Assembly (NCBI RefSeq): GCF_020166345.1
Contig: NZ_JAIUJS010000001.1
Coordinates: forward strand, 1 to 64,000
From: Winogradskyella vincentii
GTDB taxonomy: Bacteria; Bacteroidota; Bacteroidia; Flavobacteriales; Flavobacteriaceae
DNA length: 64,000 nt
Reading direction: 5' to 3'
A model generated the notes under the pieces. The model saw only the letters and a program-made list of their open reading frames with translations, was not told where the DNA came from and searched no databases. Both the position numbers and the translations under genes were made by a program. Positions 1 to 64,000 of the stretch are shown here, piece after piece (position 1 is the stretch's first letter; each line of letters begins with the position of its first letter).

Positions 1-3000
1 ACCGTACCCGTAGCACCTGGTGCCAAGGTCGATGGGCTGATCGCTAGATCTACACTGCCCGTTAACGCATCATCTATTGCTATGTTGCTGATCGTAACGT
101 TACCAGTGTTGTCAACGCTGAACGTATACGTGATCTCGTCACCTAAGCTCGCTCCTGCTGGGCCTACGTCCGTAGTGATCGCTGAGGTCTTGGTCAGTTC
201 AATCGACGGGTTCTGGCTTGCATTTAATGTCTCGCTCTCGTCGCTTTCAACAGTTGCATCACCAGTACCGTCATTATCAGTATCTGCTAAACCCTCACCC
301 TCAGCTGTATTTGTATAAGAACCGTTATCAATGTCGGCCTGCGTCACGGTGTGCGTTGCAGTATAGGTCCATACCTCACCAACTGATAAAATACCGTCAG
401 AATCAATGTCACTTGCCGCAACCAGAGTAGGCCCAGTTGTGGCCGTAGCATCAACCACAGTTGGATTGTATACCGTAACATTACCGTTGTTGGTAAGAGT
501 GATTGTATAATTAATCACCTGGCCTACAGTGTTATATTCCGTTAATGCACCACCATCGATATCAACAAAAGTTTTGACAGTTGATATACTTGGAGTAATA
601 ATACAAGCTGAATTATCCAAAGGATCAACAGTTGCTATATTTGAGCCAAGAGAATAGTCTACTCCTGTTTCAGTAACGAGTCCGTTGCCATCTACTGATG
701 CTGGATCTGGTTCACCAAATTGTCCACCGTCAGTACCTGAAGCAAATGGACTAGCATAAGCCTCGTTAGCATCAGGACAGCTATCGCCATCACTATCAGT
801 ATTTTGAAAATCAAAACTTCCATCACCTCCTGTATCAATAGGTATGGTTACTTCAGTTGCATCGTCAACACCGTTACCATTACCATCGTTAAACACTGCA
901 TCATTACTATCAATAATACCATCTCCATTAGTATCTAAAGATCCGTTTCCAGCTTCATCAATATCATATATACCATCATTGTCAGCATCTAAATCAAAAG
1001 CATCGTCAATTCCGTCACCGTCAGTATCATTACTCAAGCAATATTGCATTTCATAGAACTGTAATTCAACATTAGCAAATTCATTACCAGCTTGATTACC
1101 TACATAAACAGTTATCTGGGTAACAGGTCCAAGAACTTCAACGGCAATACTATTTGAAGGTGCATTTGCATTAGCTGAGGCACCTGTAACCGCAGATTGA
1201 TTCGCAATTGTAAGGTTTGCTCCTACATTAATGTCAGATAAATTAACAGGAATATTTTCTGTACCATTAACTGCAATAAAATCCGCTCTATCGAAATTAT
1301 CAAGTCCACCTACTTTAAAGTTGACATTATAGACAGGCTCTGAGAATATAAATAAATATCTTACGACTTCACCTTCAGGAAATGTTGTACCGTCTGCTAT
1401 TGTGTTTATATACTCACCATCTGGCAAAATTGCTGGATTATTCTGATTTGTTATACCGCTTAAACTCCAAGCAGACCCACCATAGGGCTCATAACCAAAT
1501 GTTACACTAGCTCCACCATAGGAATATACATTAGGTATAAATTCGGCATTGAAATTTGATCCAGTATTATCTGAAAATGTTTGACCTAATGGAATTGGGC
1601 CTGATGAACAATTTTGTTCATAAATATCTAATATACCGTCATTGTCGTTATCTTCATCACATATGTCTGATACACCATCTCCATCTGTGTCAGTATTTCC
1701 TGAGACAAGAGCATTACATGGATCACAAACTGCAGATATGGAAGGATCTGTTACTGCTGCATTGGTACCTATATCATAATCCACTAGTAAGCCTAGATCT
1801 ACTAATCCTGAGGCATCAACGTTTGCGGGATCTGGAAAATTAAACTGCCCATCATCAATTCCTGCGGCGGTCACATTACCATAAGCTTCATTTGCATCAG
1901 GACAACCGTCACCATCACTATCCGTATTTTGATAATCAAAACTTCCATCGGATAAAGTATCAATCGGTGTAATTCCTGTACCTGCTGACCCAGGAATTCC
2001 ACTTGGGCCAACAGCACCGTCAGCCTGACCATCATTGTTTGCATCTGCACCACCTACCTCATCAACGTCATAAATTCCATCATTATCAGAATCTAAATCT
2101 AATATATCTATAACTCCATCACCGTCTGTATCTAGAGGAAGGCAATATTCCATTTCATAGAATTGTACTTCTACATTTTCAAATTCGTTGCCATCTTGGT
2201 TTCCTACATCTATAATTATTTGAGTTACTGGACCATCTACCTGAATTGCTATACTGTTTGACGGAGCATTTGCAATAGCTGATGCAGCAGTAACTGCACT
2301 TTGTCCGTTTATTGTTAGGTTTGCTCCAACATTTATATCTGAAATATTAACCGGAACGTTATCCGTCCCATTAGTTGCAGAGAAATCTGCTCTATCAGCA
2401 TTATCAAGTCCGCCAACTTTAAAATTAACATTGTATACAGGTTCAGAGAAGATAAAATAATAACGTACATGTTCATTTTCTGGGAATGTGGTACCGTCTG
2501 CTATTGTATTTATGTACTCACCATCTGGTAATATTACAGGATTATTCTGATTTGTTATACCACTAAGACTCCAAGCTGAACCTCCATAAGGTTCGTAACC
2601 AAACGTTACACTTGCGCCACCATAGGCATATACATTTGGAATAAATTCTGCATTAAAATTAGAACCAGTGTTATCAGAAAAAGTTTGGCCTAAAGCCAAT
2701 GGACCAGGAGCACAATTAAGATCAACTGTGTCTAAGATACCATCATTATCATCATCTTCATCACAGACATCAGAAATACCATCACCATCTGTGTCTACAT
2801 TTCCGGAAGCAATAGCGTCACAATCATCAACAATAACAATTGTTGCAATTGCTGTATCACAAATTGTATTATCTGCGGTTAAACAAATCTGATATTCTAC
2901 ATTATAAGTTCCCGGAGTCGCGCCAAACGGCACATCAATTGTTCCGTTATTATTAATAACAACTCCTATTAAACCATCATCATTTGAAATATTAATATTA

Positions 3001-6000
3001 TTGTCAATCAATGCATTTGTTGCTGGCGTCGTTCCATTTGCATCGTCATTGGTGAATACGGTAGAAGTTGTTCCACCGGCGCTACCGAACGTAGTTGCAC
3101 TAAAGTCGTCGTTGTTAGCTGTGATTGTTAGAGCAGCACAAGCTGATGTATCTCCCGCATCCGTTACGGCACTATTTGTACCTAATGTATAATCTACTCC
3201 TACTTCTGTTACCAATCCATTTAAAGGATTTATAGATGCCGGATCTGGTTCACCAAATTGACCATCATCTGATCCTGCTGCGGCTCCACTTGAATATGCT
3301 TCATTTGCATCTGGACATCCGTCACCATCACTATCTGTATTTTGGAAATCGTAACTACCATCAGTTAAGGTATCTACAGGTGTTGTTACTTCTGCATCAT
3401 CATCTGTACCATTAGTATTTGTATCGGTAAAACCAGTATCATTACTATCTATTACACCATCATTATTGTCATCTAAAGCACCATTTCCAGCTTCGTCTAC
3501 ATCATATATACCATCATTATCAGAATCTAAATCTAAATAGTCATCAATACCATCACCATCAGTATCTTCACAATCCGAAATAACAAATAATTGAATATTA
3601 TCTATAAAGTTTCCTGTACTTGAAGATCCCGATGCACTAGAAACCCATGCAAAACTTAATCTCGTTGTTGTTTGACCTGCAGGTACTGTATAAGTACCAG
3701 AATGTGCTGTCCAAGATGCATCTGCTGCCGATGTGAAATTTCCTTGGCTTACTAATGCACCAGTGGCATCACCAATTAATAGCGTCATAACATCTTCTAC
3801 GGCACTACCAGCAAAACCGGTTCGTTTACGATGCGCAAAAGACCATTGTAACACATCTCCAGGAGTTGTAACTACATCTTGATATAATCCATCATTTGTT
3901 GTAGCATTAATTTCAGCCCATTGCGTGCCTGTGTAGGCCACGCCACCAACATCATTTCCAGCCGCTTGTGTATTATGCCATACTTCTAAATGGTTGTTTA
4001 CTGCATCTGCACTTTCCCAATTTGGTATGTTAGAAGCATCACCCTTCCATATACCTAAAGTTGGAACTACATCTGTTGAACCATCATTATCTAACAATAA
4101 AATATCATTATCCTCAAAATCTCCATTTAACAATTGAGGGCTATTGAAAGCAGTACATTCAATGGTGTCTAAAATACCATCATTATCATCATCAAGATCT
4201 GCTATATCTTCGATGCCATCACCATCAATATCTCCAAGCACAAATACTCTTACCTGTGCTGTCGTTGTTGAACAATTTGAAGCATTTGGCGGCACCTCAC
4301 ATATTTCGTATATAATTGTATAAATTCCGGGAGGAACTGTTGGATTAACAGTAACTTCTCCGTTAGTTACATTAAGTTGTACTCCTGGATCAGATGTACT
4401 TATTTGGGTAATATCTACTGTTGACGTGGTAGGTACGCTACCATTTAAATCATCATTTGCCAATACATTAGGTACGACTACTCCTCCTACATTTTCCACA
4501 ACTTGACCTACATCATCCGATGCTGTAATTACGGATCCCACAGGATTAACTGTAACTACTGAACTTTGAGTTTCAATTATACAAGGATTATTTAGATGCG
4601 TAATCGTCACCGTATATGTCCCTGAATCTGTTGTTGAAGCAGATGCAATGTTAAACGTAGCGTTATTACCTCCTACTGAAATCGCTCCCGTACCATCATC
4701 AAATGTCCATGCATATTGTAAATTTGCAGATTCGTCTGATACATTTCCAGGTACCGAATAGTCTGGATCAAATGGTGCTGCTAAATCCCAAGCTATTGTG
4801 CTTTGTGCGGTTGCATCTGAGGTTAATGTTAATGCATCTCCACTATTTAAAGTTAAAGTTGCTGGTGGATTTGCACCTGCAATGTATTGTAAAGGCACTA
4901 TCTCGTCTCCTGTTACTCCATCATAACTACCTACAGCTATTGCGCCTCCAGTAGTTACTTGGCCAAATGAATTGAAACCATCTCCATCTAAAATACCATC
5001 ACCACCAGCAGGCACTACATCTGTTCCTCCAGATTCTAGTACATCTGGACACCCATCATTATCACTATCTGTATCTAAATAATCTGCAAAACCATCACCG
5101 TCTGTATCGCAATCTGCAACGGTACCTACAATAAGGTCACCTCCTGGGAACGCAATTTCATCCCAGCCACCGTGTTGTGTTGTATGACCTTCAAATTGCA
5201 TATATCTGAAGGTAATAGGTGCTGTAAAGGTAACATCGGTTGCAGTGTCGGTACCAAAAGGTACTACTAAGGTTGATTGTCCATTAGTAACAGCATTTAA
5301 ATATCCCACACCACCGTTTTGTCCATCGGTATTAGCATCGCCAGAAGGATCTGTACTATCATAACTTACATATACTTGTACAGGGGTATCCTCACCACTA
5401 GTATTTGCCTGCAGTGTAATTACCGTACCGGCAGCCACCTCTTGCCCTAGATTAATCTCCATGAAATCATCTACGTGCATCCTTAACGGCTGTGGTGTCC
5501 CATCAATTATATTTCTTGGATCATCAGCAGCATATGGAGGACTTGTTGTTAAAGCAAAACTAGGATCGTAATGCGCAGCGCGTCCACCTGTTTTTGTTTG
5601 TGCATAACCATGAACTGCCGTAGCCGTAAATGGCTGTGGTCTTGGAATACCACATTCTTCTAAATCTAAAATACCATCATTATCATCATCTTGATCGTCA
5701 CGATCTTGAACACCGTCATTATCGATATCAAAGAAACATTCTTGGATGGTTCTTGTATAGTCAGAACCAAGAGCATCTAATCCAAATTTTTTGCCATCAT
5801 CTCCGGCATGAACATATTGCACATATTCAAAGAAAAATGGAACTGCTACAATAAACTCATCATTTGCATTTAAATCAGCCGATGTTATGGCTGCAACTTG
5901 TATATAATTTACACCATCTCTTGAAGCAAGTAAATTTACCGTTAGGTCATTCTCAAATTTAGAAAAATAGGTTGTCAGTGTTGAACCTCCTGGAGAGAGT

Positions 6001-7124
6001 CCCGCCATTTGAAAGATAGCACCGTCATTAATTAGTTGAAAATCACCAGTTCCACTCCCATCTGATCCACCGAGTGCTTCATCATCACAATCTGTCTCTG
6101 TTGTTCCTGATATTACACAGGTAAGTGCATCGAATGCATTATAAGTCCCAGATTCTGTTGCATTCACTATATAAGATCCTGAAGGACAGGTTATATCACT
6201 ACACTCGCTAGGAGCGGTCATTATATTAGTATCTGTTATACTACAACCTCCGTCTGCAGAAAAATTAGCTGTTAGTGAAATAGCAGACCCATCTGCTGTA
6301 AATACCACGTCTTGAAACGTATAGGAAGTCGCTCCAATAGATCCAACCGGAACCGAAACATTTGCACTACCCGACAAGTTTAGTGTACCTGTTGTTTTTG
6401 GGTTAGCATATGTTACAGTGATATCTGCAGTAAATGTATCATCTCCTGTATATTCTGGTGTTCCGTTATCAGAACATGCTTGTACATCGGATTCATCTAT
6501 GGCAGTAATATCACAATTTAAAGATAAATCTACGCCATCTATAAAATTCCAAGTTTTATCACAAGTCCCAGTAGACTTTATTTCTAAAAGAAAAGAACCT
6601 GAAGTAGAAGGCGTAAACGTAAATCTTGGACGCGTCCATACATCTTCTGAAGCCGGTGCCGCAAAGGTACCAATTACAGATCCATCTAAAAGCACTTCTA
6701 ACCCTGGTGTACAAGGAGTTTCACCATTATCTGTTTCTATTAAATAATCTAAGGAAAAAGAATATAATTCTCCACCAACAACCGTTACATTTTGAGTAAT
6801 TCCTTCAACGGTTGTACCACTGTCAACCGTCAACCCTATATAACAAGTGCCATCTGGTGAAGCACCTCTGTTTTGATTACTACCATCCCATCTTCTTTCT
6901 ACCGATGTAGATAAATCTGGCGCTCCAATTTTACCCCAACTATCTGGAGCAAGATCTTCTGTAGAATCTGTAGCTGTACAATCTACACTAGATTCTAATA
7001 AACCTGGATTGGTTATTAAATTTTGTGCTGTTAAACCTTGTGACCCTATTAGGGTTAAAATCCCAAATAGTGTTGCGATTTTGATTTGCTTTAGAGAAAA
7101 CATGAATCGGGTAAAGATTTTCAT
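1..7124 (-). CDS. Giant secreted surface protein with TSP3-like calcium repeats and DUF11 repeats (3' end beyond window)
   Basis: Open on the minus strand from ATG at 7124 to the left edge, about 2374 codons with no stop; I checked the frame at several points and it is continuous. The N-terminus (MKIFTRFMF...LTLIGSQGLTAQ) is a signal peptide, followed by NLITNPGLLES, a carbohydrate-binding-like opening. Blocks of the D-x-D-x-D-G-D/I type (for example DDDNDGILDLEE near 5650-5735, others near 5020-5130, 4160-4245, 3395-3575, 2725-2815, 2005-2135, 1615-1710 and 890-1040) resemble thrombospondin type 3 calcium-binding repeats. A module of about 190 residues occurs twice (2143-2714 and 1039-1610). 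The last ~200 visible residues are DUF11-like (NYTITLTNNGNVTV, ITYTFSVDNTGNVTI). Size and domains suit an adhesin exported by the type 9 system, but the C-terminal sorting domain would lie outside the window, so that is inference. Confidence 0.85.
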   Translation of the reverse strand, partial: MKIFTRFMFSLKQIKIATLFGILTLIGSQGLTAQNLITNPGLLESSVDCTATDSTEDLAPDSWGKIGAPDLSTSVERRWDGSNQNRGASPDGTCYIGLTVDSGTTVEGITQNVTVVGGELYSFSLDYLIETDNGETPCTPGLEVLLDGSVIGTFAAPASEDVWTRPRFTFTPSTSGSFLLEIKSTGTCDKTWNFIDGVDLSLNCDITAIDESDVQACSDNGTPEYTGDDTFTADITVTYANPKTTGTLNLSGSANVSVPVGSIGATSYTFQDVVFTADGSAISLTANFSADGGCSITDTNIMTAPSECSDITCPSGSYIVNATESGTYNAFDALTCVISGTTETDCDDEALGGSDGSGTGDFQLINDGAIFQMAGLSPGGSTLTTYFSKFENDLTVNLLASRDGVNYIQVAAITSADLNANDEFIVAVPFFFEYVQYVHAGDDGKKFGLDALGSDYTRTIQECFFDIDNDGVQDRDDQDDDNDGILDLEECGIPRPQPFTATAVHGYAQTKTGGRAAHYDPSFALTTSPPYAADDPRNIIDGTPQPLRMHVDDFMEINLGQEVAAGTVITLQANTSGEDTPVQVYVSYDSTDPSGDANTDGQNGGVGYLNAVTNGQSTLVVPFGTDTATDVTFTAPITFRYMQFEGHTTQHGGWDEIAFPGGDLIVGTVADCDTDGDGFADYLDTDSDNDGCPDVLESGGTDVVPAGGDGILDGDGFNSFGQVTTGGAIAVGSYDGVTGDEIVPLQYIAGANPPATLTLNSGDALTLTSDATAQSTIAWDLAAPFDPDYSVPGNVSDESANLQYAWTFDDGTGAISVGGNNATFNIASASTTDSGTYTVTITHLNNPCIIETQSSVVTVNPVGSVITASDDVGQVVENVGGVVVPNVLANDDLNGSVPTTSTVDITQISTSDPGVQLNVTNGEVTVNPTVPPGIYTIIYEICEVPPNASNCSTTTAQVRVFVLGDIDGDGIEDIADLDDDNDGILDTIECTAFNSPQLLNGDFEDNDILLLDNDGSTDVVPTLGIWKGDASNIPNWESADAVNNHLEVWHNTQAAGNDVGGVAYTGTQWAEINATTNDGLYQDVVTTPGDVLQWSFAHRKRTGFAGSAVEDVMTLLIGDATGALVSQGNFTSAADASWTAHSGTYTVPAGQTTTRLSFAWVSSASGSSSTGNFIDNIQLFVISDCEDTDGDGIDDYLDLDSDNDGIYDVDEAGNGALDDNNDGVIDSNDTGFTDTNTNGTDDDAEVTTPVDTLTDGSYDFQNTDSDGDGCPDANEAYSSGAAAGSDDGQFGEPDPASINPLNGLVTEVGVDYTLGTNSAVTDAGDTSACAALTITANNDDFSATTFGSAGGTTSTVFTNDDANGTTPATNALIDNNINISNDDGLIGVVINNNGTIDVPFGATPGTYNVEYQICLTADNTICDTAIATIVIVDDCDAIASGNVDTDGDGISDVCDEDDDNDGILDTVDLNCAPGPLALGQTFSDNTGSNFNAEFIPNVYAYGGASVTFGYEPYGGSAWSLSGITNQNNPVILPDGEYINTIADGTTFPENEHVRYYFIFSEPVYNVNFKVGGLDNADRADFSATNGTDNVPVNISDINVGANLTINGQSAVTAASAIANAPSNSIAIQVDGPVTQIIIDVGNQDGNEFENVEVQFYEMEYCLPLDTDGDGVIDILDLDSDNDGIYDVDEVGGADANNDGQADGAVGPSGIPGSAGTGITPIDTLSDGSFDYQNTDSDGDGCPDANEAYGNVTAAGIDDGQFNFPDPANVDASGLVDLGLLVDYDIGTNAAVTDPSISAVCDPCNALVSGNTDTDGDGVSDICDEDNDNDGILDIYEQNCSSGPIPLGQTFSDNTGSNFNAEFIPNVYSYGGASVTFGYEPYGGSAWSLSGITNQNNPAILPDGEYINTIADGTTFPEGEVVRYLFIFSEPVYNVNFKVGGLDNFDRADFIAVNGTENIPVNLSDINVGANLTIANQSAVTGASANANAPSNSIAVEVLGPVTQITVYVGNQAGNEFANVELQFYEMQYCLSNDTDGDGIDDAFDLDADNDGIYDIDEAGNGSLDTNGDGIIDSNDAVFNDGNGNGVDDATEVTIPIDTGGDGSFDFQNTDSDGDSCPDANEAYASPFASGTDGGQFGEPDPASVDGNGLVTETGVDYSLGSNIATVDPLDNSACIITPSISTVKTFVDIDGGALTEYNTVGQVINYTITLTNNGNVTVYNPTVVDATATTGPTLVAASDIDSDGILSVGEVWTYTATHTVTQADIDNGSYTNTAEGEGLADTDNDGTGDATVESDESETLNASQNPSIELTKTSAITTDVGPAGASLGDEITYTFSVDNTGNVTISNIAIDDALTGSVDLAISPSTLAPGATGT
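1039..1610 (-). repeat. Internal module copy B of the giant surface protein
   Basis: Second copy of the module at 2143-2714, beginning LGQTFSDNTGSNFNAEF and ending FYEMQYCL. It is flanked on both sides by TSP3-like repeats, so the duplicated unit is probably the whole cassette of TSP3 plus module. Confidence 0.85.
2143..2714 (-). repeat. Internal module copy A of the giant surface protein
   Basis: Encodes a ~190-residue module beginning LGQTFSDNTGSNFNAEF and ending FYEMEYCL. It lies exactly 1104 bp from copy B, and the same offset holds at both ends of the module, so there is no net indel. Protein identity is very high while many third codon positions differ, which points to an older duplication held under selection. 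Confidence 0.85.
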
Positions 7125-7683
7125 ATTACTGTTGGTTGTTATGTTCTTTTGAAATGTATTGTGTATACCGCGTAACGGTAAATGTCTTAACGATCTATGT
7201 GTAGAAACGATTGGGGTAATTTTTTTCATATTTCTATGCGGTTGATGTATTTTTCATAGCAATATTATCGATATAAATTTTATCGATAATACGCAAATAT
7301 ATTCGTTTAAATGCAAAATACAAATATTTCAGTAAGAAAAATTGCATTAAATATTTTAACATTTTTCTTTTTTAAAAGAAATCGTTATTAAATATAAGTC
7401 GCTAAAAAACAGAAAATTACTACTAAAGGCCACTAGAGCAACGTCTCAATCCACAAAAGAAGATGTAGGTAATTAAAGTTGTTATTTTGGGACAAATATT
7501 TAAGGTAAATTTCAATTTGTTAAAAATACTTTAAAAATTCAAGGGCAAAGTAACCTATGATTACGGGATTTCCGTAAATATTCGTTGAAATTATAAATTA
7601 AACGGTTGAAATACAGGTTTTTCTTCTCTTACACAATTCCCAAGATTTATCCTTTTAAACGAAATAAAACCGGATGAAACTAT
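7125..7683. other. AT-rich intergenic region between the divergent surface-protein gene and prfC
   Basis: No gene is seen in these 560 bases. They separate two divergent genes and must hold both promoters. TACATTTC on the minus strand (7151-7158) is a 7/8 match to the Bacteroidota -7 element TAnnTTTG and could serve the surface gene. A perfect inverted repeat lies at 7264-7290. The rest is AT-rich and has no feature I can support. Confidence 0.5.
7264..7290. promoter_or_regulatory. Perfect 10-bp inverted repeat, possible operator
   Basis: ATTATCGATA, a 7-base spacer (TAAATTT), then TATCGATAAT. The dyad lies about 140 bp upstream of the giant surface-protein gene and about 420 bp upstream of prfC. 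No T-tract or GC-rich stem suggests termination, so a protein-binding site for control of the surface gene is the more likely reading. This is inference. Confidence 0.4.
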
Positions 7684-7691
7684 TAATTTTG
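7684..7691 (+). promoter_or_regulatory. Putative prfC promoter -7 element
   Basis: TAATTTTG is an exact match to the Bacteroidota sigma-ABfr -7 consensus TAnnTTTG. It sits 21 bases before the prfC ATG, which predicts a short leader. I see no clear TTG at the -33 position. Confidence 0.5.
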
Positions 7692-7712
7692 CCATTCTTG
7701 TAAAAAATAACA

Positions 7713-9302
7713 ATGAGTTTTCAATCTGAAATTAATAGACGTCGAACTTTTGGGATAATTTCTCACCCAGATGCTGGTAAAACTACACTAACGGAAAAAC
7801 TGCTGTTATTCGGTGGTGCCATCCAAGAAGCGGGTGCCGTAAAAAGTAACAAAATAAAGAAGGGGGCAACCAGTGATTTTATGGAGATTGAGCGCCAACG
7901 TGGTATCTCTGTGGCTACTTCAGTTTTGGCTTTTGAATATAACGGTATAAAGATTAATATTTTAGATACTCCAGGTCACAAAGATTTTGCAGAAGACACA
8001 TTTAGAACTTTAACCGCGGTAGATAGTGTCATAGTAGTCATAGATGTTGCAAAAGGGGTTGAGGAACAAACTGAAAAATTGGTTGAAGTTTGCAGAATGC
8101 GGAATATCCCGATGATTGTTTTTATTAATAAGCTAGACCGTGAGGGAAAAGATGCCTTTGACCTTTTAGATGAAGTAGAACAGAAATTAGGTCTGAGGGT
8201 GACACCTCTAAGTTTCCCTATTGGTATGGGATACGACTTTAAGGGTATCTATAATATTTGGGAAAAGAATATCAATCTTTTTACAGACGACAGCAAACAA
8301 CATATTAACGATACTTTAGAAATCTCTGATTTAAAATCTGAAGCGCTGGAAAAGCTAGTAGGTGAATCTGCCGCAAAGACTTTGCGTGAAGAGGTGGAAT
8401 TGGTTGAAGGTATTTATCCTGAATTTAACAAGGACGACTATCTCAATGGCGATTTGCAACCCGTATTCTTTGGTTCTGCCTTAAATAATTTTGGTGTAAG
8501 GGAATTACTTGATTGTTTTGTTGAGATTGCACCTAAACCTAGACCAAAGCATAGTGAGGAACGATTGGTAAAACCAGACGAAAATAAATTTACTGGTTTT
8601 GTTTTTAAAATACATGCCAATATGGATCCAAACCATAGAAATCGTTTGGCCTTTGTAAAGATTGTCTCGGGTGAGTTTAAGCGTAATACACCTTATTTAC
8701 ATGTAAGACATAATAAGAAATTGAAATTCTCAAGTCCTAATGCTTTTTTTGCAGAGAAAAAAGAGATTGTAGATATCTCCTACCCTGGTGATATAGTTGG
8801 TTTACAAGACACCGGAAATTTTAAAATTGGTGATACCCTTACAGAAGGTGAGATAATTAACTATAAGGGAATCCCGAGTTTTTCACCAGAACATTTTAGA
8901 TATATTAATAACGCTGATCCTATGAAGGCAAAGCAATTATTTAAAGGAATTGATCAGCTTATGGATGAAGGTGTAGCGCAGTTGTTCACACTAGATTATA
9001 ATGGTAGAAAAGTTATTGGTACCGTTGGCGCGTTACAATATGAAGTAATTCAATATAGGTTAGAACACGAGTATGGTGCAAAATGTACATACGAAAACCT
9101 CAATGTTCATAAAGCCTGTTGGGTGCAAACCAATGACGAAAAAAGTGAGGAGTTTAAAGAGTTCTTAAGAGTTAAGCAACGGTATTTAGCAAAAGATAAA
9201 CAAGGTCAATTGGTATTTTTAGCAGACTCTATGTTCTCATTACAGATGACACAGCAGAAATACCCGAGTATTACTTTCCATATGACTTCTGAATTTGACT
9301 AA
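7713..9302 (+). CDS. prfC: Peptide chain release factor 3 (RF3)
   Basis: A 529-residue translational GTPase that removes RF1/RF2 from the ribosome after peptide release. The GTPase motifs are clear: P-loop SHPDAGKTTLTEK (residues 17-29), the switch II motif DTPGH, and NKLD for guanine recognition. An EF-Tu-like domain 2 and the RF3-specific C-terminal domain follow, and the length equals the family norm of about 525-530. It stands alone on the plus strand, facing away from the surface-protein gene, with its own TAnnTTTG promoter element upstream. Confidence 0.97.
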   Translation: MSFQSEINRRRTFGIISHPDAGKTTLTEKLLLFGGAIQEAGAVKSNKIKKGATSDFMEIERQRGISVATSVLAFEYNGIKINILDTPGHKDFAEDTFRTLTAVDSVIVVIDVAKGVEEQTEKLVEVCRMRNIPMIVFINKLDREGKDAFDLLDEVEQKLGLRVTPLSFPIGMGYDFKGIYNIWEKNINLFTDDSKQHINDTLEISDLKSEALEKLVGESAAKTLREEVELVEGIYPEFNKDDYLNGDLQPVFFGSALNNFGVRELLDCFVEIAPKPRPKHSEERLVKPDENKFTGFVFKIHANMDPNHRNRLAFVKIVSGEFKRNTPYLHVRHNKKLKFSSPNAFFAEKKEIVDISYPGDIVGLQDTGNFKIGDTLTEGEIINYKGIPSFSPEHFRYINNADPMKAKQLFKGIDQLMDEGVAQLFTLDYNGRKVIGTVGALQYEVIQYRLEHEYGAKCTYENLNVHKACWVQTNDEKSEEFKEFLRVKQRYLAKDKQGQLVFLADSMFSLQMTQQKYPSITFHMTSEFD

Positions 9303-9444
9303 ATCCACTGTGCATTTCATCGAAACTAGTTATTAAAAGTGGTCCTTTAACGATAATATTTGCTATTGAACGATTTTTTATCGTATATTTTAGGGCAAAT
9401 TTTTTAAATTGATTTAAGATTAACCCCAAATTGATCTACTTATT

Positions 9445-9675
9445 ATGGAAACAAACCACAACGTTTTCAGTAATGATAAAATTACTGTAACCTACGAGCC
9501 ACGCTGTTGTATAAATGCCGAATTATGTGCAAGACAGCTTTCTGAAGTCTTTAGACATTCTGTAATTCCTTGGATAGATTTAGACGGCGCCAAAACCAAA
9601 AAAATTATTAAACAAATTAACAAGTGCCCATCGGGTGCATTAAAATATTATTTTAATCAAAAAGATGTAGCATAA
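9445..9675 (+). CDS. Small (4Fe-4S) mono-cluster domain protein (Fer4_19 type)
   Basis: A 76-residue protein. The core ITVTYEPRCCINAELCARQL with Cys21, Cys22 and Cys28 plus CPSGAL (Cys61) matches the divergent mono-cluster Fe-S domain often found as a short stand-alone protein or fused to an acetyltransferase. It probably binds one cluster and acts in electron transfer or sensing; the partner is unknown. A strong terminator follows directly, so it is monocistronic or the end of a prfC readthrough transcript. Confidence 0.8.
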   Translation: METNHNVFSNDKITVTYEPRCCINAELCARQLSEVFRHSVIPWIDLDGAKTKKIIKQINKCPSGALKYYFNQKDVA

Positions 9676-9700
9676 CTCATTTTGAAACTGAACTGCCAAA

Positions 9701-9736
9701 AAAAATACCCTTTAATTTTCATTAAAGGGTATTTTT
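9701..9736 (+). terminator. Rho-independent terminator after the Fe-S protein gene
   Basis: A 16-bp arm, AAAAATACCCTTTAAT (9701-9716), loop TTTC, and the perfect complement ending in a T-tract (9721-9736). Being symmetric, A-rich then T-rich, it could also act on minus-strand transcripts coming from the DUF3467 gene, which makes it bidirectional. Confidence 0.85.
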
Positions 9737-9895
9737 ATTTAAAATGCATTTTAAGCGATTTTTACTACATATTTAGTTAAAAGACATCCAAATACTAACA
9801 AATAATCTATAAATGTCTTAAAACGAATTAAAACAACTCATGTTTAATTTGTTTTATCTATGTATTATTTTTTTTAATAGATTTTATTTATGTTT

Positions 9896-9933
9896 GACCC
9901 GTTGGTCCAAAATTCAATGGAATAGGCGGTTGC
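9896..9933 (-). pseudogene. Orphan copy of the 3' end of the DUF3467 gene
   Basis: This stretch is an imperfect copy of 9978-10015, the last codons of the neighbouring DUF3467 gene. On the minus strand it would encode QPPIPLNFGPTGQT plus a stop, against QPPIPLNFGPTGQA plus a stop in the gene. The offset is 83 bases, not a multiple of three, so simple readthrough would not reach it in frame. The synonymous differences suggest an old duplication or the remnant of a second DUF3467 gene. Confidence 0.6.
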
Positions 9934-9970
9934 AACATGGAAACCATTTCGGGCAACCTTAATTTTGAAT

Positions 9971-10288
9971 TTATGCCTGACCAGTTGGGCCGAAATTCAA
10001 TGGAATTGGCGGTTGCTCGTAATCCTTGATTTCTCCATGTGCTTTTTCAAATCTTGCCACATTATCACCTAAAGCCTTAACCAAACGTTTCGCATGTTGT
10101 GGTGTTAAGATAATTCTAGACTTAACCTTACTTTTTGGAGAACCAGGCATTATACTAACAAAATCAACCACAAATTCTGAAACAGAATGGTTAATTATTG
10201 CCAAGTTAGAATAAATCCCTTCTGCTACTTTCTCGTCTAGCTCAATATTAATCTGTCCTTTTTTAGGATTCTTTTTTTCGTCTGCCAT
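9971..10288 (-). CDS. DUF3467 family protein
   Basis: A 105-residue soluble protein with no signal or membrane segment. INIELDEKVAEGIYSNLAIINHSVSEFVVDF and the basic LTPQHAKRLVKALGDNV region are typical of DUF3467, a small family common in Bacteroidota whose function is not known. It lies 109 bases after rpoC on the same strand with a terminator-like hairpin between them, so it may be served by its own promoter or by readthrough from the rpo operon. The duplicate of its 3' end lies just downstream. Confidence 0.85.
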   Translation of the reverse strand: MADEKKNPKKGQINIELDEKVAEGIYSNLAIINHSVSEFVVDFVSIMPGSPKSKVKSRIILTPQHAKRLVKALGDNVARFEKAHGEIKDYEQPPIPLNFGPTGQA

Positions 10289-10325
10289 ATCTTAATTATA
10301 TCTATAGTTATTTTATCGTTTATTA

Positions 10326-10360
10326 AAAAGCCTCCAATCTAAAATAGAATGAAGGCTTTT
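10326..10360 (-). terminator. Probable terminator of the rpl-rpoBC operon
   Basis: On the minus strand AAAAGCCT pairs with AGGCTTTT across a 19-base loop and is followed by TTTTTAATA. It lies between rpoC and the DUF3467 gene. A second hairpin (10370-10389) precedes it. Confidence 0.6.
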
Positions 10361-10369
10361 GTATATTAT

Positions 10370-10389
10370 ATTCCTGCCTTCGCAGGAAT
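10370..10389. repeat. Short palindromic dispersed repeat, copy 1
   Basis: ATTCCTGCCTTCGCAGGAAT, an 8-bp stem with a CTTC loop, 8 bases downstream of the rpoC stop. A copy with one difference lies at 23186-23205 in the tRNA cluster. Its form is like short intergenic palindromes that are dispersed in many bacterial genomes. It may add to the rpoC terminator. Confidence 0.6.
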
Positions 10390-10397
10390 CTTAATCA

Positions 10398-13300
10398 CTA
10401 ATTGAAGTTCATTTCTTCTTTAGCTTTCATCATTTCATCAAACTCTTCCTTAGAACCTACAATAATACTCTCGTAATCTCTAACGCCTGTACCTGCTGGT
10501 ATTCTGTGACCAACAATTACATTCTCTTTGAGTCCTTCTAATGTATCAACTTTACCATTTACAGCTGCTTCGTTAAGAACTTTTGTAGTTTCCTGGAACG
10601 ATGCTGCAGATATAAACGACTTAGTCTGTAATGATGCTCTCGTGATACCTTGTAAAATTGGTGTAGCAGTGGCAGGTTGTGCATCTCTAGCCGTTGCAAT
10701 ATTTTTATCCTCTCTTCTTAAGATTGAATTTTCATCTCGCAATTGTCTAACAGTTACAATCTGTCCTGATTTTAAATTCTCAGAATCACCTGCTTCTTCA
10801 ACCACTTTCATTCCGAATATCTTATCATTTTCTTCAATGAAATCTGACTTATGAACTAATTGGTTTTCTAAGAAAATCGTATCACCAGAATCTATAATCT
10901 TAACTTTACGCATCATCTGTCTAACAACAACTTCAAAATGCTTATCGTTAATCTTCACACCTTGTAAACGATATACTTCTTGTACTTCATTTACCAAGTA
11001 TTGTTGTACTGCAGATGGGCCTTTAATATTTAAGATATCATTAGGTGTTACAGAACCATCAGATAATGGCATACCAGCTTTTACATAATCATTCTCCTGT
11101 ACAAGGATTTGATTAGATAATTTAACTAGGTACTTTTTAATCTCTCCTAATTTAGATTCTATAATAATCTCACGGTTTCCACGCTTAATCTTTCCGAATG
11201 ATACAACACCATCAATCTCACTTACAACAGCAGGATTAGATGGATTACGTGCTTCAAACAATTCAGTTACACGAGGAAGACCACCAGTAATATCACCTGC
11301 CTTAGCAGACTTACGTGGTATCTTAACTAAAATCTTACCGATTTCAATCTTATCTCCATCGTCAATCATAATGTGTGCACCTACTGGTAAGTTATAAGAA
11401 CGGATCGTTTCACCTTTAGAATCCTCGATTAATAATGTTGGAATCAACTTCTTATTTCTAGATTCTGAAATAACCTTTTCTTGGAAACCTGTCTGTTCGT
11501 CAATCTCTACTTGATAAGTAACACCTTGTTCGATATTTTCATACTTCACTTTACCAGCAAATTCTGAAATAATTACACCATTGTAAGGATCCCATTGACA
11601 AATTACATCGCCTTTCTTCACTTTCTTACCTGGCTTAACAAATATGTGAGAACCGTAAGGAATATTGTTAGTACTTAAAACAATACCTGTTTTAGCATCA
11701 ACTAATTTCAATTCTGAAGTTCTTGAAATAACCACATCAACGTCATTACCTTCATTATCTTTAGATTTAACTGTCTTTAAATCTTCAATTTCAGCAACTC
11801 CATCAAACTTAACAGTTAATTTATTCTCTTCAGAAATGTTACCTGCAATACCACCTACGTGGAATGTACGTAGCGTAAGCTGTGTACCAGGCTCACCAAT
11901 TGATTGTGCCGCAACAACACCAACAGCTTCGCCTCGTTGTACCATCTTACCTGTTGCAAGATTTCGTCCGTAACATTTAACACAAATACCTTTTTTGGCT
12001 TCACATGTTAATGGTGAACGAACCTCAATTGATTCTATAGCTGAATCTTCAATGCGTTTTGCAATAGCATCACCAATATGGCCACCAGCTTCAACAAGAA
12101 GTTCTTCTGTCATAGGATCAAACACATCATTTAATGATGTTCTACCCACAATTCTTTCTTCAAGTTTTTCAACAACTTCTTCGTTCTTCTTTAATGGAGA
12201 AACTTCAATACCTCTTAACGTACCACAATCTTCTTGATAAACAATTACATCTTGAGATACATCAACCAAACGACGTGTTAAGTAACCAGCATCAGCTGTT
12301 TTAAGAGCGGTATCTGCAAGTCCCTTACGTGCACCGTGAGTAGAGATAAAGTATTCTAAAATTGATAATCCTTCTTTAAAGTTAGAAAGAATTGGATTCT
12401 CAATAATTTCACCACCACCTGCGTTAGATTTTTTAGGTTTTGCCATTAATCCACGCATACCTGTTAACTGACGAATCTGCTCTTTAGATCCACGAGCACC
12501 AGAATCTAACATCATAAATACTGAGTTAAATCCTTGCTGATCTTCACGGATACGCTTCATAGAAAGTTCCGTTAATTCGGCATTAGTAGATGTCCAAATA
12601 TCAATTACCTGATTATAACGCTCATTGTTGGTAATAAGACCCATATTATAGTTGCCCATAATACCATCAACTTGCTTATTAGCAGCGTCAATCATTGTAT
12701 GCTTTTCTTGAGGTATAATAATATCACCTAAACTAAATGATAGTCCGCCTTGGAATGCAAACAGATATCCTAATGTTTTAATTTCATCAAGGAATTCTGC
12801 TGTTTCTGGCACTGACGTTACCTTTAATATACCGTGAATAATATCTCTTAAAGATTTCTTGGTTAATACCTCATTTATATAACCTGCAGCCTCAGGTACT
12901 TTTTCATTAAAAAGTACTCTACCTACTGTGGTCTCAATTATTTGAGTTGTTAATTCACCCTCTTCATTAAAATCCTTAGTTCTTACTTTGATACCAGCAT
13001 TTAAGTCAACCTTCTTCTCATTATAAGCAATAGTTACTTCCTCTGGCGAGTAGAATGTTAAGCCTTCACCTTTAACAGTATAGTCCTTATCTGTTTTACG
13101 TAACTTGGTCATATAATAAAGACCAAGTACCATATCTTGAGAAGGTACCGTTACAGGAGAACCATTAGCTGGATTCAATATATTATGAGACGCTAGCATT
13201 AATAGTTGCGCTTCTAATATTGCCTCTGGCCCTAAAGGTAAATGTACAGCCATCTGATCACCATCGAAATCGGCATTAAATGCAGTACACACTAATGGGT

Positions 13301-14699
13301 GTAACTGAATTGCCTTTCCTTCGATAAGCTTTGGCTGGAATGCTTGTATACCAAGTCTGTGTAATGTAGGAGCACGGTTCAGTAATACTGGATGTCCCTT
13401 AAGAACATTTTCTAAGATATCCCAAACTACAGGCTCTTTTCTATCTATAATTTTCTTTGCAGATTTTACAGTTTTTACAATACCTCTTTCAATTAATTTT
13501 CTAATGATGAAAGGCTTGTATAATTCTGCTGCCATATTCTTTGGCAATCCACATTCAAATAATTTTAATTCTGGTCCTACAACAATAACCGAACGTGCAG
13601 AATAATCAACACGCTTACCCAATAAGTTTTGACGGAAACGTCCTTGCTTACCTTTAAGCGAATCTGATAATGATTTTAATGGTCTATTAGAATCCGTTTT
13701 TACTGCTGATGACTTACGTGTGTTATCAAATAACGAATCAACAGATTCTTGCAACATACGCTTTTCATTACGTAAGATTACCTCTGGTGCTTTAATCTCT
13801 ACAAGTCTCTTAAGACGATTGTTACGGATTATCACACGACGGTAAAGATCATTTAAATCTGAGGTCGCAAAACGACCACCATCTAGAGGAACTAAAGGTC
13901 TTAATTCTGGTGGAATTACAGGCACAGCCTTCATAATCATCCACTCTGGTCTGTTCTCTCTGTTTTTATTTGAATCTCTAAAAGCTTCAACAACTTGCAA
14001 ACGTTTTAAAGCTTCAGTTTTACGTTGCTTAGACGTTTCGTTGTTAGCCTTATGTCTTAAATCGTATGATAATTCATCTAAGTCAATTCTTGCTAATAAA
14101 TCAATAAGGCACTCTGCACCCATCTTAGCAATAAATTTGTTTGGATCTGAATCTTCTAAATATTGGTTTTCTTGCGGAAGGGTTTCTAGAATATTTAAAT
14201 ACTCTTCTTCTGTTAAGAAATCCATTTTTTGTACTGGCTCACCTTCAGCATTTACAGCAGTACCTGGTTGAATAACCACGTAACGCTCGTAATAGATTAT
14301 CATATCTAATTTCTTAGACGGTAATCCTAAAAGGTATCCAATTTTATTTGGTAAAGAACGGAAGTACCAGATGTGCGCAACAGGTACCACAAGGTTTATG
14401 TGTCCTACTCTATCTCTACGCACTTTCTTTTCAGTAACTTCTACACCACAACGGTCACAAACAATACCCTTGTAACGTATTCTTTTATATTTACCACAAG
14501 CACACTCATAATCCTTTACAGGACCAAAAATACGCTCACAGAACAAACCATCACGTTCTGGTTTGTGAGTTCGATAATTAATAGTTTCTGGCTTTAATAC
14601 CTCACCACGAGATGCTGCTAAAACAGACTCAGGTGATGCTAAACCAATAGAAATTTTGTTAAACTTCTGTACTGTATTCTTATCTTGTTTTCTTGCCAT
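10398..14699 (-). CDS. rpoC: DNA-directed RNA polymerase subunit beta'
   Basis: 1433 residues, a full-length beta' subunit. The N-terminal zinc finger is seen in [19 protein letters not shown] (about residues 66-86), the catalytic metal-binding loop in [15 protein letters not shown], and the second zinc site in [13 protein letters not shown]. It follows rpoB by 64 bases and is its partner in the polymerase core. A perfect 13-bp hairpin lies in the gap before it. ATG start [16 protein letters not shown], with an A-rich leader and no Shine-Dalgarno sequence. Confidence 0.98.
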
Positions 14700-14721
14700 T
14701 TTTATTTATGGTATTCAGCAC

Positions 14722-14752
14722 ATAACTTCAGTCTTTTTCAGACTGAAGTTAT
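14722..14752 (-). promoter_or_regulatory. Intercistronic hairpin between rpoB and rpoC
   Basis: ATAACTTCAGTCT and its exact complement AGACTGAAGTTAT form a 13-bp stem with a five-base loop. It is not followed by a T-run, so it looks more like an RNA processing or stability element than a terminator. Confidence 0.55.
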
Positions 14753-14763
14753 ACACCTAAGTT

Positions 14764-17700
14764 TTACTCTTCTAATCTAATATCTAATCCTAATCCTTTC
14801 AATTCGTGCATAAGTACGTTGAAAGATTCTGGTAGTCCTGGTTCTGGCATTGGCTCACCCTTAACGATTGCCTCGTAAGTTTTTGCTCTACCTATAACGT
14901 CATCTGATTTAACAGTTAAGATTTCACGTAAAGTACTAGATGCTCCATAAGCTTCAAGTGCCCATACTTCCATCTCACCAAAACGCTGACCACCAAACTG
15001 TGCTTTACCACCTAATGGCTGTTGTGTAATTAATGAGTATGGTCCGATTGAACGTGCGTGCATCTTATCATCAATCATGTGACCTAACTTTATCATATAA
15101 ATCACACCAACTGTTGCTGCCTGGTCAAATCTTTCTCCAGTACCACCATCATAAAGATGTGTGTGCCCGAATCTAGGTACACCAGCTTCATCAGTAAATT
15201 CATTTATCTGATCTAAAGTTGCACCATCAAAAATTGGAGTCGCATATTTACGACCTAAGTTTTGACCTGCCCAACCTAATACCGTTTCATAAATCTGACC
15301 GATATTCATACGAGAAGGTACACCAAGTGGATTCAATACAATATCAACAGGAGTTCCATCTTCTAAGAAAGGCATATCTTCCTGACGTACAATACGCGCA
15401 ACAATACCTTTGTTTCCGTGACGACCTGCCATCTTATCACCAACTTTAAGTTTACGCTTTTTAGCAATGTAAACTTTAGCCAGTTTAATAATACCTGAAG
15501 GTAATTCGTCACCAACAGAAATTGTAAACTTCTCGCGTCTCAATGATCCCTGAAGGTCATTTTCCTTAATCTTATAATTGTGGATTAAATCAGCTACCAA
15601 TTCATTTGTATGGTTATCAGTAGTCCACTTACCAGAAGTTAAATGCGTATAATCATCAACGGCATTTAACATTTTTAAAGTGTACTTCTTACCTTTTGGA
15701 ATGATTTCTTCTCCAAGATCATTATAAATACCTTGAGCTGTTTTACCATTCACAATTGCAAATAGTTTTTCAACCAAAACATTTTTAAGATCATCAAATC
15801 TGTTATCGTAAGCGTCTTCTAACTTCTCGATATCTTCTTTATCTTGAGCTCTCTTACGCTTATCTTTTACCGCTCTCGCGAATAACTTCTTATCTATTAC
15901 AACACCATTTAATGATGGAGAAGCTTTAAGAGAAGCATCCTTAACATCACCAGCTTTATCACCAAAGATTGCTCTTAATAGTTTCTCTTCTGGTGTTGGG
16001 TCAGATTCTCCTTTCGGTGTAATCTTACCAATTAAAATATCACCTGGCCTAATTTCAGCACCAATACGAATCATACCATTTTCATCAAGGTCTTTTGTCG
16101 CCTCTTCTGAAACATTTGGTATGTCGTTTGTAAGTTCCTCGTTACCTAATTTAGTATCTCTAACTTCTAATGAATATTCATCAATATGAATTGAAGTAAA
16201 GATATCATCACGAACAACTTTTTCTGAAATTACAATTGCATCCTCGAAGTTATATCCTTTCCAAGGCATGAAGGCTACCTTCATATTTCTACCTAAAGCA
16301 AGTTCTCCATTTTGAGTTGCATAACCCTCACAAAGTACTTGACCTTTAGTTACTTTATCACCTTTCTGAACGATAGGTTTTAAGTTTATTGAAGTTCCCT
16401 GATTAGTTTTTCTGAATTTTACTAATGGGTATTCTTTGACATCGCTATCAAAGCTTACCATAGCTTCTTCTTCAGTACGCTTGTATTTAATTACAATCTT
16501 ATCTGCATCTACATATTCAACAACTCCATCTCCTTCAGCATTTATTAATACTCTTGAATCTGATGCTACTTGACGTTCTAATCCGGTACCAACAATTGGT
16601 GATTCAGGACGTAATAATGGTACAGCCTGACGCATCATGTTAGATCCCATCAATGCACGGTTTGCATCATCATGCTCCAAGAAAGGAATCAAAGAAGCCG
16701 AAATTGAAGCGATTTGATTAGGTGCAACATCTGTGTAATTAACATTCATTGGGTCAATCACTGGGAAATCACCTTCTTGACGTGCAATTACTTTATCATG
16801 TTGAATCTTACCTTTTCCATCTACTTCTACAGTTGCCTGAGCGATCATTTGCTCTTCCTCTTCCTCTGCACTCAAATATGTTGGTGCATTTTTAATATCA
16901 ACAACCCCTTTTTCAACTTTTCTGTATGGTGTCTCAATGAATCCCATTGAATTTACCTTAGCAAATACCGAAAGTGAAGAAATCAAACCAATGTTTGGTC
17001 CTTCTGGTGTTTCAATTGGACATAATCGTCCGTAATGCGTGTAATGAACATCACGAACCTCGAAACCAGCTCTTTCTCTAGATAGACCACCAGGTCCTAA
17101 TGCTGATAAACGACGTTTGTGAGTAATCTCTGCTAATGGGTTAGTTTGATCCATAAACTGAGATAACTGGTTTGTACCAAAGAATGAATTAATTACAGAA
17201 GACAATGTCTTAGCATTAATCAAATCGATTGGAGTAAACACTTCGTTATCACGAACATTCATTCTTTCACGAATCGTACGTGCCATTCTTGCTAAACCAA
17301 CACCAAATTGAGATGATAATTGCTCACCTACTGTACGTACACGACGGTTAGATAAGTGATCGATATCATCAATCTCTGCTTTAGAGTTAATTAGCTCAAT
17401 TAAATATTTTATAATGGTAATAATATCTTCTTTGGTAAGTACTTGCTTATCCATTCCGATATCTAAACCTAATTTCTTATTCATTCTGTAACGACCTACT
17501 TCACCTAAAGAGTAACGTTGATCAGAGAAGAATAATTTGTCAATTATACCACGTGCAGTTTCCTCATCTGGCGGTTCTGCATTACGTAACTGACGGTAAA
17601 TGTGCTCAACAGCTTCTTTTTCAGAGTTTGTTGGGTCTTTTTGTAATGTATTATGAATAATTGCGTAATCTCCTTGTTGCGCACTTTCTTTGTGTAAAAG

Positions 17701-18576
17701 AATTGTTTTTACTTGAGCCTCAAGAATTTCTTCAATATTTTCTTTATCTACTATAGTGTCACGGTCTAATACAATCTCGTTACGTTCAATAGATACAACT
17801 TCACCTGTATCCTCATCAACGAAATCCTCGTGCCATGTATTAAGAACACGTGCTGCAAGTTTACGACCTATAACTTTCTTTAATCCAGATTTAGAAACTT
17901 TTACCTCTTCTGCTAGATCAAATATTTCTAAAATATCTTTATCGCGTTCAAAACCAATTGCACGGAATAATGTTGTAACAGGCAACTTTTTCTTTCTGTC
18001 AATGTAAGCATACATTACACTATTGATATCTGTAGCGAATTCTATCCAAGACCCTTTAAAAGGAATTACTCTTGCAGAATATAACTTTGTACCATTAGCA
18101 TGAAATGATTGACTAAAGAAAACACCAGGTGAACGGTGTAACTGAGATACAACTACACGCTCAGCACCATTGATACAAAAAGTACCACTTGGAGTCATGT
18201 AAGGAATAGTACCTAAATATACATCCTGTACAATAGTTTCGAAATCTTCGTGCTCTGGATCTGTACAATATAATTTCAATCTTGCTTTTAAAGGCACACT
18301 GTATGTTAATCCTCTTTCAATACATTCTTCGATAGTATATCGAGGTGGATCAATAAAGTAATCTAAAAATTCTAAGACGAATTGATTACGTGTGTCTGTA
18401 ATTGGGAAGTTCTCCATGAAGGTATTGTACAACCCTTCGTTTCCTCTTTCTTCTGACTTTGTTTCTAATTGGAAAAAATCCTGGAAGGATTTAATTTGGA
18501 TATCCAAAAAGTCTGGGTAATCTGTTCTATTTACAATAGAAGAGAAATTAATTCTTTCAGCCTTTTTTGCTAACAT
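14764..18576 (-). CDS. rpoB: DNA-directed RNA polymerase subunit beta
   Basis: 1270 residues, full length. The rifampicin-binding region reads [28 protein letters not shown] in two overlapping segments and keeps the residues equivalent to E. coli D516, H526 and S531, so the sequence predicts a rifampicin-sensitive enzyme. [13 protein letters not shown] and the C-terminal [19 protein letters not shown] are also present. It lies between rplL and rpoC in the classic order, with an 11-bp-stem hairpin in the 123-base gap before it. ATG start [13 protein letters not shown]. Confidence 0.98.
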
Positions 18577-18640
18577 TGATGAACGAGATTTTTATTAAAT
18601 AAAAACTAAAATATGTGCATATCCTTTATATACACAAAAG

Positions 18641-18676
18641 GGTTTAGGTCTTAGAGGGCAACTCCAGACCTAAACC
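18641..18676 (-). promoter_or_regulatory. Hairpin between rplL and rpoB, possible attenuator
   Basis: GGTTTAGGTCT pairs perfectly with AGACCTAAACC around a 14-base loop, in the gap between rplL and rpoB. E. coli has an attenuator and an RNase III site at the same place in its operon; whether this one works the same way is inference. On the minus strand it is followed by CTTTTG only, so it would be a weak terminator. Confidence 0.6.
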
Positions 18677-18699
18677 ATATGTTGTAGGTTAAGGTGAGC

Positions 18700-19080
18700 T
18701 TACTTAAGCTCAACCTCAGCTCCTGCTTCTTCTAAAGAAGATTTTAAGCCTTCTGCTTCGTCTTTAGAAACAGCTTCTTTAATTGTACTTGGTGCATCGT
18801 CAACTAAACCTTTAGCGTCTTTTAAACCTAAACCAGTTAATTCCTTAACTAATTTAACTACTGCCAATTTAGAACCACCAGCTGCTTTTAATATTACGTC
18901 GAATTCAGTTTGCTCTTCAGCAGCGTCACCACCACCTGCAGCACCACCACCAGCAGCAACTGCAACTGCAGCAGCAGCAGGCTCGATACCATACTCTTCT
19001 TTTAATATTGTAGCTAATTCGTTAACTTCTTTTACAGTTAAATTAACTAATTGTTCTGCGAAATCTTTTAAATCTGCCAT
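18700..19080 (-). CDS. rplL: 50S ribosomal protein L7/L12
   Basis: 126 residues. It has the N-terminal dimerisation helix region ([24 protein letters not shown]), an Ala/Gly-rich hinge ([16 protein letters not shown]) and the C-terminal domain that recruits translation factors ([35 protein letters not shown], read in parts). It forms the ribosomal stalk with L10, whose gene is 52 bases upstream. Confidence 0.98.
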
Positions 19081-19132
19081 TTTTCTATTGTTTAATGTGT
19101 GTGTTTTTTATATAATTTTTGTGTGTTCTTTT

Positions 19133-19654
19133 TTAACCTTCTCTTTCAGATAGGGTTTTTACTATACCAGCGATAGTTCCTCCACTAGACTTAAGTGCTG
19201 AAATAACATTTTTAGCAGGAGATTGTAACAATGTAACGATCTCGCCAATTAATTCTTCACGCGACTTAATGTCTACTAATGTGTCTAGTAAATCATCACC
19301 AATATAAATTGCTTCTTCAATGAAAGCACCTTTTAATAAAGGCTTCTCAGATTTCTTACGAAATGCCTTGATAACCTTTGCTGGTGCATTACCAGCTTCT
19401 GAATACATTACAGAGGTATTTCCTTTTAAAGTTGTTGGTAATTCACCAAAATCTTTATCAGAGGCCTCCATAGCCTTTTCTAGTAATGTATTCTTTACTA
19501 CAGCTAGTTTTACATTTGATTTAAAACAAGCTCTTCTTAAGTTTGAAGTTGTTGCTGCATCCAATCCAGAAATATCAGTTAAATAGATATTTGTGTTTTC
19601 AGCTAATTGAGCAGTCAACTCATCAATTACTTGGGATTTTTCTTCTCTTGTCAT
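19133..19654 (-). CDS. rplJ: 50S ribosomal protein L10
   Basis: 173 residues, MTREEKSQVIDELTAQL start, with the family motif KNTLLEKA and a C-terminal helix for L7/L12 binding. It anchors the stalk to 23S rRNA. It lies between rplA and rplL in the operon. In other bacteria L10 bound to L12 represses its own operon through a leader; here the gap before it is only 19 bases, so any such site would have to lie within rplA. Confidence 0.97.
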   Translation of the reverse strand: MTREEKSQVIDELTAQLAENTNIYLTDISGLDAATTSNLRRACFKSNVKLAVVKNTLLEKAMEASDKDFGELPTTLKGNTSVMYSEAGNAPAKVIKAFRKKSEKPLLKGAFIEEAIYIGDDLLDTLVDIKSREELIGEIVTLLQSPAKNVISALKSSGGTIAGIVKTLSEREG

Positions 19655-19673
19655 AATATTCTAAGTTTAACTA

Positions 19674-20363
19674 CTATCCTATTTTTGTATCAATTGCTAT
19701 ACTTGGACTCATAGTACTTGACATGTAAATACTCTTCATGTAAGTACCTTTTGATGCTGTTGGTTTTAACTTCATTAAAGTTGTTAAAAGTTCATTTGCA
19801 TTACCTACCAATTTTTCAGCACTAAAAGATGCCTTTCCAATTGGAGCATGTACAATTCCTGTTTTATCAACTTTGAAATCAATCTTACCAGCTTTAACTT
19901 CACTTACAGCTTTAGCTACGTCCATAGTAACCGTACCTGTTTTTGGATTTGGCATAAGACCTCTTGGTCCTAATACTCTACCTAATGGTCCTAACTTACC
20001 CATAATGCTTGGCATTGTAACGATAACGTCAACATCTGTCCAACCATCTTTTATTTTTTGTAAGTATTCATCTAACCCAACATAATCAGCACCAGCCTCT
20101 TTAGCTTCTGCTTCTTTATCTGGAGTTACTAATGCAAGAACCTTCATATCTTTACCTGTACCATGTGGTAAAGAAACCACGCCACGTACCATTTGATTGG
20201 CTTTACGTGGATCCACACCTAATCTTACTGCTAAATCTACTGAAGCATCAAACTTTGTGTATGTAATTTCTTTAAGTAAAGCTGAAGCTTCTTCTAAAGA
20301 GTAAAGTTTGTTCTTATCAACCTTTGCTCTCGCTTCTTTTTGCTTTTTTGTTAATCTTGCCAT
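19674..20363 (-). CDS. rplA: 50S ribosomal protein L1
   Basis: 229 residues from ATG at 20363 ([15 protein letters not shown]). A longer frame begins nine codons upstream (MRLQTKIFE) but would overlap rplK and lacks family support. [15 protein letters not shown] and [14 protein letters not shown] are typical. L1 binds 23S rRNA at the stalk by the E site, and in many bacteria it represses the rplKA mRNA. The rplK stop lies 10 bases upstream, so the two are likely translationally coupled. Confidence 0.97.
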
Positions 20364-20373
20364 TTCAAAAATT

Positions 20374-20814
20374 TTAGTTTGGAGCCTCACCTCCTTTAAC
20401 AGTGATTCCCATAGATCTAGCTGTACCAGCTACCATCTTCATTGCCGAACCGATTTCGAAGGCATTTAAATCTACCATCTTATCTTCTGCAATAGCTCTA
20501 ACTTGATCCCAAGTTACTTTTGCTACTTTACGTCGGTTTGGTTCTCCAGATCCTTTCTTTACTTTGGCCGCTTCTAATAATTGTACTGCAGCTGGTGGTG
20601 TCTTGATTACAAATTCAAATGATTTGTCTTTGTAAACAGAAATGACCACAGGTAAAACTTTACCCGGTTTATCTTGGGTTCTAGCATTAAACTGCTTACA
20701 GAACTCCATGATATTAACTCCAGCAGCACCTAAAGCGGGTCCAACCGGTGGCGATGGATTCGCAGCACCTCCCCGAACTTGTAGCTTAACTACTTTGTCT
20801 AATTCTTTTGCCAT
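20374..20814 (-). CDS. rplK: 50S ribosomal protein L11
   Basis: 146 residues from ATG at 20814 ([16 protein letters not shown]); the frame is open 13 codons further but these are not conserved. [24 protein letters not shown] is the conserved N-terminal domain and the C-terminal part ends in GSARSMGI-like sequence ([13 protein letters not shown]). It sits at the thiostrepton-binding GTPase centre. The leader holds a 12-bp imperfect stem-loop just upstream. Confidence 0.97.
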
Positions 20815-20829
20815 TTTTAAATGTTTAGT

Positions 20830-20863
20830 GCGCTTAATCTTAATTGGAAGCAAGATTTAACGC
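20830..20863 (-). promoter_or_regulatory. Stem-loop in the rplK leader, possible L1 regulatory site
   Basis: On the minus strand GCGTTAAATCTT (20863-20852) pairs with AAGATTAAGCGC (20841-20830) with two non-pairing positions, and the loop is ten bases. It ends 15 bases before the rplK start. L1 autoregulates rplKA through a leader structure in other bacteria, and this is the natural candidate. It is inference, since I did not match it to the 23S binding site. Confidence 0.4.
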
Positions 20864-20883
20864 TATCTTTATTGTAACAATTA

Positions 20884-21429
20884 TTATAACTTTTCTACTT
20901 GCATATAGCTTAATTCCAATGGTGTTTTTCTACCAAAAATCTTTACCATTACCTCAAGCTTACGCTTTTCTTCATTAATCTTTTCGATTGTACCATCAAA
21001 TCCATTGAAAGGACCATCGATTACTTTTACAGTTTCACCTTTTGTAAATGGAATTGCAACTAATGCATCTGCTTCTATAGCTAACTCATCTACTTTACCT
21101 AACATTCTGTTAACTTCAGATTGTCTTAATGGAACAGGATCTCCACCCTTAGTTTCTCCTAAAAACCCGATTACATTTGTAATGGATTTAATAATATGAG
21201 GAATTTCACCACTTAGGTTAGCTTGGATCATAATGTAACCTGGAAAATAAACTTTTTCTTTGTTTATTTTTTTCCCGTTACGAATCTGAATTACTTTTTC
21301 CGTTGGTACTAAAACCTGATCAACATAATCCTCTAAACCTAATCTAGAAATTTCATTTTCTATATAGGTCTTGATTTTATTTTCTTGACCGCTTACAGCT
21401 CTAACAACATACCATTTTTTCTCTGACAT
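20884..21429 (-). CDS. nusG: Transcription termination/antitermination factor NusG
   Basis: 181 residues. The N-terminal NGN domain (KKWYVVRAVSGQENKIKTYIENEI region) and the C-terminal KOW domain (GETVKVIDGPFNGFDGTIEKIN) are both complete. It links RNA polymerase with Rho or the ribosome. It lies directly after secE (18 bases), as in most bacteria. Confidence 0.97.
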   Translation of the reverse strand: MSEKKWYVVRAVSGQENKIKTYIENEISRLGLEDYVDQVLVPTEKVIQIRNGKKINKEKVYFPGYIMIQANLSGEIPHIIKSITNVIGFLGETKGGDPVPLRQSEVNRMLGKVDELAIEADALVAIPFTKGETVKVIDGPFNGFDGTIEKINEEKRKLEVMVKIFGRKTPLELSYMQVEKL

Positions 21430-21447
21430 TTTCTTAGTGTATAATTG

Positions 21448-21642
21448 TTAGTTTATAAATTGAAAATATGCCTTTACTGCTCTACTAAAAACAGTATCTA
21501 CACCCCAAATAGCTAATGAAAAAATAATAGAAAACACAGCTACTAAAACTGTTAATCTTTGAGCTTCAGGCCAAGGTGTCCAAGACACATTATTCTTTAA
21601 TTCCTCAAATGATTCTTTTATATATGTTATTATTCCTGTCAT
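21448..21642 (-). CDS. secE: Preprotein translocase subunit SecE
   Basis: 64 residues with the amphipathic helix ESFEELKNNVSWTPWPEAQRL and one membrane helix (TVLVAVFSIIFSLAIWGVD). This is the short single-spanning form of SecE. It lies between tRNA-Trp and nusG, the standard context. Confidence 0.95.
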   Translation of the reverse strand: MTGIITYIKESFEELKNNVSWTPWPEAQRLTVLVAVFSIIFSLAIWGVDTVFSRAVKAYFQFIN

Positions 21643-21687
21643 TTGTTATTTATTTAGTAGTCATAATTATGACTGAATTCTGCTTAG

Positions 21688-21760
21688 CACGGGTTGCGAG
21701 ACTCGAACTCACGACACCTGGTTTTGGAGACCAGTGCTCTACCAACTGAGCTAAACCCGT
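21688..21760 (-). tRNA. tRNA-Trp (CCA)
   Basis: 73 bases. Acceptor arms ACGGGTT and AACCCGT pair fully, the discriminator is G, and the anticodon loop CTCCAAA between CTGGT and ACCAG gives the anticodon CCA. It lies between tuf and secE, the usual place. Confidence 0.97.
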
Positions 21761-21771
21761 AAATAATAATC

Positions 21772-21798
21772 AAGGCGTCCTGTAATACAGGACACCTT
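21772..21798 (-). terminator. Hairpin after tuf
   Basis: AAGGCGTCCTG and CAGGACACCTT form an 11-position stem with one mismatch and a five-base loop, 25 bases after the tuf stop. On the minus strand it is followed by GATTATTATTT, a weak T-rich tail. It could terminate part of the tuf transcripts or mark a processing point before tRNA-Trp. Confidence 0.5.
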
Positions 21799-21823
21799 AA
21801 TTAACTATTTAACTGTATAGTGT

Positions 21824-23011
21824 TTAGTCTAAAATTTCAGTTACCTGACCAGCACCAACTGTTCTACCACCTTCACGGATAGCGAAACGTAAACCTACGT
21901 TCATTGCAATTGGTTGGATTAACTCAACAGTAATAGTTAAGTTATCACCAGGCATCACCATCTCTACACCACTTGGAAGCTCAATGTTTCCTGTAACGTC
22001 AGTTGTACGTACGTAGAACTGTGGACGATAATTGTTATGGAATGGTGTGTGACGACCACCTTCTTCTTTTTTAAGGATATAAACCTCAGCCTTAAATTTA
22101 GCATGTGGTGTTACAGATCCAGGCTTAGTAATAACCATACCTCTAGAAATCTGAGTTTTTTCTATACCTCTTAATAAGATACCAGCGTTATCTCCAGCCT
22201 CTCCTCTATCAAGGATTTGACGGAACATTTCGATACCCGTAATTGTTGAAGTTAATTTCTCAGCACCCATACCAATGATCTCAACAGGATCACCTGTGTT
22301 AGCAACACCAGTTTCAATACGACCTGTTGCAACAGTACCACGACCAGTAATTGAGAATACATCTTCAATTGGCATTAAGAATGGCTTGTCCATGTCACGC
22401 ACTGGCTCTTCAATCCAAGTGTCAACAGCTTCCATTAATTCCATTACAGTATCTACCCATTTTTGCTCACCGTTAAGTGCTCCTAAAGCAGAACCAGATA
22501 CAACAGGACCATTGTCACCATCGTACTCATAGAAGTTTAATAAATCTCTAACTTCCATATCTACTAATTCTAAAAGCTCTTCGTCATCAACCATATCTAC
22601 TTTGTTTAAGAAAACAACGATACGTGGAATACCTACCTGACGACCTAATAAGATGTGCTCACGAGTTTGTGGCATAGGACCATCTGTTGCAGCAACAACT
22701 AAGATAGCACCATCCATTTGAGCAGCACCAGTTACCATGTTCTTAACGTAATCCGCGTGACCTGGACAGTCAACGTGTGCATAGTGACGATTTGCTGTTT
22801 GATACTCTACGTGAGAAGTATTAATTGTAATACCTCTTTCCTTCTCTTCTGGTGCGTTGTCGATTTGATCGAAATCTTTTGCTTCAGATAAACCTGCATC
22901 AGCTAATACTTTAGTAATAGCAGCAGTTAAAGTTGTTTTACCGTGATCTACGTGTCCAATTGTACCAATGTTTAAATGTGGTTTTGAACGATCGAAAGTT
23001 GCCTTTGCCAT
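21824..23011 (-). CDS. tuf: Elongation factor Tu
   Basis: 395 residues, full length. GTPase motifs are the P-loop GHVDHGKTT (18-26), DCPGH and NKVD; domains 2 and 3 follow. It brings aminoacyl-tRNA to the ribosome. It lies between tRNA-Thr(GGT) and tRNA-Trp, so it is probably cotranscribed with the tRNAs it serves. Codon use is strongly biased, as expected for a highly expressed gene. Confidence 0.99.
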
Positions 23012-23080
23012 GTTTAATTTATTTTAATCTTATTTAATATTAGTGTTCAATTTTAATTCTAAATCTATCTTAGAAAAAAG

Positions 23081-23152
23081 AGCCAATGACGAGATTTGAA
23101 CTCGTGACCTCTTCCTTACCAAGGAAACGCTCTACCCCTGAGCTACACCGGC
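23081..23152 (-). tRNA. tRNA-Thr (GGT)
   Basis: 72 bases. Acceptor GCCGGTG pairs with CATTGGC (with G-T pairs), and the anticodon loop TTGGTAA gives GGT. It lies 69 bases upstream of tuf. Confidence 0.96.
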
Positions 23153-23185
23153 GTAAAGTGTTTACTTCCTCATTAATCTAATGAG

Positions 23186-23205
23186 ATTCCTGCCTTCGGA
23201 GGAAT
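23186..23205. repeat. Short palindromic dispersed repeat, copy 2
   Basis: ATTCCTGCCTTCGGAGGAAT, one base different from the copy at 10370-10389. It lies between tRNA-Gly and tRNA-Thr(GGT). The single change breaks one pair in the stem. Confidence 0.55.
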
Positions 23206-23210
23206 TTTTG

Positions 23211-23283
23211 AGCGGGAGACCGGGTTCGAACCGGCGACATTCAGCTTGGAAGGCTGACGCTCTACCAACTGAGCTACTCCCGC
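23211..23283 (-). tRNA. tRNA-Gly (TCC)
   Basis: 73 bases. Acceptor GCGGGAG pairs fully with CTCCCGC, and the loop CTTCCAA between TCAGC and GCTGA gives the anticodon TCC. Confidence 0.97.
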
Positions 23284-23396
23284 TTTTTGCAAGCCTTAAA
23301 TCTTGCTTGATTTAATCAGAATTTTCTCGGGTTTCTCGAAGATCCTGGTTGGAAATCAATTCAAATAATTCAAAATTAATGAATTTAAATTATTTG

Positions 23397-23479
23397 TGGG
23401 AAGAGCAGGATTCGAACCTGCGAAGGTGAAAACCAACAGATTTACAGTCTGTCCTCGTTGGCCGCTTGAGTATCTTCCC
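23397..23479 (-). tRNA. tRNA-Tyr (GTA)
   Basis: 83 bases, with the long variable arm of a class II tRNA. Acceptor GGGAAGA pairs with TCTTCCC, and the anticodon loop holds GTA (GACTGTAAATC). Confidence 0.97.
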
Positions 23480-23524
23480 TTTGTGTTTTCAATATTTTAA
23501 AGAACTGATTTTTAAATCCTTAAG

Positions 23525-23598
23525 AGCCGATAGAGGGACTCGAACCCACGACCTGCTGATTACAAATCAGCTGCTCTAGCCAGCTGAGCTATATCGGC
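23525..23598 (-). tRNA. tRNA-Thr (TGT)
   Basis: 74 bases. Acceptor GCCGATA pairs fully with TATCGGC, and the loop TTTGTAA gives the anticodon TGT. It is the first tRNA of the cluster in the direction of transcription. Confidence 0.97.
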
Positions 23599-23633
23599 TT
23601 TTTCTTACTTCAAAATGCCCTTTTAAGACCATA

Positions 23634-23659
23634 AAAAAGTCCGCTATTTCTAACGGACT
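23634..23659 (-). terminator. Rho-independent terminator of hpf
   Basis: On the minus strand AGTCCG, a ten-base loop region (TTAGAAATAG), CGGACT and then TTTTTT. It lies 50 bases after the hpf stop and separates hpf from the tRNA-tuf operon. Confidence 0.8.
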
Positions 23660-23711
23660 GCAAATGTAGTGTTTATTTTTTTTATTCAAAACATTTTTAA
23701 AAAAATTTTAC

Positions 23712-24014
23712 TCAACTATGAGCTCTCAATTTTTGCTTTCTCTTTTTTATCTGTCTTTCTAAAGATGCAATGGCAATATCAGCCCCTTCTTCAAATGACT
23801 TACATTGTTTTTTAACTACAAAGCTGTCTCCCGGAACACTTACCTTAGCTTCAAACACTTTGTTCTCTTTGTCGCTAGTATTTTCGACTTTTAAATACAC
23901 ATCCGAAGATATTATTTTATCATAAAACATATCTAATTTATCCATTCGTTTTTGTATGAAATCAATTAGTTTACGATCAGCAGTAAAGTTTACAGATTGA
24001 GTGTTTACTTTCAT
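23712..24014 (-). CDS. hpf: Ribosome hibernation-promoting factor / RaiA family
   Basis: 100 residues, the short form of the family. MKVNTQSVNFTADRKLIDFIQKRMDKLDMFYD and KEGADIAIASLERQIKKRKQKLR-like C-terminal sequence (EEGADIAIASLERQIKKRKQK) are characteristic. It binds 30S subunits in stationary phase and stabilises inactive ribosomes. It follows xerC by 72 bases and precedes the tRNA cluster, a conserved order in Flavobacteria. Confidence 0.93.
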   Translation of the reverse strand: MKVNTQSVNFTADRKLIDFIQKRMDKLDMFYDKIISSDVYLKVENTSDKENKVFEAKVSVPGDSFVVKKQCKSFEEGADIAIASLERQIKKRKQKLRAHS

Positions 24015-24086
24015 AGGCGTAGTTTTAAATTATACATTAGTGAAAAATCCGAAAATTCATCACCTGCTATTTTCTTAAATGCAGAA

Positions 24087-24977
24087 TTATTTTTTATTTC
24101 TCGGATGAGATTTGGCATAGACCTTTTTTAACTCTGCTATACTATTATGAGTATAAACTTGTGTAGCTGCCAAACTAGTGTGTCCAAGAAGTTCTTTTAC
24201 TGCATTTAAATCTGCACCTTCATTTAATAAGTGAGTAGCAAAAGAATGTCTTAGTACATGTGGGCTACATTTTGCTTTTGAAGATGCTATACTAAAATAC
24301 TTATTTATTATTCTGTAAACAAGCATTTCGTAAATTTTAATACCCTTTTTTGTTAAAAAAAGGACCTCCTTATCTATAATAGTAGGAAGTTGATTACGAT
24401 ATATAATGTAAGTATCAAAAGACTGTAAAAGCGAATCAATAATTGGGATATACCTCTCCTTATTGCGTTTACCGAGTACTTTTAATTGCTTTTGAGAAAA
24501 ATTTACATCCTTTAAATTTAAGTTTACGAGCTCAATTCTTCTTATTCCTGTTGAGTAGAACAATTCAACAATTAGACTGTCTCTGGCACTTTCAAAATCA
24601 TTGACATCAATTGTATTATCAAGAACCTCCCTAAGTTCTTCTTGTGAAAAAGGTAAATTGACTTTCTTACCAACTTTTAATGCCTTATGCTTCTTTAATG
24701 GGTTATTTTCAATTATCTTGGTTTTTTGTAAAAACTTGTAATAAGCATTAAGAGATGATACTTTCCTATTGATACTCCGATTGGAAATTCCCTTATTCAC
24801 TAATTCTACAATCCACTGTCTTATGAGGGAATATTCAACGTCATTTATATCATTAACATCATAGTGTTCTTTCAAATATTCTTGAAGTGACTCTATATCT
24901 CTAATATAAGCTAACACAGTATGTTGAGAATAATTTTTCTCAAGCAACATATAATCAGAAAACGATTTTAAACTCAT
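24087..24977 (-). CDS. xerC: Tyrosine recombinase XerC
   Basis: 296 residues from ATG at 24977 (MSLKSFSDYMLLEKNYS); a TTG ten codons earlier is less likely. The SAM-like N-terminal DNA-binding domain is followed by the catalytic domain with Arg146 (STGIRRIEL), Lys170 (VLGKRNKERY), His240-x-x-Arg243 (HVLRHSFATH), His266 (LGHTSL) and nucleophile Tyr275 (QVYTH). It resolves chromosome dimers at dif. Nothing here suggests an integron or phage integrase; the context is housekeeping. Confidence 0.93.
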   Translation of the reverse strand: MSLKSFSDYMLLEKNYSQHTVLAYIRDIESLQEYLKEHYDVNDINDVEYSLIRQWIVELVNKGISNRSINRKVSSLNAYYKFLQKTKIIENNPLKKHKALKVGKKVNLPFSQEELREVLDNTIDVNDFESARDSLIVELFYSTGIRRIELVNLNLKDVNFSQKQLKVLGKRNKERYIPIIDSLLQSFDTYIIYRNQLPTIIDKEVLFLTKKGIKIYEMLVYRIINKYFSIASSKAKCSPHVLRHSFATHLLNEGADLNAVKELLGHTSLAATQVYTHNSIAELKKVYAKSHPRNKK

Positions 24978-25032
24978 ACCAATTTGTAGGTGATTAAATA
25001 TAACCAATTAGAAGCAAATATTGATAAATAAA

Positions 25033-25055
25033 AAATCCTGCATTTCGCAGGATTT
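25033..25055 (-). terminator. Terminator after rpsU
   Basis: AAATCCTGC and GCAGGATTT form a 9-bp stem with a five-base loop, followed on the minus strand by a T-run (TTTTTTATTTATC). It lies 20 bases after the rpsU stop, so rpsU is mostly a single-gene transcript. Confidence 0.8.
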
Positions 25056-25075
25056 AATAAATTCATTGAATAAGT

Positions 25076-25270
25076 CTAAAATGCCTCTTGGTCTTTTAAG
25101 ATTTGAATATATTCTGCCTTTTGAAGCTGTCTTCTCAATACTTCTGAAGGCTTCATATAATGTTTACGTGACTGAAGCTGACGCTTAGTACCTGTTTTAT
25201 CAAACTTGCGCTTATAGCGTTTTAAAGCCCTCTCTATATTTTCTTTTTCGTTTACCTGAATTCTCAACAT
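25076..25270 (-). CDS. rpsU: 30S ribosomal protein S21 (bS21)
   Basis: 64 residues, basic, MLRIQVNEKENIERALKRYKRKF. In Flavobacteria bS21 helps cover the 3' tail of 16S rRNA so that the anti-Shine-Dalgarno sequence is not used. Its own mRNA carries a perfect AGGAGG nine bases before the ATG, unlike its neighbours, which fits autoregulation through ribosomes lacking bS21. A TAnnTTTG element upstream and a terminator downstream make it an independent unit. Confidence 0.95.
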   Translation of the reverse strand: MLRIQVNEKENIERALKRYKRKFDKTGTKRQLQSRKHYMKPSEVLRRQLQKAEYIQILKDQEAF

Positions 25271-25279
25271 AGGTCTTAA

Positions 25280-25285
25280 CCTCCT
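25280..25285 (-). promoter_or_regulatory. Strong Shine-Dalgarno sequence of rpsU
   Basis: AGGAGG on the minus strand, nine bases from the rpsU ATG. The other starts I checked in this window have A-rich leaders with no such motif, so this site is exceptional here. Confidence 0.85.
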
Positions 25286-25305
25286 CTCTTTTAAATTTTG
25301 CGCTG

Positions 25306-25313
25306 CAAATATA
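25306..25313 (-). promoter_or_regulatory. rpsU promoter -7 element
   Basis: TATATTTG on the minus strand is an exact TAnnTTTG match, about 36 bases upstream of the rpsU start. A start site near 25299 would give a leader of about 30 bases holding the Shine-Dalgarno sequence. Confidence 0.55.
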
Positions 25314-25340
25314 AAGTGATTTTTAATTTCTAGAATAAAT

Positions 25341-26768
25341 TTATTCTTTAAATAAGGACGCTTTTTTAGTTAAGTCTTTTATCAACTTCTCATCCTCTTC
25401 ACTTTCTAAAAGGACATTGTAATTATGCCAAAAGTCCTTATTGTAAGGTTTAGGTGAAAAGATATCTGCATCCCAATCTTTTTGTAATTCTAATTGCACC
25501 GTTTCATTGTCCAGGATAATTTCAGAAAACAATACTTCTTGCACGGTATAATAAAACCTTTCATTTTTATTATAACGATTCTTCTGACTCTCGGTCATTT
25601 CTGTATTTGACTTTAAACCTACAGTTACCAATTTTGGCGTTTCATAATAAACATAGTTTGGATACATTTTATCTTCATATTCCATATAATTGATTACGAG
25701 TTTATGATTTACCTGTGTATCAAACAGTCTTTTACTTCTAATTTTTTGAGCATCTGATGCTGCAATTAAATCGTACTCAATTCTCTTTATTGCATAATTA
25801 TCGTAGTAAATATAAAGCCAACCATTAGCGATATAGCCTTCGTTATAAATCCCTTTGGTTTGGAGTCCTACAAAATCAAAACTTTTTTCAATCTTTATCT
25901 TGTAAATCTTGCGTTCATTATCTACCAAAATTGTATCGAGTTTGAACTGGTGTTTTTGTAGAACCTCTTCTCCAAATAGAGCATTTTCATTTTTTGAATT
26001 TCGAAGCAAATTTAATTTCCCTTTGAATAAATTTTGTAACCCATTTACTCTAGTATCATTCCATTTTATAGCTTGGATTAATTGATCCGTAGAAAGATCA
26101 TCTCTATTGACATCATTAACCTTTAGTCTCTGGCCTGAATTTTTTTGATTACTATACGACACATAAGAAAAGATACTATCTATATCACGTAAGTCGTAGC
26201 TTTTACGTACTTGGTCTACATTAATTTTTAAATGTTTATTGGACGAAACCGTATATCCTGAATCGTATAGTGTAATTGCACTTTCAATAAGCCATTTAAA
26301 CTCTACTTTATTTCGTTCTTTGTGACGTAGAAATCCTTTTTGGATGTAGGAAGAATCTGGAAGATTAATTTCTAATTTTTCTAGTGCTTTTAAAACAATA
26401 CCATTCCCAGTGGTTGGTCTTGGTTCGGCCAATACTACCACCTCATCTAAGGTTGCAACGTCTTCCTCTAAAAAGATATCAATGGTATTATCGAATTCTT
26501 CTACTTGAACCTTATACGTCTTAAAACCAATAGAAGAAATTACTAGAGTGTCTTTCTTAAACTCATTTGGCACCAGCAATAAAAATCTTCCATCAGAATT
26601 GCTTACAGTACCTATAGTAGTATTTTGAATATAAATACTAGCATTTTCTAATGGTAAAAGTGATGTAAAATCTACTACTTTGTTTTTTAACTCGATCTGT
26701 GCATTTGCATTTAATGCAATCAAGAAAAAAATGCAGAAAAATAATTTTAGTTGTAGGTTATTAATCAT
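25341..26768 (-). CDS. Carboxypeptidase-regulatory-like domain protein, exported
   Basis: 475 residues from ATG at 26768 (MINNLQLKLFFCIFFLIALNANAQ, a signal peptide ending in AxA). A start 24 codons earlier would overlap the acyl-CoA dehydrogenase gene and spoil the signal. The first ~100 mature residues (ELKNKVVDFTSLLPLENASIYI, TVSNSDGRFLLLVP, LVISSIGFKTYKV) form the CarboxypepD_reg-like beta-sandwich found at the front of TonB-dependent receptors. The rest has no plug or typical barrel ending and is of unknown function. It is probably periplasmic or outer-membrane attached. Confidence 0.75.
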   Translation of the reverse strand: MINNLQLKLFFCIFFLIALNANAQIELKNKVVDFTSLLPLENASIYIQNTTIGTVSNSDGRFLLLVPNEFKKDTLVISSIGFKTYKVQVEEFDNTIDIFLEEDVATLDEVVVLAEPRPTTGNGIVLKALEKLEINLPDSSYIQKGFLRHKERNKVEFKWLIESAITLYDSGYTVSSNKHLKINVDQVRKSYDLRDIDSIFSYVSYSNQKNSGQRLKVNDVNRDDLSTDQLIQAIKWNDTRVNGLQNLFKGKLNLLRNSKNENALFGEEVLQKHQFKLDTILVDNERKIYKIKIEKSFDFVGLQTKGIYNEGYIANGWLYIYYDNYAIKRIEYDLIAASDAQKIRSKRLFDTQVNHKLVINYMEYEDKMYPNYVYYETPKLVTVGLKSNTEMTESQKNRYNKNERFYYTVQEVLFSEIILDNETVQLELQKDWDADIFSPKPYNKDFWHNYNVLLESEEDEKLIKDLTKKASLFKE

Positions 26769-26808
26769 AAGACATTTGAGTAAAAGACTAATCAAATGTA
26801 CTAATAAA

Positions 26809-27975
26809 TTATGTAGCTGGTTTATAGTCTTTATTATCAATACTCATTTTTGCAATGATTTCTTTGAGTATTTCTGAAGTACCTCCACCAATTGGTCCTA
26901 AACGACTATCTCTTGCTAATCTTGCCATTGGATATTCTTCCATATAACCATATCCACCCAAGAATTGGAGACATTGATAAATAACATCATCTGCCATTTT
27001 GGTTGATTGTAACTTAGACATCGTAGCTTCTTTAACAACATAGTCTCCCATATCCATCCGTTTGGCTACATAATAATTGAATTGCTTACAAATTTCCATT
27101 TGTGTCTCACATTCTGCGTAAGTATGTCTTAAAGACTGAAATCTATCTATGGTTTTTCCAAAAGCTGTTCGCTCACTCATATATTGCTTCGCATACTCTA
27201 ATGCATACTCCGCTCTAGCATGTGCATTCACGCCCATTATTAAACGTTCTAATGCAAAATGTTGCATAATATAACCAAATCCTTGATTTTCTTCTCCCAT
27301 TAAATTGGAAGCAGGAATTTCAACATTGTCAAAAGCAATTTCACCAGTATCAGAAGCTCGCCAACCGAGCTTATCTAATTTTGTGGCAGAAATACCAGGT
27401 GTTTCTCTATCCATTACAAATATGCTAATTCCTTTATTACCTAACTCCGGACTCGTTTTTGCTGCAACTACGAGATAGTCACTGTAAACTCCGTTTGTTA
27501 TAAAAGTCTTAGACCCGTTAAGAACATATTTATCACCTGTTTTTACTGCTGTAGTTCGCATACCTGCGACATCACTTCCTCCAAAAGGTTCTGTAATACA
27601 TAAGCATCCTATTTTATCACCTGTAATACTAGATGTTAGATACTTCTCTTTTATAGCGTCATCACCTTCTTTATTAATATGCGTCATTGCTAAATAAACA
27701 TGAGCCCAAATCGCAGCTGCAAATCCACCAGAATTAATTTTTTGTAATTCTTCAAGTAAAATAATTGTGTAGAACAAGTCTAAATCCAACCCACCATAGG
27801 CTTCAGGATAGGCTAAACCAAAGTAACCCATTTCACCGAATTTCTTCCAAATAAATCTATCCAAATTCCCATGCTCCTCCCATTTCTCAATATGAGGAAC
27901 AACTTCTTTATGTAAAAAATCCCTAAGACTTTCTCTAAATAAATTATGCTCTTCGGTAAAATATAAGGTCGACAT
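26809..27975 (-). CDS. Acyl-CoA dehydrogenase
   Basis: 388 residues from ATG at 27975 (MSTLYFTEEHNLFRESLRDF). The three acyl-CoA dehydrogenase domains are visible: the N-terminal helical part, the middle beta domain (CITEPFGGSDVAGMRTTA), and the C-terminal FAD-binding helices with FLGGYGYMEEYPMARLARDSR and GGTSEILKEIIA. The signature positions point to a short/medium-chain or branched-chain enzyme, but the substrate cannot be told. It oxidises acyl-CoA to enoyl-CoA and passes electrons to ETF. No other beta-oxidation gene is near. Confidence 0.92.
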   Translation of the reverse strand: MSTLYFTEEHNLFRESLRDFLHKEVVPHIEKWEEHGNLDRFIWKKFGEMGYFGLAYPEAYGGLDLDLFYTIILLEELQKINSGGFAAAIWAHVYLAMTHINKEGDDAIKEKYLTSSITGDKIGCLCITEPFGGSDVAGMRTTAVKTGDKYVLNGSKTFITNGVYSDYLVVAAKTSPELGNKGISIFVMDRETPGISATKLDKLGWRASDTGEIAFDNVEIPASNLMGEENQGFGYIMQHFALERLIMGVNAHARAEYALEYAKQYMSERTAFGKTIDRFQSLRHTYAECETQMEICKQFNYYVAKRMDMGDYVVKEATMSKLQSTKMADDVIYQCLQFLGGYGYMEEYPMARLARDSRLGPIGGGTSEILKEIIAKMSIDNKDYKPAT

Positions 27976-27987
27976 TCTTTGCAATTT

Positions 27988-28854
27988 TTAAAGATGCAAA
28001 TATAACTTAATTATCTCATACTTATTCATTGGGAAATCTTCAACTTTTGTTAATTCTTCTAAAGATTTAAAGCCATCCCTTAAGGTTCTTTCTTCAATAA
28101 TATTATTTGCAACTTCGTAATCAACATATTTGATTAATACTAACTCATCTCTAGTGGCAGTATTTAGGTTGTAAGTGGTTATTTCCCTAGGCGTTTTTAC
28201 CGCAAACTCTTTTTCAATATTTTCGATCACCTCTGGAGATAAACCATAAACCTCTGTCAATTCAATCATAGAATGAAAACCACCTTTATACCTACTACGA
28301 TATTGAGTTATTCGCTTTGCTAGTTTTTCACCAATACCATAAGTTTTTTGTAACTGTAATTCTGAAGCTGTATTCAAATCTTGTTTTTGATCAAAAGTCT
28401 TGTCTATATCAGAAGCGTAACTTGAATATTTTGATTTTGTCTTTGGATTTGTAACCCACTCTGGAAACTTAAAATATGGTGAAATTGTTGCTAAAAGAGA
28501 ATCGGAAACCTGAGTTACTTTTTGAAAGTCTTTTGCAGAGTTGACCCATTGATTATTTGATCTAAATTGATGAAGTCTATCAATTTCTTCATTACTCATC
28601 CCTAAAGTATACCCTTTATAATCAGTTATATAATTTGGATTGAATGGATAAATCTTTGGTTTATTGTTCTCAATTTCTACTGCGCACAGGGAATCTATTT
28701 CTTTTCTGAGCTCCTCAATATCCGGATTATTAGAGTAATTATTTTCATTACCAAAATCCACGAACATATAAACACATTGAATTACTGTAATAATAAATAG
28801 CAATAAAAAAATCCCATTTCGCTGTTGGTTTGAAAACTGGAAATGGGATTTCAT
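27988..28854 (-). CDS. Helix-hairpin-helix (ComEA-like) membrane-anchored protein
   Basis: 288 residues with one N-terminal membrane segment (GIFLLLFIITVIQCVYMFV) and at least three helix-hairpin-helix units: QFRSNNQWVNSAKDFQKVTQV, DLNTASELQLQKTYGIGEKLAKRI, and NLNTATRDELVLIKYVDYEVANNI. ComEA proteins bind DNA in uptake; many Bacteroidota have this longer form with an unproved role. An 11-bp inverted repeat spans codons 2-15. It lies 12 bases upstream of the acyl-CoA dehydrogenase, probably in the same operon. Confidence 0.8.
   Translation of the reverse strand: MKSHFQFSNQQRNGIFLLLFIITVIQCVYMFVDFGNENNYSNNPDIEELRKEIDSLCAVEIENNKPKIYPFNPNYITDYKGYTLGMSNEEIDRLHQFRSNNQWVNSAKDFQKVTQVSDSLLATISPYFKFPEWVTNPKTKSKYSSYASDIDKTFDQKQDLNTASELQLQKTYGIGEKLAKRITQYRSRYKGGFHSMIELTEVYGLSPEVIENIEKEFAVKTPREITTYNLNTATRDELVLIKYVDYEVANNIIEERTLRDGFKSLEELTKVEDFPMNKYEIIKLYLHL
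28808..28851 (-). repeat. Inverted repeat at the start of the HhH gene
   Basis: AAATCCCATTT and AAATGGGATTT, 11 bp each with a 22-base gap, begin at codon 2 of the HhH gene. In the mRNA they would form a hairpin right beside the start codon, which may limit translation. Part of the match is forced by coding, so this is tentative. Confidence 0.4.
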
Positions 28855-28867
28855 ATTGTCAAATTAT

Positions 28868-30493
28868 TTAAAGCTTCTCATTTAGGTCAATCGCTCCATC
28901 ATCAATAGCTTCCTCTTTCACATTGATAGCTTTATAATACTTATTCAGTTCTTTTTTAATTATTGGTGATAATAATATAACACCAATTATGTTAGGTACA
29001 ACCATTGCAAAAATCATGGCATCTGAAAAATCGATAACCGCGCCTAAACTAATTGAAGCTCCTACAACCACAAAAAACAAAAACAGGATTTTATAGGCTA
29101 AATCGATAAGTTTTCCTTTACCGAATAAGAATACCCAACCTTGCATACCATAGTACGACCATGAAATCATAGTTGAAAATGCAAATAAAATTACAGCAAT
29201 TGTAAGTATAATAGAGAAGTGTGGTATAACAGAATCAAAAGCTGTTGCTGTAATTTCTACACCTTCTTTTATTTCAACACCATATTGCATAAAACCACCA
29301 TCAAAATTAGTAATTACAATAACTAACGCTGTCATTGTACAAATAACCACGGTATCTACAAATGGTTCTAATAAAGCCACAATACCTTCTGACGCCGGAT
29401 ATTTTGTTCTAACCGCAGAATGCGCAATTGCCGCTGATCCTACACCAGCTTCATTTGAAAACGCCCCCCTTCTAATACCTTGTATCATAACACCAACAAG
29501 ACCACCTGCTATGCCAAGACCTGTAAAAGCGCCGTCAAAAATCAAACCGAAAGCATCATCTATTAAACTAAAGTTAGCCCCAAGAATTATAAGTGCCGCT
29601 AAAACATAGACACCTGCCATAAAAGGAACAATTTTCTCAGTTACTTTAGCTATTCTTTTTATTCCCCCAATTATTACCACAGCAACCAAAACAGCCATTA
29701 CTAGTCCAAAATATAGACCTGCGTTGTCAGAATTTTCTAGATTGAACAACTTCACAAATTGCGCTGCAGCCTGATTAGCTTGAAACATATTACCGCCTCC
29801 AAAAGAACCACCAATAACAAATATTGCAAAAAGAACGGCGAGTACTTTACCAAAACCACCCATTCCCTTAGATTTTAACCCTTTGGTTAAATAATACATT
29901 GGACCACCATATACTGTTCCATCCTCTGCAACATCTCTATATTTTACACCTAATGTACATTCTGCAAATTTTGATGCCATACCTAAGAGACCAGCTATTA
30001 TCATCCAAAATGTAGCCCCTGGACCTCCTATTGAAAGTGCAACTGCAACACCTGCAATATTCCCTAAACCAACAGTCGCCGATAAAGCAGCTGTTAACGC
30101 TTGAAAATGTGACACCTCACCATCTGCACTTTCATCACGTATTGTTTCAATTATATTTTCTTGCTCATTTGGCGTAACATCTCCATATAGAGTGTCCGCT
30201 CCATGTTTTTCAATATCTTCATATTGACCTCTTACCACCTTTATAGCGGTTCTAAACCCTGTGACATTTATAAATTTAAAATAAAGTGTGAAAAAAATTG
30301 CACCACCAACTAAAACAATCAGAACCCATGGAATTTTATAGGTTTCAGAAAATGGAATTTCATAAAAAATACCGTCTACAAACCACCCTGTATAGTCTTT
30401 AAATATTTTATCTATTTTTTCTGAGGTCGTTTCTTGGGCAAAGTTTAGCAAAGGAAACACAAGTGCAAAAATTGAAAGAAAATATTTCTTCAT
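28868..30493 (-). CDS. Sodium:alanine/glycine symporter (AGCS family)
   Basis: 541 residues, about 11 membrane segments, and the family motif region GLGNIAGVAVALSIGGPGATFWM. It brings alanine or glycine into the cell with Na+. An N-terminal segment (MKKYFLSIFALVFPLLNFAQ) looks like a cleavable signal and gives a longer N-terminus than in E. coli-type members; this is common in Bacteroidota. The gap between it and the HhH gene is only 13 bases. Confidence 0.92.
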   Translation of the reverse strand: MKKYFLSIFALVFPLLNFAQETTSEKIDKIFKDYTGWFVDGIFYEIPFSETYKIPWVLIVLVGGAIFFTLYFKFINVTGFRTAIKVVRGQYEDIEKHGADTLYGDVTPNEQENIIETIRDESADGEVSHFQALTAALSATVGLGNIAGVAVALSIGGPGATFWMIIAGLLGMASKFAECTLGVKYRDVAEDGTVYGGPMYYLTKGLKSKGMGGFGKVLAVLFAIFVIGGSFGGGNMFQANQAAAQFVKLFNLENSDNAGLYFGLVMAVLVAVVIIGGIKRIAKVTEKIVPFMAGVYVLAALIILGANFSLIDDAFGLIFDGAFTGLGIAGGLVGVMIQGIRRGAFSNEAGVGSAAIAHSAVRTKYPASEGIVALLEPFVDTVVICTMTALVIVITNFDGGFMQYGVEIKEGVEITATAFDSVIPHFSIILTIAVILFAFSTMISWSYYGMQGWVFLFGKGKLIDLAYKILFLFFVVVGASISLGAVIDFSDAMIFAMVVPNIIGVILLSPIIKKELNKYYKAINVKEEAIDDGAIDLNEKL

Positions 30494-30589
30494 AGGAATA
30501 GTTATTAGTTAGTTTATTGCTTTTTAGGGCGTGAAGATGCTAAAAAAAACGAGTTTTTAAAGACTTAGTCGTTAAAATGGGCTTAAAAT

Positions 30590-31612
30590 CTAGGCAATAT
30601 TATATTCAGAATTTAGGGTCTCAATTTGTTCTGGCCTGCCAAGAACAACAATTTTAGAGCCAGGCACCAATCTTGTGTCCGCTTCTGGATTTACTATGTA
30701 TTCTCCATTGGTATCTTTGAACCCTATTACTGTACAACCAGTTTTTTTTCTTAAATCTAATTCCCTAATGGTTTTTACGATTTTAGCATTGTAAAGTTGT
30801 TCGACTTTAACTTCCTCTACGTTAATATTTTGCTCACCAACAATACCTAAATTATCAATAAATTCAATTAAATCTGGTATAACAACAAGTGACGCCATAT
30901 GGTCTCCACCTATTTTATCTGGTAGTATAACGTTGTTTGCACCTGCCAATTTTAACTTATTATATGAAGTTTCTTGAGAAGCTCTACTAATAATTGTCAT
31001 CTTACTATTTATCTGTCTGGCAGATAATACAACAAATAGATTATCTGCATCACTAGGCAAAGCAGATATTAATGTACTTGCTCGTTCTATTCCAGCTTCA
31101 ATCAGCGTTTCATCTTCATTAGCATTTCCTAATACAAATGGTACACTTTCCTCTTGCAAGCGCTCAATAATCTCCTTGTCCTTTTCTATTATTACAAAAG
31201 GCTTATTATAAGTTCTCAATTTACTGGCAGCTTGTTTTCCATTGCGACCAAATCCACAGATAATTATGTGGTTTTTCATTGCTTCAATTTCCTTTTGCAT
31301 CTTTCTTTGTTTTATGTCCTCTAAATTGTTTCTACTAAGAATATATTCTGTTATAATTGATATTGCATAACCTACAATTACCACACTTGAAAGTATCAAA
31401 AATACAGTAAAGATTTTGGCCGTATTATCCAATGGATTAACCTCCTCAAAACCAACTGTTGTAATGGTTATAACAGTCATGTAAATTGCGTCAATCCAGG
31501 TGTAATCTGCAATTATTTTAAATCCTAAAATACCTATAAAAAGCACCAGTATTAATAATAAAAGTGCTGTATATATTTTAGATCGAAAAAATTTAAGTAA
31601 AGGATTGTGCAT
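30590..31612 (-). CDS. Two-transmembrane potassium channel with RCK (TrkA-N/TrkA-C) domains
   Basis: 340 residues. Two membrane helices surround a pore loop with the filter TTVGFEE (residues 51-57). The usual K+ filter is TVGYGD; Tyr to Phe is common, but Gly-Asp replaced by Glu-Glu is unusual. A TrkA-N domain follows (IICGFGRNGKQAASKL, nucleotide-binding GxGxxG) and then a TrkA-C domain near the end (LRKKTGCTVIGF, RLVPGSKIVVLGRPEQ). It is a ligand-gated MthK/Kch-type channel of the inner membrane. It lies 2 bases after the PspC gene. Confidence 0.88.
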   Translation of the reverse strand: MHNPLLKFFRSKIYTALLLLILVLFIGILGFKIIADYTWIDAIYMTVITITTVGFEEVNPLDNTAKIFTVFLILSSVVIVGYAISIITEYILSRNNLEDIKQRKMQKEIEAMKNHIIICGFGRNGKQAASKLRTYNKPFVIIEKDKEIIERLQEESVPFVLGNANEDETLIEAGIERASTLISALPSDADNLFVVLSARQINSKMTIISRASQETSYNKLKLAGANNVILPDKIGGDHMASLVVIPDLIEFIDNLGIVGEQNINVEEVKVEQLYNAKIVKTIRELDLRKKTGCTVIGFKDTNGEYIVNPEADTRLVPGSKIVVLGRPEQIETLNSEYNIA

Positions 31613-31614
31613 AG

Positions 31615-31842
31615 TTATAAATCAAATACCGACGACCGTTTTGTGTAAATAATATCTTTAATTCTCATCCAAAAAGCTAAAAACAAATATAATGCAAAAC
31701 CAAAACCTACAGTAACAAATGTAAGGTACATAAAAGACGTTCTTACAATCTTAGCTCTTATTCCTAATCGGTCGGCAATACGTTGACAAACATAGTAACC
31801 ATGTTTTTGAAAATAAAGCAGTAATGCATAAAATATATTCAT
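31615..31842 (-). CDS. PspC domain protein
   Basis: 75 residues with the PspC fold: an amphipathic start (CQRIADRLGIRAKIVRTSF) followed by one long membrane helix (MYLTFVTVGFGFALYLFLAFW). PspC proteins sense or stabilise the inner membrane under stress. Stop and start codons are two bases from the K+ channel gene, and DUF2851 lies 12 bases upstream, so the three form one operon. Confidence 0.8.
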   Translation of the reverse strand: MNIFYALLLYFQKHGYYVCQRIADRLGIRAKIVRTSFMYLTFVTVGFGFALYLFLAFWMRIKDIIYTKRSSVFDL

Positions 31843-31854
31843 ATTGCAATTTAC

Positions 31855-33126
31855 TTAATTTTTAGTGATTAGGTTGTTTCCTATGGCACATTGCAAGCAT
31901 TTATTTTTATCACAATATTCCTGCTTTAATTGCAACAAAGATTGAGAATTACAAGCATTATGGTCAAACGTTCTTAATTTAAAAAATTTATCAACTACGC
32001 TATTTTTTTCAACATTAAGTGATTTTATTATTGACAACAGTTCTTCTTCAATAAATTTTCCTTGTGAATTAGCATAGGCAAATTTTATAGGAATTATGGT
32101 ATTGATTATTAATAGATCAATGAATGATTTAGTTAACAATTTGTTACTACTTGTGGATTCTTTTGAAAAGGTATAATGACTCTTCCAATAATCGGTTACA
32201 CCCACTTTGAATAAGCAATAAAAATCATCTTTTTTCTGTAGACTTATAATTTTTGAAAACAGGTTGTCTTCAATATTATATAGATTTACTACTTGTGATA
32301 ATCTTATTGTCGGAAAATTTGGAGGTCTTAGTCTAAAAAACTGTAAAGGAATTACTCCTTGATTAGTTAGTTGATATTTATGCTTTAAAAAAGTATATCG
32401 TTCCTTTAGGTTAGCAACATACAATTCTTCTGAATCAACTTCTAATAATCCTGCTTGACCAAATAACAGAGCCTCAAAATCTTGGCAATTATTCCTCACT
32501 TTTCTTATTATCGAATAATCAATTGATTTGCCTAAACTTAACATTGCCTCTGAATTGACATTAAGGCCAAAGTTTTTTAACAATAACTTGAATAGCACAG
32601 ATTCCCAGTTGTTCTGAGATTGCCTAAGTAGCTCATTTATGCTATTAGATTTTCGTTGAAGTCTTTCAAAATAAAGTCTTTCTAACCAATTATTGAGTGT
32701 GAAATCATCAACGTCTCCGAAATCTTTTTCGCAGTTTATCCATGATTTTGACTTGATCAAACTCTTATAATTATATAATAGACTTACATCTACATACGGT
32801 TTTAGCTCCAGTGTAGGTATCAAAGTATTGTCTTTTCTAAATATATCACTATCATGCTCCCATACTACATGGAGAATAACATTGTCATACGCCTTATCAC
32901 GTTCGTGATTATGTACATACCAATCTGAAGATTTTAAATGAATTTCAACATTGCCAGCCCAGAGCTGTTCAGCAATTATAAGTTGAGAATTAAAGAAATC
33001 AGGGCCAGAATTAAAATTGTGCTGTCCAAGATTCTTAATGACAATAGGTTGCCCATTAGTAGTTTTTAAATTTGCAGAATCAAAGGCCTTGTATTTCCAA
33101 ATGTAATGAAGAAAGTCTTCTTGCAT
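31855..33126 (-). CDS. DUF2851 family protein
   Basis: 423 residues. MQEDFLHYIWKYKAFD, NFNSGPDFFNSQLII, GNVEIHLKSSDWYVHNHERDKAYDNVILHVVWEHD are characteristic of DUF2851, a Bacteroidota family of unknown function. The N-terminal half has the look of a restriction-nuclease-like fold (D, E-x-H-x-K pattern). The C-terminal C-x(n)-C-x2-C motif (CDKNKCLQCAIG) may bind metal. No signal peptide. Confidence 0.85.
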   Translation of the reverse strand: MQEDFLHYIWKYKAFDSANLKTTNGQPIVIKNLGQHNFNSGPDFFNSQLIIAEQLWAGNVEIHLKSSDWYVHNHERDKAYDNVILHVVWEHDSDIFRKDNTLIPTLELKPYVDVSLLYNYKSLIKSKSWINCEKDFGDVDDFTLNNWLERLYFERLQRKSNSINELLRQSQNNWESVLFKLLLKNFGLNVNSEAMLSLGKSIDYSIIRKVRNNCQDFEALLFGQAGLLEVDSEELYVANLKERYTFLKHKYQLTNQGVIPLQFFRLRPPNFPTIRLSQVVNLYNIEDNLFSKIISLQKKDDFYCLFKVGVTDYWKSHYTFSKESTSSNKLLTKSFIDLLIINTIIPIKFAYANSQGKFIEEELLSIIKSLNVEKNSVVDKFFKLRTFDHNACNSQSLLQLKQEYCDKNKCLQCAIGNNLITKN

Positions 33127-33158
33127 AATCCGAAAATAGTAAAAGAAAAGCTCTTAAA

Positions 33159-34889
33159 CTATACTACCTCCTGATTTTCTTTGCTATAAAAACTTAGTAG
33201 ACTATGCAATTGGTTAACATCGAAAGGTTTGCTCAAATAACCATTCATTTTAAAACGTTCAATCTTTTCATTTACTTCAGACTGTGTAAATGCAGTTAAA
33301 GCAATAATTGGTATTGACGCTTTACTTTCGTCAGTTAAATTTCTGATTTCTCTTGTGGTTTGATAACCATCTAAAACTGGCATTTGAAGATCCATTAAAA
33401 TTAAATCGAAATCATTATTCTCATATACATCCAATAACTCTTGGCCATCATTTGTAATTGTAAAATCAACCGACCACTTTGTTAGGAGTTTTTTCAATAA
33501 TAAAACATTGAGATTGTTGTCCTCTGCAACCAAAACCTTTAAATCAATGGCATCTGTGTTAGCCATTAAGTTCTTTTTAGATATGGTTTTTTCACCAGAA
33601 TGTTTAAAAGGTACATCGAACCAAAATGTTGACCCATTACCTATTTGGCTCTGTAAATGAAGTTCACTTCCTTGGATTTTAAGGAGTTCTTTGCTAATAT
33701 ATAATCCTAAGCCAGAACCTCCATACAGCTTTGAGGTGTCGTTATTAGCTTGAACAAAACTTTTGAAAATATCCTTTTGTTTATTGTAAGACACTCCAAT
33801 ACCTGTATCCTCTACGGTAAAACGCACAACACAATTGTCTTGATTATTCTCAATTAATTTTATATAAAATGCCACACCACCTTCGTGCGTAAATTTAAAT
33901 GCATTACTCAGTAGGTTCTTTAATACTTGAGATAACTTTAAGCTATCGCCTCTTAATATAGATGGCAGTTCACTATCTACAATCGTTTCAAAAACAAGTT
34001 CTTTTTTCTGTGCGGTCTGCTTAAAGTGTAATTGAATGTTTTGAACCAATTCCGTAATATTAAAATCTTCTTCAACAAGTTTGATTTCTTCCGACTTAAA
34101 CTTGTTAAGATCTAACAAATCATTTATTAATGCCAATAAATGCTCACTAGAATATTTTAAAACCTGCAAATTCTCCAATTGTTCCGGTAAAAATTTCTCC
34201 ATCAACAATATGTCAGACATACCAATTACAGCATTTAACGGTGTTCTAATTTCGTGAGACATTGTAGATAAAAATGCATCCTTGGTTTTGTTTGCTTGGT
34301 TTAACTGTATTTCAGTTTCTTTTAACTGAGTAACATCAATCATTGTACCAATGGTGCCAATATTTTTACCCTCAGAATCCTGTATTAATTCTAGTTTTAG
34401 TTGAATCCAAACTTTCTCGCCATTTGGTCTAATATATTTAAATAGAGTACTATAATCATCTTTCCCCTCTTTTAAAAATCTCCTGATTCTCTTCTTTTCC
34501 GCCTCATTTTTACCAAATAAAAAATCCCTATACTTATGATTTAAGGCTTTTTGAACAGGTATTCCTGTTAAATCTTCCCAAGCCTTATTTAAATATTTGT
34601 AATTGCCCTCCATATCGGTCTTAAATATGACACCTTCTATAGTATTGACAATTGTTTCAAGATCATTTCTTACATCAATAACTGTTGATCTTAATGCTTG
34701 ATTTAACTTGAATTGCTCATGCGAACTTTGCTCTAGAATAATTTCAATATGCTTAACATCGTCGTCGAAACTATTATATGCATCATTGACCACATTAAAA
34801 AATTCCTTGAATTTTTTGAGATCTTCTTTCTCAAAATTCGCATTCTTAATCTGCCTGCGTAATAATCTATGTAGATTCTTTTCTAGCAT
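33159..34889 (-). CDS. Cytoplasmic PAS hybrid histidine kinase
   Basis: 576 residues with no membrane segment. A coiled-coil start (1-75) leads to a PAS domain (about 78-195, IEGVIFKTDMEGNYKYLN), the HisKA helix with His212 (STMSHEIRTPLNAVIGM), the HATPase domain (N box NLLSNAFKFT, DTGIG, GGSGLGLYISK), and a receiver domain with phosphoacceptor Asp500 (LILMDLQMPVLDG). There is no output domain, so the signal must go to another protein or a phosphotransfer factor not seen here. Its start overlaps the FIST gene by 7 bases, so the FIST protein is its likely sensor partner. Confidence 0.93.
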   Translation of the reverse strand: MLEKNLHRLLRRQIKNANFEKEDLKKFKEFFNVVNDAYNSFDDDVKHIEIILEQSSHEQFKLNQALRSTVIDVRNDLETIVNTIEGVIFKTDMEGNYKYLNKAWEDLTGIPVQKALNHKYRDFLFGKNEAEKKRIRRFLKEGKDDYSTLFKYIRPNGEKVWIQLKLELIQDSEGKNIGTIGTMIDVTQLKETEIQLNQANKTKDAFLSTMSHEIRTPLNAVIGMSDILLMEKFLPEQLENLQVLKYSSEHLLALINDLLDLNKFKSEEIKLVEEDFNITELVQNIQLHFKQTAQKKELVFETIVDSELPSILRGDSLKLSQVLKNLLSNAFKFTHEGGVAFYIKLIENNQDNCVVRFTVEDTGIGVSYNKQKDIFKSFVQANNDTSKLYGGSGLGLYISKELLKIQGSELHLQSQIGNGSTFWFDVPFKHSGEKTISKKNLMANTDAIDLKVLVAEDNNLNVLLLKKLLTKWSVDFTITNDGQELLDVYENNDFDLILMDLQMPVLDGYQTTREIRNLTDESKASIPIIALTAFTQSEVNEKIERFKMNGYLSKPFDVNQLHSLLSFYSKENQEVV

Positions 34890-36010
34890 TCGGACAAGGT
34901 AGTAATGGTCATGGTTTGATTATGCAACTCACATGGCGAGAATTTACCAAATGGTGCTATTTCGCCATAAGAATAAAATCCAGTTATTTTCGATTTTTTA
35001 CCTACAATGTCCTGAACAACTTCTACTTCTTCTTCAACAAGTTGTTTAAGTACAAATCGCCTGCCTACACAACTTATTAAAATAGAAAGCTCAGCATTTT
35101 CCTTAGAAATTTTAAAGGCTCCTTTTGCAGAATCTTCTGCACCATCGATAAGTCTATCTATATTAGCCTTCATAAGTCTAACATATGAACCAGTTGGTAT
35201 GTTACCAGCAAAAGTTAAACTTTGGTCTTCTTCATTTACACCTAAAATAGTCCTTACTACAGGTATATCATGATCATTCACTCTCATACTTAATGGAAAC
35301 AACAATCCTGAACTTGGTAGGTTCTTAGCATTATCTCCCAAAAAGGACTTATAAAGTTCTAAGGCTGGTAAGCCATCTAATTCATAAAGTACGTTCTTAT
35401 CTGATTTGGTTACAAGTCTGTCTATTCCAAAACTATCCCAGCCACCCTTAGAACTGAAGCCAACTTTTAAATCGTTACCGTAAAATCCAATACCAACAAT
35501 TATTTTGTTTGATATAGTATCATTGGCAACAATAAAAGTATCTTGGAAATTACCTGAATCACCAGCTAAACCACCTGTAATACTAGTATTTGGTAATACA
35601 TTTTTTAAACCATCAACTAACTCAGCACCGTTTACATTTAATCCATCGCTAAGTACTAGTACATGTTTAAGTCCACCAGATTTTAATTTACTAGCTAATG
35701 TTGCGCCAGCATTAAAACTTTCATCCATGGAGTTAATATGAACCTGTTCAATGGTGTGTGCAGTTTTTTCAAGCTCAATAGCTGTTAATGAAACGCTATC
35801 GTCATTGACTTTTACTCCAGAAATTTCTCCAGCAGTTGAACATCCCATAATGGTTGCGTCTGGGTGTAACTTGCGCAGTGTTGTTAATAATTTCTTCTTT
35901 CCTTTGAATGTTGGTGAGATAAAAAGCAGGAATATACTTGCCTTTATTTTAATTGTAGGTACCACATCATGCCAGGACGCATCTGTTAAAGACAGTTGCT
36001 CTACTTTCAT
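34883..36010 (-). CDS. FIST N/C domain sensory protein
   Basis: 375 residues, cytoplasmic. The N-terminal FIST domain (LLFISPTFKGKKKLLTTLRKLHPDATIMGCSTAGEISG) and the C-terminal FIST_C domain (ELYKSFLGDN, RRFVLKQLVEEEVEVVQ) are both complete. FIST domains are predicted to bind small ligands and are often linked to signal transduction proteins. The 7-base ATGCTAG overlap with the hybrid kinase gene indicates translational coupling and suggests the two work as a complex. Confidence 0.9.
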   Translation of the reverse strand: MKVEQLSLTDASWHDVVPTIKIKASIFLLFISPTFKGKKKLLTTLRKLHPDATIMGCSTAGEISGVKVNDDSVSLTAIELEKTAHTIEQVHINSMDESFNAGATLASKLKSGGLKHVLVLSDGLNVNGAELVDGLKNVLPNTSITGGLAGDSGNFQDTFIVANDTISNKIIVGIGFYGNDLKVGFSSKGGWDSFGIDRLVTKSDKNVLYELDGLPALELYKSFLGDNAKNLPSSGLLFPLSMRVNDHDIPVVRTILGVNEEDQSLTFAGNIPTGSYVRLMKANIDRLIDGAEDSAKGAFKISKENAELSILISCVGRRFVLKQLVEEEVEVVQDIVGKKSKITGFYSYGEIAPFGKFSPCELHNQTMTITTLSEC

Positions 36011-36269
36011 CGCTCATTAGTTTAAATTTAGGGCAAAATACACTTTATCGAATAAATATGCATTTTAGCGAAGATATGGCATAAATCATCTAAAATCCAA
36101 ATTTTTTGATTGAAAATAATTGTAAAAGCCACTAAATCAGCACAAATTCAAAATAATTTTAAGGTTTTTTCTTACAAGAATAAAATTATAACTTATTGTA
36201 ATTAAACATATTAAAAAATTACCTTGAAAGTTTATGTTTAATTTTATATTTTGTAATAAAAAATTAGCA
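36011..36269. other. Intergenic region between the divergent FIST operon and a lipoprotein gene
   Basis: About 260 AT-rich bases with no gene seen. It must hold the promoters of both the FIST-kinase operon and the lipoprotein gene. TTTTG motifs are present on both strands (for example near 36032-36036 on the minus strand), but none makes a full TAnnTTTG match. Confidence 0.4.
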
Positions 36270-36683
36270 ATGAAATATTCAATTTTAACATTATTGGCCC
36301 TTTTTGCCCTTTTTAGTTGTAATAATGATGACGACACAGAATACTCTGCTATTGCAGATTTTATTGGAGAATGGGAAATTGAAGGACGCACACTTGATGA
36401 TGGTTTACCAGCGGAAATTGTTGATGAGTCTCTTGTATTCTCTGAAGATAATAATTTTGAAGACTTAGTTGGTCGTTATACTTTGTCTGGTGAAACAGAA
36501 TCCACAGGCCATTTCTTTATCAGCACACCCAGTTATGATCTGAATTTTGAAAATTCTATTGGTGAAATATTAACTACAGACTTTAATATTTATAATGGCA
36601 TTCTCACGCTTGAATATATAAATAACGATGGACAACTCGTTCGAGAAGTCTGGCGCAAAAATTATTACTACGAGACCGAATAG
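36270..36683 (+). CDS. Lipocalin-like lipoprotein
   Basis: 137 residues from ATG at 36270 (MKYSILTLLALFALFSC); an upstream start 12 codons earlier would spoil the signal. The lipobox LFSC is followed by NNDDDTE, a negatively charged stretch after the Cys that resembles the surface-export signal of Bacteroidota lipoproteins. The rest (FIGEWEIEGRTL, ILTLEYINNDGQLVREVWRK) resembles small lipocalin-like domains. Function unknown. Confidence 0.75.
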   Translation: MKYSILTLLALFALFSCNNDDDTEYSAIADFIGEWEIEGRTLDDGLPAEIVDESLVFSEDNNFEDLVGRYTLSGETESTGHFFISTPSYDLNFENSIGEILTTDFNIYNGILTLEYINNDGQLVREVWRKNYYYETE

Positions 36684-36692
36684 AAATTAGGT

Positions 36693-37673
36693 TTATTCTA
36701 TATAACCCATTTCGCGCATCCAGTCGTCATTAAACATCTTACCAACATAACGACTACCATGATCGTGAAATAAAACCACTACTACATCTTCTGGTTTAAA
36801 ATGCTCTTTAAGTTGCAATACACCTTTGATAGCTGCACCTGCTGAATTACCTAAAAACATTCCTTCCTCCTTTGCTAATTTCTGAGTATAGACTGCTGCA
36901 TCCTTATCAGTAACCTTTGTAAACCCATCTATGATTTCAAAATTTACATTTGCTGGTAGTATATCTTCGCCAATACCTTCCGTAACATATGGATAAATTT
37001 CATTCTCATCAAAAACACCAGTTTCATGATATTTCTTAAACACAGAACCGTAGGTATCAACACCCCAAACCTTAACGTTAGGATTCTTCATCTTTAAATA
37101 ACTCCCTACACCAGAAATGGTACCACCTGTTCCTACACCTACAACAAAATGGGTCACCTTTCCATCTGTTTGTTCCCAAATTTCTGGACCTGTTGTTTTA
37201 AAATGTGCCTTACAATTACTAGGATTATCATATTGGTTGACATACCAAGAGTTTGGTGTTTCTTCACCCAGTCGTTTTGAAACTGAATAATAGCTTCTAG
37301 GATCCTCTGGCTCAACATCTGTCGGGCAAACTATAACCTCAGCTCCAACGGCTCTTAAAACATCCATTTTTTCTTTAGACTGTTTGTCACTAATTACGAA
37401 AATACATTTATACCCTTTAACTATAGCAGCCAAGGCTAATCCCATTCCTGTATTACCCGAAGTACCTTCAATAATGGTTCCGCCAGGTTTTAATCTTCCA
37501 TCAGCTTCGGCATCTTCAATCATCTGTAATGCCATTCTGTCTTTTACAGAATTACCAGGATTAAATGTTTCATATTTTGCTAAAACCAGACAGGGCAACT
37601 CCTCTACCAATTTGTTCATCTTAACAAGTGGTGTGTTACCAATGGTTCCTAATATATTTTCAACGTAATCCAT
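36693..37673 (-). CDS. PLP-dependent cysteine synthase / cystathionine beta-synthase-like enzyme
   Basis: 326 residues. The PLP lysine is Lys44 in NPGNSVKDR, the substrate loop is EGTSGNTGMGLALAA, and VGTGGTISGVGSYLK is the phosphate-binding loop. The pattern (EPEDPRSYYSVSKRL) is closer to the catalytic core of cystathionine beta-synthase than to classical CysK, but the C-terminal CBS domains are absent. It makes cysteine from O-acetylserine or cystathionine from serine and homocysteine; sequence alone does not decide. It stands alone. Confidence 0.88.
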   Translation of the reverse strand: MDYVENILGTIGNTPLVKMNKLVEELPCLVLAKYETFNPGNSVKDRMALQMIEDAEADGRLKPGGTIIEGTSGNTGMGLALAAIVKGYKCIFVISDKQSKEKMDVLRAVGAEVIVCPTDVEPEDPRSYYSVSKRLGEETPNSWYVNQYDNPSNCKAHFKTTGPEIWEQTDGKVTHFVVGVGTGGTISGVGSYLKMKNPNVKVWGVDTYGSVFKKYHETGVFDENEIYPYVTEGIGEDILPANVNFEIIDGFTKVTDKDAAVYTQKLAKEEGMFLGNSAGAAIKGVLQLKEHFKPEDVVVVLFHDHGSRYVGKMFNDDWMREMGYIE

Positions 37674-37751
37674 AATTTTCTTTTGCGGTGCAAATTTAAG
37701 GTAAATATGAGAAGTTAATAGTTAAAACTTGGTTATGTTTTTAATTTACAA

Positions 37752-38984
37752 TTAATCAAACCTGATAGCTTTAATGGGCGATATTTTAGCAACTATTATT
37801 GACGGTATCATTAGCATTAACAAACACGCAATAAAGGTTCCCAGATTGAGATACAATATATAATCCAAGCTTAAGTAAACAGGTGCTTCAGTAACATAGT
37901 AGGTATCTGGATCTAGAGGGAAAAGTTTAAAATACTTTTGAGCCATTAAAAGCCCTAAACCAATTAAATTACCCCATATCAATCCAAGACCAATCAAGTA
38001 AGATGCATTATAGAGGAATACTTTTCTTATACTCCAATTAGAAGAACCTAAAGCTTTCAAAATACCAATCATCGTAGTACGCTCAAGAATTAATACTAGC
38101 AAGGCCGTAATCATGTTAATGCCAGCTACAATTATCATTATCACAATAATCCCATATGTATTATTATCAAAAATTTTAATCCACTCAAAAACCGTGTAAT
38201 ATTTTTGGTCTACAGCAGTTGCATTTAACAACGAAGGAATTTCTTGATAAACCGCTTTTGTTTTATCTTCTAACAAGCGATAATCATCTATGAATACTTC
38301 AAAATTACCAACTTGATTGGCATCCCATTTATTAAGTCTTTGTATGTGCCGTATATCAGCAATGCAAAACTTCTCATCTAATTCTTGGAAACCTGAATTA
38401 TAAATACCAACAATTTCGTAATTAATAGTACGTGGAAGTTTATTGAGGTTTTCGCTAAAAAGAGTTTGAAATTTGTCTCCAACTTTGAAGCCTAATCTAT
38501 TTGCTAGGTATTGAGAGATTAATATTTCCTCGTTTCGTTTTCCAGTAAAATCCGGAAGCCTACCTTCAATCAAAAACTCCCTAAAATATTGCCAATCATA
38601 GTCAGCACCTACCCCTTTAACAACAACGCCCTCAAAATCAGTTTCCGTTCTTATAACTGCAAATTTTGTTGCTACACCTTGTACATGACTTATTCCTTCA
38701 ATGGATTTAAACTCTGGATAAAAGTCTTGATTCAATGAAATTGGCACCTGAGATTCATCAGATGCATTAGAATCATAATTGGTAATTTCTATATGACCAT
38801 TAAATGCAACGACCTTGTCTCTAATTTTCTGTTGTAGACCTAAACCAGTGGCTATGGCAATTAACATAACAATTATACCAATAGCTATAGCGGCAATTCC
38901 AATTTTAATTATTGGAGCCGAAACACTACTTTTATACGTTTTATTGCCAATTATACGTTTGGCTATAAACAACTCGAAATTCAA
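37752..38984 (-). CDS. ABC transporter permease, FtsX/LolC-E type
   Basis: 410 residues with the MacB/FtsX topology: one N-terminal membrane helix (IIKIGIAAIAIGIIVMLIAIA), a large periplasmic domain, and three C-terminal helices. The start is TTG at 38984 (MNFELFIAKRIIG), since the frame upstream meets a stop before any ATG. The family exports lipoproteins to the outer membrane (LolC/E) or works with peptidases. Its ATPase is not adjacent. It lies head to head with the NamZ-like gene with only 8 bases between starts. Confidence 0.85.
   Translation of the reverse strand: MNFELFIAKRIIGNKTYKSSVSAPIIKIGIAAIAIGIIVMLIAIATGLGLQQKIRDKVVAFNGHIEITNYDSNASDESQVPISLNQDFYPEFKSIEGISHVQGVATKFAVIRTETDFEGVVVKGVGADYDWQYFREFLIEGRLPDFTGKRNEEILISQYLANRLGFKVGDKFQTLFSENLNKLPRTINYEIVGIYNSGFQELDEKFCIADIRHIQRLNKWDANQVGNFEVFIDDYRLLEDKTKAVYQEIPSLLNATAVDQKYYTVFEWIKIFDNNTYGIIVIMIIVAGINMITALLVLILERTTMIGILKALGSSNWSIRKVFLYNASYLIGLGLIWGNLIGLGLLMAQKYFKLFPLDPDTYYVTEAPVYLSLDYILYLNLGTFIACLLMLMIPSIIVAKISPIKAIRFD
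38954..38961 (+). promoter_or_regulatory. Putative promoter element for the NamZ-like gene, inside the permease gene
   Basis: TACGTTTG matches TAnnTTTG exactly and lies 31 bases before the ATG of the NamZ-like gene. Because the divergent genes start only 8 bases apart, this promoter has to lie within the coding region of the permease. It overlaps the second copy of a 10-base direct repeat (TTATACGTTT at 38932 and 38951). Confidence 0.45.
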
Positions 38985-38992
38985 ACCTATAT

Positions 38993-40285
38993 ATGCATTT
39001 TAAGGTAATCAAAAATACAGTTTTATTATTTGTTATAGTAGCCATTTCTTGCAGTAATAAAATGAAGAATAATTCTGGTTTAACAGAAACGAATTCTGAT
39101 TCCAAGCAAAGAGACTCTACTATAATTGTCGGTGCAAATAGAACCGATTTATATTTACCTGTTATTGAAGGAAAGCGAATTGGGATTGTTGCCAATCAAA
39201 CCAGTGTAATTTTTCATAAAGACGAGGATTCAGTTTTTTGGGTAGATCCCGAAACTAATGAAACTGGTTTTGAAAAAACCATTCTTAGCTATACACATTT
39301 AGTTGATTCTCTCTTAAGTCTAGAAATTGATGTTAAAAAAGTATTTGCACCTGAACATGGTTTTAGAGGCACTTCAGATGCAGGTGAATTGGTAAAAGAC
39401 GGTTTAGATACAAAAACAGGATTGCCTATTTTTTCTCTTCATGGAAAACACAAAAAACCAACCAATTCACAGTTAAAAGATTTAGATTTTTTGATTTTTG
39501 ACATACAAGATGTAGGTGTTAGGTTTTACACTTACATTTCAACATTGCATTATATCATGGAGGCCTGTGCCGAAAATGGAATTCCAGTTTTAATCTTAGA
39601 TCGTCCCAACCCAAATGGCAATTATGTTGATGGCCCAGTATTGGAAAAAGAACATAGTAGCTTTTTAGGTATGCACCCAATTCCCTTAATTCATGGAATG
39701 ACTATTGGAGAATATGCGCAAATGATTAATGGCGAAGGCTGGTTAGCTAATGGTAATACCTGCGATATTAAAGTAATTACCATAGAGAACTACTCGCATG
39801 ATAGCACATACAGTTTACCCATACGTCCTTCGCCTAATTTACCTAACGACCATGCAATAAAACTATACCCTAGTTTGGGTTTATTTGAAGGTACAACGAT
39901 TAATGCTGGTAGAGGAACAGAATTTCAATTTCAACGTTACGGTGCACCAAATTTAGATAGGAATCATTATCAATTTAGTTACACACCAATTTCAAATTTT
40001 GGTGCAAAATACCCAAAACACAAAGGTAAGCTTTGCTATGGTGCAGACTTGGCTCATGTAAAAGCTGATAGACTTTTCTCCTTAGAATACATTATGGATG
40101 CCTACAATAATTCCATGGACAAAACTAAGTTTTTCGTGACCGATAACTTTACTAAACATGCAGGGACAGAAAAACTACAAAAACAAATAGAGTCTGGTAT
40201 GAGTGAAGCTGAAATTAAATCTACTTGGAAACAGGGTCTTGAAATATATGAAAGCAAAAGATCGAGATATCTAATTTACGATTAG
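38993..40285 (+). CDS. DUF1343 lipoprotein, NamZ-type exo-beta-N-acetylmuramidase (GH171)
   Basis: 430 residues. MHFKVIKNTVLLFVIVAISC is a lipoprotein signal with Cys20. The DUF1343 domain begins at LYLPVIEGKRIGIVANQTSVI, with VFAPEHGFRG, DIQDVGVRFYTYISTLHYIM, LDRPNPNGNYVDGPV and GRGTEFQFQRYGAP. Members such as B. subtilis NamZ release MurNAc from the ends of peptidoglycan glycan chains, so it probably serves cell-wall recycling. Its 3' end shares 4 bases with the convergent gene at 40282. Confidence 0.88.
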   Translation: MHFKVIKNTVLLFVIVAISCSNKMKNNSGLTETNSDSKQRDSTIIVGANRTDLYLPVIEGKRIGIVANQTSVIFHKDEDSVFWVDPETNETGFEKTILSYTHLVDSLLSLEIDVKKVFAPEHGFRGTSDAGELVKDGLDTKTGLPIFSLHGKHKKPTNSQLKDLDFLIFDIQDVGVRFYTYISTLHYIMEACAENGIPVLILDRPNPNGNYVDGPVLEKEHSSFLGMHPIPLIHGMTIGEYAQMINGEGWLANGNTCDIKVITIENYSHDSTYSLPIRPSPNLPNDHAIKLYPSLGLFEGTTINAGRGTEFQFQRYGAPNLDRNHYQFSYTPISNFGAKYPKHKGKLCYGADLAHVKADRLFSLEYIMDAYNNSMDKTKFFVTDNFTKHAGTEKLQKQIESGMSEAEIKSTWKQGLEIYESKRSRYLIYD

Positions 40286-40716
40286 TCATTATTGACGGAT
40301 ATTGTTTTGGCAGGTTCAGTTGCCACAATACGTTTCTCAGTAATTAAATTTACAGGTTCTGGCTTAGGAATTTCTTTCAAAATTTTTATTACAAATACAA
40401 ATCGTTTAGGTGATTGTACTGCAACCATTACATGCTTGCCAACACTTAATTTGTGTAATGGAAGTTTGTAAATGGTATCATTGATGTAAAAATCTAATTC
40501 TCTTGAGTAATCTTTATTAATGGAATAAAGAGAGTTAATTTTTTTATTACTTCTAAGTAATAAAGTATCCTTAGTTGAATTTAACTCGTGGATTAAATTT
40601 TTTGCCTGGATATTTCTATTTTTCTCTAGCTTAACGTAATTTTCTTGAGCCTGAAGTGTAAAGCTCAATAAAAAAACGAGTACTACTACGATGCAAATTC
40701 GTATTAAATTTTTCAA
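40282..40716 (-). CDS. Hypothetical exported protein
   Basis: 144 residues starting with TTG at 40716; the frame upstream meets a stop at once. A signal peptide (MKNLIRICIVVVLVFLLSFTLQAQ) is clear. The mature part is basic, with DFYINDTIYKLPLHKLSVGKHVMVAVQSPKRFVFVIKILK, which may be a small beta-sheet domain. I do not recognise the family. It stands alone on its strand and its end overlaps the NamZ-like gene. Confidence 0.65.
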   Translation of the reverse strand: MKNLIRICIVVVLVFLLSFTLQAQENYVKLEKNRNIQAKNLIHELNSTKDTLLLRSNKKINSLYSINKDYSRELDFYINDTIYKLPLHKLSVGKHVMVAVQSPKRFVFVIKILKEIPKPEPVNLITEKRIVATEPAKTISVNND

Positions 40717-40862
40717 GGTAAATTATTAAGTTAAACATTATCGTTCACTCAACAGTAATTAATCAATCCGAGCCAAACATAGTTTTATTCAGATTAATTG
40801 TACAAAAAATCCTACCAAATACAAAAAAAATAGAAGAACGACCAAATTTGTTAATAACCCTG

Positions 40863-41741
40863 TTAATAACTTTGGGCTTCAAGGATTTTTATCAGTCGAT
40901 CTGGATAGTCTGTTATAATGCCATCAACCTTTAGCTTAATCATATATTTCAAATCTTCTTCTTCGTTAATTGTCCAAGGAATAATGTCAAAACCTTCTGA
41001 TTGAAACTTTGATACATTTTTTGGATTTAACAGTTTGTAGTATGGGCTAAGAATTTGTGGTTTATAAGTCAGTATTGATAATTTATCATTGATAATTTCA
41101 TCTTCATCCACAAGCAAAGCAACCACCATTTTCGGGTACTGAACCTTAATTTCTTCCAGTATATTTAAATCAAAGGATTGCAAATTGACTCTGGTTATTA
41201 ATCCTGATTTCTTTAATTCCTCTATAACAATTGAAACGTACTCTTTTGGATGTGGTGTGTACTCACCATAATATTCGACTTCAGATTTAATTTCGATATT
41301 AAATTTGACCTCCGAATTGTTAGATTTTACTAGTTTAAAGACATCACTCAATAGTGGTTTATAGATTTTAATTTTAGTCTGGTCTGGAAAATCTGGATGA
41401 AACTTTGTACCACAATCAAATTCCTTAATCTGTGCGTAATCCATATTATAGAGGTTGTAGCCCAAGACTTCATCATTTACGATTTCTTCACCTTTTGGAT
41501 CTAAACAAATAAGTGGATTCATAAAAGGCTCGTGTGAGACAACAACCTTTTTATCTTTAGATACGACAATATCTAATTCTAGGGTATTAACACCCAATTC
41601 AGTAGCCTTTTTAAAAGCTGGCATTGAATTTTCTGGAAACAAACCACGCCAACCTCTATGGCCTTGAATATCAATTTCAGGATGTTTTGTACAACTCATA
41701 AAAACACAAAAGGTAATGAGAAAACAACTATTCCTCAACAT
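40863..41741 (-). CDS. Glycerophosphodiester phosphodiesterase lipoprotein
   Basis: 292 residues with a lipobox (FCVFMSC, Cys17). The GDPD active-site motifs are all present: GHRG (His28), PENSMPAF (Glu37-38 region), LELDIVVSKD (Glu55, Asp57) and SHEP (His70). It hydrolyses glycerophosphodiesters to glycerol-3-phosphate and an alcohol, here probably in the periplasm. Its start overlaps the fatty-acid-hydroxylase gene by 14 bases, so the two are translated together. Confidence 0.92.
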   Translation of the reverse strand: MLRNSCFLITFCVFMSCTKHPEIDIQGHRGWRGLFPENSMPAFKKATELGVNTLELDIVVSKDKKVVVSHEPFMNPLICLDPKGEEIVNDEVLGYNLYNMDYAQIKEFDCGTKFHPDFPDQTKIKIYKPLLSDVFKLVKSNNSEVKFNIEIKSEVEYYGEYTPHPKEYVSIVIEELKKSGLITRVNLQSFDLNILEEIKVQYPKMVVALLVDEDEIINDKLSILTYKPQILSPYYKLLNPKNVSKFQSEGFDIIPWTINEEEDLKYMIKLKVDGIITDYPDRLIKILEAQSY

Positions 41742-42570
41742 CTGTAGAGAGCGTCGGTTTTTCGTACTTCTGAAATGGTTGTTTTAGAAGATCTTTGATG
41801 TTACTATTCTTAGCTTCATCGGGAAAAACATCTACACCATAAACCAGTTTTTCTCTATCTAAATACAGATAAGTGCCAAATAACCGATCCCAAATACTAA
41901 AAATGTTGCCATAATTAGAATCTGTATATGGTAAGCGATAATGATGATGCGTTTTGTGCATATCTGGAGACACAATCACATAGCTTAATACCTTATCAAA
42001 ACCCTTTGACATTTTAATGTTGGCATGTGTAAACTGAGTAAAGACCAAAGACATTGATTGGTATAAAAATACCAATGCTATTGGTGTTCCTATGACAAAT
42101 ACACCAAACAATGTGAACGTAAATCTAATAACGCTTTCAATTGGATGATGTCTATTTGCAGTGGTTGTATCAACCTTATGGTCTGTATGATGCACCAAGT
42201 GAACCATCCATAATGGTTTTACCTTATGCTCAACATAATGTGCTAAGTATGCACCGAAAAAGTCTAAGAGTAACACGCCCAATAATGCATATAACCATAA
42301 TGGTATTTCAGGAATCCAATTTAAGATTCCAAAGTCGTTTGCAACTACCCAATCAGCAGTACCGAGTAGTAACCAAGCTAAACTGAAATTTATAATCACA
42401 GTAGTCAAAGTGAAAAACAAATTTGGTATTGCGTGTTGCCATTTCTTATAACGAAATTTAAATAAAGGGACGCCACTTTCTAAGATCCAGAAGAAGGCTA
42501 ATCCACCAACCAAAATTATACTTCTGTGTGAAGATGGTATAGTTTCAAAATAGTTTATTATCGTTTCCAA
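41728..42570 (-). CDS. Sterol desaturase / fatty acid hydroxylase family protein
   Basis: 280 residues, TTG start at 42570, four bases after the upstream stop. Several membrane helices carry the di-iron histidine boxes HYVEH, HLVHHTDH, RHHP and HKTHHHY. Members hydroxylate or desaturate lipids; the superfamily includes alkylglycerol monooxygenase. The overlap with a GDPD gene suggests a role in glycerolipid or ether-lipid processing, but the substrate is unknown. Confidence 0.88.
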   Translation of the reverse strand: METIINYFETIPSSHRSIILVGGLAFFWILESGVPLFKFRYKKWQHAIPNLFFTLTTVIINFSLAWLLLGTADWVVANDFGILNWIPEIPLWLYALLGVLLLDFFGAYLAHYVEHKVKPLWMVHLVHHTDHKVDTTTANRHHPIESVIRFTFTLFGVFVIGTPIALVFLYQSMSLVFTQFTHANIKMSKGFDKVLSYVIVSPDMHKTHHHYRLPYTDSNYGNIFSIWDRLFGTYLYLDREKLVYGVDVFPDEAKNSNIKDLLKQPFQKYEKPTLSTDVEE

Positions 42571-42574
42571 TAAT

Positions 42575-43474
42575 TTAGAGATTTATATTTATAATTTTTT
42601 CTGCTTTTTTCAAATTTAATGAAGATACTTTACTTTTCCATACCTCAGCACTTTCATCATCCTTTAGACATTTATTTGCTGTATAATAAAGGAAAGCTAA
42701 TAAGGCCTCATTATTTTCTGTGACCTCACTTTTTTCGAGCTTCTTTAGCATCCGCAACACTTTTTTAGGACGTTTTAAATATAAATATTGCTGAATGCTT
42801 AATAATTCGCAACGATACAACAAAGAAGCCTTACCATCTGATTTAGCATTTTGAGCAAACTGGATTGCTTCTTCTAAGTAAATATTAGATAAATCAACAA
42901 TTTTAGATCGCGTGTCTTCTCTTGTATATAGTGTTAATTCAAGGTATTTTGATGCCAAAAAGTAGGCAGAATAAAATGATTGTTGCTTGTAATAATTAGT
43001 CAGTTCACTTGAAATAAACTGGGTGTTTAAAGCGTAGGCCTCTATTATTTTTGTAATATCCTGAAGCTCTTCTGTGTAATTATTAACATTAAGGATATTA
43101 CCATTTATATCCATAATTTTAATTGAGTCATCATTAAATTTATCAATATAGCTTTGTTTTCTTTTGCCTTTTATTTTTAAATATAAATCAGCATATTCGT
43201 CTTCATTCACAATAACAGGCACAAAATTCTGCCAAATTAATGGGCTTAATTTTTCATCTGAAAATAGATTTGGTATAACTAAATATCTACCTCTATTATC
43301 CTGAACAACCACAGGATAATCATAATAGGTAGATTCTTCCCATACCATTAAGACCATCTTATTTTGAACCAATGCCAATTTCTGGGCAATATCTAAAGAC
43401 CTCATCCACTGCTGAGCAGTTAATTGGCCAACACAACTCAAAATAAATAAGACTAAAAGAATATGTTTTTTCAT
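42575..43474 (-). CDS. Exported protein with a degenerate thioredoxin-like domain and helical repeats
   Basis: 299 residues with a signal peptide (MKKHILLVLFILSCVGQLTAQ). QWMRSLDIAQKLALVQNKMVLMVWEESTYY is laid out like the front of a thioredoxin-like domain, but WCxxC is replaced by WEES, so it cannot be a disulfide reductase. The C-terminal half is helical and TPR-like (YLEEAIQFAQNAKSDGKASLLY). It is the first gene of the operon with the hydroxylase and GDPD. Confidence 0.65.
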   Translation of the reverse strand: MKKHILLVLFILSCVGQLTAQQWMRSLDIAQKLALVQNKMVLMVWEESTYYDYPVVVQDNRGRYLVIPNLFSDEKLSPLIWQNFVPVIVNEDEYADLYLKIKGKRKQSYIDKFNDDSIKIMDINGNILNVNNYTEELQDITKIIEAYALNTQFISSELTNYYKQQSFYSAYFLASKYLELTLYTREDTRSKIVDLSNIYLEEAIQFAQNAKSDGKASLLYRCELLSIQQYLYLKRPKKVLRMLKKLEKSEVTENNEALLAFLYYTANKCLKDDESAEVWKSKVSSLNLKKAEKIININL

Positions 43475-43520
43475 AGTTTTTAATGTTCAGAGAATCAAAA
43501 ATTATTCCAATACCATAGAT

Positions 43521-44015
43521 TTAAATTTTAATCCGCTTCTTCATTTCTTCGACAATATTATACGCTGCAGGGCAAATGGCAACATTCTTTAACGTAAGAT
43601 TAGAAATCTGATGAAACTTCTTTCTATCTGTGTGCGGAAATTCACGACATGCCTTTGGTCTAACTTCGTAAATGGAACAATAGTTATCTGCTCCTAAGAA
43701 TATGCAAGGAACAGATTGCAAAACATAATCATTTTCTTCATCAATCTTCAAATAAGTTTCAATAAACTTTTGCTCCTTTAATTTAAAATGTTTTGAAATG
43801 CGCTGAATATCCTTGTCCGTAAATAATGGTCCTGTGGTTTTGCAACAATTAGCACATTCTAGACAATCGGTGCGTTCAAACTCATCTACATGCAATTCTT
43901 GCATTAAATAGTCGAGTTGTTTTGGTGGTTTCTTCTTTAATTTCTTAAAAAAAGATTTGTTTTCGTTATGCTTATCTTTGGCCAGTCTTGGAAGCTTTTC
44001 GATTTGGTCTTGCAT
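43521..44015 (-). CDS. YkgJ family CxxCxxCC zinc/iron-binding protein
   Basis: 164 residues. DCLECANCCKTTGPLF carries the CxxCxxCC cluster of the YkgJ family, with further Cys in PCIFLGADNYCSIYEVRPKACREFPHTD. The family is thought to bind zinc or an iron-sulfur cluster; the role is unknown. It stands alone, 57 bases from the divergent methyltransferase. Confidence 0.88.
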   Translation of the reverse strand: MQDQIEKLPRLAKDKHNENKSFFKKLKKKPPKQLDYLMQELHVDEFERTDCLECANCCKTTGPLFTDKDIQRISKHFKLKEQKFIETYLKIDEENDYVLQSVPCIFLGADNYCSIYEVRPKACREFPHTDRKKFHQISNLTLKNVAICPAAYNIVEEMKKRIKI

Positions 44016-44072
44016 AGCACAAATTTAATTAAAGTTATTCAGAAAAAATGAATCATACTGTTTTCCTAAAAA

Positions 44073-44774
44073 ATGAATAAAGATCTATTTGGAATAGCAT
44101 TACTAGATTATCACAATGATAAGTATACAGAAGATATTATCACTTGGACAAGTATCTCAGATGAGGATGTACTGCCTCTACCCTATTTATTTAGAGACTT
44201 TAATGAAATGCCTAAATTAGAGCAAGAGGCACTTAACCTGGCTAGCGGGAAAATATTGGATGTTGGTTGTGGTGCTGGTAGTCACTCCTTATGGCTACAA
44301 CAAAAAGGACTTAATGTAAAAGGAATAGATATTTCTGAAGGTGCAGTTGAAGTGGCAAAAAAGAGAGGTGTGAAAAATGTTGAACTAAAATCCTTATTAG
44401 AAGAGAGTGAAACCTTTGATACTATCTTACTACTTATGAATGGTACTGGGATTTTTAAAAAACTATCTGAAGTCTTCAACCATTTAAAACATTTAAAAAC
44501 ATTGCTCAATACAGGCGGTAAAATCCTGGTAGATTCATCAGATTTATCCTATATGTACCATGACGATGATGGAGGTACATGGATTGAACTAAGCAAAAAT
44601 TATTACGGTGAACTCGATTATTTTATTAGCTATAAGGGTGAAGAAGAATTACCGATGGAATGGCTTTACTTAGATTTTGACACTTTAAATAATGCCAGTA
44701 ATATGGTTGGTTTAAAATGTACTAAAATAATGGATGGCGATCATTTTGATTATTTGGCACAATTAGAATTATAA
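44073..44774 (+). CDS. Class I SAM-dependent methyltransferase
   Basis: 233 residues. Motif I is ILDVGCGAGSHSLWL (residues 61-75), followed by GIDISEGAVEVAKKRG (motif II) and FDTILLLMNGTGIF (motif IV area), so the Rossmann-type SAM-binding fold is complete. The substrate is not clear. Its 3' end overlaps that of the next gene on the other strand by 25 bases. Confidence 0.88.
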   Translation: MNKDLFGIALLDYHNDKYTEDIITWTSISDEDVLPLPYLFRDFNEMPKLEQEALNLASGKILDVGCGAGSHSLWLQQKGLNVKGIDISEGAVEVAKKRGVKNVELKSLLEESETFDTILLLMNGTGIFKKLSEVFNHLKHLKTLLNTGGKILVDSSDLSYMYHDDDGGTWIELSKNYYGELDYFISYKGEEELPMEWLYLDFDTLNNASNMVGLKCTKIMDGDHFDYLAQLEL

Positions 44775-45424
44775 TACTTAACAATTGCTTGCAAATCTTC
44801 TTTTTTAAATTCTTTATTATCGAGTTTTGCTCTTAATGATGGGCAATCTGAAAAATACTCCATTGCCCTTTTTCTAAAAGATTTGGACAAACTCACCTGA
44901 TTAAAAACCTCAGCTTTTCTGCCTTCTCTAAACAACATTACCTGATTATGGCTTCCCATATAACCAGGCACAAATGTAGGTGCAGATCCTGGTGCACCAG
45001 TATGTTGCCATGAACCAGCATTTTGAACCATTACTGTTCTTCCTACGAGCCTCAATTTACCTTCAACTAAAATCTCAGCAAACCCTAATTTGGTTTTCTT
45101 TTCGTTCAAAAAAATTGGTATGTACGTTTCCACTCTGGTCTGTTCAATTCTTTTACCATCTACTTTTTCCTTGTACTTAATGGTGAAAACTGCACTATCA
45201 ATTTCTTTTGGTTCGTATTTTATTTTTTTGGCTTTCTTGTTTGTTCTAAATTTTAATGACTCCTTTTTTAAATTAATACCTGCTGACATCATTGGTATAC
45301 TCGCTTGACCATTTATCACCTTGCCATTTTTTAGGTGAACAACTGCCTTTGTCCAACCATATTGAGCATTAACTTCTGTAGCCATTACAATTAAGAAAAT
45401 GCAAAAGAGTAACTTTCTAATCAT
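44750..45424 (-). CDS. Hypothetical exported protein
   Basis: 224 residues with a signal peptide (MIRKLLFCIFLIVMATEVNAQ). The mature protein contains VHLKNGKVINGQASIPMMSAGINLKKESLKFRTNKK, then a basic beta-rich part and a helical C-terminus (FSDCPSLRAKLDNKEFKKEDLQAIVKYYNSNC). Similar proteins are common in Flavobacteria without known function. It is transcribed toward the methyltransferase gene. Confidence 0.7.
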   Translation of the reverse strand: MIRKLLFCIFLIVMATEVNAQYGWTKAVVHLKNGKVINGQASIPMMSAGINLKKESLKFRTNKKAKKIKYEPKEIDSAVFTIKYKEKVDGKRIEQTRVETYIPIFLNEKKTKLGFAEILVEGKLRLVGRTVMVQNAGSWQHTGAPGSAPTFVPGYMGSHNQVMLFREGRKAEVFNQVSLSKSFRKRAMEYFSDCPSLRAKLDNKEFKKEDLQAIVKYYNSNCAK

Positions 45425-45481
45425 CTTTAGGGATTTGAAATAAGGCGAAATATAAGAAAAGTATTACTTATAAATCTTATG

Positions 45482-47209
45482 CTAGAAGTCAAATTGATAT
45501 GTAGCACCAGCCAATGCCTGAATACCTTGAACCGGGAAATTTAAATACCTCTGGTAATCTTGATTTGCAATATTATTCACCTTCGCAAAAACCGATAATT
45601 GGTCATTGATTTTATAACCTAAATGGGCATTAGCATCAAAATAACTATCTAATGTTATTGGAGTTGGGTCTGGGAAAATTAGAGTGCCAACCAATAGTAA
45701 TTGGTCTTTTCGCTCTCCGACATAAAAGGCACTTGCACCAGCATACCACTTTTCAGAAATTTGAACATCCATAAAAATAGAACCGGTTATATCTGGTAAG
45801 TTCCAAGCCTCTTCCTGATTGTCTAGCGAATAATTAAAATACTCTCCCTTAATACCCAATGTGAAATTTCTATTAACATCAATATTTAATTCACCAGCAA
45901 CAGAAAAAGTTGTTACATCGTCATAAACTACTCTAAAGGAATTGCCATATTGGTTATCTCTTGTGGCAAATGTAAGAGCATCATTGCTTTTAAATAAAGC
46001 TTTGTTCTCTTCAGCAAAATAATTCCCCTTTATATTATAACTAACATTATTAGACAACTTACCCTTTAAGCCTATATAGGCATTGTAACGTTGATCGGTT
46101 GGCGTTACCAATAATGTTGGTGAAACAAATGGATTTTCATTGGCAAAATCGTAATATGAATTCTGATTTAGCCCTCCTTTAATTCCACCATAGGAAATTA
46201 AAATCTCGTCAACCAATCTATAGGATGCTTCAATATTTGGGTAGATAAAAAACTTGTTATCGTCAAACTCATTATCATTTAAATAAACTAAACTCACACC
46301 TAAATCAACTGTAAGATCATCTTCTTTTATTTGATAAGAAGGTGACAAACCAAATGTTGTATTCCCATAACGTAACTCATCATCAGTAGTATAAGTCTTA
46401 TCAAAACTTCCACCGATATAATCAATATAAAACTCTGTAGAAATTTGCTCATCTTGTATCGGTACATCAAAACTAGTCTTTGCAATAAATCTGTTCTCCC
46501 CAGAATCTTGATTATCGGTAAAACGTCTAAATCTTATGCTCCCATTGTTAATAATAGCATCCTCAAAATTTAATTTTCCACCGATATTAAACCCACTAAA
46601 TGAATGGCCAGGGTCTATAGAATTGGCCTCTGTAGCACCAAAATAATTTTGTGGTAAACCGTACCAATTATAGGATTGTACATCAAATCCACCATCTATC
46701 TTCCAAGAGAAATCTCTTAATTTTTGCGAATAATGCGCATTTATTGAAGTTTTTGCAAAGTCATCATCCAATAATAGATTTTCAATACCGCCTTGAGAAG
46801 AATGATGACTAAAATAACCACCCACATTTTCACTACTGTTTAATTCATGGTTTAAATAGACTTCACCTAAAACAGTTGTATAAGTACCAACTCCTAAAGA
46901 TGCATAATTATCATATAATTTAACAGGTTTAGCTTTATCTACATTTGCTGCCTTTCCTTTTGCTGGCGTAAATGTAGACACCACAGGAATTGAGAATATA
47001 TTATATTTTACATCCTTTTTCTTCACTGTGTTAGAATCACTAAGCTTAGGTGTATCTTTAATTTTAAAGGCATCTGATATTGTTGGTTGATATGGTCTAA
47101 CAACATTAACAACTTGGTCATCAATGGTGTCCTTTTTACGCTCTTGAGAAGAGAGACCTGAAGAAACTAATGTTATGGAAAATATAAATATTATAAACTT
47201 GATTTTCAT
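45482..47209 (-). CDS. Outer-membrane beta-barrel protein (TonB-receptor-like, no plug)
   Basis: 575 residues with a signal peptide (MKIKFIIFIFSITLVSSGLSSQ). After a short N-terminal linker with VVNVVRPYQPTISDAFKIKD, alternating aromatic beta strands run to the end, finishing GATYQFDF with the C-terminal Phe typical of outer-membrane barrels. [27 protein letters not shown] is the TonB-dependent-receptor C-terminal signature. No plug domain is present. It follows the TPR gene by 40 bases, so the two probably form an envelope complex. Confidence 0.8.
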   Translation of the reverse strand: MKIKFIIFIFSITLVSSGLSSQERKKDTIDDQVVNVVRPYQPTISDAFKIKDTPKLSDSNTVKKKDVKYNIFSIPVVSTFTPAKGKAANVDKAKPVKLYDNYASLGVGTYTTVLGEVYLNHELNSSENVGGYFSHHSSQGGIENLLLDDDFAKTSINAHYSQKLRDFSWKIDGGFDVQSYNWYGLPQNYFGATEANSIDPGHSFSGFNIGGKLNFEDAIINNGSIRFRRFTDNQDSGENRFIAKTSFDVPIQDEQISTEFYIDYIGGSFDKTYTTDDELRYGNTTFGLSPSYQIKEDDLTVDLGVSLVYLNDNEFDDNKFFIYPNIEASYRLVDEILISYGGIKGGLNQNSYYDFANENPFVSPTLLVTPTDQRYNAYIGLKGKLSNNVSYNIKGNYFAEENKALFKSNDALTFATRDNQYGNSFRVVYDDVTTFSVAGELNIDVNRNFTLGIKGEYFNYSLDNQEEAWNLPDITGSIFMDVQISEKWYAGASAFYVGERKDQLLLVGTLIFPDPTPITLDSYFDANAHLGYKINDQLSVFAKVNNIANQDYQRYLNFPVQGIQALAGATYQFDF

Positions 47210-47249
47210 TTTTTAATACTTTGATTTTGATTCAACAGAAATTTCAATC

Positions 47250-50200
47250 TTAATTTCCGTCTGCGTCGATTGATGAATTTGTTTTTGCTTCTTCAGTTTT
47301 AATTCTATTTAGCTCTTCTCTGGCCTCCTCTGTAACATCTTCAAATTCTGTGAAATTAGAGATTACACTTTCTAAAATATAAGTTGCCTGAAAAGCATCG
47401 TTCAATGCATAGTAATTTTTTGCCATAACGACCAACCCTTTTGCACTATAGTACTTATAACTACTATAATCTTTTGCCAATTTTTGAATGGTTGTATTTG
47501 AAGCTTCAAAACTTCCATCCTTGTGTTTAAAATAGGCATTGTAATAGAGTGCTTCAGCAGCTACACTTCCACTTGCAATTTTTTGTACTTGAGCATATGC
47601 TTCCCTCGCTTTTTCCTCATTACCGATTTTAATCGCAGATCTAGCAATTATGAGTTGCGCATCACTTTTTATTTTATTGTCCAATCGATCTTTCAATAAT
47701 ACCTTATCAGCATAGTTTTCTGCCTTACCATACTCTTCTATTTGATAATAAGCATTCATTAAATTAGACTGTGCATAAAGTATATTTTGCGGATAGTCTG
47801 CCTCATTTTCCAGACGTTCCAAAACAGGAATAGCCTTACTCCAACTTGAATTTTTCAAGTATATCTCACATAATTTCACTGTCGCTTGCTCAGTGTATTC
47901 GCTTTTTGAGACGTCGACAACATAAGTATAATGTGGCTCTGCATTTTCAAATAAATCTTTTTGATAATATAATTGAGCCAGATAAAAGTGCGACTTTAAA
48001 GCATGAATCCCGTTAGGAAACTGATTTAAGTATTTATTAAATTGTCTAATTGCATTATCAGTATCATTTTCTAGATATGGCTTTTCTGCAGCCAAATACA
48101 TGGTATTATCTAACTCCACATCAGTTACCTCAACGTAATCTAATGAGCGAACCCAATTTGCATATTCATCTACTCTGCCCAAATCAATATAAATTAAACG
48201 AGCAGTAGAAACCGCCTGCACCGCCTCACCAGAACCAGGAAAGTCCTTTGCTACCCTTTTAAATTTGTTAAGCGCTCGCTCATTATCATTTGCATTATAA
48301 TACACCAATCCTTGTCTTAATAGTGCTTTAGAAGTAAAAGCACTTCGTCTATATTCTGAGTTCAATTGATCATACATGCGCATCGCCGCATCAGTATTGC
48401 CAGACTTAACATACGTATTAGCCAACTCGTACATGGCGTCATCTCTTAGTGCCGATTTTGAATAGCCATTTATGAAAGACTTTAACTCATTTATTTTGGT
48501 TTTGCTTTTTCCTAAATACCCATGACTCATTGCTTTCTGAAAAGAGGCATAATCTGTTTCAATTTCATTGATTTGTATTGCCTTATCATAAGCATTAATA
48601 GCATTTTGGTATTTGCTTGAAACAAAGTATCCATCTCCCAATCTCAAATAGGCATCATTGCGTCTTAACCTATCATCTAAACTTGAATTAATGTATCTAT
48701 TAAAATAGTCAGAAGCCTTGTTATAATCTTTCAATTTGAAATATGTATAAGCCAGATTATAATTAAGGTTATCGTTCTCAGGTAATGACGATGCCTCATC
48801 CATACCAGCAAATTGTTTGAAACCAATTAAAGCGTCATTAAAATTTGCTAGGTTATATTCTGATTCCGCCCTCCAAAACGCAGCCTTAGCAACAAATTCA
48901 GGATCTCTTGGTTCCTTCAGTGAATTATTAAACATATCCAATGCTTCATTGTATCTAGTTTCATTATATAATTCAATGCCACGGAAAAAAGCCACTTTTT
49001 GATAAGCCAACTTATTCTCAAAACTATTTTTGCCCCTAAGCAATTCTAAAGCCTCTTTGTAGTTTTTTGATGTGATGTAAGAATCAATTAATAACGTTTC
49101 AATTTCTTCTTTATAAAGCGTTTTAGGATACTTTTCTATATATCCAGACAATACCTGTGGAACGGACTGATACGGATTTCCAATTTCATAACTAATCTTG
49201 GCATAATTTAGCCAAGCATCTTCCTGAATTTTTAAGTCAAAGTCCATTTGTGATGCATTTCTAAATGCATTTAGCGCTTCTGGTTTTTTATCTAAGTTAA
49301 TATAGCTTTCACCTAAATGATAATAGGCATTTTGTGCAACCGAATTATTTCCATCTATTATTTTATTGAATTCAGAAATTGCACTTTCAAAGTCGTTCTG
49401 CTTATAATATGCATATCCTAATTGGTAATAGTCAGTATTATTCCAACGCCCTCTTTTTCCTTCGTAGGCTTTGAGGTAAGGAATAGCTTCAGGATATTTT
49501 TCAAGATTAAAATAACTCTCACCTATTATTTTAGATAATTCAGACTTCTCATTAGAGTTGCTCTTTGGCAGTTGTTCTGTTGCGAGATCTATAGCCTGTT
49601 CAAACTTACCTAGCTTAAAATTTAAATCGGCTTGATAGTAAGATAGCTTCTCCTTGTACTTTTCATTATCGCTAACCTGATCAAAATACTCATTTGCAGT
49701 ATCGTAATCATCACCTTCATAGGCCATATAACCTATGTAATATTTGGCTTGTGAACCATATTCCTTGGAGTCAACAACTCTATTTAAATATTTTGTAGCT
49801 TGTTTTCTGCTGCCCGTTGAATAAAGACAATATCCATAATTGAAATAGTACCTGTTTCGTTCAGACCTCGCAATGCTTAGTTCATCAACCTTCTCGTACC
49901 ATTTGCGAGCATAAGCGAATTTTGAGTTTTCAAAATAATAATCAGCCACATCTAGAAACGCTGTGTTTTTCTTTGTACTTGTTGGGTATTCTTCAACAAA
50001 TTCTGTGATTAAATCATCCGCATTTTGTTGATTTAACCTTACTGCACAATTAGCTATATAATAAGAACAGTCAGATTGTAAAACAGCGTCATCAGTGTTA
50101 TATTTTATGTCATCAAATAATGACTGTGCCGCTTTGTACTGCTTATTGTTGAATAGTGTAAGTGCCTTCTGATAATCTTGTAAATCACTCGTATATATTG

Positions 50201-50273
50201 CTGATTTTTGAGCAAAACCAAAGATTGAAAATGCAAAAAAAACAATAAATAATTGTCTAATTGATAATAGCAT
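47250..50273 (-). CDS. Large exported TPR protein
   Basis: 1007 residues with a signal peptide (MLLSIRQLFIVFFAFSIFGFAQ) followed by about 20 tetratricopeptide-like repeats (for example YQLGYAYYKQNDFESAISEFNKII, AYLRLGDGYFVSSKYQNAINAYDKAI). It resembles BamD/YbgF-like scaffolds in the periplasm. It probably organises partners, chiefly the outer-membrane barrel encoded next. ATG start MLLSIRQL. Confidence 0.88.
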   Translation of the reverse strand: MLLSIRQLFIVFFAFSIFGFAQKSAIYTSDLQDYQKALTLFNNKQYKAAQSLFDDIKYNTDDAVLQSDCSYYIANCAVRLNQQNADDLITEFVEEYPTSTKKNTAFLDVADYYFENSKFAYARKWYEKVDELSIARSERNRYYFNYGYCLYSTGSRKQATKYLNRVVDSKEYGSQAKYYIGYMAYEGDDYDTANEYFDQVSDNEKYKEKLSYYQADLNFKLGKFEQAIDLATEQLPKSNSNEKSELSKIIGESYFNLEKYPEAIPYLKAYEGKRGRWNNTDYYQLGYAYYKQNDFESAISEFNKIIDGNNSVAQNAYYHLGESYINLDKKPEALNAFRNASQMDFDLKIQEDAWLNYAKISYEIGNPYQSVPQVLSGYIEKYPKTLYKEEIETLLIDSYITSKNYKEALELLRGKNSFENKLAYQKVAFFRGIELYNETRYNEALDMFNNSLKEPRDPEFVAKAAFWRAESEYNLANFNDALIGFKQFAGMDEASSLPENDNLNYNLAYTYFKLKDYNKASDYFNRYINSSLDDRLRRNDAYLRLGDGYFVSSKYQNAINAYDKAIQINEIETDYASFQKAMSHGYLGKSKTKINELKSFINGYSKSALRDDAMYELANTYVKSGNTDAAMRMYDQLNSEYRRSAFTSKALLRQGLVYYNANDNERALNKFKRVAKDFPGSGEAVQAVSTARLIYIDLGRVDEYANWVRSLDYVEVTDVELDNTMYLAAEKPYLENDTDNAIRQFNKYLNQFPNGIHALKSHFYLAQLYYQKDLFENAEPHYTYVVDVSKSEYTEQATVKLCEIYLKNSSWSKAIPVLERLENEADYPQNILYAQSNLMNAYYQIEEYGKAENYADKVLLKDRLDNKIKSDAQLIIARSAIKIGNEEKAREAYAQVQKIASGSVAAEALYYNAYFKHKDGSFEASNTTIQKLAKDYSSYKYYSAKGLVVMAKNYYALNDAFQATYILESVISNFTEFEDVTEEAREELNRIKTEEAKTNSSIDADGN

Positions 50274-50428
50274 TGATTTCGTTTTTTGATTAATAATTTA
50301 TGATGAATAAATATAATTTAATACAAAACCTATAACGGTAGAATTCTATTATAATTATAAACTAACTTATTAAATGTTAAACTGGCATATTAAAAAATTC
50401 AAATTACCGTTATTGTATTTTATCTTAC

Positions 50429-50459
50429 TTGATAATTGATTTTATTAATAATACTTTTA
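50429..50459 (+). promoter_or_regulatory. Putative ftsE promoter
   Basis: TTG at 50429-50431, a 20-base spacer, then TACTTTTA at 50452-50459 (7/8 of TAnnTTTG). The spacing agrees with Bacteroidota -33/-7 promoters, and the ftsE ATG follows 24 bases later. Confidence 0.5.
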
Positions 50460-50483
50460 CACTAAACAAATTTCAAGCCATTT

Positions 50484-51167
50484 ATGTCCGAAACGGTCTT
50501 ACAACTTAAAGATGCAACAATTTACCAAGGTGAAAGCATGGTACTTTCTAATGTCAATTTTGAAATGCAAAAAGGTGATTTTGTGTATCTAATTGGTAAA
50601 ACTGGAAGTGGCAAAAGTAGTTTTATGAAAACACTTTATGGCGATTTAGAACTTACTGAGGGTGAAGGTTCTGTTGTTGACTTTAATTTAAGGTCAATGA
50701 AGGAAAAAGACATTCCTTTTTTAAGACGTAAGCTTGGTATAGTTTTTCAGGATTTTAAACTTTTACCTGATAGAACAATTAACGGAAATCTGGAATTTGT
50801 TTTAAAAGCCACGGGCTGGAAAGAAAAAGATAAAATTAAGGACCGTATTGAAAGTGTTTTGAATAAAGTTGGTATGAAGACAAAAGGCTTCAAGTTTCCG
50901 CACGAATTATCTGGTGGTGAACAACAAAGAATCGCCATTGCGCGAGCCTTACTTAACGACCCAGAACTTATTTTAGCTGATGAACCAACTGGTAATTTAG
51001 ATCCTCAGACCAGTATTGAAGTTATGGAGGTATTGCAAGACATAAACAAAAATGGTAATACTATATTAATGGCAACACATGATTATGCTCTCCTTTTAAA
51101 ATACCCGAGCAAAACACTTAAATGTGATGAGAATAAGGTGTTTGAAGTTGTACAAAGAAAGAATTAA
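50484..51167 (+). CDS. ftsE: Cell division ATP-binding protein FtsE
   Basis: 227 residues. Walker [10 protein letters not shown] (38-46), the ABC signature LSGGEQQR, Walker [13 protein letters not shown] and the H-loop ATHDYALL are all intact. FtsE works with the permease FtsX to activate peptidoglycan hydrolases at division. No ftsX is adjacent; its gene must be elsewhere. Its stop overlaps that of the convergent oxygenase gene by 4 bases. Confidence 0.9.
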
Positions 51168-52006
51168 ATATCCTTTTTCTCTTGATAAACATGTGGATTC
51201 TTTCGTATTCCTTTTTTGAAGATTTTTCTAACTAGCATTCTAATACTGGCATCTGCATCTAACAGAATATTTTTTAATTTTTCCTCAGGCCTTCCCCTAA
51301 ATTTCGTGACATGAAATTTATCTGTTTCTTTCAATGGATCAGGACTAAAATAATAATTTGAAATACAGCATCTAGACACCTCACCTGATACTACTTTATT
51401 AACAGAATGCCATGATGTACCATGCGTAGCCATAACTGCTAATCGATTAAATTTACTTTCTATAAGTATCGGATCTTTTTTAGGACCATTTGGCCAAATT
51501 TCCAAATGCCCCCCATTTTCTTGGTTCCAATTTGGAGTTACATAATAGAGTAAATTGAGGACTCTCCATCTGGACCTTTCAGCATCATGAGAATTATCAA
51601 GATGAGGATTTAAAAAATTGTTGTTTGCCATTAAAGACAAACCTCCTGCATATAAACTCTTATCTGCATAAAGTGTACTTATACCGCAAATTTTGCCTAT
51701 AAGTTCAACTATTTTATCCTCTTGAAAAGCATAAATTACCTTTTCTAAAAGAGGATTATGCTTATCCATCTGCGCAGAAACATATTTATATTCCCTGATA
51801 CTATTTAAGCATCTCATATCTTCTTTTTTGGGGAAGACCTTAAAACATATTTTTGCTAGTTCATCTGGTAAAACATTATCTATATAGAAATATCCTATCT
51901 CTTTTTTTGAATTCTCATAGGCTAAGCTTAACTCATCTTTCTGGGCTTCTATACTCCTATAAATAAAATCTGTTATCTCCTTTATACTAATATTTTCCAT
52001 TTCCAT
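51164..52006 (-). CDS. 2-oxoglutarate/Fe(II)-dependent oxygenase family protein
   Basis: 280 residues from ATG at 52006 (MEMENISIKEITDF); an alternative ATG lies two codons later, and a longer frame up to 52060 is less likely. The metal triad is seen as His135-x-Asp137 (NPHLDNSHDAERSRWR) and His200 (TSWHSVNKV), with Arg212 as the 2-oxoglutarate ligand. The family is the 2OG-FeII_Oxy_3 type, often prolyl hydroxylases or small-molecule or sugar hydroxylases. It lies at the border of the polysaccharide locus. Confidence 0.85.
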   Translation of the reverse strand: MEMENISIKEITDFIYRSIEAQKDELSLAYENSKKEIGYFYIDNVLPDELAKICFKVFPKKEDMRCLNSIREYKYVSAQMDKHNPLLEKVIYAFQEDKIVELIGKICGISTLYADKSLYAGGLSLMANNNFLNPHLDNSHDAERSRWRVLNLLYYVTPNWNQENGGHLEIWPNGPKKDPILIESKFNRLAVMATHGTSWHSVNKVVSGEVSRCCISNYYFSPDPLKETDKFHVTKFRGRPEEKLKNILLDADASIRMLVRKIFKKGIRKNPHVYQEKKDI

Positions 52007-52113
52007 TTTAATAATGCAATTTAAGTTAAATTCATTAAAAGGAATCCCTTTGAGAATCATTTATAAAATAGTTACATTGTACGTCTAATTAAAATTTGTT
52101 TTTTCTTTAATTA

Positions 52114-53400
52114 ATGAAGATTGTCTGCATTAGTACTCTGGATAAATTTTCTAGATTTTACCTTGATCTAAATCATACGTTAAAATCTAAAACAAATTGT
52201 TCATTAAAAATTGTCAGCATTCATTTTAGTGGGTTTTTATACACGCTACTGAGATTTAAAGGCATTTACTTTATTTCTTTTTATTTATGGATTAAAGTTC
52301 TATTTAAAAAGAAATTTTATATAGAAATAATAGGCAAGAGCAATTCTTACAAAGGGTTAAAATACAATGATTTTATAAAGTTTCATTTAGGCTTAAACAA
52401 AAACATTTCAAAAAAGAGATTGCAATATCAGGCCCTCGCATATATTGATTTTTTCAATAAATTCTTTGACAATCAAAAACCTGATTTCTTAATCTCCATA
52501 AGTGATTCAAGAATGTGCGTTGAAATAGCAGTTGAAGTAGCCAAACAAAAAAAAATAAAAGTTTTCTTCATAGAACAAGGTCCATTTAACACAACCTTTT
52601 TTGATGACCAAGGAGTAAATGCAAATTTGAGTATTAGAAAAAATACTGAATTAATACGCACAATCACTGAACATAATAATCAGAATCAACAAAAAGCAAT
52701 AAAGTACAACAGATCACCGATTTATCGTGGTCTAGATATTCTATTAATGAAGTTATTTGAAAACACAGTAATTTATCCTCCAGATTTAAAATTTACAGAC
52801 ATAAATTCATACAGAAAGAAAAACTCAAGCAAAAAATCAAAAATCGATATTAAGAATATGAATTATATTCTTTTCCCAATGCAAATTCCTCTCGATGTTA
52901 ATATGATTTATCATAGTCCTAATTATAATTCACATTTAGAAATTGTAAAAGACATATTTGAAAATCTACCTGAAAAATTCAAATTAATTCTTAGAGAACA
53001 TCCGCTTTACATTGGCAAATATGATAATGAATTGTATGAATATATAAATACTCATAATATTTATATTGACAATACTTCAACTTTAAACAAAGCACTTGAC
53101 AGCGCAAGTGTTGTGGTAGTGAATAATTCCACGGTAGGCATTGAAGCAATTTCAAAATACAAACCTGTCATAGTTCTTGGAAATGCATTTTACGATAATA
53201 AAAAAGTGTGTTTTAAACTTGACAACAAGCATGAACTTGGTAATTTAATAAAATTGGCAATTTCAAACAACCCTGATATAATTGAAATTGATAGATTTAT
53301 TAATTTATTATATAGTACAGTTATGCTTAAGGGAGGTATCACAGATAAAAAATTGACATCCTCAAAAACCATTGCCAATCATTTAATTTCAAATCTTTAA
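52114..53400 (+). CDS. Capsule polysaccharide biosynthesis protein (KpsS/LipB-like)
   Basis: 428 residues. The middle section FFIEQGPFNTTFFDDQGVN resembles the conserved E-x-G-x-x-x-P...D-x-x-G-V-N segment of KpsC/KpsS/LipB-type proteins, and LREHPLYIGKYDNELYEYI with VVVNNSTVGIEAISKYKPVIVLGNAFYD is the C-terminal GT-B-like nucleotide-sugar half. KpsS and KpsC are beta-Kdo transferases that make the lipid linker of ABC-type capsules. Here it may transfer some other sugar. Confidence 0.75.
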   Translation: MKIVCISTLDKFSRFYLDLNHTLKSKTNCSLKIVSIHFSGFLYTLLRFKGIYFISFYLWIKVLFKKKFYIEIIGKSNSYKGLKYNDFIKFHLGLNKNISKKRLQYQALAYIDFFNKFFDNQKPDFLISISDSRMCVEIAVEVAKQKKIKVFFIEQGPFNTTFFDDQGVNANLSIRKNTELIRTITEHNNQNQQKAIKYNRSPIYRGLDILLMKLFENTVIYPPDLKFTDINSYRKKNSSKKSKIDIKNMNYILFPMQIPLDVNMIYHSPNYNSHLEIVKDIFENLPEKFKLILREHPLYIGKYDNELYEYINTHNIYIDNTSTLNKALDSASVVVVNNSTVGIEAISKYKPVIVLGNAFYDNKKVCFKLDNKHELGNLIKLAISNNPDIIEIDRFINLLYSTVMLKGGITDKKLTSSKTIANHLISNL

Positions 53401-53401
53401 A

Positions 53402-54343
53402 ATGCCTTTTTTTTCAGTAATCATACCACTTTATAATAAGGAAGACTACATTGCTGAATGTCTAGAAAGTGCTTTGAATCAAAGTTTTAATGATTATGAA
53501 ATTGTCATAGTTAATGATGGTTCTACTGATAATAGTGTTCAAATTGTTGAACGTATAAATTCTGAAAAAATTAGATTATTTCATCAGGAAAATCAAGGTG
53601 CGAGCAAAGCCAGAAATAAAGCTGCTTCTCTTTCAAAAGGACAATACCTTGCATTTTTAGATGCGGACGACATATGGAAACCAAACCACCTCGAATCCTT
53701 AAATGAAAGTATTACAACATTTCCCAATAGTGGAATTTACGCCAATAATTATTTTATAAAGCACAGCAACACATATACAGCACCAGCTGAGCTTAATATT
53801 AAGGTAAATAATAATGCACCCTTCATTCTTGAAGATTTTTTTGAAGCAAGTCTTAAAGAAACTGTTGTTTGGACATCAGCTTGTTCCATTGAAAAATCTA
53901 AATTCGAATCTTATGGCATGTTCAATCCAATTTATTTAAGTAGTCAAGATTTAGACATGTGGATTAGAATTGCATTGAAAGAACCAATTGTTTTTCATCC
54001 AAAAAAGACTATGATTTATAACAATTCAATTGAAAATAGTTTAGGTAAAATTGAAGATAATGACGCTAGATTTATTTTGCTCGAATCCTTTAAAGAATAT
54101 GAACAAAGCAACTGTAGCCTCAAAGCCTATTTAGATTTAAAACGGTATGGTCTCGCATTGAGAACAAAAATAAATGGTGAAGATAAAATCTATAAGGATA
54201 CTCTAAAAACTATTGATTTTGAAAATCTCAATACAAAACAGAAAATATTATTAGGCACACCTTCTTTTCTTCTCAAATTACTTAACAATATAAGACCAGT
54301 TATTATTAAAAACAGTTTGTATTTAAGAATTTTTAAAAGCTAA
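53402..54343 (+). CDS. Family 2 glycosyltransferase
   Basis: 313 residues with the GT2 GT-A fold: FFSVIIPLYNKEDYIAECLESALNQSFNDYEIVIVNDGSTDNS, and LDADDIW as the metal-binding DxD motif. It transfers a sugar from a nucleotide donor to a lipid-linked acceptor. It begins one base after the KpsS-like gene, so the two are cotranscribed. Its end overlaps the fdtA-like gene by 21 bases. Confidence 0.93.
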   Translation: MPFFSVIIPLYNKEDYIAECLESALNQSFNDYEIVIVNDGSTDNSVQIVERINSEKIRLFHQENQGASKARNKAASLSKGQYLAFLDADDIWKPNHLESLNESITTFPNSGIYANNYFIKHSNTYTAPAELNIKVNNNAPFILEDFFEASLKETVVWTSACSIEKSKFESYGMFNPIYLSSQDLDMWIRIALKEPIVFHPKKTMIYNNSIENSLGKIEDNDARFILLESFKEYEQSNCSLKAYLDLKRYGLALRTKINGEDKIYKDTLKTIDFENLNTKQKILLGTPSFLLKLLNNIRPVIIKNSLYLRIFKS

Positions 54344-54733
54344 GAAATCACTATATTCTCTTATGTAATCTTCTTCATCGTACTCTGCAGAAGCCAACAC
54401 CAAGCAAACACAACCAGAAGAAAAATTATCTATTTCCCTCCATATTCCAGGAACAATTAATAAGCCTTTATGAGGTTTATTTAGGTTTATAATTCTTGTA
54501 TTGTCACCATCCTTTATATGCACATCAAAACTACCAGAAAGCGGAATAATAAGTTGATTTAATTCTTTGTGTGCATGACCACCACGAAAAGCATCGGTGG
54601 GAACATCATACAAGTAATAAACACGTTTAATTTCAAATGGAATAATCTCGCCCTCAATTACGGCCAATAACCCTCTTTCATCATGAACTCTAGGAATTTC
54701 AATTATTTCTACGTCTTCTATTTTCGAATTCAT
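54323..54733 (-). CDS. fdtA: dTDP-6-deoxyhexose 3,4-ketoisomerase (FdtA/QdtA-like cupin)
   Basis: 136 residues of the WxcM-like/FdtA cupin family: IPRVHDERGLLAVIEG, RVYYLYDVPTDAFRGGHAHKELNQLIIPLSGSFDV and VPGIWREIDNFSSGCVCLVLAS. FdtA moves the keto group of dTDP-4-keto-6-deoxyglucose to C-3. This is the first step towards dTDP-Fuc3NAc or dTDP-Qui3NAc. The matching aminotransferase lies at 59605. Confidence 0.85.
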   Translation of the reverse strand: MNSKIEDVEIIEIPRVHDERGLLAVIEGEIIPFEIKRVYYLYDVPTDAFRGGHAHKELNQLIIPLSGSFDVHIKDGDNTRIINLNKPHKGLLIVPGIWREIDNFSSGCVCLVLASAEYDEEDYIREYSDFLAFKNS

Positions 54734-54735
54734 AT

Positions 54736-55830
54736 TTAAGATTCAATTAAATTCTGCCATTTCAATGCTATTGCTTCCATTGAAAATGACTCAACACTGC
54801 TCCTTGCTTTATCACAACAGCTAAGATATAACTTTTCATCCTCTACAAGTAAATCCAATCCTTCTGCTAATGCTTTTGAATTGTGATTTTCGACTAGAAC
54901 ACCATTATACCTATCTAATAATACACCATCTTCATAATTATCATATTTTACACTTACAACAGGTTTTCCACAGGCCAATGACTCCAAAACTGTCATTGGA
55001 AATCCCTCATAGCGACTACTTAACACAGTAAATTTTGAGTTATAAATATGATTAAAAGGATTACTTGAAAATGGAAGTAAAATTACTGATTTTGCAATTC
55101 CTAATTTCTCCATTTTAGATAATATTTTATCCTTGTCCTTACCGTTGCCCATTAGCACTAACTTAATTCCACGCGAGCTTAAATTTGATTTATGATAAGC
55201 ATCTAATAAGAGTGATAAGTTTTTTTGCTCATCCTCAAATCTTCCGTACCAAAACACAAAGGGAGTACTTAGGTTTACAGGTTCAACCTTACATCTTTCT
55301 ATATAATTAAAATCAACCGGATTGTAAATCGTTGCTAAATTCTTAAATCTATAATTTTTCAAAATTAATTTTTCAATTTTATCGGAAACAGAAACAATGG
55401 CTTTAGATTTTCTGTAAACAATTTTTGTTAACCATTTAAATGGCGGGAAATATAGATTTATTGTATGATTGTGAACTATGTATATTGTATCTTTTGGATA
55501 AATAAAAGTGGAGATAATATATTCAGAAAATGGCTTTATCCTAACTCTATGATCTATAACAATGTCTATTTTTTTCGCCTTCAAGAATTTGTTTAACAAC
55601 AGAAAACGATTAAATCTACCAAAAATGGTATCATTCTTCTCTTTAATTTCTCCGAGATTGAACAGTTCCCCTTTATAAGGATAAGAGATAGCATTTAAAA
55701 TCGTAACAATAAACACCTCATAACCAAATTTATCTAACATAATAGATTGTAACGAAGCTACTCTGTCTGCACCACCTTCACTTAGTGAACGAGTGACAAT
55801 ACATATTCTTTTTTTATGATTACTTTGCAT
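54736..55830 (-). CDS. Family 4 glycosyltransferase
   Basis: 364 residues with the GT-B fold: N-terminal ICIVTRSLSEGGADRVASLQSIML and the C-terminal donor site FSSNPFNHIYNSKFTVLSSRYEGFPMTVLESLACGKPVVSV (E-x7-E motif). It is a retaining glycosyltransferase. It lies 2 bases upstream of fdtA in the same direction. Confidence 0.92.
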   Translation of the reverse strand: MQSNHKKRICIVTRSLSEGGADRVASLQSIMLDKFGYEVFIVTILNAISYPYKGELFNLGEIKEKNDTIFGRFNRFLLLNKFLKAKKIDIVIDHRVRIKPFSEYIISTFIYPKDTIYIVHNHTINLYFPPFKWLTKIVYRKSKAIVSVSDKIEKLILKNYRFKNLATIYNPVDFNYIERCKVEPVNLSTPFVFWYGRFEDEQKNLSLLLDAYHKSNLSSRGIKLVLMGNGKDKDKILSKMEKLGIAKSVILLPFSSNPFNHIYNSKFTVLSSRYEGFPMTVLESLACGKPVVSVKYDNYEDGVLLDRYNGVLVENHNSKALAEGLDLLVEDEKLYLSCCDKARSSVESFSMEAIALKWQNLIES

Positions 55831-55855
55831 ATTAATTGGATGGTAAAGATATTAA

Positions 55856-57010
55856 ATGAAAGTTTTACTTTTTGGAGAATACAATAGAGCCCAATGGAAT
55901 ATTAAGAAAGGGCTTGAGAAACTTGGCCATGAGGCCATTGTTGTGAGTATGAGAGACGGTTTCAAAAAAGTTGATGTGGATGTCGAAATTAAAGATCCTT
56001 ATACATCTTACCCTCTTAAGAAACTTAGAAATTTATTAATTAAAGTACTTGGGTTTGATATTTCAGCACATAGCATAAAAAAACAAATTAAATCTAAGAA
56101 AAAACAACTTTCAGGCTTCGATATTGTACAACTTATCAATGAAGCACCATTTGATTTCAAGAGACATCACCAAAAAGAAATATTTGATTGGTTAAAAGAT
56201 TGGAACAAGGAAGTATTTCTATTATCATGCGGATTAGACTATCCCAGTGTAAAGTTTGCTTATGATAAACAATTTAGGTATTCAATTCTTACCCCTTACT
56301 TTGAAAATAAAGGAACTAAAAAGGACTTTTCACCTGCGTTAAGTTACTTAACTGAAGAGCATATAAACTTACATAAACATATTTTTAAATATATTAAGGG
56401 AGTTATCTCAAATGATTTAGACTATCACCTTCCTTTAATTGGATATAAAAAGTATTTAGGCATGATTCCTCACGCGATTAATACTTCTAAACTCAAGTAT
56501 TCCAAACCTAAAATTAATGGCAAAATCGTCATTTTTCATGGTATTAACACTTACAATTATTACAAAAAAGGCAATGACATTTTTGATAAAGCTTTGGACC
56601 TCATAAGAGGTAAATTCAGGGATCAAGCTGAAATAATTGTGACTAGAAACCTTCCGTATAAAGAATATATTAAAAGCTTTGATAGAGCACATATCCTATT
56701 GGACCAAGTATATGCTTATGATCAAGGCTTCAACGCTCTTGAAGCTATGGCAAAAGGAAAAGTTGTTTTAACAGGTGCAGAAAAAGAATGGGAAGAATAT
56801 TTTGATTTAGAAAAAGATACGATCGCAATTAATGCCTTGCCAAATGCCCAAAGCATTGCTTCTAAATTAGAATGGTTAATTAACAATCCTAACGAAATTG
56901 AAAAGATTTCAGAGAATGCTAGAAAATTTGTAGAAAAACATCACAATTATATTGATTGTGCCAAGCAATATCTTGAAATTTGGTCTAATGCTATAAAGCA
57001 TCAATCTTAG
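55856..57010 (+). CDS. GT-B glycosyltransferase
   Basis: 384 residues. MKVLLFGEYNRAQWNIKKGLEKLGHEAIVVSM is the N-terminal Rossmann fold, and DQVYAYDQGFNALEAMAKGKVVLTGAEKEWEEYF with PNAQSIASKLEWLINNPNEIEKI is the donor-binding domain of GT1/GT4-like enzymes. It points away from its neighbours on both sides, and its end overlaps the flippase gene by 20 bases. Confidence 0.85.
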   Translation: MKVLLFGEYNRAQWNIKKGLEKLGHEAIVVSMRDGFKKVDVDVEIKDPYTSYPLKKLRNLLIKVLGFDISAHSIKKQIKSKKKQLSGFDIVQLINEAPFDFKRHHQKEIFDWLKDWNKEVFLLSCGLDYPSVKFAYDKQFRYSILTPYFENKGTKKDFSPALSYLTEEHINLHKHIFKYIKGVISNDLDYHLPLIGYKKYLGMIPHAINTSKLKYSKPKINGKIVIFHGINTYNYYKKGNDIFDKALDLIRGKFRDQAEIIVTRNLPYKEYIKSFDRAHILLDQVYAYDQGFNALEAMAKGKVVLTGAEKEWEEYFDLEKDTIAINALPNAQSIASKLEWLINNPNEIEKISENARKFVEKHHNYIDCAKQYLEIWSNAIKHQS

Positions 57011-58283
57011 ACTGTCTTTTGTAGTATATCTGAACAAAAATAATTACAACGATTAGATATATTATATACCTCACAAAATGAGCAATAACTACTCCTTCGG
57101 TACCATAAGTATCAATAAATATCTTGGTAAGCACGTAAAATAAAACCAGAGAAATTAACTCTGTAATCACGAAACTTTTCACCAATTTCTTGGCCAAAAA
57201 CTGATAAGCTAAAACCAAAGCACACAATCGTATAAAATCACCTAAAAGTTGCCATTTAAACAAGGGTTCCATTCCTAAGAAATTTGGATAAATCAATTCA
57301 ATAATATAATTACGTAACAGATATACCAACACCATACCAGCAAAGAAAATTGGCAGTATGGTTTTATAAATATTAATCACCTCTTTATTAAAATCTGTAC
57401 GGTTATTAATACTTGCAAATCTTGGTAAAACATATAGCGTAAATAAACCTGTCGCAAAAACCATATAATTCTTTGATATAAAGTTTATAGCTGTCCAGTA
57501 ACCTGCTTCATTAATATTTATATCTTCAGTTACAATTGTTCTAATTTCTAACTCGATAAAGTTTATAAGAAAAGCCGAGACAAAAGACATTAAGGTAAAG
57601 GCTAAAAGACTATTTCTGTAACCCAAATTGAGCTTGAAATTCTTAAATTTCACGTAACGATTTAGAGTTTTGCCAAATATTAATATCAACGTTACTAATT
57701 GTATGATTGGAGCAATGGCAATCGCAATTATAACACCATCTAGATTATAGCTATAAAGCCCAATTACTAACACTAATGAAGCTAACAAATAACTTATCAG
57801 CTCAATTTTTGCATACTTTTTATAATCAGACAATCCACTGACAACACCACTTATAATTCTACTAAAAGCAATAAAGGGAACTATAATCGCCAAAAGTTTA
57901 AAAACATATGAATATTCGGTTGAATCAAATACATATCCTGTAAAATAATCTGCTCCAATAAATAAGACTAAAGAAGAAATTACCGACCCAATAATTAGAA
58001 ATGCTGTAGCGCTTGAAAAGACTTTGGTAAGTTCAGGCCGATTATCTTTAAATTCTGAAACATACTTTACAACACCACTAAAAGTGCCAAGTGTAGAAGT
58101 ACTCGATAGCATTGCAAGTATATTTCTAATTTGTCCAATATTGGCAATACCTGCTTCACCAACTGTAACGGCCAACAACCTTTGTATAAAAACAGAGACA
58201 ATGAGCCTTATAAAAATTACTACAGCGTTTAAAGAGGTTATCTTTAAAACGATATTATTTTTAATAAAGCCTGGAAGTTTCAA
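56991..58283 (-). CDS. O-antigen translocase (Wzx, first copy)
   Basis: 430 residues with about 12 membrane helices and the polysaccharide-flippase features of MATE-like Wzx proteins. TTG start at 58283 (MKLPGFIKNNIVLKITS), since no ATG precedes it in frame. It shares the segment NEAGYWTAINFISKNYMVFATGLFTLYVLPRFASIN and LLGDFIRLCALVLAYQFLAKKL with the gene upstream, so the two are paralogues. It flips the lipid-linked repeat unit across the inner membrane. Confidence 0.88.
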   Translation of the reverse strand: MKLPGFIKNNIVLKITSLNAVVIFIRLIVSVFIQRLLAVTVGEAGIANIGQIRNILAMLSSTSTLGTFSGVVKYVSEFKDNRPELTKVFSSATAFLIIGSVISSLVLFIGADYFTGYVFDSTEYSYVFKLLAIIVPFIAFSRIISGVVSGLSDYKKYAKIELISYLLASLVLVIGLYSYNLDGVIIAIAIAPIIQLVTLILIFGKTLNRYVKFKNFKLNLGYRNSLLAFTLMSFVSAFLINFIELEIRTIVTEDININEAGYWTAINFISKNYMVFATGLFTLYVLPRFASINNRTDFNKEVINIYKTILPIFFAGMVLVYLLRNYIIELIYPNFLGMEPLFKWQLLGDFIRLCALVLAYQFLAKKLVKSFVITELISLVLFYVLTKIFIDTYGTEGVVIAHFVRYIIYLIVVIIFVQIYYKRQSKIDAL

Positions 58284-58293
58284 TATTTCTAAT

Positions 58294-59604
58294 TTAGCTT
58301 TCTTCTATTCCTTCATCCGAAAGTACACCGAACAAAGAACTACCAAAAATTAGTAATATTATTCCGAAATGCATAAAATAACTTAAACAATGACCCATTA
58401 CGGCACCTTTTAAACCATAGAGATCAATAAAATAAATACTGGTAAAATAAATGATTACAAACAAAAATATTTCAAGCACAATGAAATGTGCAAACATTTT
58501 TTTCGCCAAGAATTGATAAGCTATAACCATGGATAAAACCCTCATAAAATCACCTAAAATTTGGTAACCGAATAATTCTTCAACAGGTTGAAAATCTTGT
58601 GTAAATAAAAGACTTACTAATAAGGATCTACTCAAATATATAACCAATAGAATTATGGCAAAAATTGGCATTATGGTTTTATAAAAACTAAACACTTCTT
58701 TTCTAAATTCTTTCTTGGTATTTATTTCAGCAAATCTTGGTAATATATACAATACCATCAATGAATTAATAAACATCAAATAATAATCAGAAACACGATT
58801 CATTGCCTGCCAATAACCTGCTTCTTTTAATCCAATTTCTGCAATTAAATAATTTCTAATAATAATTAAGACAATGGGAATGGCTATTGAAGAAACCAAT
58901 GCCATAATCATATATGGGCTTAGATTGTTTAATACTGAAAAACTAAAATCGGATATTTTTATATAGTTCATTAAGTTCTTCCTGTATAGTATACCCACAA
59001 TAGAAATTAAAAGGTTTAATGCTGGTGTAATGACCACTGCAACCAAAGCTCCATCAATATTATCTTGCCATATCAATAAAATGGTTACTAAAAGACCAAG
59101 AACTTGCCCGATAATATTGATTATGAATAGAATTTTATACTTCGAAAAACCATTCATTATGGCAAACACAAACATGTTTAATGCATAAAATGGCAATACA
59201 ATTGAAAGTATCTCAATGACATAGGTGTACTTGTAATTCCCTTGAAATATTAAGCTATTAATATATTCGGCATTATAATAACATAAAAATGCCAAAAGCA
59301 TTGAAGCGAAAAAGCCTAAGTAAAATACCGTAGACAATGTTTTACCAAGCTCGATAGAATTATTCTTAAACTTATCTATAAACTTTACTACCCCTTTATA
59401 GAGACCTGCAATAGCAACAGATTGAACTGCGCTAAGAAAATTCCTCAAGTTACCGATAAGAGCCATTCCCTCAGCTCCAATAAAAACTGCGATAAATTTT
59501 GAGACTAAAATTCCAGCAATAATCTTAACACTAATATTAGCCGTGTTAAGGCTAGCCGCCTTATTTAAGACTTCTGTGTTTATATAATCGAAAAATTTCT
59601 TCAA
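58294..59604 (-). CDS. O-antigen translocase (Wzx, second copy)
   Basis: 436 residues with about 12 membrane helices. The TTG start at 59604 follows the aminotransferase stop directly (TAATTG). KEAGYWQAMNRVSDYYLMFINSLMVLYILPRFAEIN and ILGDFMRVLSMVIAYQFLAKKM match the neighbouring flippase. Enzymes of the WzxE type are often found beside a sugar aminotransferase, as here. Confidence 0.88.
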   Translation of the reverse strand: MKKFFDYINTEVLNKAASLNTANISVKIIAGILVSKFIAVFIGAEGMALIGNLRNFLSAVQSVAIAGLYKGVVKFIDKFKNNSIELGKTLSTVFYLGFFASMLLAFLCYYNAEYINSLIFQGNYKYTYVIEILSIVLPFYALNMFVFAIMNGFSKYKILFIINIIGQVLGLLVTILLIWQDNIDGALVAVVITPALNLLISIVGILYRKNLMNYIKISDFSFSVLNNLSPYMIMALVSSIAIPIVLIIIRNYLIAEIGLKEAGYWQAMNRVSDYYLMFINSLMVLYILPRFAEINTKKEFRKEVFSFYKTIMPIFAIILLVIYLSRSLLVSLLFTQDFQPVEELFGYQILGDFMRVLSMVIAYQFLAKKMFAHFIVLEIFLFVIIYFTSIYFIDLYGLKGAVMGHCLSYFMHFGIILLIFGSSLFGVLSDEGIEES

Positions 59605-60702
59605 TTAATAGGTGTTTAAGGCGTCAATAACGCTATTTACTTCATCATTGGTCATAATGGGACTCATCGGCAAACTTATTACTCTTTGATGAATCTTCTC
59701 TGTAATTGGCAAATTTAATTTGGAATAAACTTTCAATGCCTCTTGCTTATGCGGTGGTATTGGGTAATGAACCAACCAACCTATTTCATTTCTATCCAAA
59801 TATTTTGAAAATTGGTCTCTGTCTTCAACTTCTACCACAAAGGCATAAAAAACATGATCGTTACTATTATTGTAGCTAGGTAGTTTTATCTTTGAATTTT
59901 TAATTTCTCTTAAATACATTTTAGCAATTTCTTGCCTTCTTTCATTATCCTTATTTAGAGATTTCAGTTTTATTGACAAGAATGAAGCTTGTAATCCATC
60001 AAGCCTGCTATTAAAGCCAACGATTTTATTCTGATACTTTTTCTCACTGCCATAATTAGACAACTTCCTAACAACATTTATTAATTGTAAGTCATTAGTC
60101 ACCACTGCTCCGCCATCACCAAGTGCTCCAAGATTCTTACTTGGATAAAAACTAAATGCACCAGCATCAGCTAGGTTACCAGCCCTACCCATTTCACATG
60201 AGGCACCATGAGCTTGTGCAGCATCTTCTATTAACAAAATGTTCTTTTCGTCAGACATTTTCTTAATGGCTTCTACATCAGCCAATTGACCATATAAATG
60301 AACGACTATAATAGCTTTTATTTCTTCGTTTAAGATTGACTTTATCGCTTTAGATGAAATATTATAGCTATCTCTATCTGGCTCTATAAATACGGGAATT
60401 AGACCTGAATGGATTACAGAAAGAATTGTTGCGATAAATGTATTAGCCGGCACAAGCACTTTATCACCTTCATTTAATTGACCTAACTCTATATATCCCT
60501 TTAAGATTAAGGTTAAGGCATCTAAACCATTTCCTGCACCAACACAATACTTTGCGCCACAATAATCACTGAACTCATTTTCGAATTTTGTTACGCTTTT
60601 TCCTAAAATAAATTGTGATTCGTTTAGACTTTCACTTAAGACTTCATGAAACTGATCTCTAAATCTGTCGTTTATTTTATGTAGGTCTAGAAAGGGTATC
60701 AT
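59605..60702 (-). CDS. DegT/DnrJ/EryC1/StrS sugar aminotransferase (FdtB/QdtB-like)
   Basis: 365 residues. The PLP lysine is Lys189 in FSFYPSKNLGALGDGGAVVT, with the upstream LIEDAAQAHGA motif. Members transfer an amino group to keto-sugar nucleotides. Together with the FdtA-type isomerase in the same locus it likely makes a dTDP-3-amino-3,6-dideoxyhexose. It overlaps the upstream GNAT-like gene by 4 bases. Confidence 0.92.
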   Translation of the reverse strand: MIPFLDLHKINDRFRDQFHEVLSESLNESQFILGKSVTKFENEFSDYCGAKYCVGAGNGLDALTLILKGYIELGQLNEGDKVLVPANTFIATILSVIHSGLIPVFIEPDRDSYNISSKAIKSILNEEIKAIIVVHLYGQLADVEAIKKMSDEKNILLIEDAAQAHGASCEMGRAGNLADAGAFSFYPSKNLGALGDGGAVVTNDLQLINVVRKLSNYGSEKKYQNKIVGFNSRLDGLQASFLSIKLKSLNKDNERRQEIAKMYLREIKNSKIKLPSYNNSNDHVFYAFVVEVEDRDQFSKYLDRNEIGWLVHYPIPPHKQEALKVYSKLNLPITEKIHQRVISLPMSPIMTNDEVNSVIDALNTY

Positions 60703-61646
60703 ACTAAAGAAATTCTTAAAATATTCTGCTTATACTCATTGCAACCTAGTTCTATTTTTTGCCTCAGCAAGCCTATATTATATCCTTCTGGATATGATTT
60801 ATCCATTACTGTTCCCATTGAAAAATAACTTTTCCCTTCAGCTTTGAATTTATAAATAAGATTGATAAATAAATATTCCAATGCTCGCTCTTTTTCACCT
60901 GAAGCTGTTGTTGCTCCATATTGTGATTTCACAATATGTCCTTTATCAAAAATAGTAATACCAGCTAATATTTCTCCTTTCAAATAGATATTAAACTGCT
61001 TTATATGATTGCTATATCTAGATTTTAATAACGAAATCTCCTGTAAAGTGTGAACTGGTTTAGTGTTATGTCTATCTTTTAATCGTGGTACCAAAACCTG
61101 ATTCCAAAATTCATCAAAATTGTCCTCTTCCTTAATTTCAAACCCTTTGTCCTTATTTTTTCTATAATGTTTTAGTTTGGTTTTATGTATGCTTAAAGGC
61201 TTGTTGTAGTCAATAGCCAAAACCTTATTTGCACCAATAATATTTGCAGTATAATCCATCAATGCAGTAAACACATAATGAGATAAATCACATTGGTAGA
61301 ATGTTGGTAATTCTCTGATTTCCAAAAACTTAAAACCAACATCCTTTAGAAAGGTTAATACTGCATCTACAACCGCTTTGATACTTTCAACATCTAAGTT
61401 TTTCCTTGTGATTAATCCACCATATGTTAGGCCTTGGTGTGAAATAAGTTCATCAGTACTTTTATTAGCGGGCAATACAGCAACTATCTCGTTATCCTTT
61501 CTTACAATAAGCGAAAAGTCATCAAACCTATCGCTGTGGTAGTCCATAAAGTTTCGATTGAACAAAAATGTACCTTCTTGAGAGTTCTCAATAAACGAAT
61601 TCCATTCGGAAGCCTTTTCAGTGGTATATTTTTCTACTAGTATAAT
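60699..61646 (-). CDS. FemAB-like GNAT acyltransferase, start codon unclear
   Basis: The core resembles GNAT/FemAB-like proteins of polysaccharide loci: NFMDYHSDRFDDFSLIV, VLPANKSTDELISHQGLTYGGLI, and the C-terminal LEYLFINLIYKFKAEGKSYFSMGT. A TTG at 61565 would start the protein in the middle of the conserved TFLFNRNFMDYHSDRF stretch. The frame is open further, to 61646, and encodes EKYTTEKASEWNSFIEN, which looks like the natural N-terminus, but this part has no ATG, GTG or TTG. I give the whole open stretch (315 codons, beginning ATT). The gene may transfer an acyl group to the amino sugar made by its neighbours. Confidence 0.75.
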   Translation of the reverse strand: MILVEKYTTEKASEWNSFIENSQEGTFLFNRNFMDYHSDRFDDFSLIVRKDNEIVAVLPANKSTDELISHQGLTYGGLITRKNLDVESIKAVVDAVLTFLKDVGFKFLEIRELPTFYQCDLSHYVFTALMDYTANIIGANKVLAIDYNKPLSIHKTKLKHYRKNKDKGFEIKEEDNFDEFWNQVLVPRLKDRHNTKPVHTLQEISLLKSRYSNHIKQFNIYLKGEILAGITIFDKGHIVKSQYGATTASGEKERALEYLFINLIYKFKAEGKSYFSMGTVMDKSYPEGYNIGLLRQKIELGCNEYKQNILRISLV

Positions 61647-61674
61647 TTAGTCGTGAATTTAATAAGCTTAATTT

Positions 61675-63159
61675 TCAATCTAATATATTTACCACATTAC
61701 CTTTTCCGTCAATTGATTTAATTACATCTTTATAACCTAAATTATTTAATTTAAGATTGTAACTAGAATCATCCTCCAAATTATCTAGGTACTTTGGGTT
61801 TTCGCTTAATGCTGCAAAAAGCACTCTAAATACATTGACATTAGATTTTAAATCTTTGTCATAACCCTCAGTTAGATTTCCATTCCATTTTATGGCGGCG
61901 ATGTTTGAAAATATAGATTTTACCAGTTCTGGTTTCTCATTAGAATATAGGTCATTAAAACTTCTCAAACCAACCCAACCTCCATGGTCGGCTAATATAA
62001 TGATTATCGAATTTTCGTCATTATCTGAAATATATGTAACAATATCCTTAAGCCAAACATTAACTTCCTCAATTCGGTCTAAATACCTAGATCTTTCCGT
62101 ATCGATTGATTCATCAGTATTATAGAAAGCAACATGATGCGGCAATAATTTTTCTATAAAAAAGAACTTAGGGTTCTTATCTTCAGGTTTAAATACTTTT
62201 TTAAAATCTTTATATACATCTCTAACTTCGCTCCCTCCTATTGTTATATAAGGGAAATCACTCTTTTCGATGTTATAATGATCGTAAATCTTCTGCTTTT
62301 TATTCTGTTGAAAATATTCATCTTCAGCGATAAAATGTGTCTGGTATCCATTGTTGTTAAAAATGGAAACCACTGGATTATTGGTTGAGATTATCTCTCT
62401 TCCGTTTGCCATTTCAATTTTTGGAAATAACATATCAGCGAACTTATGCTGTTTCATAGCAAATAACGAGGCATTTGAAGTTAAACTGGCAGGATAATTA
62501 CTTCTAAATCCATCATAAACCTTATATCCATTAGTCTCTAACCAACTAAACAAATCACTTTTTGCACTATATGGTGAAGAGTCAAACACTTGTTCAGACA
62601 CATATCCGTCTGGCTGAATCATATAAACGTTTGGTGTTTTCTTGAACTTAACATTTTCTATATCATCAGGTTGTCTTACCCATGTATCTGGCTTAATATC
62701 CTCATAAGCATGGATAAGAATTCTTAACATTGACAAACCCGAAAACAACAATAGCATCACTATGATTTTCTTATAAAGTTTTCTAGGTTTGAAGGGTATT
62801 AATTTCCACAATGCAACAAGTGCAAGCAATAAAAAAACACGTTTTAAGGTAGAATTAAAATAAGTATGTGTTAGAAAAAAAATAACACCTATAACTAAAA
62901 ACCAAAATAAAGCGTGTCCCTTATGTTTATGTAATTTCTTATTGGTTTTAAAACACATATAATAAACTGCGTTTAAGCCTACCGCAAATCCAATTAAACA
63001 TGCCGAAAAAAAGAGTAGATGTGAAATTGAATTTAAAGCCCAATAATTATTGGCAACATAAAAGAGAATTGGAGCAATTCCTATTGCAACAAATGCGAGG
63101 ATTGGTGACTCATGCTCACTGTCTATAAATGCGAGTATTTTTTGTTTTAGATTACTCAA
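61675..63159 (-). CDS. Membrane sulfatase / alkaline-phosphatase-superfamily transferase
   Basis: 494 residues, TTG start at 63159, overlapping the methyltransferase stop by 4 bases (TTGA). Five membrane helices fill the first ~150 residues. The catalytic domain follows: MIQPDGYVSE (metal ligand Asp), SNYPASLTSNASLFAM (nucleophile region) and ILADHGGWVG (metal ligands Asp, His). It is like LTA-synthase or phosphoethanolamine transferases and may decorate the polysaccharide with a phosphorylated group in the periplasm. Confidence 0.8.
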   Translation of the reverse strand: MSNLKQKILAFIDSEHESPILAFVAIGIAPILFYVANNYWALNSISHLLFFSACLIGFAVGLNAVYYMCFKTNKKLHKHKGHALFWFLVIGVIFFLTHTYFNSTLKRVFLLLALVALWKLIPFKPRKLYKKIIVMLLLFSGLSMLRILIHAYEDIKPDTWVRQPDDIENVKFKKTPNVYMIQPDGYVSEQVFDSSPYSAKSDLFSWLETNGYKVYDGFRSNYPASLTSNASLFAMKQHKFADMLFPKIEMANGREIISTNNPVVSIFNNNGYQTHFIAEDEYFQQNKKQKIYDHYNIEKSDFPYITIGGSEVRDVYKDFKKVFKPEDKNPKFFFIEKLLPHHVAFYNTDESIDTERSRYLDRIEEVNVWLKDIVTYISDNDENSIIIILADHGGWVGLRSFNDLYSNEKPELVKSIFSNIAAIKWNGNLTEGYDKDLKSNVNVFRVLFAALSENPKYLDNLEDDSSYNLKLNNLGYKDVIKSIDGKGNVVNILD

Positions 63160-64000
63160 GCTTTAATCTTCATTAAGTACATAACCCGCTCAGAGCTCTT
63201 TACTTCAAGCTTTTCGATAATATCAAAATATGCCGAATATGATTTTTCAAAATTAACAATGTTGTAAAAATCAAAATACGATTCAAATTCTCCTTTGGCT
63301 CTTAACAACCGTTTTACCCAGGAGTCATTTCGATTTGGAAACTCAATAATTAAATCTTTTGAAAAAATACTGAAAAACTTCGCGGATTCTATAAAAGGGA
63401 CATTACCAGATAATGACATATGATGAATAACCGCTAAAGCCATAGTAACATCTGGTGAATATTGTTTGATTCGTTCTAAAAATGAACTTCGTTCTTTATT
63501 GTTTAAGCCAATTGCAGGTGATGGATTTAGCACATTTAGAACAAATGGTAAAATGTCCTTTTCTTTGTTCTTCTTCATTGTAAGATAATTGATATCTACT
63601 ACATTGTTATCAATATCACATACAAGGTTTTCTTCAATTTTATAATCAATGAACCTTACGAATGTCCCATCGTTTCCTCCTACATCAATTAACTTCGTAG
63701 GATTCAAATTATTTATCCAGCTATTAATTATTGCAGATTTATGCTTAAATGCCTCGTCTGAATAGTTTGTTTTATCGTAATAATCAGACCATTCGGTTTG
63801 ACCTTTAAGCTTTAAGTTTTTAATATGGCTGTATAAGCTTTCTATTATATTAAGTAATCCTTTTTTAGACAATTCCTTAACCTTAGTCTCGCCTTCATAA
63901 TCGGTATTGTGCTTACTTTCTAGCTTTGCCAAAAGATGGATATTACTAAATAATGTAGGATTCAGTTTTGTTCTTTTAGGTAGCATTGAGCTAATTAATG
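63156..64000 (-). CDS. SAM-dependent methyltransferase of polysaccharide loci (5' end beyond window)
   Basis: The frame is open to the right edge. An ATG at 63986 begins MLPKRTKLNPTLFSNIHLLAKLESKH, but this stretch looks internal to a longer methyltransferase family in which an N-terminal section of some 150 residues or more precedes it. The frame upstream to 64000 reads LISS, so I treat the gene as partial. TEWSDYYDKTNYSDEAFKHK and LIDVGGNDGTFVRFIDYK (SAM motif I) are visible, as is VMYLMKIKA at the end. Its start and product beyond the edge cannot be seen. Confidence 0.75.
   Translation of the reverse strand, partial: LISSMLPKRTKLNPTLFSNIHLLAKLESKHNTDYEGETKVKELSKKGLLNIIESLYSHIKNLKLKGQTEWSDYYDKTNYSDEAFKHKSAIINSWINNLNPTKLIDVGGNDGTFVRFIDYKIEENLVCDIDNNVVDINYLTMKKNKEKDILPFVLNVLNPSPAIGLNNKERSSFLERIKQYSPDVTMALAVIHHMSLSGNVPFIESAKFFSIFSKDLIIEFPNRNDSWVKRLLRAKGEFESYFDFYNIVNFEKSYSAYFDIIEKLEVKSSERVMYLMKIKA

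Follow-up and report, generated by a model that had tools for sequence, protein, structure and literature searches.

The window, a stretch of 64,000 nucleotides, covers bases 1-64000 of contig C11 in a 64-contig, 3.29 Mb assembly whose closest named relatives are Winogradskyella, and it opens inside a giant gene on the reverse strand. The frame (3..7229, -) runs for 2,409 codons from an ATG at 7229, or for 2,374 codons if counted from the ATG at 7124, and is still open at base 1. Because the window edge is also the end of C11, the truncation of the frame is that of the contig. A sequence-only reading of the window had proposed a secreted protein of at least 2,374 codons, and the frame reaches that length from either start. 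The features of the locus are listed below.

3..7229, reverse strand: 5′ part of the giant adhesin gene (open reading frame, contig edge, comparison with relatives)
6..212, reverse strand: DUF7507 repeat truncated at the contig edge, 57.6 bits (profile search)
276..593, reverse strand: DUF7507 (CLIPPER_2) repeat, 72.2 bits (profile search)
918..1703, reverse strand: module A copy 2, 80% identical protein (self-comparison)
2025..2807, reverse strand: module A copy 1, each end formed by a D-rich TSP3-like stretch (alignment, predicted CBM4-like jelly roll)
6390..7037, reverse strand: N-terminal beta-rich head region (comparison with relatives)
7026..7124, reverse strand: putative signal peptide MKIFTRF...GLTA, counted from the ATG at 7124 (by eye)
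7263..7291, reverse strand: perfect inverted repeat with 11-base arms and a 7-base loop, just past the promoter-like site
7294..7324, reverse strand: promoter-like site TTTG-N19-TATATTTG (pattern match)
7713..9302, forward strand: divergent prfC-like gene, the locus marker in relatives (open reading frame, synteny)

The giant gene starts at one of the two ATGs, 7229 or 7124. Eleven of 13 related frames open with M[KE]I[STF]TRF, resembling the ATG at 7124, a comparison that is partly circular because the 13 frames came from a loose motif of that shape. A leader common to relatives, ...ACATCAAC...AATATG, precedes the ATG at 7229 when compared by eye. The putative N-terminal Sec signal peptide, recognized by eye only, is MKIFTRFMFSLKQIKIATLFGILTLIGSQGLTA. 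Upstream, the site at 7294..7324 resembles a Bacteroidota-type promoter, and TTTG-N17..21-TAnnTTTG was found upstream of 9 of the 13 related frames; the inverted repeat recurs at a like place only in L051 among the relatives, there with 9-base arms. By eye, TTTATCG-like repeats flank the -7 box in the window (7263-7324) and in several of L050-L057, L070 and G011, and a common stretch like AGTTGATTAATAGC..ATCTCTTCA lies farther upstream in several species, both being possible regulator sites. The divergent gene is presumably prfC-like. In two Winogradskyella MAGs (L053:5344-8035 and L054:5336-8041), two genes lie between the prfC-like and giant genes, and by eye their sequences resemble a histidine kinase and a response regulator.

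Aspartate makes up 12% of the window part of the protein, and the many D-rich calcium-type repeats reported from the sequence alone were confirmed by 22 DxDxDGxxD motifs (mean 0.14 and maximum 2 over 200 shuffles). Their TSP3 label stood at the level of these motifs but not at that of the profile, with Pfam TSP_3 in the window part scoring 24.4 bits, just below the curated cut-off of 25. The duplicated modules described from the sequence were also recovered, as 765 aligned columns with 77% DNA identity between window positions 2059-2822 and 955-1718. The last ~200 codons of the window part consist of DUF7507 repeats (99.6 bits, E = 1.2e-28, cut-off 27; 215.4 bits in the part on contig C4, described below). 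Repeats are thus present where terminal DUF11 repeats had been expected, but their best family is DUF7507, the sister family of DUF11: Pfam DUF11 fell below its cut-off (22.1 versus 24.6), while an NCBIfam DUF11-type repeat exceeded its own (33.1 versus 24). For the N-terminal head, no match covering 60% of the head was found in the frames of L050-L108, and a single-sequence fold (pLDDT 45) was too poor for use.

Aligned with 29 other copies, module A was modeled as a jelly roll (pLDDT 83.9). Its best VIA-align match was a CBM4-2 variant (Z 10.3, 147 residues, rmsd 3.3, ~7% identity), followed closely by streptococcal GbpC, antigen I/II regions and others (Z 8-9). Foldseek TM-scores were low (0.2-0.3 on the query), and comparing the module sequence with solved structures gave only weak matches (7 sequences, E 0.03-0.09, mostly antibody chains). 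The CBM4-like jelly rolls predicted for module A perhaps bind polysaccharide, which is a guess given the low identity, the near-equal scores of GbpC and antigen I/II and the low TM-scores.

Judging from domain content and gene order, the missing 3′ end of the gene almost certainly lies on another contig of this genome, C4, as its first 1,883 bases. This contig opens with a 5′-open frame of 626 codons that carries four DUF7507 repeats, DUF11 and then a C-terminal type B sorting domain (CHU_C, 105.3 bits, cut-off 27; TIGR04131, 49.4 bits, cut-off 35). Downstream lie PorP at C4:1917-2843 (PF11751, 299 bits; TIGR03519, 275 bits) and a PorE-like frame at C4:2848-4830, followed by presumed idi and manA genes. 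All six DUF7507 matches of the genome at E <= 0.001 fall at these two contig ends, two at the C11 edge and four at the C4 start. The order prfC-like, giant, PorP, PorE-like, manA-like, with neighbors named by likeness, is unbroken in L051, G011 and L124. In L051 (Winogradskyella sp. HKST-UBA93), a single 2,444-codon frame sits between the prfC-like gene and PorP, with an OmpA-like protein, an idi-like gene and a manA-like gene after PorP; residues 369-1578 of its protein correspond to the window part (73%) and residues 1799-2444 to the C4 part (61%). The giant frame has 3,949 codons in the complete genome G011 and 1,869 in G098 (L124). In G016 (L123; 3,976 codons) the order is visible up to the PorE-like (OmpA-like) gene, and in G169 (L122) it is present with a masked stretch inside the giant gene.

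The join of C11 to C4 is thereby very likely settled, by synteny and not by a sequence read. It is very improbable that the C4 fragment belongs to a different gene and that the window gene ends otherwise. The junction is uncovered by sequence, and a second giant gene of this genome, on contig C33, likewise runs off a contig end; the C33 gene, however, ends in other repeats (HYR-like by eye), the DUF7507 matches are confined to the ends of C11 and C4, and the neighbors on C4 (PorP, PorE-like, manA-like) and on C11 (prfC-like) lie on either side of a single gene in both L051 and G011. Provided that the contigs join, the sorting domain predicted to lie beyond the left edge is the TIGR04131 match on C4, and both objections raised in advance, a stop codon or frameshift just past the edge and the lack of a sorting domain, are answered. 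The suggestion that the protein is a type 9 substrate is therefore upheld by the type B domain at the C4 end, the adjoining PorP and the unbroken order in relatives.

The C33 frame (L037:6106-14268) has 2,721 codons and is 50% identical to the window protein across residues 865-1294 of the latter, and its GC3 shows no rise at the edge. Contig breaks upstream of PorP were frequent but not general. Counting as drafts all genomes of 10 or more contigs, a first batch of PorP-upstream stretches had a contig end 1.1-8.0 kb upstream of PorP in nine of ten drafts, with the full 20 kb obtained from the tenth (L144), and drafts of a second batch were unbroken over the full stretch asked for. The DUF7507/DUF11 array, inside which the assembly broke, probably has a greater length in the cell than was assembled; the end of a giant gene can thus be lost at a contig break within its repeats.

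The array resembles the isopeptide stalk adhesins of the CLIPPER and CLIPPER_2 kind, with tandem DUF7507/DUF11 units near the C terminus and Lys, Asp and Asn in full units (PMC12617251). The same source gives these three residues as the places of intramolecular isopeptide bonds in the DUF7507/CLIPPER_2 family. All three are kept in the full DUF7507 units N/2179, C/127 and C/269 (by eye, 30-row alignment), and unit C/127 has a Lys-Asp spacing of 40, as in the example given in PMC12617251. Units N/2307 and C/2 are cut by the contig edges, and the last unit, the DUF11-type C/423, does not keep the Asp. In this protein, putative isopeptide bonds of the DUF7507 units would form at these residues.

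We consider it likely, with a probability of roughly 85%, that the window holds the 5′ part of a giant fibrillar T9SS type B adhesin of a Winogradskyella-type flavobacterium, statically held and with its end on C4. Over both contigs the adhesin has at least 3,035 residues, and as a protein it belongs to an already known kind. From the anatomy and gene order observed here, we infer the following roles in export, anchoring and binding. The Sec signal peptide would take the adhesin to the periplasm, and the type B C-terminal domain on C4 would pass it to the T9SS translocon and the neighboring PorP. The PorE-like OmpA/PD40 protein would tie PorP to peptidoglycan, leaving the adhesin fixed in place and not moved along a gliding track. 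The outer part would consist of the calcium-type D-rich linkers and the CBM4-like jelly rolls, with the DUF7507/DUF11 array as a stalk nearer to the C terminus.

The genome encodes a T9SS (SprA, 2,770 bits), and in PMC12618676 the carrier of a type B substrate is its cognate PorP. PorP adjoins the type B frame on C4, and from this adjacency the two would form a cognate pair. This PorP lacks a Cys-X-Cys tail (0 cysteines after residue 25, ending in PRFF), as do its counterparts in six relatives. The genome has seven PorP-family matches, and in three of the six others a cysteine pair lies close to the end. For the PorE-like protein, the scores are 322 bits for T9SS_PorE (cut-off 600) and 391 for CHU_0125_OmpA (cut-off 620), with PD40 and OmpA domains above their cut-offs and TPR matches under the Pfam cut-off. 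In PMC12618676, a Flavobacterium johnsoniae substrate whose operon includes a PorE homolog was static, and the operons of moving type B substrates are without a PorE-like gene.

An adhesin moved along the gliding track like SprB is quite unlikely here. The gliding machinery marker GldJ (920 bits) places such machinery in the genome, and movement is seen with type B domains from SprB, from Fjoh_4750 and in a few Fjoh_1123 fusions (PMC12618676). On the other hand, the paired PorP has no Cys-X-Cys tail, the gene after it is of the PorE-like kind that operons of moving substrates lack, and another PorP of the genome, in L031 beside a different type B frame, does carry such a tail (...NCACTRG...). 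SprF needs a C-terminal Cys-X-Cys for normal track attachment, and cysteine-free SprF still gave short sporadic movements (PMC12635249); a lack of cysteines speaks solely against the known route of track attachment. With a cysteine-free tail on PorP and a PorE-like gene following, a fixed adhesin is the better reading, and the gliding half of the earlier 'gliding or biofilm' proposal is not favored.

A close counterpart in layout is the static set Fjoh_3952 / 3951 / 3950 of F. johnsoniae, in which a type B substrate, a cognate PorP-like shuttle and a PorE-like gene adjoin (PMC12618676), a likeness that rests on layout and domains and not on sequence comparison. PG1035-PorP-PorE of Porphyromonas gingivalis, for which PMC9143113 proposes type B anchoring through PorP and PorE, is also similar; the present case differs in its giant, repeat-bearing substrate and in the seven PorP-family matches of the genome. 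SprB-SprF likewise combines a giant type B adhesin with a PorP/SprF-family carrier, but in our case the carrier has no Cys-X-Cys tail, a PorE-like gene is present and no SprB-repeat match was listed for the window part or the C4 part. The prfC-like/giant/PorP/PorE-like locus is a well-marked place for testing the static-anchor model of type B adhesins.

The base composition of the giant gene changes along its length. GC3 is 0.1-0.3 over most of the window gene and rises to 0.60 in the last windows before the edge, with 0.18 in the parts outside DUF7507 repeats and 0.54 in the edge-cut repeat (6..212). The C4 frame begins at 0.56, falls to 0.14 within ~50 codons and rises again to 0.50 near codon 150. 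For comparison, the mean over eight other window genes is 0.245 (sd 0.06), with a maximum of 0.40 among 237 windows. Relatives have similar patches: in L051 a mid-gene patch of 0.6-0.7 with sharp edges, in G011 a GC3 of about 0.5 over some 1,500 codons, and in G126 an alternation between about 0.1 and 0.5-0.6 along a frame that has 8,558 codons or more.

For a sample taken without looking at composition, we sought PorP homologs in 397 genomes of the family and extracted 40 upstream stretches. In this sample and in an earlier one of related loci, arrays were identified by self-alignment (units of >=85% identity, arrays of >=80 codons, with amino-acid correction), and their expected GC3 was derived from their amino-acid make-up combined with codon usage elsewhere in that gene. 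We analyzed 38 of the 40 regions, some frames being fragments from draft contigs; L149 was left out as the continuation of the G126 gene, whose genome was first found through GC-rich DNA, and L129 as having no 250-codon frame ending near PorP. Low rows were retained (L142, and two small L126 arrays, all below expectation). Genomes found by a DNA search with the GC-rich patch (G011, G126, G169 and G098) are illustrations outside the counts, except that L148, another PorP locus of G126 and free of arrays, is among the 38.

Arrays were present in 20 of the 38 frames, representing 20 genes from 18 genomes of 18 genera, and array GC3 exceeded expectation in 19 of these genes (mean +0.106, Wilcoxon 1.9e-5), with fourfold sites in agreement (19/20). 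The excess was universal for arrays of at least five copies (16/16 genes, +0.123) and of at least eight (11/11, +0.146), and across 60 arrays it correlated with copy number (rho 0.49, p = 7e-5, kinship of genes uncorrected). Sham arrays made from random segments of 13 array-free genes had an excess of -0.006 (sd 0.025), and only 0.3% of them surpassed +0.08, versus 79% of real arrays with >=5 copies. Both C- and G-ending codons were elevated (fourfold C in 10/16 and G in 14/16), and GC1 and GC2 were up too. Ten array stretches compared with Pfam were of Big_9/cadherin, TSP3, CshA and SdrD_B kinds, with no clear family for L125. DUF7507 arrays were found in L156, L135 and L146, and DUF7507 units inside arrays were GC-richer than those outside in three of three genes.

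An earlier sample of related loci, mostly with 2-5 copies, gave a smaller rise (16/20 genes, +0.028, p = 0.024) that was not significant at fourfold sites (11/20). Among arrays called by Tandem Repeats Finder in that sample, many of them low in copies, GC3 did not rise in general (mean +0.009, p = 0.67, from the 44 arrays for which both sides had values), including those with >=90% match (14 arrays, +0.031, p = 0.24). Outside the family, an underpowered replicate drew on 20 genes, from 20 genera, chosen by hand among the listed top Big_9 matches before their composition was seen. Of the 20 loci, all examined, only three contained arrays, all of four copies or fewer, and two of the three rose on average: in L170 (background ~0.62) 7/7 blocks were above expectation, and the single block of L172 was below.

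Several readings could account for the rise. GC-biased gene conversion between near-identical tandem units fits the copy-number dependence, and we give it less than an even chance. In its favor, all but one of the PorP-picked genes with arrays lay above expectation, the excess grew with copies and was rare in sham segments, C- and G-ending codons rose together and several domain families showed the effect. In addition, units ~80% identical in protein have a GC3 of 0.17 in L123 and 0.5 in G011, and rises also start from backgrounds of 0.38-0.43 and, in L170, from an already GC-rich one. However, L150 (23 copies, +0.02), L134, L135 and L123 hardly respond, the earlier sample was weaker with a null Tandem Repeats Finder count, and GC1 and GC2 increase too, which could reflect amino-acid make-up. 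Nor did the spectrum of singleton synonymous changes in 20 arrays support a fixation bias to G/C: the equilibrium GC3 was 0.36 versus a standing value, depressed by strictly conserved columns, of 0.29, and hence not lower (bootstrap 95% of the difference, 0.007 to 0.138). Smaller versions had passed one array and then four, the latter with an equilibrium of 0.24 versus a standing 0.42. It is possible, short of probable, that homogenized arrays in flavobacterial T9SS adhesin genes are strong GC-biased conversion sites, at which GC3 would go from 0.1-0.2 to 0.3-0.6 in one frame.

The sharp block edges of G126, where GC3 passes from about 0.1 to 0.6 and back, would also suit foreign DNA from a GC-rich donor that was then amplified, an unlikely origin considering the nearest relatives of the repeats. 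GC-rich units of G011 are nearest to AT-rich units of L123 (about 80%), those of L051 to the second unit on C4 (GC3 0.27; 77%) and those of G126 to L124 units and to its own AT-rich units. Since units of the same class can be AT-rich in one species yet GC-rich in another, the repeats are unlikely to share one foreign source; moreover, the effect recurs across many genera and domain families, and the GC-rich patch matched as DNA in 6 of the 397 family genomes, its own included, in a search of the family only. Codon-use selection in very long repetitive messages, through expression or tRNA balance, seems rather doubtful and is only partly excluded. In the window's genome, rpoB/rpoC, taken as highly expressed, differ from 11 other genes in the same direction as the arrays for twofold C-ending codons (0.33 versus 0.243) and G-ending Lys/Glu/Gln codons (0.359 versus 0.296), but in the opposite direction at fourfold sites (C, 0.033 versus 0.114; G, 0.066 versus 0.100). 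Nor do the data fit codons being evened out towards one half, since genes with backgrounds of 0.38-0.43 still reach 0.51-0.58, beyond the even point.

GC-biased gene conversion in bacteria is argued for in PMC4450053, and has not been observed according to PMC8153448. The pattern described here resembles the former in its GC gain where recombination is expected, but differs in arising between tandem units of a single gene; neither tandem nor paralog occurs as a word in the main text of PMC4450053. Among the titles listed from the open-license literature, we found none on biased conversion in bacterial intragenic tandem repeats. If conversion is the cause, flanking and diverged units of the same gene would act as a built-in control, and such genes would provide a natural, replicated within-gene assay of a process disputed in bacteria. 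An effect that grows with copy number inside single genes would make the question directly testable, and the pattern could help to test a disputed idea on the evolution of bacterial DNA composition.

Several loci of the survey have features of their own. In G126 (L120, L121 and L149), the prfC-linked giant gene seems to cross the start of a single-contig record, and including the stretch up to PorP it would span ~10,600 codons, an estimate from coordinates whose pieces were not read as one. At a contig edge upstream of PorP in G173 (L140:1-1652), two 70-codon windows have a GC3 of 0.81 and 0.71, versus ~0.3 later. Finally, G140 has two equal-scoring PorP copies ~15 kb apart (G140:C1:1204899-1205822 and 1219997-1220920; L155 and L156), each preceded by a giant frame, the two frames sharing their C-terminal end, which is probably a recent operon duplication.
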